From: Cylindrotheca closterium
Taxonomy: Eukaryota > Bacillariophyta > Bacillariophyceae > Bacillariales > Bacillariaceae
NCBI GenBank assembly: GCA_933822405.4
Contig: CAKOGP040000335.1
Location: forward strand, 1-64,000
Direction: 5' to 3'
DNA length: 64,000 nt
Positions 1 to 64,000 of this stretch are shown piece by piece (the first letter of the stretch is position 1; every line of letters begins with the position of its first letter). A model generated the notes under the pieces. It was not told the origin of the DNA, did no database searches, and saw nothing but the letters and a program-made list of their open reading frames with translations. The translations under genes and the position numbers were made by a program.

Positions 1-385
1 TACAGTATAAAATACAAGCAGTATTTGAACTTGTGAAAATTCGTGAATTATTTGATGGGTCTGTCCTTCCACTCCGATTTGGTTCACCAGATGTGGGAGG
101 TGGAGGTCAGACTGACCGTGCCGGTGTATTTTGGTAAATATAAAATGTGCTTGTTTTTTATTGGGTCGTTGGCTATTTGAAATTGGGGTTTGGGGTTTGG
201 GGTATCAATGACTCGCTGACTCGCTCGACTACATCGGGATGACGTCATTTAAAAAAAACCCACCTCACACCTCACACAAACTGCTAGAGCTGTGTCGCAA
301 ACTACAGTACCAGTAGCTGGCACTCGCACATCGTCTCATCAAGATCTTCGTTGGCCCACTGCAGTTACTGTAGTTGCCGACCACA
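1..385. other. Left-edge intergenic region, promoter side of the lumenal protein gene
   Basis: No coding signal is seen. It contains AT-rich stretches, short CTCGCTGACTCG-type repeats near 208-228 and the 5' leader of the gene starting at 386. No RNA gene is recognised. Confidence 0.5.
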
Positions 386-1213
386 ATGAAAATCTATAAA
401 TTCGCATACTTTTCGTTGTTTGTTTCAGCTACTTCTTTTCAGCCATCGGCATCTCGAAAGAATGTCAGAGCGCTGACGTTGGCTAGAAACGACGAGGATA
501 CTCGACAGTCTAGACGAGTGTTTTTGAATGTCAACGCTGCCGTTCTGGCAGGATTAGCAACACAAACCCTCTTTGTCGAGTCTTCCTCAGCTGGGCTTCT
601 AGATGAGTATGGTGCCGATCCGTCTAAGATTGAAGAGGCAGCGAAGAAGGCTGCCGCGGCATCCGGAAGCAAAGCCAAAGTTGAATCGACACTGGAACCA
701 AATCTTAGGTCCAACTACTACTACCCAACCAACAAGAAGAGATATCTTCCAAGAATAAAAAAATGTAATGATGCGATCCCAGATGCAGCAACAATGATTG
801 GCAAAGGCGACTGGGAGGGTGCAGAGGTGTTCGCAACGAAAATTGCGGATGATACCATTCTTCCAATGAAACTGTACACGTCTAGCCTTCTTGGAGGTGG
901 TACCAATGTGAAAGTTTCATTTGCAAAGGAAATGACCAAAGCAGCTGCAGATTTTGAGAAGGCTCAAAAAGCTCTTGTTAAGGCTATTGCGAAGAAAGAT
1001 CAGGAGAAGAGCTCCAGGGCGCTAGAAGATCTCTCTACTGCTCTTCTTTCTTATCGAACTGCTGGAAGGCTCCTTGGACCCGACGGGGGAGGTGACATTC
1101 CTAGTGTTGACGAAATTCGTCGAAGTGCATGCCGGGTCCAGGGGCGCTCTTTTGAACAAAAGATCAAAGCCCGCGACGCTCGGTTGGCTGAAGCTGTTAC
1201 GAAACCGCAATGA
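386..1213 (+). CDS. PsbQ/Psb31-like four-helix thylakoid lumen protein
   Basis: Single-exon gene for 275 residues. The start is the ATG at 386; an in-frame TTG lies slightly upstream. The N-terminus has a hydrophobic signal peptide followed by ATSFQP, matching the diatom ASAF plastid-import cleavage motif. Around residues 45-70 there is a second, twin-arginine-like signal (SRRVFLNVNAAVLAG) ending in a small-residue site, as expected for Tat import into the thylakoid lumen. The mature part is alpha-helical and basic, with YYYPTNKKRYLPRIKK and a C-terminal ALLSYRTAGRL block, resembling PsbQ-family extrinsic photosystem II proteins or the diatom protein Psb31. Lumen targeting is well supported; the exact subunit is inferred. 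A related lumenal four-helix protein not bound to photosystem II is the main alternative. Confidence 0.65.
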   Translation: MKIYKFAYFSLFVSATSFQPSASRKNVRALTLARNDEDTRQSRRVFLNVNAAVLAGLATQTLFVESSSAGLLDEYGADPSKIEEAAKKAAAASGSKAKVESTLEPNLRSNYYYPTNKKRYLPRIKKCNDAIPDAATMIGKGDWEGAEVFATKIADDTILPMKLYTSSLLGGGTNVKVSFAKEMTKAAADFEKAQKALVKAIAKKDQEKSSRALEDLSTALLSYRTAGRLLGPDGGGDIPSVDEIRRSACRVQGRSFEQKIKARDARLAEAVTKPQ

Positions 1214-1436
1214 TGCGTGGATGAATTGTGGTTGGTGCCTTGGCGAGAATAATAGTTTCTATTTATGATTATACTATTATTATAAATACTCTTTTACTAA
1301 TTACCGATCGATAAAATATAACGAATCCCAAACTTACTAGAATATATGCGACGGTATTACCGGCAACGCATTATGTACCTTTGTTTTCAGCACTGACGTC
1401 ATTCGTTCGAACAAGTCGTTTGCCAGCGTTTTGTCG

Positions 1437-2044
1437 GTCAGTCGACCCCGTTAACGGAATGTTGCGCGAAAGCGCAATCTTTCTGTTATTACAGTTGTCT
1501 TCTAGTAGCGGGCCTAAAGGGGGTCTGGGGGCCACCCGGCCTTCGTGGGTCAAGGGTGGAACCCTTGCGGGGGGTATCAGGGGGGGGGGGCATGGCCCCC
1601 CTTCGAGAAGAAAATTTCCAATTTCAAGTCATAATTAAGCAAAATCTAACAAGAAAAGTGTTGTACTATAGTTGAGAAAAGTGTCGTACTTTAGTTGAGA
1701 ATAGGTTGTCGAGGGCGGTTGTTGGACTTATAGTACTGGGGCAATCAGGCATCACACGTAAAAGACGAAACGAGAATGATGTATGGGACAGGCAGGATCT
1801 GCAGGCAGGTCCAATGACGAGCCGGATCCTCAGCTCCAATGATGACGAGAGGCAGCTAGCTACAGTACAGATCAGCTCAGTGCACCACACAATACAGTAT
1901 CATAAGCGGAATTCGTGAAAACGGACGATGGTCAGACCGATGTACGAACAGACATGGTACGGACGACAGACGGTGTCATTTTGAAATTTGTCCGTTAAAC
2001 TCATCGATCTATCATCCCCGGTTCTATTAACGGGGTCGACTGAC
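1437..2044. repeat. About 608-bp segment bounded by 18-bp inverted repeats (MITE-like candidate)
   Basis: The sequence GTCAGTCGACCCCGTTAA at 1437 is repeated in inverted orientation, ending at 2044. No transposase frame lies between the arms, so a non-autonomous DNA element is possible. I could not find a convincing target-site duplication outside the arms, so chance or another origin remains open. Confidence 0.35.
1651..1703. repeat. Two-copy tandem repeat
   Basis: A unit of about 23-24 bp containing AGTGTTGTACTATAGTTGAG is followed at once by a copy differing at two positions. It lies inside the inverted-repeat-bounded stretch. Confidence 0.6.
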
Positions 2045-2105
2045 TGTATATTGCGAGCGAAATGAAATTGGAAGCATTCCCATTCGAAAGAAGACTTTGT
2101 CGTAG

Positions 2106-3452
2106 ATGTACATCGTAATGTTGAGCCCGAAGTTATCACTACTCATGGTTCAACTCGTCATAGCACGCAGCATCGCCTTCCATGCTTTGGAGCCTACCAT
2201 TTCCCCCCGTTCGTGGATGCGAAGGCATGGCAGAATTCTGAGAAGCCTTTCCACGAGTAATGACGATGACTCTACTCAGACAGATGGAGATAGACTTGCA
2301 GATTTCCGCAATAAAAACAACATCCGTGATCAAGTGTTTTCGGCAATGTCAGCAGATGGCTCAATCAAAGTAACTGCGTGCACAGCGAGGAACTTGGTTA
2401 ACGATCTTATGATTATGCACACCATGACAGCTACTCCTTCTGATGCCCTGGGAAGAGCCATCACATGCGCCCTGCTCATGAGCAATGGTATGCAAGAAGA
2501 ACAAGTGATTCAGTTGACTGTGAACAGTAAGAAATATTGTCATGTTCATTGCTTGTAACAAAACTTTTTCTTTATGTGTTCTAAACCCGATTCAACGGAT
2601 AGCGGATGGTCCTATTCGCGGCGTAGTTGCGACTTCAACAGGTAAAGCTGAGGGTAAGTCGAGTCGCTATCTAATATGATGTATTGTCGCTGATCTATAT
2701 ATATACCCTCCATCTGATTAATTTTTCTAGTTCGAGGATATGTCGGAACCCCTGGATTGGGAGACATCGAGTTGAAAGAAGCTGTGGGTCTAGGAACCCT
2801 CCAAGTTGTGAAAAACCACCCAGACTGGCCAAGACCCTACACAGGTATTAGTGCAGTGAGACACGGTGATATTGATAGGGATGTCGGTACGTTTTTTTTC
2901 TCACGATTGTTATGTTGCTATCAAGAATCATATTAACATATCTGGTTTCCAGGCGCGTACTTGGCCGAAAGTGAGCAGAGATCCTGTGCTCTTGCCGCCG
3001 CAACTTCTATCAACGGCATCCTATGCACTGCTGCTGGAGGCTACCTGATTGAACAGCTTCCAAATGCAGACAGGGATACTCTGTCGCAAGTAGAAAAGAA
3101 TCTGGCAACTTTGGTCCAAAAAGATGGTGGCGACAAACTACCAACCAATCTTCTCCTTAATGGCTTCACACCGGTTGATATTGCGGAGACTATTCTTGAC
3201 GGCTTGGAAATGCAACCACTTCAACAGATGGAACCGAAATTCCATTGCCCATGTTCGTCGGATCGCTTACTTCGGGCTCTGAGACTATTGTCGCCGGAAG
3301 AAGTTGAGGATATTCTTGAAACAGAAGGCAAAATTGAAGCAAGATGCGAATTTTGTGGAAAGGTGTATAGAATGTCACCTGAGGAGGTTCGAGTAGAGAT
3401 GGCATCGGCGACAGGAGATCCATCCAAGGACACCGACTTTGAAGATAACTGA
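2106..3452 (+). CDS. Hsp33-family redox-regulated chaperone
   Basis: Four exons: 2106-2526, 2603-2653, 2731-2886 and 2953-3452, all with GT-AG borders and matching phases, giving 375 residues. Hsp33 is a holdase activated by oxidative unfolding through a zinc-bound cysteine switch. The C-terminal CPC and, 29 residues later, CEFC reproduce the CxC...CxxC zinc centre. The N-terminal core has the family pattern (SADGSIKVTACTARNLVND, DGPIRGVVA, VRGYVGTPGLGD). The first 60 or so residues form an organelle presequence, with a hydrophobic segment followed by ARSIAFHA that could be an ASAF-like site, so plastid targeting is likely but not certain. Hsp33 is mainly bacterial and is also found in algae, consistent with an organellar protein. 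Confidence 0.88.
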
Positions 3453-3508
3453 GAAAAATAAGTAGAAGCTACAGTACAAAACCTAAAGGCTGCGCGACCG
3501 TTTAACTA

Positions 3509-4138
3509 TCATCTCTTCGAAGCTTTTCTCTTTTTCCTTCTCATATGAACAGAATTATGACTATGATCATCACCATTGCTGGATATCCTTCGACTTTTCA
3601 TACTCCTGCTACGTTTTCGATTCTTTCGTTTTCTCTCCATCTTCCTACGTCGTCCAGATGATTCGTTAGACGAAGAGTCACTGTCTTCGGGAGAAGGGTC
3701 GCGCCTTCTTCCGATCTCGTTTTTTCGAGAAGACTTCTTTTTTTTCCGTTTGACTGCGACCTCCACAAACTCTTCCTCGCTGCTGCTGGAAGGGTCGTCC
3801 AACAAACTTTGTAGGTTCGGATCGGAACTTTGTTGTGTCTCGCCTTCTCCTCGATGCTGCTTTCCCTTCTTTAATCCTCGGTACATCTGGGCGGTGAAAC
3901 CACTTCTGTTCGCAGAGTCAGTGAGATTCTGGCTCCTTGCCATCCCCATAACTTCCTTGAGCTTCTTTTTTCCCGCGAGAGCCTCTTCACGAGCACTCTC
4001 CTGCTGATTTGCTTCAGACGCTGCAGCATAGGGATCGTGACCAATTGCAGTTTGCCAGATTGCATGTGTTTGCAATGAAGCACTAGTACTCACGCGGTTG
4101 TTATGGGGCATTCGGACTCGTCCTGCAGATGCTGGCAT
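3509..4138 (-). CDS. Basic, serine/arginine/lysine-rich nuclear protein, function unknown
   Basis: One exon, 209 residues from an ATG at 4138. The N-terminal 90 residues are the ordered-looking part (NNRVSTSASLQTHAIWQTAI, then a lysine-rich helix with GKKKLKEVMGMA). The rest alternates acidic serine runs (DDPSSSSEEEFVEV, DSDSSSNESSGRR) with KKKKSSRK and RKRKNRKRSRS patches, typical of RS-like splicing-associated proteins and nuclear localisation. It ends in RRKKRKASKR. It is convergent with the Hsp33 gene, 56 bp away. I do not recognise a named family; SRPK-type kinases, one of which is encoded at 39290, act on such tails. Confidence 0.65.
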   Translation of the reverse strand: MPASAGRVRMPHNNRVSTSASLQTHAIWQTAIGHDPYAAASEANQQESAREEALAGKKKLKEVMGMARSQNLTDSANRSGFTAQMYRGLKKGKQHRGEGETQQSSDPNLQSLLDDPSSSSEEEFVEVAVKRKKKKSSRKNEIGRRRDPSPEDSDSSSNESSGRRRKMERKRKNRKRSRSMKSRRISSNGDDHSHNSVHMRRKKRKASKR

Positions 4139-5155
4139 CTTTCTGCTTCAATTCTCGGAGATGGAATTACTTGAACGAAGCGTTGAAGAAGATGTTGATG
4201 ACTTCGAGAGATCGATGATGATCTAATGAAAAATGCGCGCTTCTCTGGAAGAATCGATGGATAATTATTGACGGTGTTGTACGGTAATGAGTTTTATTTT
4301 TATTTTATCTGATACAGACAGCTAACAGCCCTTGTCTGTGCGTCTGTCCAGCTTCTTGACAGCAGCGGGTAAGTCGAAAGTCGTCTGTTTGTCCATCAGA
4401 TGATAGCCGTTACTGAACGTCTGCACCCCAACGGCTAACGTATCCAAAGTATCTTACCTGTATGCAGGTATCAAGATTCCCAATCTTGACTACAATGCTC
4501 CCTCGCTAAGCTTCGCCACATTCTCAATGTTGTTAAGACTAAGCATCGCTAGTGCATGCGTTGAGATGGTCGGAGTTTCATCCTGTTTACATTCTTCACA
4601 ATACAAAATCACTATAATTTTCAGAATACTGTTTATCACACATTTTGGACATTTTACAACTAATTCAGTACTTGAAGCGTGCCTTCATTCTCAAGTAATC
4701 AAGGCTGTACACGCTACAGCTTTGAGTGGGTATTAATACCGTAGCACAACACAGCAGGTACCAGTACTGGTACTGGTACGGCCCTCCTCGTTATCTGCAA
4801 CCCTCGTCATCGTGCTCTCCTCTCGTCGTGATTTGTACCGGTACTATCAGCACTGTACCGCACACCAGGTACAGTAGACAATTTATTCTACAATTTATTT
4901 TTCGCTATGCTGCAAAAAATTGGACATTGCAAGGCAATTAACTGAGCCAAGACTCCTCGTGCCGCTGCCATATACCTACTATTATCATCCAAATCTTCAA
5001 AAACAACGCTTGCTTCTTGCTTGGAATCATCATCCCATCATACTGCGGCATCACATCTGCTACATTCTGGCGCTACATTCTGGCATTACATTCTTCATTT
5101 AGTAGGATACTACAAACTCTTCCAAATATAAGTAGAGTCACATGTAAGCATTTTT
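4139..5155. other. One-kilobase intergenic region with GTAC-rich repeats
   Basis: No gene is supported. A cluster of GGTACC/GTACTGG/TACCGG words occupies about 4740-4875, and a short tandem TCTGGCGCTACAT/TCTGGCATTACAT pair lies near 5063-5095. No tRNA or spliceosomal RNA signature was seen. Confidence 0.45.
4740..4875. repeat. GTACC-rich intergenic cluster
   Basis: Overlapping copies of the near-palindromes GGTACCAGTACTGGTAC and GTACCGGTAC are packed here. The same words recur in other intergenic spaces of the window (11680, 14560, 48300, 63200-63420) but rarely in exons. Confidence 0.55.
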
Positions 5156-5602
5156 TCAAACCTGTACCTTTCGCCGGGCAAACCATCGCCTTGCACGGCG
5201 AAGAGGATTGAGGCAGATTTGAGACCCTTCTAGTACCAAGGAGGGTTCTGCTTTAAATGTTTCAGCAGTGGATGGCCAATCGTTACCAGCAGCAACAATA
5301 CGAAAGTCACGAGGGATACTGCATGTATAAGGAAACATGTGGCTTGTAAGAAAGGAAGAATCAAACACAACTAACACTAGCAATCGCCAAACTTACTCGT
5401 CATAGTATGCATTCTTGCGGGCTGTCGGGTTCTCAACCTCGTTGTACCATGTGCTTTTGAATGTGCCGAAGTTTTCTGGCATCTGATGTGACCATGCTGT
5501 CAGTCTGAATGTGTACTTCAACTTAGCAGAATTCGAGAATGAATTGCATGTGGTAAAGACAATAAGGAGAGCAAGGAGTGTGTACCGTGTCTGAGGAGGC
5601 AT
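5156..5602 (-). CDS. Small secreted or organelle-targeted protein, unknown
   Basis: Two exons, 5397-5602 and 5156-5318, joined over a 78-bp intron with donor GTAAGT and acceptor GCAG; the product has 122 residues. The N-terminus is a clear signal peptide (TRYTLLALLIVFTTCNSF) and the rest is short and basic at the end (RRARRWFARRKVQV). NSFSNSA could be an ASAF-like plastid site, but phenylalanine is not ideally placed. I do not recognise a family. Consistent splice phases and the signal peptide argue that it is real. Confidence 0.6.
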
Positions 5603-5980
5603 TATGTATTGCTTGCGTTCTTTGTGAATCGGACGAATTTGTGAGGAGAGCGAGTATCTGGCGGGATCTACTGTATTGAAGTCTACGATGGCGTTTGAAG
5701 AATTTCAATCGCTGATTGATTCAATCATTCCATCAAAATCCAGAACTTCACGATGAAAATGTTGTGTCAAAATATCAAGAGTTTACTCCAATGAAATCAA
5801 ATGTACTGGTAGGTACACGTGTACCGGTAGGTGTGCTCCACGCTCCACGTCAGCGAAAGTGTGAAAATTAAAAATCACAGACGTGCGAAGCAAGAACTCA
5901 AACGTGCGAAGCATGAGATAAATCCTGAATTAAAAATTTCAAAGCACCTTTTGACAACGCTTCGGCAAGATGATGAAGCT
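5603..5980. other. Intergenic space
   Basis: Upstream region of the small secreted protein and 3' flank of the BRCT protein gene. A GTACTGGTAGGTACACGTGTACCGG-like cluster lies at 5802-5830. An open frame crosses the end of this space but reads antisense into the BRCT exon and has no protein character. Confidence 0.4.
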
Positions 5981-8900
5981 TTATGGAATAAACTGTTGCT
6001 GCATGATGCTATCGAAGATTTCTTCCGTCGATTTCGAGATAGCTCCTTTTGTCAAAGCTTCGGCAACCTTTTTGGTTGCGAGCTGCTTTTTTGCTTCGTC
6101 TTCAAGCTTGCTAACTACGATGATAAGCTTGGAGAAATTGCCAACTTTTGCAAGTGATGGGACCCATGATGCACCGGCAGCCTCAATAATGAGCCGGAAT
6201 TCCCTAGTTGGCGGCGTCATGTTGCCTTTTTTCTTGTTCCCAAGAACTCCAGGGCATGCCAACAAAGTATATTTATCTAGCAATGAAATTCCCAAGGTAC
6301 GCATTCTCCCCGCTCGTCGAAGAGATTTTCTCATTTCAAAGTTATACTGCGCTTCTGCTTGCGAATCTTGCAATAGTTGAAACCTTGTGCTTGGCAACGC
6401 TTTGTGATGTTTGAACGATTGAATCAACCACTCAACGTCGACTATATTATTGGTCTTGCACAAGCCAATCATTAGCTTCGGCGTTCGTCTCATTGAGCTG
6501 GCCGTAGACCCAGCAATCACATGAGTTGCGTTGTGCGCATCGCCGATGTTCTGAAGCAGTACACCACCAATCCTCTTAATCATCTTTACATAGAGCAACC
6601 GGTGTGAGGAGATAAGCTTGTATTTAAGAAAATGCAATCGAGTCTTACATTCTTTTGTGATGCTGTCAGCTCAATTCCAGTGGTCAGCACACGGACGGGT
6701 GATTCGTGATCCAAGCATGCATCAATTTCCAGAGACGACCTCCTTCCCTTTCGAGCTGAACTTGATCCCTCCTTCTTTTCAGAGGACAGCGATGCTTCGT
6801 AGCTGTATGTTGACTTGGAGAAATCACTATTTCGAGTGCGTCTCTCGTTACTAGTCGATGATGGGGTGTGCGTCACTGATGTCCCATCTTTCGTTGGTGA
6901 AGCTGTATCTAGCGTTTCTTCCATGGTGGTTTCTTCCAATTCTTCCTTATTCGAACTTTCTTCCTTGCTGCTCTTATGTCGTGCACGTTTCGATCCTTTA
7001 TCAGTTGTCTTCTGCATTTCAGGTGCCTCTCTTGCCCTTCTTCTTGATTTTCGTGGTTTTGTCTCCTCGTTTACAGTATTCGGTGGATGCATTTGTGGTG
7101 AGGTGGGCTTGCAAAGCAGATATGGTGACGGGTTATGTTGAGTTGAATCCACTGCAATGACTTCTGTAGATCTCTCATTTTCTTTCAGCTCATTCTTTCC
7201 ACTGGAACGCTCCTTGATCCTGCTAATATTGTCGTAAACAGTGGTGGCAACTGGTGTGCCCTTCGAGCCCGTAGCGCTTGCATAAAACGTATCTTGAGTA
7301 TCAAGCTGCAGCCTGTCAACCGTTTCCGAAGTGTCTTCTTCGGAAGACAATTTCGATGTTGTAGCTCCTCGTTTCTCCGCCACTTCACCGTTCCCTACAA
7401 TGTTGGTCATCATTCTTTTCCTAGATTTGGCAGGAGGTGTCGTGACAGTAGCTTCTGTTTCAATTTCCATCGTGTCCTTCTGTTTTTCATGACGATTATC
7501 TTGGATTGCATTGTATTCTGTGGGAAGAATTATTGACCTGACTTTACTGTTCAAGCTCTCTTGAACCCCATCCATTGAAATGATTTCCTTAGCCCCGTGC
7601 TTGTCTTTAGTAGAAGCAGGAACCATCTGATGCGGTCTTCTCTCTTCTTTCGCATGGAAGTTTTCGCCAATGCTTTCCGCAATCTGCGTTGAAGATGCAG
7701 TCACTTCCTGCTCCACAACTGGCGGCTTTTGCGTTCTAGATACTTTTCTCGTCTGTGAAGCCCATTCTACTGTTGCTGTTTCCTGCATATCTGGCCTACA
7801 CATTGTTGGACTCATAAGTGCTTCGCATTTTTCCGATTCTGTGTCTTGTGTGGATTCTTTTACGGGGCTCAAGAGAGGTGCCGATTCTTGTATCACAAAC
7901 TTGGGGCTGGACTCGAGTGGGTCTTCTGTCTCGGCGCATAGCGAAGGGCTCAACTCGACAACCTGAAGCCCTGTGTGTAACGGTTCTTTCTTCCTCTCGG
8001 TAGAAATTTTAGCAGTCGAATGGTGCAGGATACTGGGAGGTGCTTCTCCTAGTTTCTTGGACACAGACGTCTGTGTTTTTCTTTCATGGGGCTGTACCTT
8101 GGGTGTCCGATGGTTGGCCAAATAAACATTCTTTTCGCCCTCTGTATCTGTGTCGTCGTCCGAGTCTTCAATTGGGTCACTCAACAAGGTGGAGCTAATT
8201 CTGTTCGTTTCTTCGTTGCATCTATCTTTGTCGTCGGTTGTTTTTGCGAACTTCGTTACAGATTGATCTTTCTCATGTAAAAGTCGGTCCTCTATTGGAT
8301 CATTTTCCTGGCCAACCTCGCCAACATCGGTGTCGTCGTCAGAATCGCCTGCATGCTTTGTTGCCACCCCAGAATTCCGATCCATTGGCTTTGCCCAGGG
8401 CCCGAAAACACTCGCCAGAGCGTCATTGTTCGAGGTAGGCTTCTCCTTTCTTCCTTTTGATGATGCCTCTAGAAATTTGTCTTGTTTTTGCCCTTTTTTT
8501 TCGACATCAGTTTCTTCGTCCGAATCAGGTTGTGTGGCAAGAAGGTTAAAACTCGCTTGTGAAGCAGCCGTTGCACAGTCAAGAGGGTTCGACTCTTCTA
8601 AACAAACCGTTCTGTCCGAATCGTCATCTTCGTCGTCACCAAGAATTTCAACCTTCTGTGATGACACGCTTTGATGTGTCTGTGTCACATATTCATCCTC
8701 TACAAGTGTTTCATCTTCTTGATCCTGGGGCTGCGTTAGCAACCCTAGGGATAGAGTCTCGTTTTTCTCCTCCAGTGGCTTCTCACCAGAATGATACTCC
8801 AAACAGAGGCCTCCTGGCTTACCTCCTTCAATGGACGTGCAGATGCGGTCTCCGGGGGAGAGAATCCGTAGACGACGTCGCTGGAGCACTTCCCAATGAC

Positions 8901-9348
8901 CTGTTTGCCTGCGATATATCCCGAGCTGACTGCTCCTCTGGCTCACATCTTTGTTGCTAACTTTCCTATCCGATAAATCAGGGTTTCTCATGTCCTTCAC
9001 TGCTAAACTTACGCCATCCAAATCAATGCAAATGAAGCAATCCATTGATGGCCGAACAATACCAACATGTGATAGCGCAACAATGGAAGGGTAAATAGTC
9101 AAACCCTGCGATTCGTTTTGAAGTTCTTGAGTATTCTGCGTGTCATCCAAGATAGAGCGACCCTCTTTCTGTAAGAGCCGTAGCCAGTTCTCTCCTTGTT
9201 CAATCTCGTACCGCGGCAAAACGATATCCATAGCATCTTTCTCAGGACCCCTAGTGTCGCTCATTGGTGTGAAATACCTGTGCAACACAAACTCGTGAAA
9301 CCTAACCATGATTGGCAGAGAATTCGTCAGACCATCCTCGGAACTCAT
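5981..9348 (-). CDS. MDC1-like DNA-damage adaptor with C-terminal tandem BRCT domains
   Basis: Two exons, 6649-9348 and 5981-6583, around a 65-bp intron; 1100 residues. Splicing completes the first BRCT: VLTTGIELT before the junction joins MIKRIGGVLLQN after it, followed by ATHVIAG and the BRCT tryptophan in VDVEWLIQSF; a second, more divergent BRCT fills the last 110 residues. The long middle is disordered and rich in SQ/TQ and acidic serine motifs. Three repeats near residues 274, 333 and 393 read DSDEETDVE, DSDDDTDVG and DSDDDTDTE, resembling the CK2-phosphorylated SDTD repeats by which MDC1 recruits NBS1. Residues about 60-200 may be a degenerate FHA domain. MDC1 binds phosphorylated H2A tails through its BRCT pair. 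PTIP-like or plant-type BRCT proteins are alternatives. Confidence 0.75.
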
Positions 9349-9597
9349 GTACTCGTATGTCTTGAAGAAAAGAAATGGCTATGAGAGGTACAAACCAGTG
9401 CAGATTTCGGGACTAATTCAGTGGCGGATAGTCTGCAAAGTGAACCGTCTTCGTTTCCCCAACCAGCTTTGCTTGCTTGTGCACGTGAAATGTACAGTAT
9501 GTGATATTTTTTAAATGGAAAACCTGCCAGATTGTCGGTTGATGAGTTTCAAAATCACGTGCGACAATACACGTACCAGGTGCTCAACACTTACAGA

Positions 9598-10491
9598 ATG
9601 AGCCTTCAATGTCTAAAGCACAATACCAGACAATCGGTAGCCAGCCTGAGATGCATTTCGTCGATCACCAAGAGAGAAACTCCAAGCAAACTTTTTCCGG
9701 AGAAGAGGATGCATCCATCGCATTTGAAGGGAACAAGAAACATAATTCGCCGCTTCTCTGAAAACGGGATACCATCAGAACTTGAACAAGCGGTGGCAGA
9801 GCAACAGATGATTATTCGCCATTCAAAAGCAGACTCTGTCGTAAGCCTCAATGTAGGAGGGAAAGATTTTGTTACCCTCAGATCAACTCTCCAGATTAAT
9901 CCCGTCTTGTATGACCGAGTGTTGAGGGCCGAAGCCAATAATGAGCTTATCAAGGGTGCTGTCTTTGTCGATAGGGATCCTACGCACTTTGGATCCATAC
10001 TTCAGCATTTGCGAAATGTTGCAGACAGCATCACGCTGTCTAGTGCAAAGAATCGAAATGCATGGTTAAATCGTTTCAGTTCTCCCAGGACTGAGGTTAA
10101 CATTCAAATCCCTGGAGATACTGCAAAACTGAGAGAGCTTTTTATCGAAGCACGGTATTTCAAAATTAAAGAATTGGAAGACGTCGTTTCGGGATACGAT
10201 TGGTGGTCTTGGCTGGCGAGCTTGTTGAATGGAGGGGCAACCAACCCGTTCCATTCGGCATTGCAAGCTGTGAAAATTGCGAGGCGAACGTTGCTAACCA
10301 CTGGTGGTTTGGGTATTTTGATCGGCGCTCAAAATGAGGCACTTTGGAGTGAGGTAACTGCAGCTGCGAAGACCGCGTATGCTTGGATCACGAGTAGAGC
10401 TCCTTCAATAGAGAGTGGCTGGTTTTCCTCAAGTGCGGACCAGGATCCAGAACCGAAACCGAAAATGAGCTGGTTTGGGAGAGCGGAGTAG
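9598..10491 (+). CDS. BTB/POZ (potassium-channel T1-type) domain protein
   Basis: Single exon, 297 residues from the ATG at 9598; an in-frame TTG upstream is not used. Residues about 80-145 match the T1-type BTB fold: VVSLNVGGKDFVTLRSTL, a DRVLRAE helix and the FVDRDPTHFGSILQHLRN block. This is the KCTD-type tetramerisation module, here without channel segments. The N-terminal 55 residues are basic and amphipathic (SLQCLKHNTRQSVASLRC) and could be a mitochondrial presequence. A glycine-rich hydrophobic stretch (TTGGLGILIG) near residue 240 might be a short membrane segment. KCTD proteins usually bring substrates to cullin-3, but the partner here is unknown. Confidence 0.75.
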   Translation: MSLQCLKHNTRQSVASLRCISSITKRETPSKLFPEKRMHPSHLKGTRNIIRRFSENGIPSELEQAVAEQQMIIRHSKADSVVSLNVGGKDFVTLRSTLQINPVLYDRVLRAEANNELIKGAVFVDRDPTHFGSILQHLRNVADSITLSSAKNRNAWLNRFSSPRTEVNIQIPGDTAKLRELFIEARYFKIKELEDVVSGYDWWSWLASLLNGGATNPFHSALQAVKIARRTLLTTGGLGILIGAQNEALWSEVTAAAKTAYAWITSRAPSIESGWFSSSADQDPEPKPKMSWFGRAE

Positions 10492-10658
10492 TGCCAACGA
10501 GCATGGCGACGAAAATCCTGTATTCTAGATATCCCAACACTTCGGATTCTATCAAGCGCGACGGCTACTCTTGGGCTGTCCAATGCACAGTGCAGGCGAT
10601 GGACGATGGACAGATCGTCAACTAGAGCTTCAAGCATTGGCATTCAAGTACATATTAT

Positions 10659-11666
10659 TTACAGGCTCTCTAGATTTTCTGTGAAGTCGTCCATCACTGC
10701 CTTAACAGTCTCGACCATCTTGCTACCATTATAGTCCTTCATTACTGCTGTTGCACCGTACTTAACGAGCTCCTTCGCAACAAGCTTTTCATGTTCATCA
10801 ATATCCTTTTTACTTGCTTCTGAAGATGCCTCCAAGTATTGATTAGCAACGCTAACCAACCCGAATTTTGCTCGCAAGTTTGTGCCATCCAATTCCAACG
10901 CTTGGGCCATATGTTTCCTTGCTAGCAAAAGATTTTCTAGCCCCCCCAAGGTCGCATAGACTTCAGCCAGTTGCATGTGAATGTCTGAATCCAATGGACA
11001 GCCAAGAACGACCTGCTCGAGTGCATAAGCTGCACCTTTGAAGTCAGCAATTGAAAGTCGTAATTTCACCATTTCGTACCACCCGCTAACATCGGACAGC
11101 TGCTGTCCCAAATATTCATCCAACGCTGCAATGACTTCAGAAGGTTCTTTTCTCTGAGCTCGTGCGATGCAGTATTTGCGCTGTAGTGCTACCAGATTAG
11201 CAGGGTTGTCTGCCAGCAATTGATCATAAATAGCGTTTGCTCCATCGAAATCAGCCGAAGCCTCCAAGCACCGCGCTAGCAAACATCGAAATCGTGTCGA
11301 CTCTTTTCCAACTTTATCCTTTAGCTGACTGAGACACCCTTCGGCGAGGTCATGGTTGCTCAGGTCCAAAGCAGCCAAGCAAACTTGTTCCAAGACTGCC
11401 AACCGAGCAGCATCGTCACCAAGATTTCCTGAAAGCTTTGTGCCTAAGAGGCTTTGTCCGTGAGTGATTACCAGGGATGGCTCGCGAAGTTCATGTACCC
11501 GAATATATCTCAAGACCTCGAGATGGTCTTTGCGAGCAATTAAGGTCGGAAGGTCTTCATTGGGACCGAGCATCTTCACTGGTTTTGTTGTCCAACAGCA
11601 GCATTTTGAAACGAACATGGTCAATTTGACGCGCACAACACGTGCGATTTTATCGTCTTGCTTCAT
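10659..11666 (-). CDS. EMC2: ER membrane protein complex subunit 2 (EMC2)
   Basis: One exon, 335 residues. EMC2 is a soluble TPR subunit that caps the cytosolic face of the ER membrane complex, which inserts tail-anchored and multipass proteins. The protein is all-helical with TPR spacing. Diagnostic blocks are FDGANAIYDQLLADNPANLVA, YCIARAQRKEPSEVIAALDEYL, DVSGWYEMVKLRL and FKGAAYALEQVVL followed by QLAEVYATLGG and ARKHMAQALELDGTNLRA, the usual order in EMC2. Length is near that of animal EMC2 (about 300). The methionine at residue 32 (MLGPNEDLP) could be the true start, because the first 31 residues look unlike the family. It converges on the BTB gene with 167 bp between them. Confidence 0.88.
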   Translation of the reverse strand: MKQDDKIARVVRVKLTMFVSKCCCWTTKPVKMLGPNEDLPTLIARKDHLEVLRYIRVHELREPSLVITHGQSLLGTKLSGNLGDDAARLAVLEQVCLAALDLSNHDLAEGCLSQLKDKVGKESTRFRCLLARCLEASADFDGANAIYDQLLADNPANLVALQRKYCIARAQRKEPSEVIAALDEYLGQQLSDVSGWYEMVKLRLSIADFKGAAYALEQVVLGCPLDSDIHMQLAEVYATLGGLENLLLARKHMAQALELDGTNLRAKFGLVSVANQYLEASSEASKKDIDEHEKLVAKELVKYGATAVMKDYNGSKMVETVKAVMDDFTENLESL

Positions 11667-11997
11667 TTTCCATGCGGTACTGGTACCATTTTACCAGGTA
11701 CCTGGAGTTACTGGTGGTTCCATTGCCTACTCTACCGTATTTGCCTGCTACCTAAGAAAGTCATACATATCATGCAAGGCTTGGCAGAGAACGCTGATCG
11801 ACTATTACTTCTACGACAGTACAAATATCATGCCTTTCAATGCAAACATGCCTTTTGTTATTGAACCAATTCTGAGACAGATAGTAATAGGGATACATAA
11901 GCTCTCCGACAGACCTCTTTGTTTCAAATATAGCAAGGAATCTTATTCGACAATCGTTCAAAAGTGCATATTTCAGCTGATAACTCCAAACGTGCTT

Positions 11998-12687
11998 TTA
12001 AGCCTCCTCAAAAATCCAGCTGTGCTCTTCCCGGGCCTTGGCCTCCTCCTCTGGGGTCAATTCTGGAAGGCGTAAAAGCTCTCGGATCTATGTCAAACAA
12101 GACGCAGAACATCAATCTGTCAACATACTGATGGTAAACAAATCAACATTAGAAAAGCAAACTCACCTCTTCAGCATTCTTTCCAGTGATCTGGAAGGTA
12201 ACCTTGAGACAAGTCAAATCAAGCAAAGGCTTGATACCAAGGAAATTGGCTGCGCTAAGCATGTTGAAAAGCATATCGCGGTTCATTTTTTCGTCAGAAA
12301 CAAAGTCTTGATACCAAGGCTGATCCATCACCTTTTTCATACAATAGACGGAAAGAGTTAGTTGAGATGGCATTGGTACAAACGGCCATTTGAGGCAATG
12401 GGAGAAAAAAGGGCAAAACAATCCGAACTCACCTCGTTGAAAGTAGAACCACCCAATGGAGTCGGGATTTCCTTCATTTTCTCCTCATCGTAATGCTTCA
12501 TAAATTCAACAACTTTCTCCAAGCACGGAGAAGCGACTCTCACAATATCGATTTCGGTAACTTCGTCGTCCTCTTCACGAGGACTATCCTTGAGCAACTC
12601 GGAGATTTCAGCAGCACTCTCAGTGAGCTCAAAAACCTTGCCATCGCTGCTGCGAAGGCGAATGATTCCGTTTCCCTCGTCTGCCAT
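11998..12687 (-). CDS. SKP1: SKP1, SCF ubiquitin-ligase adaptor
   Basis: Three exons, 12433-12687, 12167-12331 and 11998-12087, all in phase 0, giving 169 residues. SKP1 bridges cullin-1 and F-box proteins in SCF ubiquitin ligases. Exon 1 carries the BTB-like fold (IRLRSSDGKVFELTES, ending in a helix with CLEKVVEFMKHY). Exon 2 carries PWYQDFVSD, LFNMLSAANFLGIKPLLDL and the TCLKV strand. The last exon adds IRELLRLPELTPEEEAKARE and ends EEHSWIFEEA, close to the canonical SKP1 tail ending in WCEE. The second exon acceptor (AAAAAG) has a poor polypyrimidine tract, but phase and protein continuity support it. Confidence 0.95.
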
Positions 12688-12924
12688 AGTGTCTTTGTTT
12701 CTTCAGTAGTTTTGTAGTTGGTACCAAGAATTATGAATAGATCATGGATAAAGCTCACACCAAAACAGCCGGCAGCGATATAAACGCGCCTCACGCATCT
12801 GGCTGCGGTACAATTCGTTCGTAAAAAATATCGTAAAAACAAACCAGACTGTGAGTGCGGGTCTAGCTAGCTAGGTACGTAGGAACATTTAAAATACATT
12901 GGAAGGAGTCTTTACATTATCGCT

Positions 12925-14258
12925 TCAATTATGACTCTTCTCTTCCTTCTTTTCAGCCTCCCATTCGCTTGGTGTCATGAATTCCCCATTCGCCACCCAA
13001 GGGTGCTCCACAATGTTGGAGAGTGATAGTCTGTCCTTTGGGTCCACTTTTAGCATCTTCTGTAGTAGATCCACCAAATCGTCACTTAGCTCAATTGTTT
13101 CCCCAATCAGTTCGCCGTATGTTGATGCAAGTGACCGGATTTGTCCTTTCAAACAGAGTTTGACAAAGGTGCGGTCATCGTCCACTGGCGCCAAGAAGAG
13201 AGCATCGGCCCCGATGACCATGCTATACAGAATCAGCCCACATGCCCATAGATCCGCAGCATATCCATTCCAGGCACCTTCATCTCCCCGAAAATATTCT
13301 GGCGCGATGTATTGTACTCGCGATCCTGCTGGTGTTGGCGGAGTTTGACGACTATCGCCGCTGGCTGCCGTTTTGCAGCGAACAGGAAATCTAGATTCAG
13401 TGATGCTCACATGGTCCCCATCCAAAGAAACTGCATCAAGTGATAAGTCACGATGGCATAGTCCGTGATTCTGCAGCGTTTTCATACCCTACTCACAGTT
13501 TGGAAATGCACGACAAAGGTGTTTGGATAGCGCTTGGGTCAGCATACCGTCGAAACAAGGTCACTGCTCAAAGGTCCACAAGGACTTTCTCTTCCAATAC
13601 GTTTGCTTACCTGCAAAACTTGACAAAACAAGAATCTGGCCACCGGCTCATCAAGATTACCGTGCAAACGACAATAAGCACCCAAACATCCATCTCGATG
13701 ATACGGCAGAACAATGTATATATGATCCGCGCAGGTCGCCACAATGCTGGTTCCATCCACATGTGTATCTTTCGAGTTTTCGTTCCCGATCATTTGCAAG
13801 AAACTCATCATGTCGTTTTCGGACGAGTTGCTGTCGTCCAAAATTTTGGTATGTACAATTTTTATCGTCACAAGGGGATGCACGCAGGACTCGTCAATAT
13901 CCAACTCCCATGTTCCATTGCTGTTCTTCAGTTCCTCACGAGTGTTTCGACGAAGCTTGTAACCAACTCTTGTGACGCCATGCACGTTCTTCTCAATTTT
14001 TCTTGCCAACCAGAAGGCTTGATTCGGTTTGTCACCTTCATTGTCTTCAATCACGATGATGCTTCCCGTCATGGTTTGCGACCGTTTCAATGCGATTGGG
14101 CTTGGAACTGTGCTATTATCCGAAGTCACTCTTTCCAAGGACCCGTTGAGGGCTGCTGGAACCTCTATTGGTTTGTCAACAAGATCATTTGGAACATCGA
14201 CGAACCCAATGTGTCGTCTCGCTGTCAACAACTTTGGCGGGTCGAACGGAACTGTCAT
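12925..14258 (-). CDS. Protein-kinase-fold protein, probable pseudokinase
   Basis: Two exons, 13611-14258 and 12925-13488; 403 residues from the ATG at 14258 (an open frame extends further up without an ATG). The N-lobe has WLARKIEKNVHG, VTIKIV with a candidate ATP-binding lysine, and the hinge HIYIVLPYHRDGCL. The C-lobe has HRDLSLDAV, where the usual asparagine after the HRD loop is replaced by alanine. Where DFG should follow, the sequence is VSITESRFPV, so the magnesium-binding aspartate is missing. QYIAPEYF (APE motif), the DLWACGLILYSMV helix and PKDRLSLSNIVEHPWV are intact. The fold is certain; loss of catalysis is inferred. Non-canonical activity or a scaffolding role is possible. Confidence 0.82.
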
Positions 14259-14635
14259 CGTAACGTTGTTATAGCTTCGAAGTGATGTGTAAGGTAAGAA
14301 GATCCTTTTTGTGTTTGGTTCTGTTTCAGACAAGTGCCCATTAAGATAGAACAGCAGAAATTCACTGGTCAACCTGTACAACACACTTTAATATTCAATC
14401 AATGTGCTAGTTGCCTGATCTGTGAATATGGATCTACTATGACTGCTGTTCCAGAAGATTGAATAGGGACAAAACCTCGGATTCTCAATTTATTGGTGGG
14501 GGCATTTTCAATTTAGGGAAACTAAACAAGGGGACACTAACAAAATATTCCGCACACTACCGGTACTGTACTCTACCGGTAGGGGTTTGTCAATGAACCC
14601 AACCCAACTATTTTTGGTGCCAAAAGTTCTAAAAA

Positions 14636-15868
14636 ATGTTGCTGCCGTCAATACTGAATGCCATTGGAGTATTATTCCTGATACTGTTGCCATTGATATC
14701 AGCGCTTTCCTCCTCAGATTCCTCGAAAAATGTCAAGTCGAACTCGCAACTATTGCAGCAAGGGGAAGGTTCACGGAGACGCTTCAACCAGGATCTTGCT
14801 CTCAGCAGCATCTGCGGGTTTGCCTTGCGTTGCGATGCACGTGAATGTGATGAACATGTTTCCGGAGTATCACAGGTTGATTGTCAAATACAAGAAATTG
14901 CCTACGCGACGTTGTCACTTGCCATCCCAAATTTTGATTGCTCTATCCCTGTAGCTATGTGGTTTCCAACAAAAGATAGCGACGTTACGAGCAAGACTAC
15001 TTCAGAGGTTCGGTATATCCACCGAATATCTGTCAAACGAATCGGTGGGTTGCTGGCAGCCTGGGATTTTATACCGGAATTCGTCTCTCGCGATTTTGCT
15101 TTCGAGCCATCCATCGACACGCTGTCATCTCCCATACCTAAAGCAGAAGGCTGCAACGTTGTATTCTTTGCCCACGGGTACCTTGGAAGCCGCTTCGATC
15201 TATCGCATATTGCAGAGGCACTGGCAATGGAAGGGTTTGTCTGCATCAGCCCAGAATACCCCGAAAGTTTAGCAGCTTCCTACGCTCGACAAGAAGGCTT
15301 GGACCGGAGCATTATCAACGAACACTTACTGTCGTATGTGCAAAAGAGCTTTCGGCCAGTCTCGTATGCCGGGATTGGACATTCCCTGGGTTGTGGGACG
15401 ATCCTTCGCATGGGTGATGACTCTTGGACGCGGGTCATAATGGCCGGCCGGGCGCCAGCAGTCTCTTCATCGCCCCTTTTGTTCATTTCTTCTACCAACG
15501 ATTGTACGGTCCGGTTTGGAGGACCTTTGGAGATCCCAACTTGTTATTCGATACTATCCGAATCCGAACTACCACTGAATCATATTCCGCCCTTTTCGGC
15601 GTTGATATTTGATCGCCCCGATGGTCCAAATCACATCTCATACTTGTCCGAGAATGTGAACGAAGCCATGACCAGCTTCTTGTCGCCTCTACTGCCTCTT
15701 GCCCAAGCCTTTTCTATCCCAGTGCTGGATTTTGACAAGTACCAAAAGTCGCGAGATTCTAGGGCGACTGCTGAAATCGTGCAACCACTTATTTCTAGCT
15801 TCTTGGCCCAACACACCAATTCTAAGGTTCAACTTTCTTCGAGTCGTCGCCAGCAGAAATACTCGTGA
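14636..15868 (+). CDS. Secreted/organellar alpha/beta hydrolase, PAF-acetylhydrolase-like
   Basis: Single exon, 410 residues. The first 25 residues form a signal peptide (LLPSILNAIGVLFLILLPLI). The hydrolase core starts near residue 175: VVFFAHGYLGSRFDLSHIAE is the oxyanion-hole strand, GIGHSLGCGT is the nucleophile elbow (GxSxG), and SSPLLFISSTNDCTVRF contains the candidate acid residue. A catalytic histidine is plausible in GPNHISYLSE. The order and the HGYLGSR block resemble chlorophyllase/PAF-acetylhydrolase-type lipases. Substrate cannot be told from sequence. It is divergent from the pseudokinase gene across 377 bp that includes TACCGGTA words at 14560-14585. Confidence 0.75.
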   Translation: MLLPSILNAIGVLFLILLPLISALSSSDSSKNVKSNSQLLQQGEGSRRRFNQDLALSSICGFALRCDARECDEHVSGVSQVDCQIQEIAYATLSLAIPNFDCSIPVAMWFPTKDSDVTSKTTSEVRYIHRISVKRIGGLLAAWDFIPEFVSRDFAFEPSIDTLSSPIPKAEGCNVVFFAHGYLGSRFDLSHIAEALAMEGFVCISPEYPESLAASYARQEGLDRSIINEHLLSYVQKSFRPVSYAGIGHSLGCGTILRMGDDSWTRVIMAGRAPAVSSSPLLFISSTNDCTVRFGGPLEIPTCYSILSESELPLNHIPPFSALIFDRPDGPNHISYLSENVNEAMTSFLSPLLPLAQAFSIPVLDFDKYQKSRDSRATAEIVQPLISSFLAQHTNSKVQLSSSRRQQKYS

Positions 15869-16248
15869 CAATGACACTTTAGTAATGAAAGTGAAGTTAA
15901 AAGTGATTTTTAAAATCCGATCTGATTGATTGACACGTGTCAAGCGGGAAGAGCTAGCTGGCAGGCGCTCAATTTGATTTTTGATTTTGATAGGTGCTCG
16001 TCAATTTCCATCGAACTCGAAGCGTCAGTTTTAATTCTAGCGTACTGAAGTGATTGATTGACAAGTTTCAGATTCAATCAAGCACATCACTCAATTCACA
16101 GTCAACCTACTGACAGCCCTAATTCAATCGTGTGCGCAATATCGAAATCGACGCGCCTCCATTTGCTTTGTCGACCACACCGACAAGATCACAACATCAA
16201 CAACTGTCCGATTGAAAACCTTTCACCTTGATACGATTCTGCCTCAGC
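15869..16248. other. Intergenic region upstream of clpB
   Basis: No gene is seen. It contains repeated TGATTGATTGACA words near 15924 and 16051. I looked for clear heat-shock elements and found only imperfect GAA/TTC arrays around 15998-16022, too weak to annotate. Confidence 0.4.
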
Positions 16249-19200
16249 ATGATCCTTCGCAACAGAGCAACCATGTTTGCCATTTTCATGTCCACTTCTG
16301 CATCAGGAGTGACCGCCTTTGTTCCTTCCATCTCAAGAGATGGTCTGATTAGAACGCCTTCGAAAAATGTCGGAAGTCCTTCCTTCTTGCAGCCAATGTC
16401 CATCTGGAAGTGCGCATCTTCACCAGCAAGATGCTCGTCGTTCGTGCTCTCCATGGCTGCCGACGACTTTGATGAGTCCAAATACACGACTGCTGCCTGG
16501 TCAGCGATTGCCTCTTTGACCAAAGTTGCGGAGTACTATCAATCTGTTTCATGTGAATCTTTTCACCTTCTTGACATTCTTTTGAATCCCAGCAAACACT
16601 CAGCTGGAGACGAAGCTGAGTCTGCCAGACGAGTGGTTGAAAAGACTCTTAGTCAAGCTGGAGTTGATGTCAAACAACTTCGCAAGTCTCTTGACACATA
16701 CCTCGGAAAGCAACCAAAACTCAAGGAATCTGCTGGCCAGAAAACTATGGGTCGCAATTTGCCTAAGATCTTGGAGACTGCGCGTGGCACTATGAGCACA
16801 CTTGGAGATAGCTTCGTTTCGGCAGAGGCTCTTCTTCTTGCTCTCGCAAAGGAGGACACTCAATTTACCATAGACGCTCTCAAGGAACAAGAAATCAGCT
16901 ACAAGGATGTCCTAGAGGTTGTCAAGAAAATGAGAGAATCATCGGGGCCAACCATTTCGCGATCAGCGGAAAACATGTTTGATGCTCTTCTAAAATATGG
17001 GATTGACTTCACATCCCTCGCCGAAGAAGGAAAGCTAGACCCTGTGATTGGCAGAGACCAAGAAATCAGACGCGCCATTCAAATCTTGAGTCGAAGATCC
17101 AAAAATAACCCAGTCCTGATTGGAGATCCAGGTGTCGGAAAGACAGCTATTGCCGAAGGTATTGCGCAACGAATTATTGCTGGTGATGTTCCTGACAGTC
17201 TTAAAGACTGCCGATTGATCGGTTTGGATCTTGCTGCCCTCGTAGCTGGTGCAACCATGCGAGGCGAGTTTGAAGAGCGTTTGAAGGCTGTTGTGGAAGA
17301 AGTTACCAAAAGTGAGGGAGGAGTCATTCTCTTCATTGATGAAATGCACACTGTCGTTGGAGCGGGAGTAAGTTCTCCAAAGAGGTTGTCTGTTATGAAT
17401 CAACGAATGAATAACCCACTGATACTCTGGTCTTTTTATTTATTGTTCAACAGTCTGCACAAGGTTCTATGGATGCTTCGAACCTTCTGAAACCCGCGCT
17501 GGCGCGTGGTGGTTTGCGTTGCATCGGTGCCACCACTATCAAGTAAGTCAATCTTTGCATGGGTTGTAATATCTATTGTTGTTGATCTGCATACGCCTAA
17601 CATCCCGATTTTACACTACAACGACAGTGAATATCGCAAGTACATTGAACAAGACAAAGCATTAGAGCGCAGATTCCAACAGGTCATAATTGACCAACCA
17701 TCTCCTGAAGATGCCGTTAGTATTCTTCGCGGTCTGAAGCCTCGATACGAAGCTCACCACGGTGTTCGAATCCGTGACGAAGCCCTTTTGGCAGCGGCAA
17801 AGCTTAGTCATCGTTACATCCCAGACAGATTTCTACCAGATAAAGCCATTGATCTTGTGGACGAAGCTTGTGCCAAGCTGAAGAATGAGATCACTTCTAA
17901 GCCTACTATCTTGGATGAGATTGACCGGAGAATTATCCAGCTCGAGATGGAACGGCTCTCGCTTCAATCTGACTTTGACAAAGACGAGAGTGTGAGTAAA
18001 GATGGAGGTGTACGATTGATGGGAATCGATAAAGAGTTGGAGGACCTTCGCAAGCAGCAACAAGAACTGACAAATCGCTGGCGAGCCGAAAAGGGTGGTG
18101 TTGATAGAATCAAAGACTTGAAGAATGAAATCGCCAAAGTCAATGTTGAAATAGAGAAGTGTGAGCGTGAATTCGATTTGAACAAGGCAGCTGAATTGAA
18201 GTATTCCACTTTGCCTTCTCTCCTAGATGAACTTGGAAAACTTGAAGCCATTGCCGAAGAAGACAGCCTTGCCACTGGAGGTGCAGAGCGAATGCTTCGT
18301 GATGAAGTGATAGCTGACGATATTGCAAATGTTGTAGCTATTTGGACTGGAATTCCACCAAACAAGCTCCTTGAAAGCGAACGTGATCGCATTCTTAATA
18401 TGGGAGACAATCTCAGGAATCGCGTCATTGGTCAAGACGACGCTATCGAGGTTGTTACAGAAGCAGTCCAACGCTCTCGTGCAGGTCTGAACGATCCATC
18501 TAAGCCAATTGCATCACTCATATTTCTTGGCCCTACTGGCGTCGGTAAAACAGAGCTTTGTAAGGCTTTGAGTGAATTCATGTTCGACAGCGAAGACGCT
18601 CTGATCAGAATTGACATGTCAGAGTACATGGAAAAGCATACAGTCTCTCGACTCCTCGGTGCTCCTCCAGGCTACGTTGGCTATGACGAGGGTGGTCAAT
18701 TGACAGATGCCATTCGCCGAAAACCATATTCTGTCCTTCTTTTTGACGAAATGGAGAAGGCCCATCCCGATGTGTTCAACGTGATGCTTCAACTTCTTGA
18801 TGATGGAAGGTTGACTGATAGCAAAGGAAACGCTGTGAACTTCAGAAATACTATCTGTATCTTTACAAGTAACATTGGAAGTCAAGATATCTTAGATCTC
18901 GATGGAGATTCCGATGAAGGAAAGGCAGAGATAAGAAAGAGAGTAACAACGGCAATGAAGGACCATTTCAGACCAGAGTTCCTCAATCGAATTGATGAAC
19001 ATGTCATTTTCAACAGCCTCGGAAAGAAGGAGCTCCGCGAAATTGTCAAGTTGGAAATCAAACGCCTTCAAAAGCGCTTGGATGAGAAAGAAGTCACGTT
19101 GCACATTAGCGACAGTGCCTTGGATTTCTTGGCTGACGTTGGATTTGATCCTATTTATGGCGCTCGTCCATTGAAGCGAACCATCCAGAGAGAATTGGAA

Positions 19201-19350
19201 ACTGTGATCGCGAAGGGAATCTTGGGTGGTTCATATGGAGATGGTGATGCCATCATTGTTGATGTCGCCAACGAGAGACTCTCCGTTTTCAAAGCCGGAT
19301 CAGCTGCTCCAACTTCCTATGACAACAACGCAGTACCGACTTTCGAATAA
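16249..19350 (+). CDS. CLPB: Plastid ClpB/Hsp100 disaggregase
   Basis: Three exons, 16249-17367, 17454-17542 and 17628-19350; 976 residues from the ATG at 16249. ClpB is a hexameric AAA+ machine that threads aggregated proteins together with Hsp70. The signal peptide ends at VTAFVP, a diatom plastid-import motif. Then come a Clp-N repeat domain, AAA1 with Walker [10 protein letters not shown] and Walker [10 protein letters not shown], a long coiled-coil middle domain ([15 protein letters not shown] onward) that marks ClpB rather than ClpC, AAA2 with GPTGVGKTE and [10 protein letters not shown], and the C-terminal arginine-finger region [10 protein letters not shown]. Pore loops [11 protein letters not shown] and [13 protein letters not shown] are intact. 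The 89-nt second exon completes the AAA1 sensor region (RCIGATT). Confidence 0.95.
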
Positions 19351-19648
19351 ACAAGCGATGAAATCTAGATATAAGTATCACATAGCTTTCTGCAATGCAT
19401 TTGTAGTACAGTCGTGACTGAGCGCCATCCCGGTACTGTTGGTACTTTTACGGTTGTCGAACGAGTCAGTCCTGAGCTCATAACCAGAACTCAAGAAACT
19501 CGACGCTCAAACATGCCAAACATCAATCAAGTAGTAGAACCATTCACCATTTTCACCTGTTTTGTAGATACTAGCAAAATCTGCATACTTTCCCGTGAGC
19601 GTTATCCTACTTCAGGCCGTTTCATTGAGACTGATAAAAAGATTGCAC

Positions 19649-20569
19649 ATGATGCAATCCACGTTTCGCCTACTCCGAAGAGCAAGCAGAAATCTTGGAG
19701 TGGTAGCCGCCAATGTGGATACAAAATATGCCTTCAACTCTTTTCGGTATGGGCAGCAAACTGGCTCAAAACAATTTAAATTCTTATCGAATGAATCTAC
19801 GTCCGATAGAAGTAGCTCGTATGCGGTCATTGATCACTCAGAAGCATACGAAACTGCGATGCAAGGAAAGCATGGGGATCAGCTAGCTTTGGCAAGGCTA
19901 GAAGGCCAAGGAAAAGATGACCCTCCTTTCGACCCCTTTGCCGAATTCGATCACGAGGCTGGGGATTGGGATACAGCAAATGTAGATGGAGTGGATAAAG
20001 ACCTTGAAAATTTTGATGATGAAGAAGATGAGTATGGCGACGAGGACGAAATCATTGATCGCTATAACGCAGATGGATCAGTGCGAAGAAGCAAATCTGT
20101 TTTGGCTACCCTCCGTGCTGGTTTTCCGGCAGGTGGACATTTTGCTGTGGTCAGGTTTGGTGGGGCTCAACACAAGGTCACAACTGACGATTTGATTGTA
20201 GTGAATCGGTTGAAGCCTGTTGAAAAATACAATATTGGATCTGTCCACACACTGACAGACGTGATGCTTGCTGGGTCCTCGCACACCACACTTGTTGGAA
20301 TGCCATTTGTCAAGGGCGCTGAAGTTGATGTCATGGTGGAAGAAATCACTAGGGATGGAAAGCTTGTTGTGTTCAAGAAACGCCGGAGAAAGAATTCACA
20401 AAGAAAAAATGGATTTCGACGAGACGTTACTCTTTTGCGGGTTTTGGATGTGCGATTCCCCCAAGAGCATAGAGATCACAACCATGTTGGACGAGAACTT
20501 GTTGACGAGCTAGAAGAAGCAGCACTGTTGCAACAAGAGGGCTCAAAGCAGCAGAAGACAGCAGCATGA
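19649..20569 (+). CDS. Mitochondrial/organellar ribosomal protein bL21
   Basis: Single exon, 306 residues from ATG-ATG at 19649; an in-frame GTG upstream is ignored. The N-terminus (MQSTFRLLRRASRNLGVVAA) is a basic mitochondrial-type presequence. A long acidic linker (FDDEEDEYGDEDEIIDRY) precedes the L21 domain in the C-terminal half: FAVVRFGGAQHKVTTDDLIV, GSVHTLTDVMLAGSS, then FKKRRRKNSQRKNGFR, the positively charged loop that contacts 23S rRNA, and TLLRVLDVRFP. Bacterial L21 is about 100 residues, so this protein is strongly extended at both ends. Mitochondrion is favoured over plastid because no ASAF motif is visible. Confidence 0.88.
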   Translation: MMQSTFRLLRRASRNLGVVAANVDTKYAFNSFRYGQQTGSKQFKFLSNESTSDRSSSYAVIDHSEAYETAMQGKHGDQLALARLEGQGKDDPPFDPFAEFDHEAGDWDTANVDGVDKDLENFDDEEDEYGDEDEIIDRYNADGSVRRSKSVLATLRAGFPAGGHFAVVRFGGAQHKVTTDDLIVVNRLKPVEKYNIGSVHTLTDVMLAGSSHTTLVGMPFVKGAEVDVMVEEITRDGKLVVFKKRRRKNSQRKNGFRRDVTLLRVLDVRFPQEHRDHNHVGRELVDELEEAALLQQEGSKQQKTAA

Positions 20570-20749
20570 GAGGATAAACGAAAAACAACTCTGTGCAAAA
20601 CTATTTTAATAATTGCAAAACCAACATTCTTGAAAATTCCACTTTGATGTGAACAAAAGAGTAGATCAAAATATTTATCAGATGTCTACCCTTCGAATGA
20701 CAATTACCGGAAACTGGATGTTGCCTCGGATCGGGATCCATGACTTTTT

Positions 20750-21830
20750 AGAATCCAAGAAATGCGTAGAAAGATGCTCTTGTGATGGTGCTGAATATTT
20801 CCATTTTGGGTGCTTCTTTGGAACCCATCAAAAATGAACGCCAGTCTTCCCACGTCTCATGTGGGATAGCTCTAGACCCTAGAAACACCTTTTTTCTCAA
20901 TTTCGAAATTCCTTGGATCTGTTGCAAAATGTCGTAAATGAGGTATTGCTTCATCGAATGGTGATTTGAGAGTCCTCCAAAACATACCGTGTCCCTGATG
21001 TCAGCAATTTTGGAAGTTCTCAACATATAAGAGGCAAAGCCGTCTCGAGTAGTTCCTCCTTATAGTCGTTCGAGAGCAAGACTTGAGTAGGACTTTCAAA
21101 AAGGTTTTCGACAGGTTTTTTGTCGTTTGTGTTCGATGGACGGGTAATCCAGGGAGATGTCACCAACATAGACAGCCTGATACAATACAGATGCTGCTAG
21201 CTCTTCGGACATGCACAATTCAGCTCCTCTTTCCACAAGAATTTCCATTCTTGACAGCTTCCAGCAATGCTGTTGATCCGTGCATGTCGACCAAGTTGGG
21301 ATTGGCATTGTACTCCAAAAGCAAGCGAACCACGTCCGTATTTCCTTTCATGGCTGCTACCATCAATGCCGTCCTGTCATCATAGTCTGCATTGTCAGCA
21401 TCGAATCCTTGGCTACACATTAATGAAATAGTTCGTGTGTCGCCTCGTGATGCAGCGAACAATAGCCGAGTAGTCTGGTCGTCCAGCTGCTTGGCCATGT
21501 GCATCTTGACTAGGTCAGCAACAGCTGTCAAACTGTCTTTGCGCTGTTGAAGTTCATCTCTCGACTTGTTGCTTTCCAGATCAAAGGAATTATACGTTCT
21601 AGATGAGTCCAGATCAAAACTGGAACCAGCACGGAGTTTTTCTTCTATTTGACACTGCTGGTCATCAAGGCCGTTGCAACTGGTAGAAGCATGATCGTCA
21701 ATGCTGCTATCAATGCAATTTCTATCAGACCTCTAATGTATGAACGATGAAGAATCATTATAACTCTGGCGGGAGTATCAGCATGGGATTGCTGGTCGGA
21801 AGCCTGCACGTTTTTCACGGCTAGAGAACG
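20750..21830 (-). pseudogene. Broken ankyrin-repeat gene (membrane protein/channel-like remnant)
   Basis: Ankyrin repeats are clear at 21220-21531: LLFAASRGDTRTISLMCSQG, DYDDRTALMVAAMKGN, VVRLLLEYNANPNLVD and HGSTALLEAVKNG. The repeat then continues in another frame at about 21140-21270 (MEILVERGAELCMSEELAAS). Upstream, 21660-21790 encodes a hydrophobic helix (LIEIALIAALTIMLLPVAT) in yet another frame that stops just before the ankyrin frame opens. At least two frameshifts therefore separate parts of one ancestral protein. A segment at 20750-21026 (MKQYLIYDILQQIQGISKLR) may be a further remnant. Ankyrin repeats of plant AKT-type potassium channels are similar in layout. Its 5' part is missing, and the Copia insertion begins 0.13 kb beyond. 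Confidence 0.65.
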
Positions 21831-21960
21831 AAAATCTTCCAGTCGAATCTAGTGTAACAGTTGCATTAGTTTTATGAATATGGTTTACATAGTATGCTGT
21901 AATAGTTGCTTGATTGCTTGCTCTTATGTAGAGTTATTGTAGAAGGAAAGTTCACTGGTA

Positions 21961-21965
21961 TTTTG
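21961..21965. repeat. Target-site duplication of the Copia element (copy 1)
   Basis: TTTTG immediately precedes the left LTR and recurs immediately after the right LTR at 27495-27499. Five base pairs is the usual Copia integration footprint. Confidence 0.85.
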
Positions 21966-22136
21966 TATTGAAGGGACGTCTTGCTATGATGTGGATAACG
22001 TGTATTGCTAGATTGTGTGCTGTTATGATGGTGTCGCAATATAGCGTTGGACGCGTAATGCTGGCTGGCGTCAACTGTCGGTGCAACGGATGTAACGGGA
22101 TATGCTTGGCACGCTCCCGTGGAATAGGGAATAACA
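21966..22136 (-). repeat. 3' LTR of the Copia element
   Basis: 171 bp, reading TGTTATTCCC...TTCAATA on the element strand. It matches the other LTR base for base by eye. The element ends in CAATA rather than a plain CA, an assignment fixed by the flanking TTTTG duplication. Confidence 0.92.
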
Positions 22137-22148
22137 CACCCTTACACC
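22137..22148 (-). other. Candidate polypurine tract next to the 3' LTR
   Basis: On the element strand GTGTAAGGGTG directly precedes the LTR, the position from which plus-strand DNA synthesis is primed. It is short and only partly purine, so the assignment rests mainly on position. Confidence 0.4.
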
Positions 22149-22168
22149 GATCAGTGAGGCTGAGCATC

Positions 22169-25100
22169 TTAGAGTTCAGTCAATGGGGCAAAGCGGTTGG
22201 ACGTTGGCGTATGGAAATAGGCTGGACGGACACGGCGGTGATGTTTGCCCGGGTGGTGTTTGGTGACGTAATCGCTAAGATTCAAGGAGCCTTTGGTCCA
22301 GTAGACATGGAAGTGGCCTTGGCGGACGCGATCGCGGATCCAGAAGAAGCGCATGTCCATGGCCTTGGAGCGTTTTTGTTTGATAGAGTCGTTGGCAATG
22401 CCGTTGGCGGTGGCATTGTCAGTTGTTAGGGGAGTGGGCCCTTGTGGATGCCCAAGTTCTGCAAGGGTAACACGTTCAGGGATGGCCTCTTGGCCATTGA
22501 TGAAGAGGCCTGCAAGTTCAGCTTCAGCAGCACTTGCCAGGACGTTCTTGAGAATTTTGCATGGGACGGAAATGGCACCATTTCGCGGAGGCGGTGTGAT
22601 GTTTTTGAGGTCCGTTGGAGCAGGGCCCAGGTAGTGGTATCCTGCGGCACGGGAGCGTGCTTTGGATTCGGAGAGGTAGGAGGCATCGCTCTCGATGTAC
22701 AGATGCATACCACTGGCATAGAAGCGAACCTTGGCGTCAGGGTTGGAAGCGGCATAATTCAAAAACTGGGTGACTGCTTTCATTGTGTTGACCGTTGGTT
22801 GTGCTTGTTGGGCAGCGATGGTGCCAAGGGCAGGTAGCATGGAGAGATCGATTGCTCTGCCATAATAGAGGAAGGTTCCAACCACCTCAGAGATGGTCGT
22901 TTGGTCCTTGACGTCTAAAAATGGGGAATCGTCGGTGGTAGCAAATTGCTGGCGAGATCCGTAGACCGGAGCAATCCAGGCGTGAGGAGAGGATTCATGG
23001 CGTGTGGGAGCTGGGTGAGTGAAGCGTTGTAGGGCGCGTTCGACATAACCAGGCATGGATATATCAACGGTGCCATTTTCATAGTCCCAATCGATCTGCA
23101 TGCCGATGTAGCGGGACCCGGTCCAGTCAACCGATGTTTTGTATTTTCCTTGGAGGACGGTAATGAGTCGTTCAATGTTGGACTTGGCAGTGTAGCGAAC
23201 ACCAAAGTCGTCGACAACCAGGGAGAACATGAGGTCGGACGTGGTGTCTTTCCAGAGTCCCGCGGTTTGTTCACATGGGATGAATCCGTGGGGTTTGAGG
23301 TATTGGCGGAGATCATCGTTGGCAAGTTTGCCCGCTTGGGGAAGCCCGTACATGCCCTTCTTGACTTTGCAGTAAACAAAGCCTTTGTGGATCTTGTCAT
23401 GGAGGTGGTATAGGTCAATTATCTTTTTGGATAGTACGCTGACAGGGATGCGGACATATTCGGGTTCCGGGAGATCGGTCTCAAGGTAGAAGTCCTTGAG
23501 ATCAATGGTGGCGAAGCGGGCGCCTGGGGTGCTGATGGTGCTGTTGAGAAGGATCTTGATGGTTTGGATGTCGGCAGTTTTGGTGGTCTTGTTACCAAGG
23601 TAGACGATCTTGTCGCCGCCCAATGTGTATCGGACGCGGTGGACTTGGGCCTTTTCTGGGCGATCGGCACATACAATGCGAACATATGTGACAACTTTGT
23701 CTTTGGGGATGTCACGGCGGTGAATGAATTCCAGGGTTTGTGTTCCTGTAGGCATGTGGGATTTTGGTCCGAGTCCAGTGCACATGCGTCCCATTTCTTC
23801 ATCGTTGGCGTCGCTCCATTCGTGGCCGGCTGACGACTTGAGGAGCTCAGGGTATTCGGCCACTTTGCCTGTGTCAGGATTGATGGCTGTGCCATGGAGG
23901 CAGTAGTGGGGGTCAGTTAGAGGGGTGAAGCTACTTGCATTGGCTTGGACGGATTTCTTGTAGGTTGGTTTGGTGGTACGAGTGCTGCGACGTTTGGGTG
24001 CTAGGACCATGGGTTTGGAACGTGGTGCTGTTTGTTGCATGTTTTGTTTGGTCTGGTTGGTGAGTCGTCGTGCTTTTCGTTTTGTGGCTCTGACTGCGGG
24101 GCTTGTGAGGGCACCGTATGTTGGAGTTGGCCAACTTTCTTTGGGAAATAGTCGAGGCGTGGTGGCAATAGCAGGGTCATTGGCTGGTGGCTTCCACTGG
24201 ACAGTTTTGGGTGTTGTAGGTTCAATGTCTGGTGGAATGAGTGTGGGTGCATTGGTGGGGGCATCGGCCCGATTGTCATTGTTGGGGACGGGTCGGATGG
24301 AATGGGTGTCGTCCTGTAGATCATGGTGTTTTAAGGCAGGTGGAGGGGACGACACTGGAATAGGGAGCTGGGTTGCAGGTGCGGTAGTGGTTTGGTTTTC
24401 CTTCGGCACCCTTAGAAGTGGCGCAGGAGGTTCCCGTGGTAGTTGAACGTTTTCGATCACTTCAACGAGTTGGCGTAATGCTTCTGTCATTGAATCACTG
24501 CGGGGAGCAATGGGAGTACGTGGGCTGGGATGAAGTAGGGCATGCTTGATATCTTGTAGGGCTGACATAATGATGGCGTTGGAGGAGCTGTCAGGCATGC
24601 GGACTTTTGTGGGGAACCAGGTGACAGTGTCGCAGATGCGAATAGCGCGAGTGTCGTAAATCCAGATGCGGTAGCACCGGTAGGAATCCATGGCTGGACC
24701 GACATACCATCCGTCGAGACCATGTGGCGCCCAGGTTTGTCGTGTAGCAGGTTTTTCGTGTGCAAGGACGCGACATCCCGGGGGGCCCATTGGCGTTCTG
24801 TTGTAGTCGAACTGTCCACAAATTTGAGCGTACGCCGAGAGCTTGGGATTTAGTCGAGAGGCGCGCATCAAATTCAATGTGATTTCAGCTTGCGGAAGGA
24901 TCTGGTCCCACAGGTGGATGGGGAAATCTTTATCAGTGCTGCACAGGCCGGCGATGAAGTGGTTTTGGAAGGTGCGGATGGCTCGTTCGGCTGAGTTGCG
25001 ACGGTGCATTCCAGGAGGAACTAATTGGAAGTCGATTTCAGATGCGTGGAGAAAATTCTTGAGGATAGTGGAACATTCGTTGTCAAGTCGTTGCAGTTGT

Positions 25101-26113
25101 GGTTTGAGCCCTGCTAGGCATAGTCGTTGATGGAGGCGCTGATAGGCTTTGAGGATGGTGGCGGCTTGACGGTTGGGGAATGGCTCGGCAAAAATGTGGT
25201 TGCTGTCATAGTCGTATAGGATCATAATGTAGTTGTTGCCAGTTGATGATGGTGAGACAAATTTTCCGGTTTGATCAGTGTAGACTTGGCCCGTAGCTGC
25301 GAAGAATGTAGCATAGCATTGATGTGTGCGTGCAGTGATGTGGTTTGGTTGGAGGTCATCATCTTCGGCATGGATTGGTGGGTTGGTGTCGTCATTGGGA
25401 ATGATCGTTGGTTTGGTTTTTGTGGATCGGAGGTTCTGTCTGGTCTGGTCTTGGTGTCCTTTGGCCGTGGCAATAGATTGGGGTGGGTTGCGTCGGAGAC
25501 CGGCCGTAGTTAATCCTGGAAAGTTTGTCAGGAAGTTATTGCGGAGAGCAAATTCGATTCTCGAGAGGACTGGAGAGAATAGAGTGGCATGGGCATAGGC
25601 GATGAGATCAGCTTCAGTTGGGTCGCCAATTTTGTTAGCGGAGTGGATCTGGATCTGGGCAGGCCCGGTAGCCTGTGATGGTATGTGCCACAGGTTGCTT
25701 GCTGGGTCGCGCTGGCCTTGTAGGACGACTTGATTGGATTGGCTGTCGATAATTTGGACATCTGCGTTGGTGAAGAGAACTTGGTATCCAGCGTGGCAGA
25801 GGCTGGCGACCGAGATCAGTGTGGCAGCAAGGGAAGGGACTATATGGCCTTGTCGTGCGTGAGGGCGAAGCATGGGCAAGTCCAGATCGGCGGTATGGGT
25901 TGAGTGAATGATGCTTCGATCGGCGAGTGCCACAGCAATGGGGTTGGTTGCAAGTTGTTTGTTGGTAGTTCTGCTGTTGGTAGCAATGAAGGTGGCAGTG
26001 GCTCCGGAGTCGATGATTGCGGGGGGACCGGAAGTTGTTGTAGTAGTTGTAGGGGTGGTAGGTTGACCTAGTGTTTTAGCTACAAGTCTATTAGCTTTCG
26101 GCTCCCCGCGTCC
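22169..26113 (-). CDS. pol: Copia Pol polyprotein (protease, integrase, reverse transcriptase, RNase H)
   Basis: Open for 1314 codons from just after the UGA that ends Gag; no ATG starts it, so expression probably depends on fusion to Gag. The protease site AIIDSGATATF lies near codon 35. The integrase core carries TDQTGKF, LDNECS and NSAERAIRTFQNHF, supplying the D, D and E residues. The reverse transcriptase has GMYGLPQAGKLAND and the catalytic SLVVDDFGVRY. RNase H contains YIESDASYLSESKARSRAAG and ends after LSDYVTKHH. No internal stop or frameshift is seen. This is a plain Copia Pol and probably supports transposition if read-through of the UGA occurs. Confidence 0.92.
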   Translation of the reverse strand, partial: GRGEPKANRLVAKTLGQPTTPTTTTTTSGPPAIIDSGATATFIATNSRTTNKQLATNPIAVALADRSIIHSTHTADLDLPMLRPHARQGHIVPSLAATLISVASLCHAGYQVLFTNADVQIIDSQSNQVVLQGQRDPASNLWHIPSQATGPAQIQIHSANKIGDPTEADLIAYAHATLFSPVLSRIEFALRNNFLTNFPGLTTAGLRRNPPQSIATAKGHQDQTRQNLRSTKTKPTIIPNDDTNPPIHAEDDDLQPNHITARTHQCYATFFAATGQVYTDQTGKFVSPSSTGNNYIMILYDYDSNHIFAEPFPNRQAATILKAYQRLHQRLCLAGLKPQLQRLDNECSTILKNFLHASEIDFQLVPPGMHRRNSAERAIRTFQNHFIAGLCSTDKDFPIHLWDQILPQAEITLNLMRASRLNPKLSAYAQICGQFDYNRTPMGPPGCRVLAHEKPATRQTWAPHGLDGWYVGPAMDSYRCYRIWIYDTRAIRICDTVTWFPTKVRMPDSSSNAIIMSALQDIKHALLHPSPRTPIAPRSDSMTEALRQLVEVIENVQLPREPPAPLLRVPKENQTTTAPATQLPIPVSSPPPALKHHDLQDDTHSIRPVPNNDNRADAPTNAPTLIPPDIEPTTPKTVQWKPPANDPAIATTPRLFPKESWPTPTYGALTSPAVRATKRKARRLTNQTKQNMQQTAPRSKPMVLAPKRRSTRTTKPTYKKSVQANASSFTPLTDPHYCLHGTAINPDTGKVAEYPELLKSSAGHEWSDANDEEMGRMCTGLGPKSHMPTGTQTLEFIHRRDIPKDKVVTYVRIVCADRPEKAQVHRVRYTLGGDKIVYLGNKTTKTADIQTIKILLNSTISTPGARFATIDLKDFYLETDLPEPEYVRIPVSVLSKKIIDLYHLHDKIHKGFVYCKVKKGMYGLPQAGKLANDDLRQYLKPHGFIPCEQTAGLWKDTTSDLMFSLVVDDFGVRYTAKSNIERLITVLQGKYKTSVDWTGSRYIGMQIDWDYENGTVDISMPGYVERALQRFTHPAPTRHESSPHAWIAPVYGSRQQFATTDDSPFLDVKDQTTISEVVGTFLYYGRAIDLSMLPALGTIAAQQAQPTVNTMKAVTQFLNYAASNPDAKVRFYASGMHLYIESDASYLSESKARSRAAGYHYLGPAPTDLKNITPPPRNGAISVPCKILKNVLASAAEAELAGLFINGQEAIPERVTLAELGHPQGPTPLTTDNATANGIANDSIKQKRSKAMDMRFFWIRDRVRQGHFHVYWTKGSLNLSDYVTKHHPGKHHRRVRPAYFHTPTSNRFAPLTEL

Positions 26114-26131
26114 TCAAGTGGAAGCGGGTCG
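26102..26131 (-). promoter_or_regulatory. Predicted hairpin enclosing the gag/pol UGA codon
   Basis: On the element strand CCCGC pairs with GCGGG, followed by an inner TCC/GGA pairing across a one-base mismatch, leaving the six-base loop ACTTGA with the UGA in it. It could influence read-through, but it is a hand-drawn structure without energy calculation. Confidence 0.4.
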
Positions 26132-27274
26132 AGTCTCGCCGTCGTTGGTGCTTTGTTGGTAGCGGTTGGTACGGTTGGTGAGTGTATCGAATGAGGTGCT
26201 GCCGCCGTATCGGCGGTATATGGTGGCTTGCTTCATATGGCCTTCTGTTGGTTCAGTGCAATTCTTGCTGGTGTGGTTGGCTTTGCCTTTTGTGAGACCA
26301 TGGGTCCAGCAATATAAGAATTCGGGCTTTGCTTTTTGTTGTTGGGACGGTGGTGTGGCATTAGCATTGTTGCAACGGTGGCATAGGGGTGGTGGGGTAT
26401 TCTCGTTGTTGGCTGGGTTGGTATGTGGCGTCAGGACAGGGGTGCCAGTGGCTGTGTAGAGTACATGGTTGGCGCCATGGAAGCCAGCTTGCTTTGCAGT
26501 TTTGAGACCTTCAAGGCGCGCTTCTTCGTAGAGGAGGAAGTGGGGTTCGAAGTTGGTCCAAGTGCGGTCGGTGAGTGCTTTGGTGTCCCAGGTTAAGATG
26601 GCCTGTCCGTAGACTCCAGCTCCTTCGAATGCACTGCGGCACAATGTGACAGTCGCGTCGTCAGAGATGGCAGATCCATTTCTGGTGGCAATGGCACGGA
26701 CTTGAGTGACTTTGTTGAAGAAGTGTTCAATAGGTTGGTCCGGATTCCATTTCTCCTTGAGGCGATCACGGTTGGCTTCCAATTCGGCGGGTTTCATGGT
26801 GCCGTATTTGGTCTGGAGGTGTGTGAACATGGTCAAGGTGGAAATGTTGGCATAGCCCATGTGTTGATCCTTGAGCGATGCAATGTAGATGTCGTCAACG
26901 GCTCCGATTAGTAGTTGTTTTAAACTATTGACCAATGTGATGTAGGTGGTATAGGTGCGGAGGTTATTTTCGTAGGCTCGGTTGTTGTTGGTGATTTGGA
27001 CTGCAGTTTCATTGGTTGGGACCGGTGGATCGCCTGGATGGATTGGGGAGTTGAAGGCGATAGGTTGGTTGCTGTAGGTTAGGTAGTCGGGCGCCGTGGT
27101 GACTGCTCCAAGTAGTCCATGAGCGCCGCCGCCAGAGGTGGAGGGTACGGACATCGCGTTGGCGAACATTTCTTGGCGGAGTGTGGTGATGGCTTCGACT
27201 GTTGGTTTTCCGATGATTTTGGTGAATTCCTTGTGAGGGAAGCTGGGATGGGAGGAGACATCGGTGGAGGTCAT
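26114..27274 (-). CDS. gag: Copia Gag protein
   Basis: 386 residues from an ATG at 27274 to a UGA at 26114-26116. Gag forms the virus-like particle that packages element RNA. The middle is the UBN2-like helical region typical of Copia Gag (LKQLLIGAVDDIYIASLKDQ, then LKEKWNPDQPIEHFFNKV). Near the C-terminus are CHRCN and, further on, YCWTHG...NHTSKNC, which form zinc-knuckle-like cysteine/histidine clusters for RNA binding. The frame continues without shift into Pol after the stop codon. Confidence 0.9.
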   Translation of the reverse strand: MTSTDVSSHPSFPHKEFTKIIGKPTVEAITTLRQEMFANAMSVPSTSGGGAHGLLGAVTTAPDYLTYSNQPIAFNSPIHPGDPPVPTNETAVQITNNNRAYENNLRTYTTYITLVNSLKQLLIGAVDDIYIASLKDQHMGYANISTLTMFTHLQTKYGTMKPAELEANRDRLKEKWNPDQPIEHFFNKVTQVRAIATRNGSAISDDATVTLCRSAFEGAGVYGQAILTWDTKALTDRTWTNFEPHFLLYEEARLEGLKTAKQAGFHGANHVLYTATGTPVLTPHTNPANNENTPPPLCHRCNNANATPPSQQQKAKPEFLYCWTHGLTKGKANHTSKNCTEPTEGHMKQATIYRRYGGSTSFDTLTNRTNRYQQSTNDGETRPAST

Positions 27275-27311
27275 GGTGTTAGTGGTCGGCGGATGCCGGG
27301 TGCTTGAAAAG

Positions 27312-27323
27312 ATCTAGCAATAC
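27312..27323 (-). other. Candidate primer-binding site, complementary to the element's own LTR
   Basis: Immediately inside the 5' LTR the element strand reads GTATTGCTAGAT. The same strand carries the exact reverse complement, ATCTAGCAATAC, 36 nt upstream within the LTR (27360-27371). The site does not resemble the usual initiator-methionine tRNA complement (TGGTATCAGAGC). Self-priming or a half-tRNA primer are the options. Confidence 0.5.
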
Positions 27324-27494
27324 TATTGAAGGGACGTCTTGCTATGATGTGGATAACGTGTATTGCTAGATTGTGTGCTGTTATGATGGTGTCGCAATAT
27401 AGCGTTGGACGCGTAATGCTGGCTGGCGTCAACTGTCGGTGCAACGGATGTAACGGGATATGCTTGGCACGCTCCCGTGGAATAGGGAATAACA
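27324..27494 (-). repeat. 5' LTR of the Copia element
   Basis: 171-bp copy matching 21966-22136. It should contain the promoter driving the minus-strand transcript; no TATA box was confidently identified. Confidence 0.92.
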
Positions 27495-27499
27495 TTTTG
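27495..27499. repeat. Target-site duplication of the Copia element (copy 2)
   Basis: TTTTG directly after the LTR, matching 21961-21965. Confidence 0.85.
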
Positions 27500-27700
27500 T
27501 CTTGTTCGATTTTCCTCTTTGATGTGTTTCCAGTTTGTTCGGTTTGGGTGAGCATTTTGATTGGCTGGAAATGTGCAGCTGGCTAGAAAGGTGCGACATG
27601 AGTACATAGTGTACCATGTTATACGAGTAACATAAAATGCGTACACATAGATCGACGGTATTACCAGTCCTGTATATATCGTCAGTCCGTCATACGATAC

Positions 27701-28513
27701 ATGTCAAATCAATCAACTTTGAGCCATCCGACTAAAAGTCACTGCACAAATGCCATACTATTACCGAGGTACGAACCTGGTACTGTTTCATGTCGAGCTA
27801 TGAGGGCTTTGTGGGTATTTGCATTCCAGTCCAGTTCCCCTCTTCGTGTCAAGAACGAACAATTATTACCATCTTCTCGGAAATTTAGCAGGAATTCAAT
27901 GCCAAGAGATCTTGTTGTAGACCCATTTTGCTTTCGGCAATTTGCGGAATCACAAGCTAGCAATGATTACGTGGGTACCATATTCAAGCAATCTATTCAA
28001 GAATTTGAGGGCATTGTGAACCAATATTACAAAGCCGAGGATCTAAAAGATGGATACGCGCCTTTTTGCAAGCATCTCTTTGTTGAGAACACCTTCTCTG
28101 ACGCTCGTGTGAACGTGCTTCCAGTCAGCTCGGAAAATGAGCATTTGGTCCGAACTCAATACCAAGCACGCAGTGAAAAAGAATTGCCAGTCTTACAAAG
28201 ATTCATTCCGCTGGAGCTAATTGGCGGACAAGACAAGCTACCAGTTGCGAAGTATCTCGATCTAATTCTGTACTCACGGGAGCAAATTCGCAAGGAAAAT
28301 GAGAGTATGGGAAAGGATGCGGGTGACGAGACAGCTCCTTGGGGAATTGTAAGCATCAAGGCACAAGATGTCGACTATGAGCTTCCAATGAATCCTATCA
28401 CTGTTATGAGGAATTCGCTTGGGAAGGAACATGGTGGATCTGGAGTTCCGCTGGACCGTGATGCTTACATGGAAAGTGTCAACTACTGGAAGGACAACGT
28501 AGTCATCTCGTAG
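27701..28513 (+). CDS. DUF3228-like protein, function unknown
   Basis: Single exon, up to 270 residues from the ATG at 27701; a second candidate start is the ATG at 27803. Residues 75 onward form the conserved part: DPFCFRQF, followed by YVGTIFKQSIQEFEGIVNQYY, YAPFCKHLFVEN, then WGIVSIKAQDVDYELPMNPITVMRN and the C-terminal GSGVPLDRDAYMESVNYW. The DPFCFRQF opening and WGIVSIKAQ block resemble the uncharacterised DUF3228 family found in bacteria and algae; this is from memory and unverified. The first 60 residues are basic and may be an organelle presequence. It lies between the Copia element and a pseudogene yet appears intact. Confidence 0.65.
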   Translation: MSNQSTLSHPTKSHCTNAILLPRYEPGTVSCRAMRALWVFAFQSSSPLRVKNEQLLPSSRKFSRNSMPRDLVVDPFCFRQFAESQASNDYVGTIFKQSIQEFEGIVNQYYKAEDLKDGYAPFCKHLFVENTFSDARVNVLPVSSENEHLVRTQYQARSEKELPVLQRFIPLELIGGQDKLPVAKYLDLILYSREQIRKENESMGKDAGDETAPWGIVSIKAQDVDYELPMNPITVMRNSLGKEHGGSGVPLDRDAYMESVNYWKDNVVIS

Positions 28514-28619
28514 TAACGACCTTCGCACTGCAACCCCATTCAATTAATCCTTAAAAATCACGAGATTTAGCAGAACCTCATTCCAGCCCAATAAATGGAT
28601 TTGCACTCCCTCAAGACAT

Positions 28620-29405
28620 CATTCGAGATGACAGTGACGCTTTGCAGGCAATTCTGTGGCGTATCCCATACCACCTAGGACTTGAATCGACTGATGAGCA
28701 CGCATGGTAGCAGCTTCACTAGTTGCTAGCTTCGCCATCGCAGTGTCTCTCGTTTCGTTTTCGCCGGTGTCTTTCATTTGAGCTGCTCTCCATGTCAATA
28801 GAGGGGCAGAATCTCTAGCTAAGACCATTTCGCTGATCATGTGCTAAATCATCTGAAAGTCGGCAATGGGTTTGCGAAAAGCGGTGCGCTGAAGTGCATA
28901 GTTCACTTCACAATCAATGGCTGCCGATGCAATTCCCAAACCTTATTCGGCGACTCCAATTCTACTACTGTCGAGTCTCTGCATGGCGATCTTGAAACCT
29001 TGGCCTTCTTTATCAAGGAGAATATCTCCTGAGATTCGAACATTTTCAATGATCAAGTTTGCGGTTGATGAAACACGGATTCCAAATTTGTCCTCCTTGT
29101 TGACACCCAAGCTAAAGCCCTCTGCATCGTTGGGTACCATGAACGCAGATATCCCTTTTTACATGTTTCATGCAAATCTGATATTAGGTGATGACGACGA
29201 AGCTACGAGTTGGAAGAAAACGGGGAACTTATTTGAGACTCTTGTTAGTGGTGGCGAAGACACCTGCCACGCTGGCTTCGTAGGCAATTGTAATCCAAGC
29301 CTTTGTTCCATTGATAATCCAGCCGTCTCCATCTCTAGTGCCAGTCATCGTTGCGGCACCAGCATCGCTACCGTTGGCCGGCTCTGACAATCCTAAACAA
29401 CCAAT
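28620..29405 (-). pseudogene. Acyl-CoA dehydrogenase pseudogene
   Basis: Three blocks of a short-chain/butyryl-type acyl-CoA dehydrogenase follow one another in family order: [20 protein letters not shown] and [13 protein letters not shown] (about 29280-29400), then [13 protein letters not shown] with [16 protein letters not shown] (28943-29140), then [20 protein letters not shown] and [18 protein letters not shown] (28670-28840). Between them stand stops at 28943-28945 (TAA) and 28844-28846 (TAG) where glutamine is normally found. After the glycine-rich block the sequence degrades, and the motif that should hold the catalytic-region EGTSEIQ is lost. The N-terminal domain is absent. This is a truncated, decayed copy; an intact paralogue is presumed elsewhere. 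Confidence 0.85.
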
Positions 29406-29580
29406 CTGAAGTTATCAGAGCCACAGGGAACTCGAGTCTTCGGATAACAGCCAAGATTGTATTGGCCTTTGGCCTAACACAAGTGACTGTGACAACAAAA
29501 GAAACAAGCAAGCATCAAACAAACAAAAAGCTATTGTATAGAACTTGCTATGAACTCGTGGTGTGTTCAACTATGCACTA

Positions 29581-32331
29581 TTAAATCATAACTCTTGTAA
29601 CTTGCATTTTGTCGCCTCCACTCAACTTCGAGAGTTTTTTTGTCAACTTTTCGACTTCGAACTTTAGAGCTGCATTCCGCTCCCTGAGTATTTGGACTGA
29701 CTTGGAGGAACCACCTCTGTCGCTCAAGTACTGCTTCAATTTTGCTTCCGAAGCCAGTCTTTCTGAAGTTGCCTCGACCAGTTTCTGTCGAAGCTCAGTG
29801 TTTTCAGATTGTAAGTTGCCTGCTGCGTTGTCATCGTTACTGGCAATTCTCTGTATATTGTAGTTCCTTTGCTCGAGTTTTTCTCTTAATGACTCCATTT
29901 CCCGAACTTGTTCTGAATTCTTCGACTTCATTCGAGTCAACTCAAGTTGAAGTTCTTGGATCTCTTCTTTTCGGAATCCAGTCATGTCATTCATGCTCAA
30001 GACAATCTGTTCCTTTTCACGTGTCATTTGAGTAATTTCGTCTTCTTTCTCGTGAAGTGCCCTCTTCATGCTTTGGAGATCGGTGTTCTGTCCATTAGGA
30101 TTGCTCTCTGCCTGAGAATTTAGCTTATCTCGGAGGTCTTCGACGAGCGTCAGAGTGTTCGCAAGATCTGCCTCTAGGCTTTTTACCTTAGATTGTAGTT
30201 GATGGATGATCTGTTCATCTCTCGAGTGGTTTTTGTCATAGTCCTTGACCTTCTCACTTACTTGCTCCTGTAGCGAAGCAAGCCTCTTCTGGTTTGTTTC
30301 ATATTTCGATTGGAGTTCTGCTTTGTCCTTCGAAGCAATTGTCAAGTCTTGAGATAGTTTAGTAATTTGTGATCTGAATTCAACTAGTTCCTCCTGATCC
30401 TTGAAAATGTTCGCACTCTCCTTCCGTTTTGCCTCAATCTCCAAGCTCAGCTCATTGATCTCCTTGAGCAAGGAACTGTTGATTTCGCACTGTCTTGTCA
30501 ACTCTTCCTCCAATTCTATACCCTGTTTCGTTTGAGTCTCCAATTCACGCCGCAGGCCCCTGACCTCGTCTGTCAGCTCTTTGGTTTTGTTACTGAAGCT
30601 TGTATGGGGAACGGGCTGCTCGGTGGGCTCCTTGCTGAAACTTGGACGAGAGGTTGCTTTTTCCTCCGGTTGCGTCGGGAAGCCTCCATTTTCGAATCTT
30701 GCTGCGATTCCTTTTACTGATCTTCGAGTTGACGAGTTGCTAGTCTGTTTTGTGGTTCGATTCAGAGTTTGTGATTTTGAAGTACTTGGTACTGAAGAAA
30801 AGGATGCACGATCCCTCACTGACGGTTTGCTTTCAGTCGAATAGGAAGCTCTCATGTCCCCAATTTCACTTCTCAAACATCGAGAGAGTTTTCTCTCATC
30901 ATCCAACTTGCGTTGGAGTTGGTTCACGTCCAGATTGAGCTTGCGATTGTCCTCGCGCATTTTTGTCAATATCTCATATGAAGAATCGACTTCAGTTGTT
31001 TGTTTATCGGCTACTGCTTGCTGGCGGTATTTGGCTGTGATGTTGTCAGTGTTAACTTTTTCTCGTTTTAGATTCTGTTCCATTTGGCGAATCATATCTG
31101 AAGTTCGATCCTGTGAAGAGCCCACACCGCTGTCTCGTGGTTGTCGCATTTCATTTTCAGCTTGCGCTAGCTGTTCGCTCAATTTTTTCTTGTCTCGTTC
31201 ACTAGACTGCAATAGAGTCTTTGCTTCATTGATCTCTGCCAACAAAGAGCTCTTGAGCTCACCAGATTTCCCCAGCTGCCCTTTGAGCTCGTCCACCTCG
31301 CCCTCAAGCTTTTCACATGCAACCTGAAGCGACTGATTTCGCTGTTGATGCATGCCCACTTCAGGAGTACATTCCACACTACTTGCTGTACTCGCCTTTT
31401 TCAGCTCGTAGCTCAATTCTTCTTGCTTGAGGTTTGCCAAGTTGAGTGCATTTTTTGTTTTTCGAAGTTCCGATTGTAATCTTTGGCATTCTATTTCCAA
31501 ATTTCCATCATCTGTAAAACCATAGCTGGCTCTTGTTTCGACAGTTCCACTTTGACCTTGAATTTCCATCTTTTGAAGAGACATTTTCAAGTCGTGGTTT
31601 CTTCTCTCCAGCTGAAGCACAGTAATGTCATGTTTCTTTTTACTTTGCTCTCCTTGCTTGAGAGCATCGTGGAGCTTCAAATTTTCTCTCTCTAGCCGTT
31701 CAACTCTTCTTTGTAGTTGAACATCTACTTGGCCACCAATCGAAGGGTGTTCCGTCGTGCCGGCTTTGAGTCGTCCGATTTCTTCATTGGCTTCCCGCAA
31801 CATTCGTTGCAATGATGAATGTTCCATAGAAAAACTGCGGTCAGAAGCAGGATTGCAGCGAACAAAAGAATCATCAACTCCCAACGATTCGAGTTTGCAA
31901 TCTTTCAGAGCCAATTCAACAGTTGCCTCTTCAAGCTTTCGAGTAAGCTCGTCCCTTTTGGTTTGCACGACACGCAGTTGCTTTTTCAAAATATCCACCT
32001 CGTCCCTGTTTTGGCCAGCAATTTGTTCCATGCCTTCGATGTTATCATGAACTGATTTCGGGCCATGTCCAGATGTCAACTGTCTTTTTTCTGCGAGCTT
32101 GGCTTCGAGATCTGCAATTCGAGCACTGTTCTCTCGCGAGATTTCTGCCATCCGATTTAAAAAGTCAAGTTCTTGCTTCGCCAGATTATTCTCACATGTC
32201 GTCTTGATGCTTGATAGTTCTTTCCGAAGGCGTGCATTGTCAGCTTCTGCAGTTTCTAGACTTACAATTTTTACCTTCAGATCTCGGATTTCTGCTCTGA
32301 GAGCATTCTGCATTTGGGCCATTGCCGCCAT
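29581..32331 (-). CDS. Large coiled-coil protein, unknown
   Basis: Single exon, 916 residues from an ATG at 32331. Nearly the whole length is predicted coiled coil with heptad-like leucines and many E, K, Q and R residues, broken by a serine/threonine-rich basic linker at about residues 490-570 (SKSQTLNRTTKQTSNSSTRR, SVKGIAARFENGGFPTQP). Such proteins often act as centrosomal, Golgi or cytoskeletal scaffolds. The linker contains SVKGIAARFENGG, which resembles short capping-protein- or actin-binding-like patches but I cannot assign it. No enzyme domain or membrane segment is visible. It faces the Sld5 gene across a shared 337-bp upstream region. Confidence 0.75.
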   Translation of the reverse strand: MAAMAQMQNALRAEIRDLKVKIVSLETAEADNARLRKELSSIKTTCENNLAKQELDFLNRMAEISRENSARIADLEAKLAEKRQLTSGHGPKSVHDNIEGMEQIAGQNRDEVDILKKQLRVVQTKRDELTRKLEEATVELALKDCKLESLGVDDSFVRCNPASDRSFSMEHSSLQRMLREANEEIGRLKAGTTEHPSIGGQVDVQLQRRVERLERENLKLHDALKQGEQSKKKHDITVLQLERRNHDLKMSLQKMEIQGQSGTVETRASYGFTDDGNLEIECQRLQSELRKTKNALNLANLKQEELSYELKKASTASSVECTPEVGMHQQRNQSLQVACEKLEGEVDELKGQLGKSGELKSSLLAEINEAKTLLQSSERDKKKLSEQLAQAENEMRQPRDSGVGSSQDRTSDMIRQMEQNLKREKVNTDNITAKYRQQAVADKQTTEVDSSYEILTKMREDNRKLNLDVNQLQRKLDDERKLSRCLRSEIGDMRASYSTESKPSVRDRASFSSVPSTSKSQTLNRTTKQTSNSSTRRSVKGIAARFENGGFPTQPEEKATSRPSFSKEPTEQPVPHTSFSNKTKELTDEVRGLRRELETQTKQGIELEEELTRQCEINSSLLKEINELSLEIEAKRKESANIFKDQEELVEFRSQITKLSQDLTIASKDKAELQSKYETNQKRLASLQEQVSEKVKDYDKNHSRDEQIIHQLQSKVKSLEADLANTLTLVEDLRDKLNSQAESNPNGQNTDLQSMKRALHEKEDEITQMTREKEQIVLSMNDMTGFRKEEIQELQLELTRMKSKNSEQVREMESLREKLEQRNYNIQRIASNDDNAAGNLQSENTELRQKLVEATSERLASEAKLKQYLSDRGGSSKSVQILRERNAALKFEVEKLTKKLSKLSGGDKMQVTRVMI

Positions 32332-32668
32332 GCTTTACACAGTTTTCTCCCAGAAAGTTGCTGGTGAGTAATCAAGAATTGTATCGGAAACACTACAGGC
32401 ACCGATTGATGTTGTTGCAGACGACCGAAACCAAATTAGAATTATTTGAAATTGTTGTTTGAATTCGTCGAGCAATTGCCGAAATTGTGTCGTGTGGGAC
32501 ACGCATCAGTCTTGATTGTTTGTGTCCGTTTTGAAACGGACAGATGCATGTTCGCGCCATTTTGAACTCTGTGATTATTCGTTCATCGGCACTCGAAACA
32601 AGTCTCAAGCATTGCTGAAAAACAAAAACAACCAATACAGTACAATAGTTTTCCACACATTCTGAAAG
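32332..32668. other. Divergent promoter region between the coiled-coil and Sld5 genes
   Basis: No gene is seen. It is AT-rich and contains the near repeat GAAATTGT at 32449 and 32481. It should carry both 5' leaders. Confidence 0.4.
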
Positions 32669-33484
32669 ATGGCTGATCTCTACAATCTACTTGGCGAACT
32701 TGACCACCGTGAAGATGAAGAACAAGACTTCTTCAAAGGACGACCTTCAGCTGCCGGGACCGAGGCTACCGCTGAACAGAGCGAATGGGGGTCTCCAAGT
32801 CGGTCACCGAATGAAGCAGAGGTGCCGCTGGTTCTGCAACAAGCTCATCGAGACAAAGACATTGGCGCTGAAGAAGATTTTGGACAAGACCTTTTGCATG
32901 GCGAAGAGGACATGCTGGTTGAAAATGATCTGTACACAAAGTTACACCGGCATTGGTTTCAAGAACGTCATTGTCCAGAACTCTTAGAATTCGATGAAGA
33001 TATGGCCCAAGACATCAAGACGCATCTCGAAGACCGCCGAGACTGGGTAGAGCAACAAGAGGGAGTCACTGATGCTGTTGAAGATTTGATGGTTACCTTG
33101 ACTCAAATGGATACCGACAGGGTTAAATTCGTATTTTCTGATTGGTTGACTCGTCGCCTTGCTAAAATTGAGGCTCATCCGTTGTACATGAGGGAACAAA
33201 TTGATCACATGAGCGACGGCGAGCTAAGATATCTTAAGAGCTACGGAGAACTTTACGAAAGTCATTTGCGCAACACTGTTTTGGACCATGTTCCAGAGGC
33301 ATGGCAAAGACTTGACGAAGAAAATATGATCGACAAACCTGACTATGATTCCTACCATTTCTGGCTTGCAAAGGAAGCGATTGACAAACATGGCACGCAC
33401 CATGAAAAGGGAACATGCCTAGTTGCCAAATATAAGGATATGCGCGAAATGATGATAGAGGGAAAGGTCGATTTGCAGATGTAA
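32669..33484 (+). CDS. SLD5: GINS complex subunit Sld5
   Basis: Single exon, 271 residues. Sld5 is one of four GINS subunits, part of the CMG replicative helicase with Cdc45 and MCM2-7. The N-terminal 85 residues are an acidic, low-complexity extension. The A domain follows: LYTKLHRHWFQERHCPELLEF, then a helix with DRVKFVFSDWLTRRLAKIEAHP and LSxGELRYLKSYGELYESHLRN-type sequence (here MSDGELRYLKSYGELYE). The small B domain at the C-terminus includes YDSYHFWLAKEAIDK and ends with CLVAKYKDMREMMIEGKVDL, the beta-rich tail by which Sld5 packs against Psf1/Psf2. Human Sld5 is 223 residues, so the extra length is the N-terminal extension. Confidence 0.9.
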   Translation: MADLYNLLGELDHREDEEQDFFKGRPSAAGTEATAEQSEWGSPSRSPNEAEVPLVLQQAHRDKDIGAEEDFGQDLLHGEEDMLVENDLYTKLHRHWFQERHCPELLEFDEDMAQDIKTHLEDRRDWVEQQEGVTDAVEDLMVTLTQMDTDRVKFVFSDWLTRRLAKIEAHPLYMREQIDHMSDGELRYLKSYGELYESHLRNTVLDHVPEAWQRLDEENMIDKPDYDSYHFWLAKEAIDKHGTHHEKGTCLVAKYKDMREMMIEGKVDLQM

Positions 33485-33745
33485 CCTTGGACACTGTGGA
33501 ACGAAGAACCGACACTTCCCCATGAGTTGCCTATTCCTCTCGGATCCACTGTACCAATTTAGCTAGGCAAACCACTTCGACTTCAACATTGAACTATTGG
33601 GAAATATTAACTACCCCTTTCTCTCGTTCTAGCTCGCATTGAAAAGTGCATTTATATCTATCCTTGGAACCCATATTAATTACTCATTCAACTCTGTGGA
33701 CAATGGTTTCATTCAACAGCACGAAAAACTGGGAAAGATAAAGTG

Positions 33746-34173
33746 TTATGATTCCATTCCTGTATCAAATTCTTCCATCGTTTTGATAACAAGTGCCAAA
33801 TAGTCGAGGAATGAACTGACGGCCACACGCAACATTTTAAGTTCATTGGACTCGAATCGACTACAGCAAAAAGATGATGGCAAAGCAGAGAAATTCCATT
33901 AGTTTCGACCAATCACCAGTCAATATCAGATTCCAACGGAGGCGAAACTCACACGGCCATGCAGTATTTCTTGTTGTTTTTTGGATCTACCTCTTGCAAA
34001 ATCCGGAACTTTTTCGCAACACGATTGGTTGGCTCTGGATCCACAGCGAGAACTTGCATCGCTTGCTGTGCCTGAACGTTTGTGGGGAAAACAATCTTTA
34101 CTTCACAGCACTGCGGTTTCTCCTCGACTTTGGACGTGCCTACGTTTACCATATCACGACCATCGCTATCCAT
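33746..34173 (-). CDS. PCC1: KEOPS complex subunit Pcc1
   Basis: Two exons, 33953-34173 and 33746-33860, joined over a 92-bp intron (GTGAGT...GTAG); 111 residues from the first ATG. Pcc1 is the dimerisation subunit of KEOPS, which makes the universal t6A modification of ANN-decoding tRNAs. Exon 1 has EVKIVFPTNVQAQQAMQVLA and VDPEP, the first strand and helix. Exon 2 supplies ESNELKMLRVAVSSFLDYLA, the long amphipathic helix that is diagnostic of the family, then VIKTMEEF. The open frame extends above the ATG without another methionine. Length matches yeast and human homologues (about 90-145). Confidence 0.87.
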
Positions 34174-34517
34174 TTTGGCGCCGCTGCTTTCAAGGTTGAT
34201 GTGACAGATTTCCCATGTAACTATACCGGTACTGTGGGATGCAGGGAGATGTATTGGTAACGTAAGCTCCCTCGATGTGAAGGCGACTCGATCGATCACT
34301 GTGCTTACTGCCAAATTCGATTCGACTCACTCGAGCGACTGTGCTCATATCGCAGCATCATTGCATTGCCCCGGCGCATCGACGACAACTTTTGACGGTC
34401 GAAGCCCGTTCGGCCTTCGTCCGTCTGTAACACAATGTAGTCAAAGAGATCGAACAGTGTGCCTGCAGTCTACGTTGGACACGTCGGTACAAGTATCGCA
34501 AGACAAAGACATCGGAG

Positions 34518-35840
34518 ATGGCAATAAGAACCCTGCTTGCCTTGCTGTTGGCGCATGAAACATCTCCTTTCGTACAAAGGGAGTGTGCCAACCAGTATCC
34601 TCTATCGAATAATCTACAAAGTACTGAATGGAAACTTCAAGCAACGTCAACAACAAAAATCACTGCTGGGAATATCAAACAAGGTGATAGTCTTCTGAGA
34701 AGTATCGCTTCGATAGATCCACACCCAGCAATACCAGTCTGGCCGACTTGGGGAGGAGGAAAAGTTACTCCTGTTTCTTTTGGCGATGATTTACAAGATC
34801 CGTTTCTGTTGCTTGCTCATCACGACCACTGGTTTGACCCCAGAGACCCACTTCGTGGTCCGTTCAAGGCCTTTGGAAAGGCATTAGGGCTTCCATACGT
34901 TGATGTGGAAGGGTTTTCAATGCATCCTCATCGTGGCTTCGATATATTCACTTACATCTTGGATGGTAAGTTTCTATATTCTTTCACTTCGCCGCGCTCT
35001 AATACACCAACAACTTTGTGGGTTCAAAGACTCATATGTACATTTGGTTGAACTCGGCTATAATTCAATACAGGAAGCGATGGGTTTAACCACCTTGATA
35101 ATTTGGGGGGAACATCAAAACTATATAGAGGAGGCACTTGCCAATGGATGCGTACAGGATCTGGTGTCATGCATGAAGAATTTTGGGAAACCGACCCACG
35201 AAGAAGGACAAACATTGAATTGTTCCAACTGTGGGTGAACCTTCCATCTCGACAGAAGTTTGATGAACCTGCCATCGAGTACATTGGAACGAATACTTCA
35301 CATCCTTGGATAGAGATCGATATTGTTGACGCAGAAACTGGTGCTATCAAAGGATCCATACGAGACATTACTGAAACACTTAACAAGGCGACACTCGCTT
35401 CTGAAGATGAGGAAAGAATTACTTCCACCATCAAACCAAGACCCCCATTACGGATACTACACATAAAACTGCAACCTGGTGGGCAGTGGTGCTGCCGTGT
35501 CCCATCGACAGAATCAGCAATCGTATATATCCGAAAAGGAAAAGCAACTATCATTTCACAAAGCCCGGGCGAAGAACCAGTGACAGTGAAACAACGAAAC
35601 ACTGCTACATTTTCCAGGGATGGGGATCTCATACACATAGCGAACAGAGGCAACACTATTTTGGACATGGTCCTTTTGGCTGCTGTACCACTGCGAGAGC
35701 CATTGGCAGCTGCAGGCCCAATTGTGATGAACAGTGCAGAGGAAGTTCAAATGGCTTACCGGCAACTAGAAGAAGGAACGTTCTTAAAGCGATCGTATGT
35801 ACTCAAACAACATAGGGAAAAAGGATACTGGAAAGCCTAA
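34518..35840 (+). CDS. Pirin-family cupin protein
   Basis: Two exons, 34518-34965 and 35074-35840, joined in phase 1; 404 residues. Pirins are iron-binding double cupins acting as quercetinases or as redox sensors for transcription factors. The metal site motif HPHRGFDIFTYILDG (two histidines) spans the splice junction, continuing SDGFNHLDNLGG, and further on GTCQWMRTGSGVMHEEFWE supplies the remaining histidine and glutamate. The first 60 residues resemble a signal or transit peptide (IRTLLALLLAHE). Residues 240-400 form the second cupin with ILHIKLQPGGQWCCRVP. Family pirins are about 290 residues, so the N-terminal extension is notable. Confidence 0.9.
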
Positions 35841-35975
35841 ATCAAACAGATATTCCTTGAAAATAAGTTTATCTAAATACCCGCCTGCTGCCGTAGTTCT
35901 AGTAGATGACTAATCCTCTTGTACCAGATAATTTGGACCAGGATAGACCTCGAAAACCGCCGAATAGTCTGACTC

Positions 35976-37525
35976 TTACAGCTCTGCTTCGGAATTATCT
36001 GAACAGACATTGCAACTCTTCTTGCAGTGAATGAGCATATAGTCAGAATTTCTATTGCATTCATTTGTGTCCCATGCTACCCACTCACTACATTTTTCAG
36101 AATAATCCTCGCAAGCTTGTTGTTTTGGTTGGAAAAGAAAAGATTCACCAGATGGCGCTATCCAATAGCCGTCCTTCCCAGGGCCACTCCATTTCTTCGT
36201 CCACTTAGTCTGGCACCAACCATTAGGGCAGGAGGGTTCTTCAAAAGTCGTCCCATGCATTACAATGGGGGCCTCATGATGTGTTTTTGGCTGAAAGGTG
36301 ACGAAACAACAGTCAGGAATGCTGACATAAATGGTGGCAGACCTCCCACTCCCTCACTTACATCGTCTTGCCAGTGATTTGGAAGTGCCCAAACTTTCTC
36401 TCTGTCATTGAAAGTTTCTTTGTAGCCATATTTCGGATAATAATGAACAAAAACAGAAGAGTACCAGCTGCCGTGAAATGTGTGTGGTCTACCATGGAAG
36501 CACTTAGAAGACTCATAAAACAACATATCCCCGCTTTTCAAAATTACTTCATGGGTTGTTCCATGGTAGTCTTCAATCTGCAAACATTCTCGACAAATGA
36601 GTTGTTGACGAATACCTAACTGATACTTTGACGACGATACGTACGTACCAAGATTGGCCTGCCAAACATTCTCGACAAGTGAGTCGTTGGCGAATGCCCA
36701 AGCGACAATTTGAATGCGATACGTACCACGGTTCTGCGTCCTCGCTCGAATCGATGTGCAGAATGAAACTAATCACGTGGGTCTCTGGTTTATCGACATG
36801 CATATACAAATTTGACTGGTTACGATACAAGCGAAATCTGTGTGACTCGTCAGGACGCAACTCCACTGGCAGCCATCCAAACAACTCCGAACGAAGGCTC
36901 TTACCCATAGGCGATCTCAGGGGTCAGCTCCATGTTACTCCAAGCCTCAGGAAAATGTTGGAGCTCCTTTAGCACTCTAGTCATCAAATCTGGTCTGTCA
37001 ATGAACCATGGTCTTTTGCCAGCAATGGCTGGGTAGTGCGCCTCTTCTCTTGGGCCTGTGCAGAGCAGTGCAATGCATTGCATTCCAGTGCAGACCATGA
37101 GTGAAAAAATGTTCAAAGCAAAGTAATATTCCAAACGAATACAGCTGTATTTCCTAACAAAGTCACTTGAACCTACCTGCCTTGAGGCCATCATAGATGC
37201 CCTGTCTTAAGGCGTCCATAAGATCGTCTGGAGCCCGTGCAAGTCCAAAGCCATGTTCTGTAAAATTTGGTTGGACAATGGATGCACTCAATGTCTGAAC
37301 GTATGCTTCGAAGCGACTAGATTTGTCTTCCATCTCTTCGACCTGTCGAAGACGATGTTCGAATAGTTTCTTCCAGCCTGGAGTGTTTGGCTTGTAGTCC
37401 GAATCACTTGGTGGCCATTGATACCCTCGTTCCAACCGAGCTGCGATTCTTTCTTCCTCTGTTTCAGAGCACACATACTGTGGCAAGGTGAAGGCACATA
37501 GCCATAAGAGGGACGTTATTTTCAT
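35976..37525 (-). CDS. Secretory 2-oxoglutarate/Fe(II) prolyl hydroxylase with C-terminal ShK domain
   Basis: Six exons: 37177-37525, 36905-37055, 36727-36837, a 10-nt microexon 36649-36658, 36362-36577 and 35976-36290; all phases agree, giving 383 residues. A signal peptide (MKITSLLWLCAFTLPQYVCS) sends it to the ER. The hydroxylase core is spread over exons 3-5: LYMHVDKPETHVISFILHID holds the HxD iron ligands, and LFYESSKCFHGRPHTF holds the distal histidine. The microexon and its borders encode EPWPILIEDYHG, the strand between them. The last exon has six cysteines in ShK spacing (CEDYSEKCSEW...CNRNSDYMLIHCKKSC). Such proteins hydroxylate prolines in secreted proteins; the substrate is unknown. 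The two introns around the microexon are copies of each other. Confidence 0.85.
36578..36726 (-). repeat. Duplicated intron pair flanking a 10-nt microexon
   Basis: The introns at 36659-36726 (68 nt) and 36578-36648 (71 nt) both begin GTACGT, share ATTCG(C/T)CAAC, ACTC/AACTCA and TTGTCGAGAATGTTTG, and end GCAG. By hand alignment roughly four of five positions match. Between them lies GCCAATCTTG (36649-36658). Confidence 0.85.
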
Positions 37526-37654
37526 TGGCCGAGTATTTTACTTCTCACTCTCGCTAGTAGTTGTCAATCGTCAAATCCTACGCTTGGAGGAGTTCTCAAA
37601 AGATTCAATCTGCTGTGTGTGCATGCGGTCATAATTTCTCATCGATTGATTCGC

Positions 37655-37698
37655 CAACCAACCCTAACCTCACCCTAACCCCAGTCCCAACCCTAACT
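37655..37698. repeat. Interstitial telomere-like CCCTAA repeats
   Basis: Three CCCTAA words, with degenerate spacers (AACCCTAACCTCACCCTAAC and CCCAACCCTAACTGG), occur in the short space between two divergent genes. The telomeric repeat of diatoms is TTAGGG, whose complement this is. Confidence 0.65.
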
Positions 37699-37785
37699 GG
37701 ATTATTTTTTCTTAAATACGAGTATTCATTGTATTATATCACATTACGAAACAGATTATACAGTTTGAAAAAGATTGATGATTCA

Positions 37786-38683
37786 ATGAGCCTACTGTTG
37801 TTCTATCTACTTTTCTTTGCCTCTTCGGACGCCTTCAATACCAACTCTTGGCACAAAAGAAAACAGGCAGTTCTGGCTTCGAGCCTACCGAGTATTGAAG
37901 AGGTGCGTCTTTCGTTACTCAAGTCTATACTGGCTGCAGCTGGTGTGAAAGTTTGAAGCTCATTTAATCGACAGCTTGAAAACGATCCGTTTATGAAGCA
38001 AGTGCAGCATGGTGCAGACTTGTGCAGCGCACTTCAAGAAGATCCTTCTAATGCCGATATCCATGAAAGAATTAAGGCTCAACTACGTTCCTCCGATGGG
38101 ATCCGTGGGTTCATGGTTTCTTATCTGACTAGTGAAGATACGAGTCCTAAGGCACTTGTTGTCCCAGATGGCCTCGCCGAAGTATTGCAAGAAATTACCC
38201 GCTCCAATCCCGAGGACCTCGTTCCGCTAGCGTGTACGTCGTCAACATTGGCCTTTCGATTTTACTGTCAATATTTGCTCACGTTTCGATATCCATCACT
38301 TCATAGTCATGAATGTAATCATGCCTACCGCAATGAGTACCATGCACAACGAAGAAGATCTTCGTCAAAGTTCTGTCCAAACAGCAAAGCGAGGGCTTTC
38401 CATTCTCGCAACGATGACTGGCGAACATCAAAGTGTCAAGAGTAATGCTAAAGCAATACTGAACGTAGCTTTGGATAGCAAAGGAGAGGATATAGATTCT
38501 AAGCTGATTGAGGTAAGTCAACAAACAATCCAAGCTGACGCTGTGAGCATTTTTTGACAGTTCGTCCCGTGTCCACATTAGTATTGGAATAGCTTTTTCG
38601 ACAAATGGGGATATAAAGATGAGCAAAAGAAAGACATATCAGAATCGATGAGCTTGTTTTTAACTTCCAACTACACTAAATAA
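37786..38683 (+). CDS. Small plastid-type targeted helical protein, unknown
   Basis: Four exons, 37786-37902, 37975-38233, 38307-38512 and 38582-38683, with consistent phases; 227 residues. The N-terminus (SLLLFYLLFFASSDAF) is a signal peptide followed by a possible ASAF-like site (SSDAFNT), suggesting plastid import. The mature part is helical: LENDPFMKQVQHGADLCSAL, then a helix-loop region AEVLQEITRSNPEDLVPLA, FMNVIMPTAMSTMHNEEDLR and a C-terminal YWNSFFDKWGYKDEQKKDI. Histidine- and methionine-rich surfaces are not obvious. I recognise no family. Good splice sites and targeting signal support a real gene. Confidence 0.7.
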
Positions 38684-39289
38684 GAGAGACTCTCTCGCGG
38701 CTCCCTCCAATTGGAGAGCTAGTTGCATAGTTTCCAGTAAGACAATTTTAGACGCTGCAGTCCTGTACTCTAGGCATTTAATAATACTTGCACCTGCACC
38801 GTTCCAAACCCTGAATACTGTAGATAGACGATCGAATTCAATAATCGATACCCGGATGTAATGGATGACCTTGCAAAACGCAGTTCCAGTTTGTCCGTCA
38901 TGCCACTTGTACATGTACTGTACCAGTAGGGTACGTAGAAACTGTACGGCAATTTACGAGAAAAGACTAACGAATGTTGAGATTTGGTTCTCGCCTCGGC
39001 CATGGTGTAAGTAGGCATAGGCAACGAAGTTTGACTCCACGAGGTGCATTGCTTTCATTTTCGTTTGCAACAGACAAGATTGGAAGGCTGTGCTGTGTGG
39101 AAGCAAAAAATTAAAGAACGATCTGGGACGAATCTCAATCTGAACTCGAAACATCGACACCACATCTTCATTCCTTGTGTAGACTGTTTCAAAGCAACAC
39201 GCGAGCAGATACGACGCTGAAGCATCTCTGAGCGATATCCCAGAAAGAAGATTACTTGATTTACTTATAACCAACTCGATATTCTGAAC
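38684..39289. other. Intergenic region between the small plastid-type gene and the SRPK gene
   Basis: About 600 bp with no gene seen. It contains TACATGTACTGTACCAGTAGGGTACG-type words at 38909-38936. It probably includes the kinase promoter. Confidence 0.4.
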
Positions 39290-42200
39290 ATGGATCCGCA
39301 ATCAAACGAATCTGGTGGTCTTGATGTATTTGACGATAGCGATCATGATGAGATTTTTAATGATGACGACGATGATGATGTTGCGGTTGATCGAAACGCC
39401 GGGACCCCACTTGATATTTCAGACCTATTGAAAGCTGGTGCTAGTGCCATTGTTGCTCCCATGCAAAAAGTTATACACAAAGAAGACAGCAACAAAGCCT
39501 CAGCTTCAGATGACAACAATTCAGATAGCGATGAAGATGATACAGATAGTGATGAAGAGGAAACGACGAAGAAAAAGTCGGGTCACGGCAGCGATAGTGG
39601 TGAGGACTACACTGATGACGAAGATGAAGGGGAGGATGGCTACAAGCCTGGAGGCTATCACCGTGTCAAAGTTGGAGAGGTGTACAATCAGAGGTAAGTC
39701 ATTCAAGGTCTCTGCATTTCTCCCACGTTATGATGGGTAGAGCTCAAATGAATCCTATGAATTCTCTCCAGATATGTTGTCATTAAAAAGCTAGGATGGG
39801 GTCATTTTTCGACTGTCTGGATGGTAAAGGATAGAAGGGCTCCGCCTGGTAACAAGGAAATATTCTTTGCATTGAAGGTACAAAAGTCAGCGGAGCACTA
39901 CACTGAAGCGGCAATGGATGAAGTTGAATTGTTGGACTGTATTTCAAAAGAGCGAAAGGCTGTACAACAGCTGGCAAACAAGGGCGAAAAAGATTCTGAT
40001 GGGGTCGCGCAATCAGACGAAATCGAGTTTTCAAAATACACTGCAATTTTGCACGACTCTTTCTTTCACAACGGTCCGAATGGCAGGCATATGTGTATGG
40101 TGTTTTCTATGCTTGGATGCAACTTGCTTTCAGTGATCAAAGCGTACAACTATCGTGGTATTCCAATCACAGTTGTCAAGAATATGATTCGAGGCATTTG
40201 CAAAGGTCTGGACTTCCTTCACCGAAAGTGCCATATTATTCATACCGATTTAAAGCCCGAAAATGTCTTGCTGCAATTCGACCAAGGTGCTGATTCGTTG
40301 GCAGACTCCATGGGAGCTATGAACCTGGATGGAAATAGTCAAGATATGGCTGTTTCAATCAACGATTTGGAGAAGGAGCTTGAAAACGAAAACCTTACGC
40401 CGGAGGAGAGGAAGAAGATCCGAAGAAAACTCAAGAAGCGAAGACAAAAGGAGCGAAAGCGAACAGGAGCAGATTCTGGGGAATCTTCTGATGAGGGGCT
40501 TTCTGACGATTCTACTGATGATTCAGCGGTAGAAAATGTTGTAGACAATGAGTTCCTGAGTGACACAGAGATGTCGAATTACTTGTATGGAGCAGGATAC
40601 CCTACCGAGAACTTGGAATCGGGCAAAATAGCATCGAATGTCAAACGAAGGCTAAGTCACAGTGCATTTGTAACCACAAACTTTGGATCACGACATGAGG
40701 CTGCTGATGAAAAATTAATGGAAGTAATGCGTGAATCCGTAGGACTTCGGCAGCTTTCAGCACCCGAGATGTCCGCTGATTTGAAGAGTGCAGAAGGCAA
40801 CGGAGGTGTCGCTGAAGTTGCTTTCCTACTTCGTGCATTTACACCAGAGGAAGGCTTGGCGGAAGGCATTTCATCTGCCTTTGATGGAATAGGATGGGAG
40901 TTTGTAGACGAAGCATCTACAAGGGAATGGTAAGATCACCATCGAATGTTGCTCTTTGGTGCGTTTGGCGCTAACACTTCATTTTCAAAGGCGCTGCCGG
41001 CTGTCTATCCCATCAAGATCACGGATTCACCATGAGAAACCAACTGCCAGTTTCAAGATGTATCAATACAGTCGAAAGAACGGCAGTGAGGAAGATAGGC
41101 AAGTGTTCTCTGACCTCGCAGTTTTGATCGGCGCCAATCTGAGTGGCGATGGCGATCCTCTTGCGTCCACGAACCAAAATAGCAGAAAAGCGCTTCCATT
41201 TGCTATTTGTAAGGCACTCTTTCCTGCGAAGTCCACGTTTGCTGTTCTCAGTTTCTTGGAAAGTAGATTTCGTGGTGTTGTTTTCACAGCCTACAAGCGA
41301 GAAGATGGGAAACCCGCATTAGACAACATTTTGTTTGGCCCTGAAGCAACGAAGATATGTAAACATCCAATGACGATGAAAATGAAGAGTGCAGGCGAAG
41401 AGCAAAAACAAGCGAGCAGTATTGTAGGCTTCGATCTTCGTCTTGTCAAGGATTTTGCAGCTCTGCCTTCCCTTGGGAGGGACGGAAAGGCAGCATACGA
41501 CCTCCGAGGACCATCAATGGACCGAGTGGTTGATTGGTGGACCGCGCGGAATCCAATGAATGATCGAATTCGAGCCTGTACAGGGGTTGACCCACTGGCG
41601 GATGGTGCGCTTGGACTCGCAAGAGATGGTAATCATGGTTTCAATGGGAATGATTTCAAAGAAGGTGGCAAAAAAGCTGGAGGTGGTGCCGTGAATTCCG
41701 TAAATATGGGGTCTATTCCAAAGCCTTCTCCATCGAATCTTAAGGACAAGGATGCTCTCATGAAGAGCAAAGCTGTAATTGTCGATTTGGGAAATGCATG
41801 TTGGACACATCGGCACTTTAGTGAAGACATTCAGACCCGACAATATCGAGCACCGGAAGTCCTGATTGGTAGCAAGTACGTCAGGAGGATCCGTCAGTTG
41901 TTTCAATAGAGCTGAATATGTTTCCTTACACCTTGTTTTTTTTAAATTGCAGATATGATACTTCCGCCGACATCTGGTCATTGGGCTGTATGACTTTCGA
42001 GCTTCTCACAGGGGATCTTTTGTTTGATCCAAGGGCCGGGGATGACTATGATCGCGATGAAGATCATCTCGCGATGTTCCAGGAACTACTGGGTAAGATG
42101 CCAAAAAAACTTGCATTGGAAGGAAAGTACTCGAAGCAATTTTTTGACAAAAAAGGCAACTTGAAGCACATCAAGACACTTAAATTTTGGCCCGTTCAAG

Positions 42201-42340
42201 ACGTTTTGGTCGAAAAGTACCACTACTCAAAGGAGGATGCCCAATCTGTCGCTGACTTTATTACACCTTTGCTAGACTTTGATCCGAAATCGCGATCAAC
42301 CGCGTTGGATGCGCTGCGGAGTAAATGGCTAAACGAATAA
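39290..42340 (+). CDS. SRPK: SR-protein kinase (SRPK family)
   Basis: Four exons, 39290-39693, 39772-40929, 40991-41875 and 41953-42340; 944 residues. SRPKs phosphorylate arginine/serine-rich splicing factors. The N-terminal 130 residues are acidic (DDDDDDVAVDRN, ESGSDSDEDDTDSDEE-like runs) and end in GGYHRVKVGEVYNQRYVVI, a hallmark of SRPK. The kinase lobes carry KLGWGHFSTVWMVKD, ALKVQKS, IIHTDLKPENVLL (SRPK reads HTD instead of HRD) and VIVDLGNACW in place of DFG. TRQYRAPEVLIGSKYD and SADIWSLGCMTFELLTGDLLF follow. The spacer between lobes is about 470 residues, with basic and acidic runs, much longer than in human SRPK1, but in the same position. The RS-like protein at 3509-4138 is a plausible type of substrate. 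Confidence 0.92.
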
Positions 42341-42504
42341 CCATTCTCGATCAATTTTAAGCTTTGATGCAAGATGCAGCTGCTGATTAGTTCACCTAGA
42401 TTACTAATTCGATACCATGAATAAGTTAGTCGTCATTTCGTTCCTATAACTAGCTAATTGTCCGCCTATTAGAATGAGAATTTTCAGCTAGGTTAAAACT
42501 TGAT

Positions 42505-43906
42505 TCACAGCTTGTCGCGATGCAAGATTGCACTTCCGTGCTCTTCAAATTCTGCCCGTGACACCCACATAGATTTGAAGGTGGCAAGACTGGCCAGAAT
42601 GGATCCTCCCACAAAAGTGGAGTTCATACGCTCTGGGGGTGCTGAGATTCTTATTTTTGTGTGCGCTGGGGATCGCGAACGGACTTCATGCAACATCCGG
42701 TCTCCAAATCCTGGGCACAGTGTCGATCCACCGGCCAAGACCACCTGAGAAAAGAGAGTTGATCTCAGATCAATATCGCTCTTCATAATTGAATTCACCA
42801 AGATATCAGCAGCACCTGGCTCCTCTGATCCAAACAAAGAGGGATCAAACAAAACATTAGGAGCTTGGAAGCGCTCGGTGGACAGATTGACAGTCTGTCC
42901 ATCTGGCAAAGTGTATTGCGTTTTTGAATCTTTCTCGGCCGAATCGTCAGCCATAGCTGTGCGCGTCAAATAACATGTTTCTTCCTTCATTCTTTTCACA
43001 AGATCCAGCTCAGCTGTGGTCGTGAACGATAGCCCAGACCTACGAAGAAGCAACTGCATCTGTCGAGTGACATCACGCCCTGCCACATCACTTCGAGTAA
43101 CCGAATGTGGAAGTGCAAAACCTTCATAAACTGGGACAGCGTGAGTGACTCCCTCTCCGACATCCAAAACAACCCCCGTGGTTCTTCCCGAAGCGTATAA
43201 ACTCAAGACAGAAGGAGGAGCAAAAAATAAAGCTGGCGCTCGGAATGTTTCGAAGAAAATCTCAGCGACCTTGTCACGATTTTGACGAGGGTTGAGTGGG
43301 GCTTCTGTGAGCAGTGCTGGGTGGTCCTCCATTCTAACATTCAGATTTGGTTTCGAATAGAGATGCTAATGTGCAACCGCAAAGCAAGTTGAGCTGAGTA
43401 CCGAAAGGGGAAAGTTCAGAGTTTCCAGTCACTCTTACCTCCCATATGCTCTCCATCGCGTCCCAACCGCCGTCAACAACAGCGCCCTTATCCATGGGAT
43501 ACTCAAGGAAGAAAGATCCGCGATGCTCGTCTAGTTTTTTCCCTACGAAAATAGATGATGGTCCAGACAGACTTTGCTCTGTTTCCAAAGCACCGCCAGG
43601 CATGATTCTCATGTGCTTTGTCCTGCCAACTTTGGTGCCAATGACCACCTGAGCAATTCAATTCACAAAAAGTGATCAGAAACAAACTTCAAAGTCATGA
43701 AAAAACATTACATCCCAAGGTTTAAAATCTCGAAATTTTTTGCTACAAAAGCGTAGTCGCAAAATTGCTTTTCAACTCACTTTTGGTTTGGAGCTTCCTG
43801 CAAAACCTGCCTTCAACGAAGAGGTACCATTGTCAATAACGACAGGTTGATTCAAAAGAAGCGAGCTACCAGACTCTCCTTCAACTGGTGTTTCTTCAGA
43901 CGCCAT
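42505..43906 (-). CDS. ARP1: Actin-related protein 1 (Arp1, centractin-like)
   Basis: Three exons, 43781-43906, 43439-43648 and 42505-43365; 398 residues. Arp1 forms the short filament of dynactin, the cofactor of cytoplasmic dynein. The actin fold is intact: PVVIDNGTSSLKAGFAG (phosphate loop 1), GRTTGVVLDVGEGVTHAVPV (phosphate loop 2), and VLAGGSTLCPGFGDRML with SAPPERMNSTFVGGSILASL. Exon 3 starts HLYSKPNLNVRMEDHPALLTE, matching the Arp1 order. VVLAGGSTL and FVGGSILASLATFKSMWVS favour Arp1 over Arp2 or conventional actin, as does the tail (ILHRDKL). Conventional actin is 375 residues. I would test phylogenetically whether it is true Arp1; the dynactin context in diatoms is not settled by this window. 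Confidence 0.82.
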
Positions 43907-43917
43907 TCTTTAACTGT

Positions 43918-44100
43918 TTTTTAAAACTTTGTAGTCTAGAGAAAGCTACGCTATTGGATGAAGTGCAGTTTATGCTAGGCAACGATGGGTTGGGCCTTGA
44001 TGCATTGGACAGACTATCGGCCATGTCCAGAGACCAAATCGTTCATTTCGTCCGCTACGTACAACTCTACAGTGCGAGCAAGCCGGCGAAGCTTGCTTAG
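43918..44100 (+). CDS. Possible 3' exon or micro-protein opposite the Arp1 5' end
   Basis: After a TTTTTTAAAACTTTGTAG sequence that looks like an intron 3' end, an open frame encodes a short helical stretch (LLDEVQFMLGNDGLGLDALD, then SRDQIVHFVRYVQLYSASK) and stops at 44100. There is no ATG near its beginning, only one at about 43971. If real, its upstream exon would have to lie antisense to Arp1. The amphipathic pattern is suggestive, but nothing else supports it. Confidence 0.25.
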   Translation, partial: FLKLCSLEKATLLDEVQFMLGNDGLGLDALDRLSAMSRDQIVHFVRYVQLYSASKPAKLA

Positions 44101-44244
44101 CTTCCGCAAAGATCGAAAGGTCGACCAATTGGAATAATCAATTTGATGATTTTCGTACTTCAAAATAATAGGACTAGCTGCTCTGCAATATATTTTAGTG
44201 TACTCGTATTAGTGTAATAGTATATTATAAACCAATGTTATTAT

Positions 44245-45834
44245 TTAGTCATCGTCAAAAGCACTCAAATCGAGACCAGCAAGATGTGAAACTTCAAAGA
44301 GTGAAAAAGATGGATCATTTTCGTTTTGATCTTGCGATAAAGAAGAGCACAATCCAAACCTGCTTTGCGGCACCATTTCGTCCGACTTCTGGGGCTGGGG
44401 ACGCGTAGTACTCGATCTTCTTTCCTCCTCTTTATGCCTCGATCCTTCACTTGACAATGATATATTCTTTGCTTGGATACTCTGAGGATGTGCCAAGTTG
44501 TTTGCAAAAGTGTCGCTATCGTCCTCATTGTCGTCGAATAACTCAAGCACTTCATCCGTTTGCACATTGTCCCACAAACAACTTGCTAATGAATTGGAAA
44601 TTCTGTGCGGTCCTCCTTCTGCCTGTGTGGGGCTCTGAAGAGAAGGTTTGCTCCGCTTTCTCCGATTCTTGGCATGTTGGTGCAATTTTTCATCATGGCG
44701 TTTGTTGTGTCTATTGTTCTTGTCTGTCAGAGTTGTGCCGGACTTTTGCTCATTGAAAGATTGCGCTTCTGTTTCTTCTTTCTCTAGAAAGGGAACGCTT
44801 GGACAATTTGTAGTAGTGTCCACAAGCGCATTTTGTTCACTCGGTCGGCACGAGACATCTTGTGATGACGACTTTGCAGTCGACTGTTCAGTTCCTATCA
44901 GTGGAAGAGAGTTGTTTTTGGTCTTCAGATTCTTTTCTTCTCCCTTTTTTGTAGCATGAGAGAAGAAGAAGAATCTTTGATCGCATGTACCCCCAGCGAT
45001 ACCATTATCTTTGGTTGCTTGGTCACTGTCGCCAGTCTCATGGACATCTTCCTCGTGGAGACCATCGTGAACGCTATCGACGTCATTATCAATTTCGAAA
45101 ATATGCTGTGATATGGCTTTCTTTCTCTCCATATGCTGCAAAAAGTCCATATCTTTGGCATCCTCTGGAGTCCATACTTTTGTTATATGTTTCCCTCCAA
45201 TTAAAAGGATCCTTTCGAGTTTTTCGTCATCTTCATTCATCTGCACCATCATACCTATTTCTTGCAGCATCCAAACGACACCAGTTCTAATGGTAGAGGC
45301 CTCTTGTTGCTTCCGCATCTGTTCTTGTACATACCGAGGCTCAACCCATGCACGGACACTCAATCCTGTCTCATCATAAAGTTCGACAGTACAAATGCTG
45401 TGTAGGTTGTGTGATTCAATAGAGTTGACCAGAAGAAGCAAGTGAAATCCTGGTGGAATAGCAAAGTCGTGGTCACCTCGAAGAACCTCTCTAAGCAAGA
45501 TAAAGTCAGGGGGCAGGTGTGGACGCAACTCATCGTATTTTTGTTTTGGATCACCATTCCACGAAGATAGATACGGTGTATTGAGTTTCAGATCCTCTTG
45601 GACGTTGCTCCACACAGGCGAAAAGGAACTATCCCTGCCCCCCTTATGGTTGTTTGATTTGTCAGAATGACTTGCATTGTCACTAGAATCTCCTTTGGAT
45701 GATCGTTGTTCGGCATTTACGGTCGTGACACTTCCCTGATTTTTCGAATGAAGCTGCTGCTGTTGGGTTCGAAACCAGATTCCGACGGGCCCTGGCGGTA
45801 CATGTCGTTTTCGGTGACTGCGTGATTTGCTCAT
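44245..45834 (-). CDS. HROB-like OB-fold recombination factor
   Basis: Single exon, 529 residues. HROB (also called MCM8IP) recruits and activates the MCM8-MCM9 helicase in homologous recombination. Near the N-terminus is RHVPPGPVGIWFRTQ, like the conserved PGPAG motif of that family. The OB-fold domain spans about residues 130-235: a strand LLLLVNSIESHNLHSIC, TVELYDETGLSVRAWVEP, then GVVWMLQEIGMMVQMN and ILLIGGKHITKVWTPEDA, following the HROB pattern. The C-terminal half is low-complexity and charged. Identification is by remembered domain layout, so other OB-fold DUF4539 proteins are possible. Its presence would imply an MCM8/MCM9 pathway in this organism. Confidence 0.7.
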   Translation of the reverse strand: MSKSRSHRKRHVPPGPVGIWFRTQQQQLHSKNQGSVTTVNAEQRSSKGDSSDNASHSDKSNNHKGGRDSSFSPVWSNVQEDLKLNTPYLSSWNGDPKQKYDELRPHLPPDFILLREVLRGDHDFAIPPGFHLLLLVNSIESHNLHSICTVELYDETGLSVRAWVEPRYVQEQMRKQQEASTIRTGVVWMLQEIGMMVQMNEDDEKLERILLIGGKHITKVWTPEDAKDMDFLQHMERKKAISQHIFEIDNDVDSVHDGLHEEDVHETGDSDQATKDNGIAGGTCDQRFFFFSHATKKGEEKNLKTKNNSLPLIGTEQSTAKSSSQDVSCRPSEQNALVDTTTNCPSVPFLEKEETEAQSFNEQKSGTTLTDKNNRHNKRHDEKLHQHAKNRRKRSKPSLQSPTQAEGGPHRISNSLASCLWDNVQTDEVLELFDDNEDDSDTFANNLAHPQSIQAKNISLSSEGSRHKEEERRSSTTRPQPQKSDEMVPQSRFGLCSSLSQDQNENDPSFSLFEVSHLAGLDLSAFDDD

Positions 45835-46066
45835 TGCAGACTTTAAAAGGGAGTTGGTTTGTTGGAATGATGCGTCTTGCTCATTCTCACCGTCATCACT
45901 GCTGTTGAAAGTATTTTAGCGCGAACTGCGAGCGAGTCAAGTTAGTCGCGTTCGTCGAGAATATCATTCTTCGTTCGTCGTTCATGACGATTTTAGTGAT
46001 TCATTCATTCAATATTTCGTCGTTGGGCCAACCTCTCAAGCGGGAAAATTAACATCTTGGAAACCA

Positions 46067-47357
46067 ATGATGTGCAGCATACTGCCCTGCATCTTATGTT
46101 GCTTTCTCGTTCTTGTGGAGGTCGTCTCTTTCTCGGCTCCTAATATTTCGCCTGCCACGAATTGCAAGAATGAATTTTTTTCCTGGAAACAGCAACAGAT
46201 CCGGTATCAACAAGCTGGTCCAAAGTCCGGTCCACCAGTACTCTTGGTTCATGGTCTCTTTGTAAATAGCGATCACTGGAGAAAGACGATTAAAGGTTTG
46301 TCAGAGGCTGGGTGTCATGTTTTTGCCATTGACTTGTTGGGGTATGGGTATTCTAGCAAGCCAAAAATTGGTTCGACAGAGGCAGAAGCTGTGAATGGAG
46401 AGACAAATCGGCCGGACGTTGAGAAAAATGTAGCTTTAGGTTCGTCGGATGGACGATCAACACGGATCAAAGACATCGACCTCAAGCATCCTACAAAAAG
46501 CCCGTTTAACTTTTACACGTGGAGCTCTTTGATTACAGATTTCACGAAGGAAGTGATTGCAAAGAATGGAGTTTGTTTGGTTGCAAATTCAATTGGAAGC
46601 ATAAGTGTGCTGCAGGTAAGGATTACTTTTATGTGCAGTGTTCAGTGTTTGGTACGTCATCAACGGGAACAATGCGGCAGGACGAATACAGCCTCCACTT
46701 AGAAATGACGACAGACTTTGGTTGAACTTGCTGTATTCGTGTGTAGTCTAACCTGTATGAATTGTACACTGTATGATATTACAGGCAATAATTGACAATC
46801 CCTCCCTTTACTGTGGTGCTTGTCTGGTAACGCCAAATTTTCGAGAGCTACACAGAGCCGAACTTCCACTATCGAATCTTGCTATGCCTCTTATCCAGAG
46901 AGTACAAAAGTTGCTGAGAGAAAACGGGCAGGGCCTATTCGATGCGCTCGCAACTCCAAGCACTGTGAAACAGATTCTCAAGCAACCATATAAGGTGCAG
47001 GATGCCATAGATGATACGTTGGTTAAGGTACTGCTTGACCCACTGTTGATTGAAGGTGCCAGCGATATCGTTTTCGACACCTTGTCCTACAGTGCAGGAC
47101 CACTTCCCGAGCAGCAACTTTCACAGTTTCCAGAGGACAAACCAGTTTGGATCTGCTACGGAAAGGACGACCCATGGACCCCGTCTGCACGTGTAGAAGC
47201 TCTCATTTCAAAGCCATGCGTAAACAAAGTTGTCGGGTGGGATGGTGTTGGCCACTGCCCACATGACGAGGCACCAGAACTTGTGAACCCCTTCATTCTC
47301 GAATTCATGGCAGAAATTGGGGCAGTCTCAGGGTTTCAAGCTACTGTCTGTGTTTGA
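46067..47357 (+). CDS. Plastid-targeted alpha/beta hydrolase
   Basis: Two exons, 46067-46615 and 46785-47357; 373 residues. The signal peptide ends in VVSFSAPNI, compatible with an ASAF motif (S-F-S-A), so plastid import is likely. The hydrolase fold is clear: VLLVHGLFVNSDHW, FAIDLLGYGYSSKP, the nucleophile elbow VANSIGSISVLQ (GxSxG variant, NSIGS, with the serine at the usual place), the C-terminal acid in CYGKDDPWTP and histidine in GVGHCPHDEAPELV. Plastid relatives act as chlorophyll dephytylases or pheophytinases (family level inference). Length fits. The substrate is not determined. Confidence 0.82.
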
Positions 47358-47443
47358 CGGAGTGCTCTCGATATTTGGAAACGATCAATACGTTATGAGG
47401 CTACAAATCGTTGCATCCCCAAGGAGTACTAGCTTCGTAGCAT

Positions 47444-48178
47444 CTAAAGAAAAAAAAGTCGGGCCATTGCACCCCCTGCGCTTTGCAGATATGCCGGACT
47501 TCGATCGGCCATATGTTCAATACTCACGAGTCTTGCATTTCGTTGTTTGTATAGATTGCACTCCTTTGACATACCTTGAAGCAAAAACTCTACAGACAGC
47601 GCTTTCCATCCAGCCGTTCCATCCAAATAGGTTCCCTCGCCTACCACAGAATGACCACTTCGCGGAATCCCGGTGGCAATGGCTTGCACTGCTTCAAAGG
47701 AAGCTTGGTCGTTTTGTTGAAGCCTTGAAAGCTCCTCACTGTGAATGTTTCCACGGATGGCAGAATCTACCCAATCACAAAGGCCGTTCAAGGATGCCAC
47801 TGCCTGTGGCTGCTCTCCGTTTTCGCCCGCCTCTTTCAACGCAATTTCGACCAAAGGCAAACAAATGTCTTCTAGAGAGTATTGGTCGTGGAAAGATCTT
47901 GCAGCAAACAAGATGTTTCGATGCCGAAAAATTGAAGCGAACTTGACAGACGGATCTGCAGAGATGTCGCTCAGGGTTTTCTCTGGAGGAAGAAGAATGT
48001 ACTCTGTGGAACCATTTTCTCTATTTTCTACGTCATGAATCGTAAAATTCTCTAGAACGAAGGCCAAATCAGGAAGGTCTCTTTGGGAAGATGAAGAACT
48101 CCGAGAACTTATTTGGGACAGGATCGCATGGCTCGAATGAACAATCCTCGTTCCGGTTCTAGATACAAGGGCAAACAT
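47444..48178 (-). CDS. Mitochondrial-type protein, unknown
   Basis: Single exon, 244 residues. The N-terminal 30 residues are serine- and arginine-rich with alternating hydrophobics (SRTGTRIVHSSHAILSQI), a plausible mitochondrial presequence. The body is predicted alpha/beta: VLENFTIHDVENRENGSTEY and LLPPEKTLSDIS, then helices with FHDQYSLEDICLPLVEIALK and SLNGLCDWVDSAIRGN, a glycine segment SVVGEGTYLDGTAG, and a tail NARLVSIEHMADRSPAYLQS. I recognise no family. It converges on the hydrolase gene, 86 bp away. Confidence 0.6.
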   Translation of the reverse strand: MFALVSRTGTRIVHSSHAILSQISSRSSSSSQRDLPDLAFVLENFTIHDVENRENGSTEYILLPPEKTLSDISADPSVKFASIFRHRNILFAARSFHDQYSLEDICLPLVEIALKEAGENGEQPQAVASLNGLCDWVDSAIRGNIHSEELSRLQQNDQASFEAVQAIATGIPRSGHSVVGEGTYLDGTAGWKALSVEFLLQGMSKECNLYKQRNARLVSIEHMADRSPAYLQSAGGAMARLFFL

Positions 48179-48686
48179 TTTGGTGCTACCAAAAAGAAAG
48201 ACAAAACTCTATCTTTCTGTCAGTATACTTGCACACAAGTTCGATATGACTTCGTGGTTGCTTATCGTGCAAGCGAAGATAATTTAAAAAATACCGACGT
48301 ACACGGACGTACCGGTACACGTACCATATAATATCCTGTAACCTCCAGTCAGTATGCAGTACGTGTACTCGTACCAGTACCTACCGGTATTAATACCAGG
48401 TACCGGTACTCGTACCGTACCGGGTACAGCAGTCTTGCATCAAAATTAACCTAATATGATACAATAAATACTGTAGGTGAAATAATAATATCACGCCTAT
48501 GGTACCCTGGTAGTTTTGCACATGAAGCGATATTACGAATAGCAGAATATTGTTTAACGGATGTATTAATACTTGTAGTTTGTAGTCTACAGCTTTACCT
48601 CATCATTTTCTAGAATCTGGGTCGAATTCGCTTTCCACTATTCGTGCCAAATGGAATCAATCAAGTGATATGCAAAAATCCACCCA
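48179..48686. other. Intergenic region dense in GTACC/TACCGG words
   Basis: No gene is seen. The middle 130 bp (about 48297-48425) is a chain of ACGTACCGGTACACGTACC and TACCGGTATTAATACCAGG-like near-palindromes. The remainder is AT-rich. Confidence 0.5.
48297..48425. repeat. Palindromic GTACCGG array
   Basis: More than ten overlapping GTAC tetramers within 130 bp, many in the context (G)GTACCGGTAC. This is the densest of at least seven such intergenic clusters in the window. Confidence 0.7.
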
Positions 48687-49820
48687 CTAGTCATCCTTGT
48701 TAGCTGTGACATTCGGCTTCACTACCAAACCTCGAGCCGTAAGTTCTTTTTCCCACTCGTTTTCCTCATGTATGTCACTTTCGTGAATGTTTCCATGACT
48801 CTCAACAGCGAACTGACCAGCCGTCGGCAGAAGACCCATTGCTCTAGCACGCTTGATGAGTTTCGCAATTTTTCGCTGATCCTTTGCTCCAAGGCGAGAT
48901 TGCACACGATTCATAATTTGACCCGTCGGAGTGATGTATCTCCTCAGAAGTGGCAAGTTGTTATGGTGCAGAAGCTGTCTCGGGATCTTCTTGGCGTTTC
49001 GACGATTCACCAACCGAGTCGGCGTTAAATCACTTGGCAAAAGGTCAGAAAATGGGTCATCATCCTTTGAATCGTCCATGAAGCGGATTGCACTAGAAGA
49101 CATCCATTTAGTGTTCAAGTATTCATCATCGGCGTATCCTAGAAGCTCAGCATCATCCTTCGATACCGATTCGACAGGAATGTCGTCCTCGTCTATTTCT
49201 ACATTGTGCTCATCATTCATATATTTTTGGAAGACCTTGAACTCTGCAGGACTTAACGGCTTCGAGAAACCACTTGGATCGGCATATGCCGTTTCACCAT
49301 CTTCGAGTCTGCCAACAACAGATTGTGCCTCAACACTTCTTCCAAGGACATTGAGTCCTGCGTTGTCTTCGCGGATCCGACTGGCTAGCTGCGACAGTTT
49401 TGTATTACCAGTCCCCTCCTCTTCTTCAGAGTCGACATCCCAGTCTCTTAACAGGTTTTCCAGAAGATACTCTTGCTCTTGCACTGTATCCATCTTCAGA
49501 AGCTTTCGTTCTCTTTCACCTAATTCGGTCTCTTTCTCCCCAGTAAATTTTCCTGTCATGGAATCACGCTTATATTTGGGAGGCATGGATGGTCCCAGCT
49601 TTCCGTGATCTGTGCCATCATCAAAATCAACTCCAAATGGGTCATCATGAAAATCATCACTATTGTTGCGATTGTCGTTTCCGCCATCAGTGCTGAGTAC
49701 GCGGGCTGCAACGGACGATTTTATGCAGTGCCTCTGTCCTCTTCTATTGCAGCCAAGTCGATAAGTAGCAGGCTCCACAACTCTGGAAAGAGGAAGCAAC
49801 AGCCGTCGGAATGCAGACAT
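48687..49820 (-). CDS. Mitochondrial ribosomal protein bS18 with a long N-terminal extension
   Basis: Single exon, 377 residues. The S18 domain is only the C-terminal 90 residues: LLRRYITPTGQIMNRVQSRL, followed by GAKDQRKIAKLIKRARAMGL, which is the S18 core that binds the platform of the small subunit. The first 40 residues (FRRLLLPLSRVVEPATYRLG) form a mitochondrial presequence. Residues 45-270 are an acidic, disordered extension with short hydrophobic segments. Bacterial S18 is about 75 residues; organellar forms are often longer, but this extension is unusual. It may hold an additional conserved mitoribosome segment or simply reflect protist drift. Confidence 0.85.
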   Translation of the reverse strand: MSAFRRLLLPLSRVVEPATYRLGCNRRGQRHCIKSSVAARVLSTDGGNDNRNNSDDFHDDPFGVDFDDGTDHGKLGPSMPPKYKRDSMTGKFTGEKETELGERERKLLKMDTVQEQEYLLENLLRDWDVDSEEEEGTGNTKLSQLASRIREDNAGLNVLGRSVEAQSVVGRLEDGETAYADPSGFSKPLSPAEFKVFQKYMNDEHNVEIDEDDIPVESVSKDDAELLGYADDEYLNTKWMSSSAIRFMDDSKDDDPFSDLLPSDLTPTRLVNRRNAKKIPRQLLHHNNLPLLRRYITPTGQIMNRVQSRLGAKDQRKIAKLIKRARAMGLLPTAGQFAVESHGNIHESDIHEENEWEKELTARGLVVKPNVTANKDD

Positions 49821-50171
49821 TTTAGGATGCTTGATGCGGTGCGAGTACGTTCATTTATTAATATTTGCCTTTCCTACCACAAAAACCAAAATCAGTGATG
49901 ACCGCGCAAACATTTCGCGCGGCTAACCCTGTCGTCAATAGGAAGGAAGTTGAAGCACAAACGGTCTCTTTGCAGCAGCCCAAAGCTTCAATGCTCCGTA
50001 CCAAGAAGATCAAACAGTCTGCTTTGGGACGAATGTTCTTCGTTTCATTTATTTGGGATTGCTTTAAAAATTCTTTCTATCATACTACCAATTTATAAAC
50101 ATAATTGAAGCAATCAACAATACGAAGAGAGACAGTACCCTTCCTGCTCGTTTTCAAAGGCCACTGGACTG

Positions 50172-52595
50172 CTACTTTCCGCTCATGTCTTTAATCACCT
50201 CATCTGGGGTTTTCAGCGTCATCGGGGGTAGGTGTGCAAGGTGTTCAATATCTTGAATCGAGCACCCGGTGCCTCCTTCGCTATGCGACCAGTGGTACGT
50301 CGTAAGGAAAACCAAAAAGTGCATAGCAAAGACATAGAAGAAGAGAAACGTTCGCATTTCCTTTGATCCCAACATTGTTTTGGCGACAACAAAAACTGTA
50401 CGTTCCATTGGCGACATCTCATTTAGCTTCCGTTGCCTTTCGGCGCGACTAAATTGCCGGAAAGGGTCCACGGATGCTTCGTACCGCTGTTCCAACGCCT
50501 CCAAATCTAGATCACGAGATGTAGTTCGAGCATAGGCACCTATGGACCCAGAGTTTCCTTTGTAACTTTGAAGGTAACGCATTTTTTCGTAGAGCTTTGT
50601 ATTATCCGTTTTCAACGATTCGGCAGAGTCCACTTGGGCTTGCAGCTCTCGCTTGAAGCTATCGCGCTCAGCTTCTAGAGCATCACAGCGTGCTCGAAGT
50701 CGGTCGCGTTGAGCCATGATGATAGTTGCAACAGAGTGATCATCAGCTGCCTTTTCTGCAGCACTAGCTTCTAATTTCGTTTCTTTTTGGACTCCTGTAC
50801 TCGGTGCATTTGGATCAAGGACGCTCTGCAAAGTAGTTGTGTTGTTGCTTTCCACATCAGGAAGACTCTTTCTTCGAGCGGTTGGTGTCGATTGCGCTAC
50901 TGACGAATTTGAGATCGCTTTATCAAGGTCAGCCTCTAGAGAGGCGATGACCTTCTCAGCATCACCTTTTGCATGCTCTAAAGCTTGGATTTCTCCACGC
51001 AATTGTTCATAATCTTTTGAAATATCTGCCTTTTGATTTCTCTCTTTGACGAGTTCAGATTCGACGCGGCGCAATTTGGCAACCAACACTGATTCAAGGT
51101 CTTTTTCATGAGTCTCGCCAGTACCCGTCATTTCTGGATCTCTGTTCACAAGGTCGGGGTCATCAGCATTGTACTCCAAGTGTTTTAGGATTCTTAATTC
51201 CCTCTTCATGCTGTCAATTAGAGTTTGCGAAGGGGCCTCTGCAAGCTGAGCTTGAAGAGAAGACAAAGTTGTTTTCGTCGATTGGACTTCAGATTCTATT
51301 AAACTAATCTTGCTTTGAAGAGAGCGTCGTTCGTCGGAAAACGTTTCGTCTTTTACTGCAATCTCTTCTCGCAGCAGATTCACAGTGTGTGAGAGCTCGC
51401 TGACTTCAGCTTCGTATGCTTCTCTCTCACTCAGAAGATCCGCCATTTGAATTCCACCCGAGGAGGGAACACTTTGGATGCTCTTTCCACCCTCCAAAGC
51501 TCCAACTTTTAACCGCAAATCGTCTCTCTCTCTGGTTGCTTCATGTAGATTTAGTCGCAACCGTTCAGCATCATCGACAAGAATTCGACGCTGCGCTTCC
51601 CAAGCTGCTTCCCGTTCTCCGACACCCTCGCTTTCTTCCAACATATGCGCCTGGGTTGCGGCGCGACCCGCCATTTCTGCCTTGAGTTGCAGCTCTAGAG
51701 TTTGAACCTTTCTTTCCATCGCCGCTTCTCTCTCCAAAGCTTCCGCAGTTCGTCGCCCCTCTGTCTCTGCCAATTCTTCGCGGGCCGTCTCGAGCTTCAA
51801 TTGGAATTCTTCTTCGCCACCTGTTTGAAGCTCGAGAATTCGGGCCTCAAGCTTACGGATGGTGATGTCTTGATTCTTAAGAGAACGGAATTCAACTTCA
51901 TACTCAGCAACTTCGCGCCTGAGCTGAATTAGTTCTTCTTTTTCCGCTTTTGTCGTAGAAGAGGATTCCTGGTTAGAAGTATCGTTTTTCGACGACCCTC
52001 TCTCTAAAGCTACTTTTTCTGTTTTCAAATCCTCGATGGTGTGAGACATCTTTGAGAGCTGCATTTGTTGGTTATTGACCAAATTCAACACTGATGTGAG
52101 CACCTTGTAGGGATCTGGATTTTCTCCCAACGATTGTGTCAGCGAGGAAAAGGAAGATTCTGCTGATTTGCATCTACGGGTCAGATTATCGACTTCCTCT
52201 ACAAAGCGAAATAAGGGAGTCAGTGGCGGAAAAGAAAAGAACAGAACAGAACAGAAAATGACTTCGTCTAGTTCACTCTTACCTTGATATGCCTTTACTG
52301 TCTGGCGGCAGTTCTTAGCAAGCACTTCGATAGCTTTCACGGTGGTAGCTGCATTCTCAGCTGTATTTGCCACCCCCAGCGTTGATCCCACTTGTTCGAC
52401 ATTCTTCACTGATTTCTTGAACTGTTTCGTTGTTTCAGCGAGCTGCTTGCGAGCGGAAAGGGACTGTTCTCGGGCTTCTTTACTTTGAACGGTGATTGCT
52501 TCCCATTGTTTAGTCTTCGAGTCCCAGTTGAATGAGGCCCAACTCTTTGACGCCACTTGCAGTGACGACTGCAATTCTGGCCAGTCTGATGCCAT
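50172..52595 (-). CDS. CASP: Golgi protein CASP (golgin)
   Basis: Two exons, 52283-52595 and 50172-52198, around an 84-bp intron; 779 residues. CASP is a tail-anchored golgin that tethers vesicles at the Golgi. Most of the protein is coiled coil. The C-terminus is diagnostic: YEASVDPFRQFSRAERQRKL, NEMSPMERTVF, then the membrane anchor MRTFLFFYVFAMHFLVFLTT followed by YHWSH. N-terminal WASFNWDSKTKQWEAITVQ-type sequence is also CASP-like (here SWASFNWDSKTKQW). Length is a little over that of human CASP (678). Confidence 0.92.
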   Translation of the reverse strand: MASDWPELQSSLQVASKSWASFNWDSKTKQWEAITVQSKEAREQSLSARKQLAETTKQFKKSVKNVEQVGSTLGVANTAENAATTVKAIEVLAKNCRQTVKAYQGKSELDEVIFCSVLFFSFPPLTPLFRFVEEVDNLTRRCKSAESSFSSLTQSLGENPDPYKVLTSVLNLVNNQQMQLSKMSHTIEDLKTEKVALERGSSKNDTSNQESSSTTKAEKEELIQLRREVAEYEVEFRSLKNQDITIRKLEARILELQTGGEEEFQLKLETAREELAETEGRRTAEALEREAAMERKVQTLELQLKAEMAGRAATQAHMLEESEGVGEREAAWEAQRRILVDDAERLRLNLHEATRERDDLRLKVGALEGGKSIQSVPSSGGIQMADLLSEREAYEAEVSELSHTVNLLREEIAVKDETFSDERRSLQSKISLIESEVQSTKTTLSSLQAQLAEAPSQTLIDSMKRELRILKHLEYNADDPDLVNRDPEMTGTGETHEKDLESVLVAKLRRVESELVKERNQKADISKDYEQLRGEIQALEHAKGDAEKVIASLEADLDKAISNSSVAQSTPTARRKSLPDVESNNTTTLQSVLDPNAPSTGVQKETKLEASAAEKAADDHSVATIIMAQRDRLRARCDALEAERDSFKRELQAQVDSAESLKTDNTKLYEKMRYLQSYKGNSGSIGAYARTTSRDLDLEALEQRYEASVDPFRQFSRAERQRKLNEMSPMERTVFVVAKTMLGSKEMRTFLFFYVFAMHFLVFLTTYHWSHSEGGTGCSIQDIEHLAHLPPMTLKTPDEVIKDMSGK

Positions 52596-52779
52596 GGTGC
52601 AAGGAAAATATTGTACTGCTCCAAATGTCTACCGGTACAGTATTTTATTTGTATGCTGTCAATGTGCTTGGAAGTCGGTTTGATCGAGTGAGTCGGGATC
52701 AAACGCACCTGACTCGACTCACCTCGTCATCGAAACAATCAACTTTTGATGGACGGTTTCACTCTTCAGCTTCGAGGAG

Positions 52780-55700
52780 ATGAACAGAGATCCAAAGTGT
52801 AGATGGGACCGCAACATGAACCGATCAAAATCTTTTCTCTTTAGAGTTCTCTTGTTCACACTATTCACGGGGCTTGTGTCACCTTTTGCACTGGGCGAAT
52901 CTTCTTCAGGATCCAAAGGTTCAATTTTTCGAAAACCTCGCACCTTGGCAGCCCAAGTCTCCACCACTGGACAAGACAAACAGAAATCACGAGCTAGATT
53001 ATTCCTAGAGACCTTCGATCTTCGGTCCAGACGACACAATGGAGCAGCTCAAAAAGACGCGACTTCTTTAACAGTTGCCTCTCGGCTCTTGTTTTTGTAT
53101 GTGACGCCAATGTTGGACTTGGCGTTAAACAGGACACTCACTGAAAACGATGCTTTTGCAGTGCCTGAAAGCAAAAAGATGAAAAATTCTGTGGATGCGC
53201 TCAGTGATGTCTACGAACGATTTAGAAAAGAGGCCGAAAAGAGTGTTGCGACGAATCATGGACGAGGATTGGCCAAGCTCAACAAGTCAAAATCTTTCAT
53301 TCTGTTTAAGGCCATTGTATATCATCAGCGACGTCAGCTTTTTTTGACGGGTTTATTGAGATTGGTAAATACGATAATTCAAGCTTTTCCAGCAGTTTTG
53401 GTGTCTCGGCTCCTGAAATGCATCGAGGCTGGTTCAACTTACCCAGCCTACAAGGCAGTCATGACAGCGCTTCTTCTTGTGTCCGTTCTATGCCTGAAAA
53501 TGATTATCGAGAACCAATTTTTCCACAATATCATCCAGATGTCAACTCAAACTAGAGGTTCGCTGGAGGGGTTAATTTTCGATAAAAGTCTCCGGCTGCC
53601 CGACGGTGGAAGCGGCGTCTTGGCGAAGCAGAAGATGGATAAGGAGAAGAAGGCCTTGGGATCGGGGGGGGTATTGAATCTAATGCAGTCAGATGCTTCA
53701 ATAATTGAGTCTGCAGTCATACAAATCCATACTACCTGGGATGGACTCTTGCAAATTGCGATTTATACATCTCTTCTGTTCAAGTACTTGGGTCCCAGCG
53801 TGTTTTGGGGGATCAGTGTTTTGTTGTCAGTCATTCGTAAGTTGAAATGTATGCCGAGTGAATAAGCGTTAAAAGTACTCGAATCTAACAAGCCCATTAA
53901 CGGCAGCTTTGAATAGCGTGACGTTGAGGTTGCTTGATCGTCTAACACAACGAGAGAATGAAGCAAAAGACGCGAGAACCAAACGCACAACCGAATCAAT
54001 AACGAATATGAAGCTGCTGAAAGTACAAGCCTGGGAAGATCGTTTTGCAGAAGACATTCGACAGCATCGGCGCGATGAGTTAGCTCGACACAAAGCTCGA
54101 GGAATGATTCGATCGCTCAACTCGGCCATTTCCAATTGTGTCCCTTCCATAGTTCTGGTGGTAACATTGACAGCATACGCAGGGACAGGCAACCCCATTG
54201 TTGCCAGTACTATCTTCACAGCTATATCACTCTTCAATCAACTCAGGTTTCCGTTATTCTTTTACCCGATGCTGGTCGACTCTTTGGCGAACGGAAAGAA
54301 CTCTCTCCGGCGTATTTCTTCATACCTGACATCGGAAGAGCTGACACCTTATACAGAGAAATTGCCTTCAGAGGATGGAGGAGGTATTGAGGTGGAGAAT
54401 GGTAATTTTTTATGGCCATCATCGGATGCACCAGAGGATGGGCAAGTTTCGCCCCCTGATTCGCCTGCCCTGTGTAACGCAAACCTGAAAGTAAACAGTG
54501 GTGAAATTGTCGCTGTTGTAGGATCTGTCGGTAGCGGGAAAACTGCATTACTACTTTCATTGCTTGGGGAGCTGGCTCCTGTTCCTAGAATGGTAGTGGA
54601 TTCTGAGGGATGCGTAGATAGTGACAGAGGCGGTACTCTAATTGACAGACCAAAGGTTACATCTATTGGCACAGTGGCGTACTGCTCTCAAGATGCTTGG
54701 ATCCCAAAAGGTACAATTCGCAATGCTGTTGTATTCGGCAGAGACTATGACGAAGACAAATATACGTCTGCCATTTACGATGCTGGGCTCGATCAAGATA
54801 TTGAGAATGGTGTGTTTAGCCATGAAACAGATGTTGGCGAGGGTGGATCTAGTTTATCTGGTGGTCAGCGCGCGAGAGTTGCTCTAGCTCGTGCTCTCTA
54901 TAGTGGAGACGACACAAAAGTATTCTTACTGGATGACTGTCTTGCTGCATTGGATGCCAGCATGGGTTCCCTTGTGTTCGAGCGGCTGAGGACACGCTTG
55001 AAGCGATCTAAGGCTGCCACTCTTATCGTCACAAACGACCCATCATTACCGAGACAATGCGATCGTGTTGTTCTCATGGGACAAAAGCCCGGTGGTTCTT
55101 CGTTGTCTTCGTGCTCCACGACCATTGATATTGGCTCGTATGACGAGTTACTTGCAAGGGGGCATCAGCTGTCAAACATCGCAGTATCACTTGGTGAAGC
55201 TCGGGACGAGAATCTAGAAATTCCCTTGCCTGATACTAGACATGAAATAAGCCAGGAGGAGGGAAACTATGATGACGGAAATAATGGAGTTCTTCAACTG
55301 GTCAAACCGCACAATCCAACTGATGATCCGACCCCAGGAGACAGAATCATTCTTGAACCCGATGCAGAAACTGGCCATGGTCCTATTGCATCAAATCCCG
55401 TTAGAGACAACTGTTTGGAAGACATCGATGTATCAAGTTCAAGAGATGATTCAAAGATTCTTTCAGCCGACGAAAAAATGTCTACAGGCGCTGTACCAAT
55501 GAAAACATACACGAACTATCTCAAAGCCGTGCGAAGCCCCAAGCTAATCGCTGCAATGCTAGTCGCATTTGTTGCCACAAATGGTGCACAATTTTTCCAG
55601 CAATATACTGTCGCAAAGTGGACGGAACTTGCTCATGGCAACGCAGTAGCAGGAGCTCTAGGTGGACAGTACTTGAAGTCTCTGGTCTACGCAGCTGGCG

Positions 55701-57533
55701 CAGTGTCCGTGTTCCTTTGGTTTCGAAGCTACTTCACGATGCTTGTTGGACTGCGGGCTTCGGATTTCTATCATGATCGCATGGTGAGGTCTGTTTTTCG
55801 TGCGCCTATGTCTTTCTTTGACTCAACACCCAGTGGTCAAATTTTATCTCGCTTTGGAAAGGAGATGGAAACAATCGATCGGGCACTGCCAGAAAGCTAT
55901 GCATCCGTTCTCTTTTGTGCGCTGCAGATCTCCAGCTCTGTTTTTGCGCTTGCAGGTGCAGTGACCCCAACAATGATTATCCCGATAATGTTTGCTTCGT
56001 TGCTGTACTACAGAACGATGCGGAGATTTCGAAGGGCTGCTCGCGACATGAAGCGAAGTGAAACGAAAACGAGATCGCCAATCTTTACACACTTCGGTGA
56101 GACTTTACGTGGGACTGCGACTATCCGTTCGATTCCTGGTGCCGCTCGCACATGGTCAAGCGCTCATCGCAAGCTATCGGATGCAAACTTGTCGGTATAT
56201 TCGACAGTGAAAGCTCTTGATCGTTGGCTTTCAACCCGGCTTGAAGCACTAGGAAACTTCATGGTTCTGTCGACTGCCATAGCTTCTGTGATTCTTTCAA
56301 GAAGTGGACGTCTCCTTCCCGGAAAAGCTGGCTGGGGATTGACTCAATCGCTTGCAATTACTGGGTAAGTATTCTTTACTATGCGACATAGGTACAAAAC
56401 AATTACTCACTTGTTCTCGGCACTATCGTACGATGTGACCCTCCCAGATTGATGGCATGGGCAGTGAGGAATCTCACAATGCTTGAAAACCACATGATGT
56501 CTGTTATGCGAGTGCGTGAGATGACTGATCTTGACGAAAGCGACGGTTCTCTAGACGAGACAACTTCTCCGAAGCTAATGCCAAGAGAACTCTCCGGTGC
56601 TGGTGAGGCGGTAAGAATTCAGAATGCTTCAAAATTGCGATCTTCGCCAAAGGACGAAAAGGCGCTGCTTGCTTCTGGATGGCCTTGGAAAGGTGGTGTA
56701 AGCTTTCAAAATGTATCGATGCGATACAATTCTGCTTCTCCTTTAGTGTTGAAGAAACTGAGTATTGATGTGCCGGCTGGGAGTACACTAGGTTCGTTTC
56801 TATTGTTGTTGACTTGTTCGAAATTCTTCTTCACTCATTTGCCATAGGAGTTGTCGGGCGCACAGGTTCTGGAAAGAGCAGTCTCTTGTTGACTTTATTT
56901 CGTATTGTGGAAATTGAAATGGGGGGAAGCATCCAGATTGACAGCGTAGACATACGATCGGTTGGTCTAAAGGCTCTCCGAGAGTCTTTGTCAATTATTC
57001 CTCAGGATCCAGTTCTGTTTACAGGGACCGTTCGAACAAATTTAGACCCGACCAGTAAACGATCTGACGATGACATGTGGAAATCGCTTGAGGCAGCTTC
57101 ACCAGAGCTTGCAAAACAGTTCTACTCCGCTGGCGGACTAGAGACACCAATTACAGAGGGGGGTAGTAATCTTAGCCAAGGGCAACGACAATTGGTGTGC
57201 TTGGCCCGGGCACTGTTGCGATCGAGCAAAATCTTGGTTTTGGATGAAGCGACCTCGAGCGTCGATGCAGGTACAGACAAACAAGTTCAAGATACAATCC
57301 GTAGCCAATTCGTGGACAAAGGTGTCACAGTAATCACTGTTGCTCATCGCCTCGATACTATCATGAACTATGACAAGGTCGCTGTTCTTGGAGATGGAGC
57401 GCTTATTGAGTATGGCGTTCCCGCCAGATTGGCAAATCAATCGGGTGGCGAATTCAAAAGACTCGTGGATGCTGACAGGAAGAATAAGATGCGTGGAGCA
57501 AAGAGTGAAAAAGAGGACCTAGTACCTATGTGA
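52780..57533 (+). CDS. ABCC: Full-length ABCC (MRP)-type ABC transporter
   Basis: Four exons, 52780-53836, 53907-56364, 56448-56791 and 56848-57533; 1514 residues. ABCC exporters pump organic anions and conjugates across the plasma or vacuolar membrane. Layout is membrane domain 1, nucleotide domain 1, membrane domain 2, nucleotide domain 2. NBD1 has [13 protein letters not shown] (Walker A), [19 protein letters not shown] (signature) and VFLLDDC. NBD2 has [32 protein letters not shown] and [12 protein letters not shown], with the usual later H-loop AHRLD. The NBD1 switch has EGGSSLSGG, and NBD1 Walker B ends in D rather than E ([10 protein letters not shown]), the degenerate site common in ABCC proteins. 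The first 25 residues after the start form a hydrophobic segment. It lies 184 bp from CASP, divergently. Confidence 0.95.
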
Positions 57534-57608
57534 TTAGCTAGGAGCATCAGCATCAGCCATGGATAGGTGGGATTGAGGCAAGCATCAGTAGTTGAAACGC
57601 CACTTGGA

Positions 57609-59827
57609 TTAAGTTTCATAAACAGGATCCCAAACCCAAAGGTTGACTGCATGTAGAAGAAAGCGATTAGACACTAGATGAAGGCATTAATATTGGAATC
57701 GAGAACTTACTCAACCACTTTTCACCATCGACGATTGGCTTCGCGGCATGCTGGGAAAAATCATCCAAACTAATGAATATTGAATTTATGTTAGCAATTC
57801 AAAAACAAGGTTTCGTCAATCGACTCTGCCAACTTACTTTCCGTCAGGTAACTGGCTGTAAAACAGAACTGCTTTACCCGCTTTTGGAACCACTTGCAGC
57901 TGAAAGTCACTTCTTTGTCAGTTTACTTTGTAGAAGACATCAAAACAAAACAAAAACAGCATGCGTTCCTTACCTCACGAAATGTCTGGATAATTTTTTG
58001 TTCAGCAACTGTGCGAAAAGCAGAAAACGAAAAAAACAATGAGCACTTACCTCCGCATTCACCCACCGTGGAAATGATGTCTGTCCGCCTTCCATTTCTT
58101 CGTTAAGATAAAAGAGAAGAGTTGCGAACCTCGCGCCATTGTAAGGATCGTCAATGCTGGAATACCCGAAGTCATGATGACTGCAAATTGAAAATTAGAT
58201 CACTCGAACGACCCTTTGCAGTCATTGAGAAGAGCGAAACGAAATTACCTAGTGTACTCTTGGGTCTGGCCATAGTGTACCAATTGCAGAGATTCGCAGG
58301 TAGCCTTTTTGGTGGGAACTTCAGGATGTTCATCATCTCCGCGGTACCGCAAGAGACTCTCATCAATGCGAAGAAGGTCACCGCTACGGCGATAAATCGC
58401 ATCCAGCACCGGTGATCGCTCTCGAGGAACCCAACTATTGAAAGAAGTTCTAGTTTTGGTCCCTTCTTCCGGCTTCACTTTTTCGTTGTTTCGGTTCGAG
58501 TTTGAACCAACATCGCCCGTTGTACTCGCCTTCAAGTTAATCCCCCCTGCCAATTCCAAGATGTGTTCGATCTCAGCTTCCGACAAGAAGTTTTCGATCT
58601 CAAAGACCCGAGGAGCGCAAGAAAGTGCTCGTAGCGTCATGTTCATCGTTGACTGCCCTTTCACGCGATATTCTGAAAGAGTTCGCTCATCCGAGTCTTT
58701 CAAAATTCGAGCACTAGGTTGTATCGATATCGGCTCCAGCAAATCAGCAGGGGGTACTTCTGCAAAATGTGTTTCTTTTGTTGTCACCCACTAACCAATA
58801 GAGAAGTGTAGTGAGGAAACTGAGTGTGTGAGACTACCAATAGACAGATGTATTCTCACATGAGTTTGCCCAAAGTAGTCTGATCTCCACATAAAATTCT
58901 TGGGGGCCTCTGTGCCATAGTTTGCCAACCATGAACGACCTTTTTTTTTAAATTGCGAAAATCAAAGTGTGAGACCAGAAAGAGTATCCGCTATTAGTCG
59001 GTGAGACGAACCCTTCGTACCTGTAAAGTTACGATATTGTTCGTGAAAGGAGAGCGTCTTTTGCCACATGTCATACAGCTCCCTTTCGTCGGTTGATAAC
59101 ACTGCTAGATTGGCTTCGGTCTTTTCTTCATCACCCTCGACAAGGTAAGGATCATACACCATAATATTACCAGCCGGATAGTCCTCAACGACCCACTCTT
59201 TCAGTCGAACGTCAGGTTCGTTTTCAGGAGTAAAAAAGAATCGATGGCCTGGGAAACTGGCAGTTCCACCGGATGAGAATGGAGTGTAGAATCTCATGAG
59301 AACTGTTGCACCGTTTCCCTCCCAGTAATGTTTCACTTTTTTGTTCTAGGTACCGGTCAAAAGTGAAGGAAGATGAGCTGCACGAACCAGTCGACAAGGA
59401 GCTCAGGTGCGAAACGGATCACGTACCGAGAGATTGATGAACTTCGCAGCGAACTACATCAGCGAGAGTGAGTAACTTCTCTACAAAACAGGCAAGATTG
59501 TACTTTTTCTTCTTACGCCGTTAAATTTTGGAATCACCTTTTTCCTGCTTCCTTCCGGCTCTTGATAAAACGACGAAACATCAGGTTCTACGTAAGCAAG
59601 GAACTGCCTAAAGAAATTCGGATGAAATTGAAAGAATTATCAGTCGATTCCAGCAAGAAAGAAAATCGATGAAACCATGCTTACTTGGGACCGTCACCGA
59701 CGTCGTACGTAAATTCTTTTAATGCCGGGTCAACTTCACTTGTTTCTGTCCACGAGCAAGTTTGCTCTTCTGAGACAGAAAATCCAAACAGGAAGAATAA
59801 AAGCAGTTTAGTTCCACCTCGCATCAT
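57609..59827 (-). CDS. Prolyl 4-hydroxylase-like dioxygenase with N-terminal beta domain
   Basis: Ten exons: 59685-59827, 59538-59607, 59458-59478, 59021-59345, 58860-58939, 58249-58790, 58051-58180, 57838-57899, 57711-57769, 57609-57646; 489 residues. A signal peptide (RGGTKLLLFFLFGFSVSE) directs it to the ER. Exons 3-4 encode YWEGNGATVLMRFYTPFSSG and SFPGHRFFFTPE, an N-terminal domain seen in protist prolyl hydroxylases. The catalytic domain is in exons 6-10: PRVFEIENFLSEAEIEHILE, HHDFGYSSIDD with the HxD ligands, FATLLFYLNEEMEGGQTSFP, and HAAKPIVDGEKWLINLWVWD with the last histidine and the 2-oxoglutarate-binding lysine. The 21-nt exon 3 is unusually small. Diatoms use such enzymes on cell-wall or secreted proteins; the substrate here is inferred only. 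Confidence 0.88.
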
Positions 59828-60141
59828 TCTTTATTGGGTGAAAACCATCGATTTAATAATTTTCGCGAAATTTCGTTTTCGTTTCGGTCATCGTAGACTC
59901 GCTAGACTCACTCGACTTGCAGAAATGACGGGTGATACGAGAACAAATTTTTAAATTGAAAATGGCGGGCTGGTGATATTAAAATTAATATTGAATAATG
60001 CACGAGGGATATATGACCTAGTTTAGTTTCTAATAACCGAAGATGCAAATAACATATTCAACATAAAGCTTACGAGTACCAGAGACAGTTACACTACTGT
60101 ATCTCATACCAAAGGTGAAATACGAAACACACCGAAACAAG
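59828..60141. other. Intergenic space between the prolyl hydroxylase and TFIIH genes
   Basis: No gene is seen. Divergent promoter region; AT-rich with an ACTCGCTAGACTCACTCGAC repeat near 59895-59914. Confidence 0.4.
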
Positions 60142-61285
60142 ATGGCTCCTAGCAGGTCTAATGAAAATCCATTAACGGCACTGGTGGTTGATGTTTCACC
60201 CGTTGCTTGGGGTGACAGAGACTTGCGGCGGAGTGCTAGTGATAGACAGAGGAAAGCAGCGGGAAAATCAAGCAGTGGTCAACCTCTAATCCTTGAAGAG
60301 CTACTAGTTTCGATACAGGCATTTGCCAGTGCTTTTATCAGTCTCGAGCGTGACTCGGCACTGTTTATCGTTGCTGTTGCTGGGAATGAAGTTTCAGTTG
60401 TGTACCCGCGCAAAGATGATTTGGAGGCGTTCTTCTCGAGCAATGAATCGAAACAAGATTCGGGGAAGATGCAGACTCTTTTGATTCAAGGTGTTGCAGA
60501 GTTAATTGCAAGAGCTGCAAAAGGTGTGGGAGACATTAAAAATCAAACTACAGCATCTCATGGAGCAATAGCATCTGGGCTTTCTGTTGCGCTGTGTCTA
60601 GTCAATAGATTTCTTGTGGCGACAAACGCTGGGCTATCAGCCCTACGTTCCGAGCATGCCTGGAATCGCGGGAATGCGGATGACGAAGGTGTGATTGCAG
60701 CAATAGGAGGTATTGACAGAAAATCATCAAACAAGCGAGCTCGGGCCTGGTCCCCTCGCGCCTTAGTGATTCAGGCTTCAGATGACAGGCCAAGCGACTA
60801 CAATGCCATCATGAATTGTGCTTTTGCTTCCGTCAAACACCGTGTAGTTGTCGATGGCTGCTTCTTAAGATGCGATGATACCAGCGCATCAAGCGCGTTT
60901 CTTGAACAAACTTGCGATTTGACCGGTGGTCTTTTCCTGGTAAGCCTTTGCCTTTCATCATGTCCTTCCCTTGACGACTGAAGATTTCTCAATCCCTTTG
61001 TGAAATATGAATCTCTCAAAGCCTTTAAGTGCTGCTGCACAAGCGAACAAGGCATTGACAGAGGTGCTACTCAGTGTTTTTCTACCTCCAAGATCCTGTC
61101 GAAACAAACTGAATCTACCTGCTATAAATGAAGTTGACTTTCGGGCTAGGTCTTTCGATACAGGTAAATCTACAAATATTGCATTTGTCTGCAACCAATG
61201 TTTGAGCATTTTCGAGGAAAAACCAAAGAGATCATGCCCAACATGTGGAGCTGAAATCAGGTCTAAGAAGAACCGTGGTACTTAG
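60142..61285 (+). CDS. TFB4: TFIIH subunit p34 (Tfb4/GTF2H3)
   Basis: Two exons, 60142-60939 and 61022-61285; 353 residues from the ATG at 60142 (the GTG 27 nt upstream is not used). p34 is a structural subunit of the TFIIH core, needed for transcription initiation and nucleotide excision repair. The von Willebrand A-like domain starts LTALVVDVSPVAWG and includes FIVAVAGNEVSVVYP, AIASGLSVALCLVNR and the long helix-rich region. The C-terminus carries the zinc module: CNQCLSIFEEKPKRSCPTCG, with four cysteines in CxxC...CxxC spacing. PRALVIQASDDRPSDYNAIM matches the family block RILVIKASEDCALQYMNFMN-like position. Length is near the human protein (308). Confidence 0.9.
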
Positions 61286-61544
61286 CGTTGAAGATAATAA
61301 AAACCCAAAATGAGTTTTTACGTGGAAGATGTCAATCTAATTTGTTTATTTTACATTGATGGAGCTGCAAGTTGAGCCACGTGCAACTCAGATTTCTGTA
61401 CCCCTGGGAGAAAAAATAGCAAATGCGGATCCACTCACTTGTTCCAATACTTTCATCTTACCTAGAAGACTAGTGAACAGCCGATACTAAGTTTTCAGAA
61501 GGTATAACACGTACATGTCACTAGCGGTTTGTGCTTCATGGGAA

Positions 61545-63050
61545 TTATTTTTTGTCGAAGAACTGTTGGACAAGATGCGCAGCTCTTTGGCCGCTGATAA
61601 GTGCCCCGTGCACGCTACCCATGTGCTCTGATTCCGTTGCTTCGCCAGCAAAGATAAGCCTCCCTTCCCATTCTGGAGCGCTAAAGGCATCCACATGACG
61701 TTCCAGCGTTCCCAGTTTTACAGAACTGTAAGACCCTTTCGTATAAGGATCTTCTTCCCATCTTGTGACATGGCAGTGTGTGCATAGCTCTTCAACGTTT
61801 TCAATCGGCATCGTATCTTCAAGGTATTGAATGACAAAATGCATTAATTCTTCAGTTCTTTTCCCTGTTGCCCACTCCCCTAGATCACCACATAATACTG
61901 CCTCCATACACGGCACGCCGTGTTTTGCCCAGAGATTATTGACCAGGAGATACTTGCCTTTCTTGTCGGGTTCGTTTTCCTCTCGAATCAGCCCAATTAA
62001 GGGTTCATCTATCGGCCAGAAAATGGTGCTAAACGTCAGGAACACTTTCTTGTAGTTTCCAGCTGAAATCGCGGACACAGCTTCCAATTTCTCTTGCGTC
62101 AAACTGGGCTGGAACACGGAGGATGCTGTAGACTGCAGACACCCGAGAGGAAGAGTACAAACGCAACAATCTGCAATTACAACCAAGCCCGACGATGATT
62201 CAACACGCACTGAGTCGTTCAGTCTGACTATCTTGTCTACCTGTTGTTCCAATAGAACCCTTCCCTCTAACTTGGACACCAATGGATCTAGAACTGATCG
62301 CATTCCGCTCTTAACCTTGCAGTGTGGTCCAGGATAATCACCGTGGTTTGAATATGTGTGATCATTCAAGTCCTGGTTATCATCGTCATTGAAAAGTGAG
62401 TAGAGAGGGAGCAGAGAGGAAGAAATTCCGTTCCAATTTTCATTCAAAAAGGTATAGAATGGACATAAGCGCTCGACGGCTGTATTCATCGGAAAAATTG
62501 CATTCTCTTCTCGAAGGACTATTGAACGGGCCTCTTCCACACTCAGGTGAACAGTCTTCATACCCTCTCCGTCTTCGAACATCTTACCAGCATATTCGGA
62601 AATCTTCCTTTGGATTGCATAGTGTCTCTTGAGAGCCTCATCAATTGTTGCTGAACCGTTGGGGATGCGTTCTTTATTCGCAAAGATTGCGATGGCTCCT
62701 TCGTTGTGCAAAATACTCATCGGCCTCATCCACGCATTGCCTTGAAAAATTATATCGACTTCACCATTAGTGTCCCGATCACGATCTCGAAGCAACTGGA
62801 CCATAGGATTCTCGTTTCCGTCTTCTCCCAGCCCATGAATCCACGACGCCCCATGATCTCTGTAGAATCCACGATGCCCCATGATCTCTGTAGAGTATAT
62901 CCTACCACCAACCCTGTCGCGAGCTTCCACGACAACAAAAGAGAGCTCTGTGTTGTCCTTCAAATCTGCAGCGCATTGAAGACCGCTGGCCCCTGATCCA
63001 ATGATCACAACATCAACCTTTTGCATAGCGTAGCCCTTTCCATTGCCCAT
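61545..63050 (-). CDS. Flavin amine oxidase (polyamine oxidase type)
   Basis: Single exon, 501 residues from the ATG at 63050. Polyamine oxidases use FAD to oxidise spermine or spermidine. The N-terminal FAD fold is complete: VDVVIIGSGASGLQCAADLK, then VVEARDRVGGRIYS. The substrate-domain motif DHGASWIHGLG follows, and the C-terminal FAD motif LIFAGEATESEHMGSVHGAL is intact. No targeting peptide is visible, so the cytosol is likely. A 28-bp direct duplication at 62842-62897 sits between GGRIY and the DHGASW motif and changes reading frame between its copies. LSD1-like demethylase is less likely because no tower or SWIRM domain is present. Confidence 0.9.
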   Translation of the reverse strand: MGNGKGYAMQKVDVVIIGSGASGLQCAADLKDNTELSFVVVEARDRVGGRIYSTEIMGHRGFYRDHGASWIHGLGEDGNENPMVQLLRDRDRDTNGEVDIIFQGNAWMRPMSILHNEGAIAIFANKERIPNGSATIDEALKRHYAIQRKISEYAGKMFEDGEGMKTVHLSVEEARSIVLREENAIFPMNTAVERLCPFYTFLNENWNGISSSLLPLYSLFNDDDNQDLNDHTYSNHGDYPGPHCKVKSGMRSVLDPLVSKLEGRVLLEQQVDKIVRLNDSVRVESSSGLVVIADCCVCTLPLGCLQSTASSVFQPSLTQEKLEAVSAISAGNYKKVFLTFSTIFWPIDEPLIGLIREENEPDKKGKYLLVNNLWAKHGVPCMEAVLCGDLGEWATGKRTEELMHFVIQYLEDTMPIENVEELCTHCHVTRWEEDPYTKGSYSSVKLGTLERHVDAFSAPEWEGRLIFAGEATESEHMGSVHGALISGQRAAHLVQQFFDKK

Positions 63051-63574
63051 CTCTGCCACGCGCTGAAGTCAATCTTGAAACCCATGCTCCATTGGGAGTA
63101 CGCTAAGCAATACAACCAATGTCGGTATACGATAAGCCGGCATTGCTGAGTTTCCAAGCATAGACAGGATGAACCACCAGTCAGTGACTGAAGAAGGCCG
63201 TACCAGGTACGCGTACCACTCTGTAGTAATCGTGGTATGACGCATGACAGACTTCGTCTGTACTTCGTTCCTCCGTCACATGTGTTGATATGTTACAAAT
63301 ATAATAAAAAACTAAAAAAGTCTCATTACAACAGATTGGTGCACGTACCTGGTACGTGTACACGTGTGCCAGGCCTTTTGTACGGCCTGCCTTCAGTACC
63401 AGCGAACTTTTGACCGGTATTCGTACGGTAAGTTTGAAAGAGGTAAACCCGGATATTTCGAACAATTCAAAATCTCAAGTCCAACAAACCAAAGAAATGC
63501 CACTCGCCAGACTGACTCCTTCCATGGTTTATTGTACGGCATGAATACAACAGTCAACCAAAGTCAGGAAAAGG
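63051..63574. other. Divergent promoter region with GTACC clusters
   Basis: No gene is seen. GTACCAGGTACGCGTACC near 63200 and ACGTACCTGGTACGTGTACA near 63343 belong to the recurrent GTAC-rich type. Confidence 0.45.
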
Positions 63575-64000
63575 ATGCAGTCGTCTCATATCTCAGTGCA
63601 GAGCCTTTGGCCTTCATGGGTTGTTGTAAGGATTACCGCCATTGCCTCTCTTGGTGGCGTCTTGTTCGGTTATGATAGTGGGTGCATTTCAGGTGCTCTT
63701 CCGCAGATACAGGAATCACTAGCTTTGGACAGTGGGCGTTCGGAATTGATTGTGTCTACCCTCTACTTTGGGGCGGTTTTTGGTGCTGTGGTTGGCAGCA
63801 GCATTTGTGATTTGTTTGGGAGACGAACGACAATCTTGTTGACTGATGTTGTCTTCATCATTGGTGCTGTCTGTCTATTTCTCTCAACCAACTATGCAGA
63901 CATAATTTTGGGAAGATTTATCGTTGGTATAGCTGTTGCTATTTCTGGTATCGCTGATGTGAGTTATTTGCACGAGATTTCGCCAATCGAAATCAGAGGA
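63575..64000 (+). CDS. Sugar/inositol transporter of the major facilitator superfamily (5' part)
   Basis: The gene runs off the right edge; 142 codons are visible from the ATG at 63575. The protein enters transmembrane helix 1 with ASLGGVLFGYDSGCISGALP, the GYDxGxxSGA signature of the sugar porter family. LIVSTLYFGAVFGAVVGSSI is helix 2, then the loop DLFGRRTTILLTDVVFIIGA (GRR motif), helix 3, and GRFIVGIAVAISGIADVSYL with the partial motif preceding PxxxRG. It ends at ...SPIEIRG, the PESPR-like region. An overlapping open frame beginning at 63541 is another reading of the same bases. Confidence 0.88.
   Translation, partial: MQSSHISVQSLWPSWVVVRITAIASLGGVLFGYDSGCISGALPQIQESLALDSGRSELIVSTLYFGAVFGAVVGSSICDLFGRRTTILLTDVVFIIGAVCLFLSTNYADIILGRFIVGIAVAISGIADVSYLHEISPIEIRG

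Follow-up and report, generated by a model that had tools for sequence, protein, structure and literature searches.

Two homologous introns separated by a 10-nucleotide microexon in an oxygenase-like gene of the diatom Cylindrotheca closterium

The DNA analysed here (the window) comprises the first 64 kb of contig C35 in the 47.6-Mb, 572-contig genome of Cylindrotheca closterium. A public annotated assembly of this diatom is listed in PMC12159174. The gene under study is encoded on the minus strand and consists of six exons and five introns, two of which resemble each other and enclose an exon of ten nucleotides. The features of the locus are:

35976..37525, minus strand: host gene, six exons and five introns, 383 amino acids; Fe2OG-dioxygenase-like (a name taken from relatives), with a C-terminal ShK domain
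37056..37176, minus strand: first intron of the host gene, 121 nt, no relation to the pair
36838..36904, minus strand: second intron of the host gene, 67 nt, no relation to the pair
36659..36726, minus strand: intron copy A, 68 nt, phase 2 (CCG TG^G), GTACGT...GGCAG
36649..36658, minus strand: microexon, the fourth exon, 10 nt, GCCAATCTTG (G CCA ATC TTG)
36578..36648, minus strand: intron copy B, 71 nt, phase 0 (TTG^ATT), GTACGTACGT...TGCAG
36291..36361, minus strand: last intron of the host gene, 71 nt, no relation to the pair

Upstream of the start of the host gene, at about 37655-37703, lies a cluster of CCCTAACC-like, telomere-like repeats. Farther away, minus-strand open reading frames of 1314 and 399 amino acids are found at 22169-27313; to judge by the look of such proteins, they probably belong to a Copia-like retrotransposon.

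The original prediction called the host gene a prolyl hydroxylase, a name that its sequence does not establish. Pfam detects the C-terminal ShK domain only and no oxygenase family up to an E-value of 1; the ShK domain is likewise found in 16 of 19 aligned family members. A PDB profile match (E 0.012) relates residues 174-237 of the host protein to CmnC, presumably a 2OG-Fe(II) oxygenase, and 'Fe2OG dioxygenase domain-containing' is the name that one source applies to relatives of the protein. An ER-retention-like C-terminus, -DEL, is present in 12 of the 19 aligned sequences; the host protein ends in -AEL.

Splicing of 37525-35976 with the microexon included gives a protein of 383 amino acids which is identical over its full length to a C. 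closterium protein deposited at NCBI, whose own inclusion of the microexon may stem from RNA, homology or a gene predictor. The ten nucleotides (36658-36649) complete the codon of W204 and add P205, I206 and L207. When the microexon is skipped, i.e. 36726-36578 is removed as a whole, a TGA follows directly after residue 203, and a single-intron reading of this interval is therefore excluded by the frame. Retention of one or both flanking introns results in 217, 229 or 254 residues. Since joining of the outer donor to the outer acceptor brings an immediate TGA, the enzyme appears to depend on inclusion of the microexon. The original prediction had claimed that the exon at 36649-36658 is needed and that it is flanked by introns of 68 and 71 nt; both claims hold, the introns lying exactly at 36726-36659 and 36648-36578. 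Judged by the reading frame, the conclusion that the microexon is real is sound, and its exact coordinates are confirmed. An apparent frame break near 36905, which would have pointed to a frameshift or a pseudogene, disappeared once the 67-nt intron 36904-36838 was recognised.

The residues encoded by the microexon belong to a conserved strand. Among the 19 aligned sequences W204 and P205 never vary and I206 hardly does, and a pattern test for W-P-x-x-x-[EQ]-D found the motif with an equal number of residues in 120 of 120 homologues (the best 120 of 614). One relative, P0002, has 383 amino acids and is 90% identical to the host protein; it probably derives from a transcript, as its contig of 1,241 nt could not accommodate a gene that, introns included, measures 1,550 nt.

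Copies A and B both start with GTACGT, have the 16-nt stretch TTGTCGAGAATGTTTG in common towards the 3' end and end in GCAG, as had been predicted. The further claim that they can be aligned along their length is upheld as well: from donor to acceptor 55 of 67 aligned bases are identical, and the global alignment score is 73, whereas 2000 dinucleotide shuffles reach at most 25 (mean -9.4, sd 7.3). The differences consist of 12 substitutions (8 of them transitions), a 4-nt difference at the donor, where copy B has an extra GTAC, and one 1-nt gap, and the divergence amounts to a K2P distance of 0.21. At all 8 transitions A has G/C and B has A/T, as if one copy alone had drifted. Identity is higher in the last 34 aligned bases (31/34) than in the middle, after the first 10 bases (14/23; Fisher p 0.009, with the split chosen after the data had been seen). 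CTCAC in copy A and CTCAT in copy B are presumably branch-point-like sites. No unusual folding was detected, the z-scores being -0.06 and 0.40 for the introns and -1.30 for the whole 149 nt, and a structured intron RNA was rejected for want of any such signal.

A BLAST search of the whole genome with copy A returned copy B at 81% identity over 64 nt (E 4.6e-10). Local alignment of the two copies with each other scores 69. The corresponding scores against the pair are 12 and 16 for the first intron of the host gene, 14 and 12 for the second and 12 and 14 for the last, and across the host gene's other introns and five stretches around introns of two paralogues the best scores were 12-19. On these alignments, A and B are homologous introns, one intron in two copies. 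Their exon flanks match at 1 of 10 positions downstream and 5 of 10 upstream, and both sites have TG as the two bases before the donor. The exon junctions read TG^G (A) and TG^A (B), neither of them AG^GT-like. By eye, no flush repeat indicative of a target-site duplication was seen, a 1-nt G being present at copy A only. Because the homologues are unchanged in length across the site, exon bases were neither added nor removed, and because the flanking exon bases are not duplicated, the copy was precise.

Intron positions around residues 204-207 were examined in 14 related loci of the same genome. Twelve have no intron there: C478, C389, C457, C436 (two), C57 (three), C546, C46, C1:1247218 and C556. 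The two closest paralogues, C478 and C389, read AEPWPVVIEDYHG and ADPWPIVVEDFDG. The C556 locus (L059) has a TGA in place of the conserved tryptophan codon, with one additional residue a little farther on, and is perhaps a decaying copy. The two other loci are distant paralogues with an intron in the strand. In C1:1231056 (L043) an 89-nt intron lies at TG^G of the equivalent tryptophan, which is the position and phase of A. In C340 (L060, 169900-170500) a phase 0 intron follows two codons past the equivalent tryptophan, placing it 7 nt downstream of A's position and 3 nt upstream of B's when the letters are aligned without gaps. None of the 14 loci has an intron exactly at B's position, and none has both positions occupied. 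Eleven matches spanning the site are uninterrupted by construction; C1:1231056, C340 and C556 were exposed by matches ending inside it. The introns of C1:1231056 and C340 contradict the view that related genes have an intron at neither position.

These two introns are unlike the pair in sequence, their local scores lying between 12 and 17; for the C1:1231056 intron, shuffles averaged 12.6 and 13.6 with maxima of 21 and 24. By a rough count, the chance of an exact match to A's position is about 3%, and two or more matches within the 11 sites spanning A to B would be expected in about 4% of cases; the estimate uses ten paralogue introns in a 321-nt domain, counted by hand once the result was known, and this count may be one or two introns short. 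The presence of unrelated introns of two distant paralogues within the 11-site stretch of the pair may mark an intron hot spot or a sliding intron.

In P0030, from Nitzschia sp. Nitz4, the coordinates in the name (10218-11372) span 1,155 nt, and since this length just fits 384 codons and a stop, the gene appears to be intronless. Over the core, P0030 is 70.6% identical to the host gene and 47.1% to C478, with 51.1% between C478 and the host gene; by identity it groups with the host gene rather than with C478. DNA of relatives was also sought in viral and genome contig collections, and none was found there.

With somewhat better than even confidence, we favour a splicing-linked origin in which B arose as a precise duplicate of A, the older or source intron, and came to lie 10 nt downstream of it. 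A distant paralogue has an intron at A's position and in A's phase, and insertion of the copy would have left the 10-nt exon over. As to direction and mechanism, we infer that the excised intron would most likely have re-entered the transcript by reverse splicing next to the junction it had left, with reverse transcription and partial recombination as later steps; alternatively, it may have been reverse-spliced directly into DNA. A and B would presumably be spliced out in succession, each as a short intron of its own. In favour of this origin we count the same-length strip in all 120 listed homologues, the pairing of the two copies at an E-value of about 5e-10 and the unduplicated flanks. Intron transposition is recognised by homology to an existing intron over the whole length and by insertion without duplication or deletion of exon bases, and both are seen here. 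Moreover, a precise, splice-site-exact copy within the same gene matches what transposition by reverse splicing predicts.

Against it we count that the C1:1231056 intron shows no sequence relationship to the pair, its local score of 12 being at the level of shuffles, so that the position common to it and A may be due to coincidence or repeated insertion. An old A would need several losses, as A's position is uninterrupted in C478, C389 and the Nitz4 orthologue, and since the C340 intron lies so close to B's position, the strand may simply attract introns. Furthermore, the divergence of the copies can blur a footprint, and the upstream flanks do match at half of their positions. The original prediction, that an ancestral intron had been copied into the exon 10 nt away, thus stands as regards homologous introns and a precise copy, whereas the ancestral state of one intron is, on sequence comparison, weakly supported: the recurrence of A's exact position and phase, with its roughly 3% chance of coincidence, speaks for A, and the unrelated sequence of that paralogue's intron, together with the 12 of 14 loci and the Nitzschia orthologue that are intronless here, against it. 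Two histories fit. In the first, A is of old standing and has disappeared from many gene copies, with B as its new duplicate; in the second, A arose within the Cylindrotheca lineage, at a site attracting introns, before it was copied. Under both, B is the likelier newcomer, its exact position being free of introns in all loci seen.

The main rival to reverse splicing, which remains in the field although we consider it unlikely, is copying at the level of DNA by a replication template switch, by break repair, or by tandem duplication of the intron plus 10 nt and subsequent loss of one exon copy. Such copying needs no reverse transcriptase, and the TG before both donors and the 5 of 10 matching bases upstream would suit it. 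However, a plain tandem duplication adds ten coding bases and shifts the frame, while the length is the same in 120 of 120 listed homologues, and the copy begins and ends exactly at splice sites.

Neighbouring direct repeats were scanned in 276,391 bases, namely the window and fetched loci, some of them overlapping, less 14 loci that cover the window again; this sample is 0.6% of the genome and gives no genome-wide rate. There were 52 hits, three of which were dropped for low complexity. Lags divisible by three, as in coding repeats, were found in 41 of the remaining 49. A loose GT..AG test (ends within 6 nt) is by itself passed by 10 of the 49, including the intron pair, and four of the nine others fall within one repeat block of L036. 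At about 200-860 this locus, beside a distant paralogue on C546, holds noncoding-looking repeats of TTCAACTTTCCAGTCAGTGTAAA units. The same scan of 1.5 Mb of random sequence gave 0 hits.

It is improbable that the pair represents an introner, a transposon-like mobile intron that entered two nearby sites in independent events. Aquatic species are reported to have introners more often (PMC9860276), and similarity ending at the splice sites is their hallmark. The genome searches argue otherwise. BLAST of each intron alone against the 47.6-Mb genome returned the intron itself and its sibling (E about 5e-10) and nothing else up to an E-value of 10, and a query of both introns together found its own locus only. 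As the search scores only the best first-look candidates, one candidate region having passed per intron query, very diverged intron copies may yet exist. The 33-nt core, with up to 3 mismatches allowed, occurs in the genome only at A and B. The 16-nt core has 76 genome matches with up to 2 mismatches compared with 35 for the reversed control. Among 20 of these 76 that were cut out, the GTACGT...GCAG frame is absent around the 18 lying outside the host gene; one of the 18, the single further exact match, thus lies outside any matching intron. With two copies found, against the cut-off of at least four similar introns given in PMC9860276, an introner family was rejected on copy number. Target-site duplications or terminal inverted repeats accompany many, though not all, introner families. 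The link to introner elements drawn in the original prediction is not sustained, there being two copies only, no flush target-site duplication and no unusual fold.

We give an equally low probability to a scenario in which both introns are old and were lost in most relatives, and in which their similarity was spread by gene conversion. The strand is indeed interrupted in two distant paralogues, in one exactly where A lies and in the other 3 nt short of B, and the uneven identity of the copies (31/34 in the last aligned bases, 14/23 in the middle) could reflect conversion of one part. But conversion requires prior similarity between the introns, and of the 14 related loci 12 are intronless here, as is the Nitz4 orthologue, and none has both. 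Tandem duplication of an AGGT site is dismissed, as the sites are TG^G and TG^A and no residues were added, and so is a stwintron, whose removal as a whole (36726-36578) leads to a TGA after 203 residues.

A more specific reading can be put forward tentatively, at clearly less than even confidence: the pair may be the footprint of a spliceosome that returned a just-excised intron to its own transcript near the exon junction, and the coexisting pair may be an otherwise unseen intermediate of intron sliding. If so, after loss of either copy such a pair would read as intron sliding, and the C340 paralogue, whose intron is displaced by 7 nt from A, could show the completed process. Local pairs of this kind would escape introner surveys with a minimum family size of four.

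The origin of new spliceosomal introns is an old open question, with few cases in which the source intron is visible. Precise local intron duplication of the kind proposed here is rarely caught in genomes. In C. closterium the copies lie side by side and both have to be spliced out to keep the frame, which suggests that a 10-nt exon between similar introns has been retained in a conserved enzyme. Since this exon is kept between two similar introns, splice-site pairing and the order of removal are directly testable, and close relatives can be sequenced. In the open-licence PMC literature we found nothing on microexon splicing in diatoms and no paper on introners or intron gain with diatoms in its title; among the open-licence PMC matches listed, none was by title a study of nuclear introns of C. 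closterium. According to a 2012 review, 14 unambiguous intron transpositions were on record, in two genera; the molecular process is there called unknown, reverse splicing into the same or another mRNA with partial recombination is the most discussed route, and support for reverse splicing into new sites is indirect only (PMC3443670).

Several known systems resemble the pair in part. Introners and introner-like elements, too, are introns that resemble one another only as far as the vicinity of the splice sites (PMC9860276, PMC3879977), in contrast to the present case with only two copies, where the survey keeps families of at least four introns (PMC9860276). Sister stwintrons of Hypoxylaceae are related, propagating introns for which intron duplication is discussed (PMC8469720); here, no intron lies within another, conserved coding sequence separates the two and no unusual fold is seen. 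Near intron pairs of Drosophila likewise involve two positions within conserved coding sequence, separated by less than 32 nt, but in orthologues of different species, coexistence in one gene being held very unlikely (PMC2891723), whereas A and B coexist and are related in sequence. The closest precedent comes from Oikopleura dioica, for which four same-gene pairs of nearly identical introns, out of about 75,000 introns, are described in PMC3879977. As in C. closterium, these are homologous introns in the same gene without a large family, and they were attributed to reverse splicing (PMC3879977). The present pair differs in that it occurs in a diatom, its introns lie 10 nt apart and are 82% identical, and a microexon was created between them.
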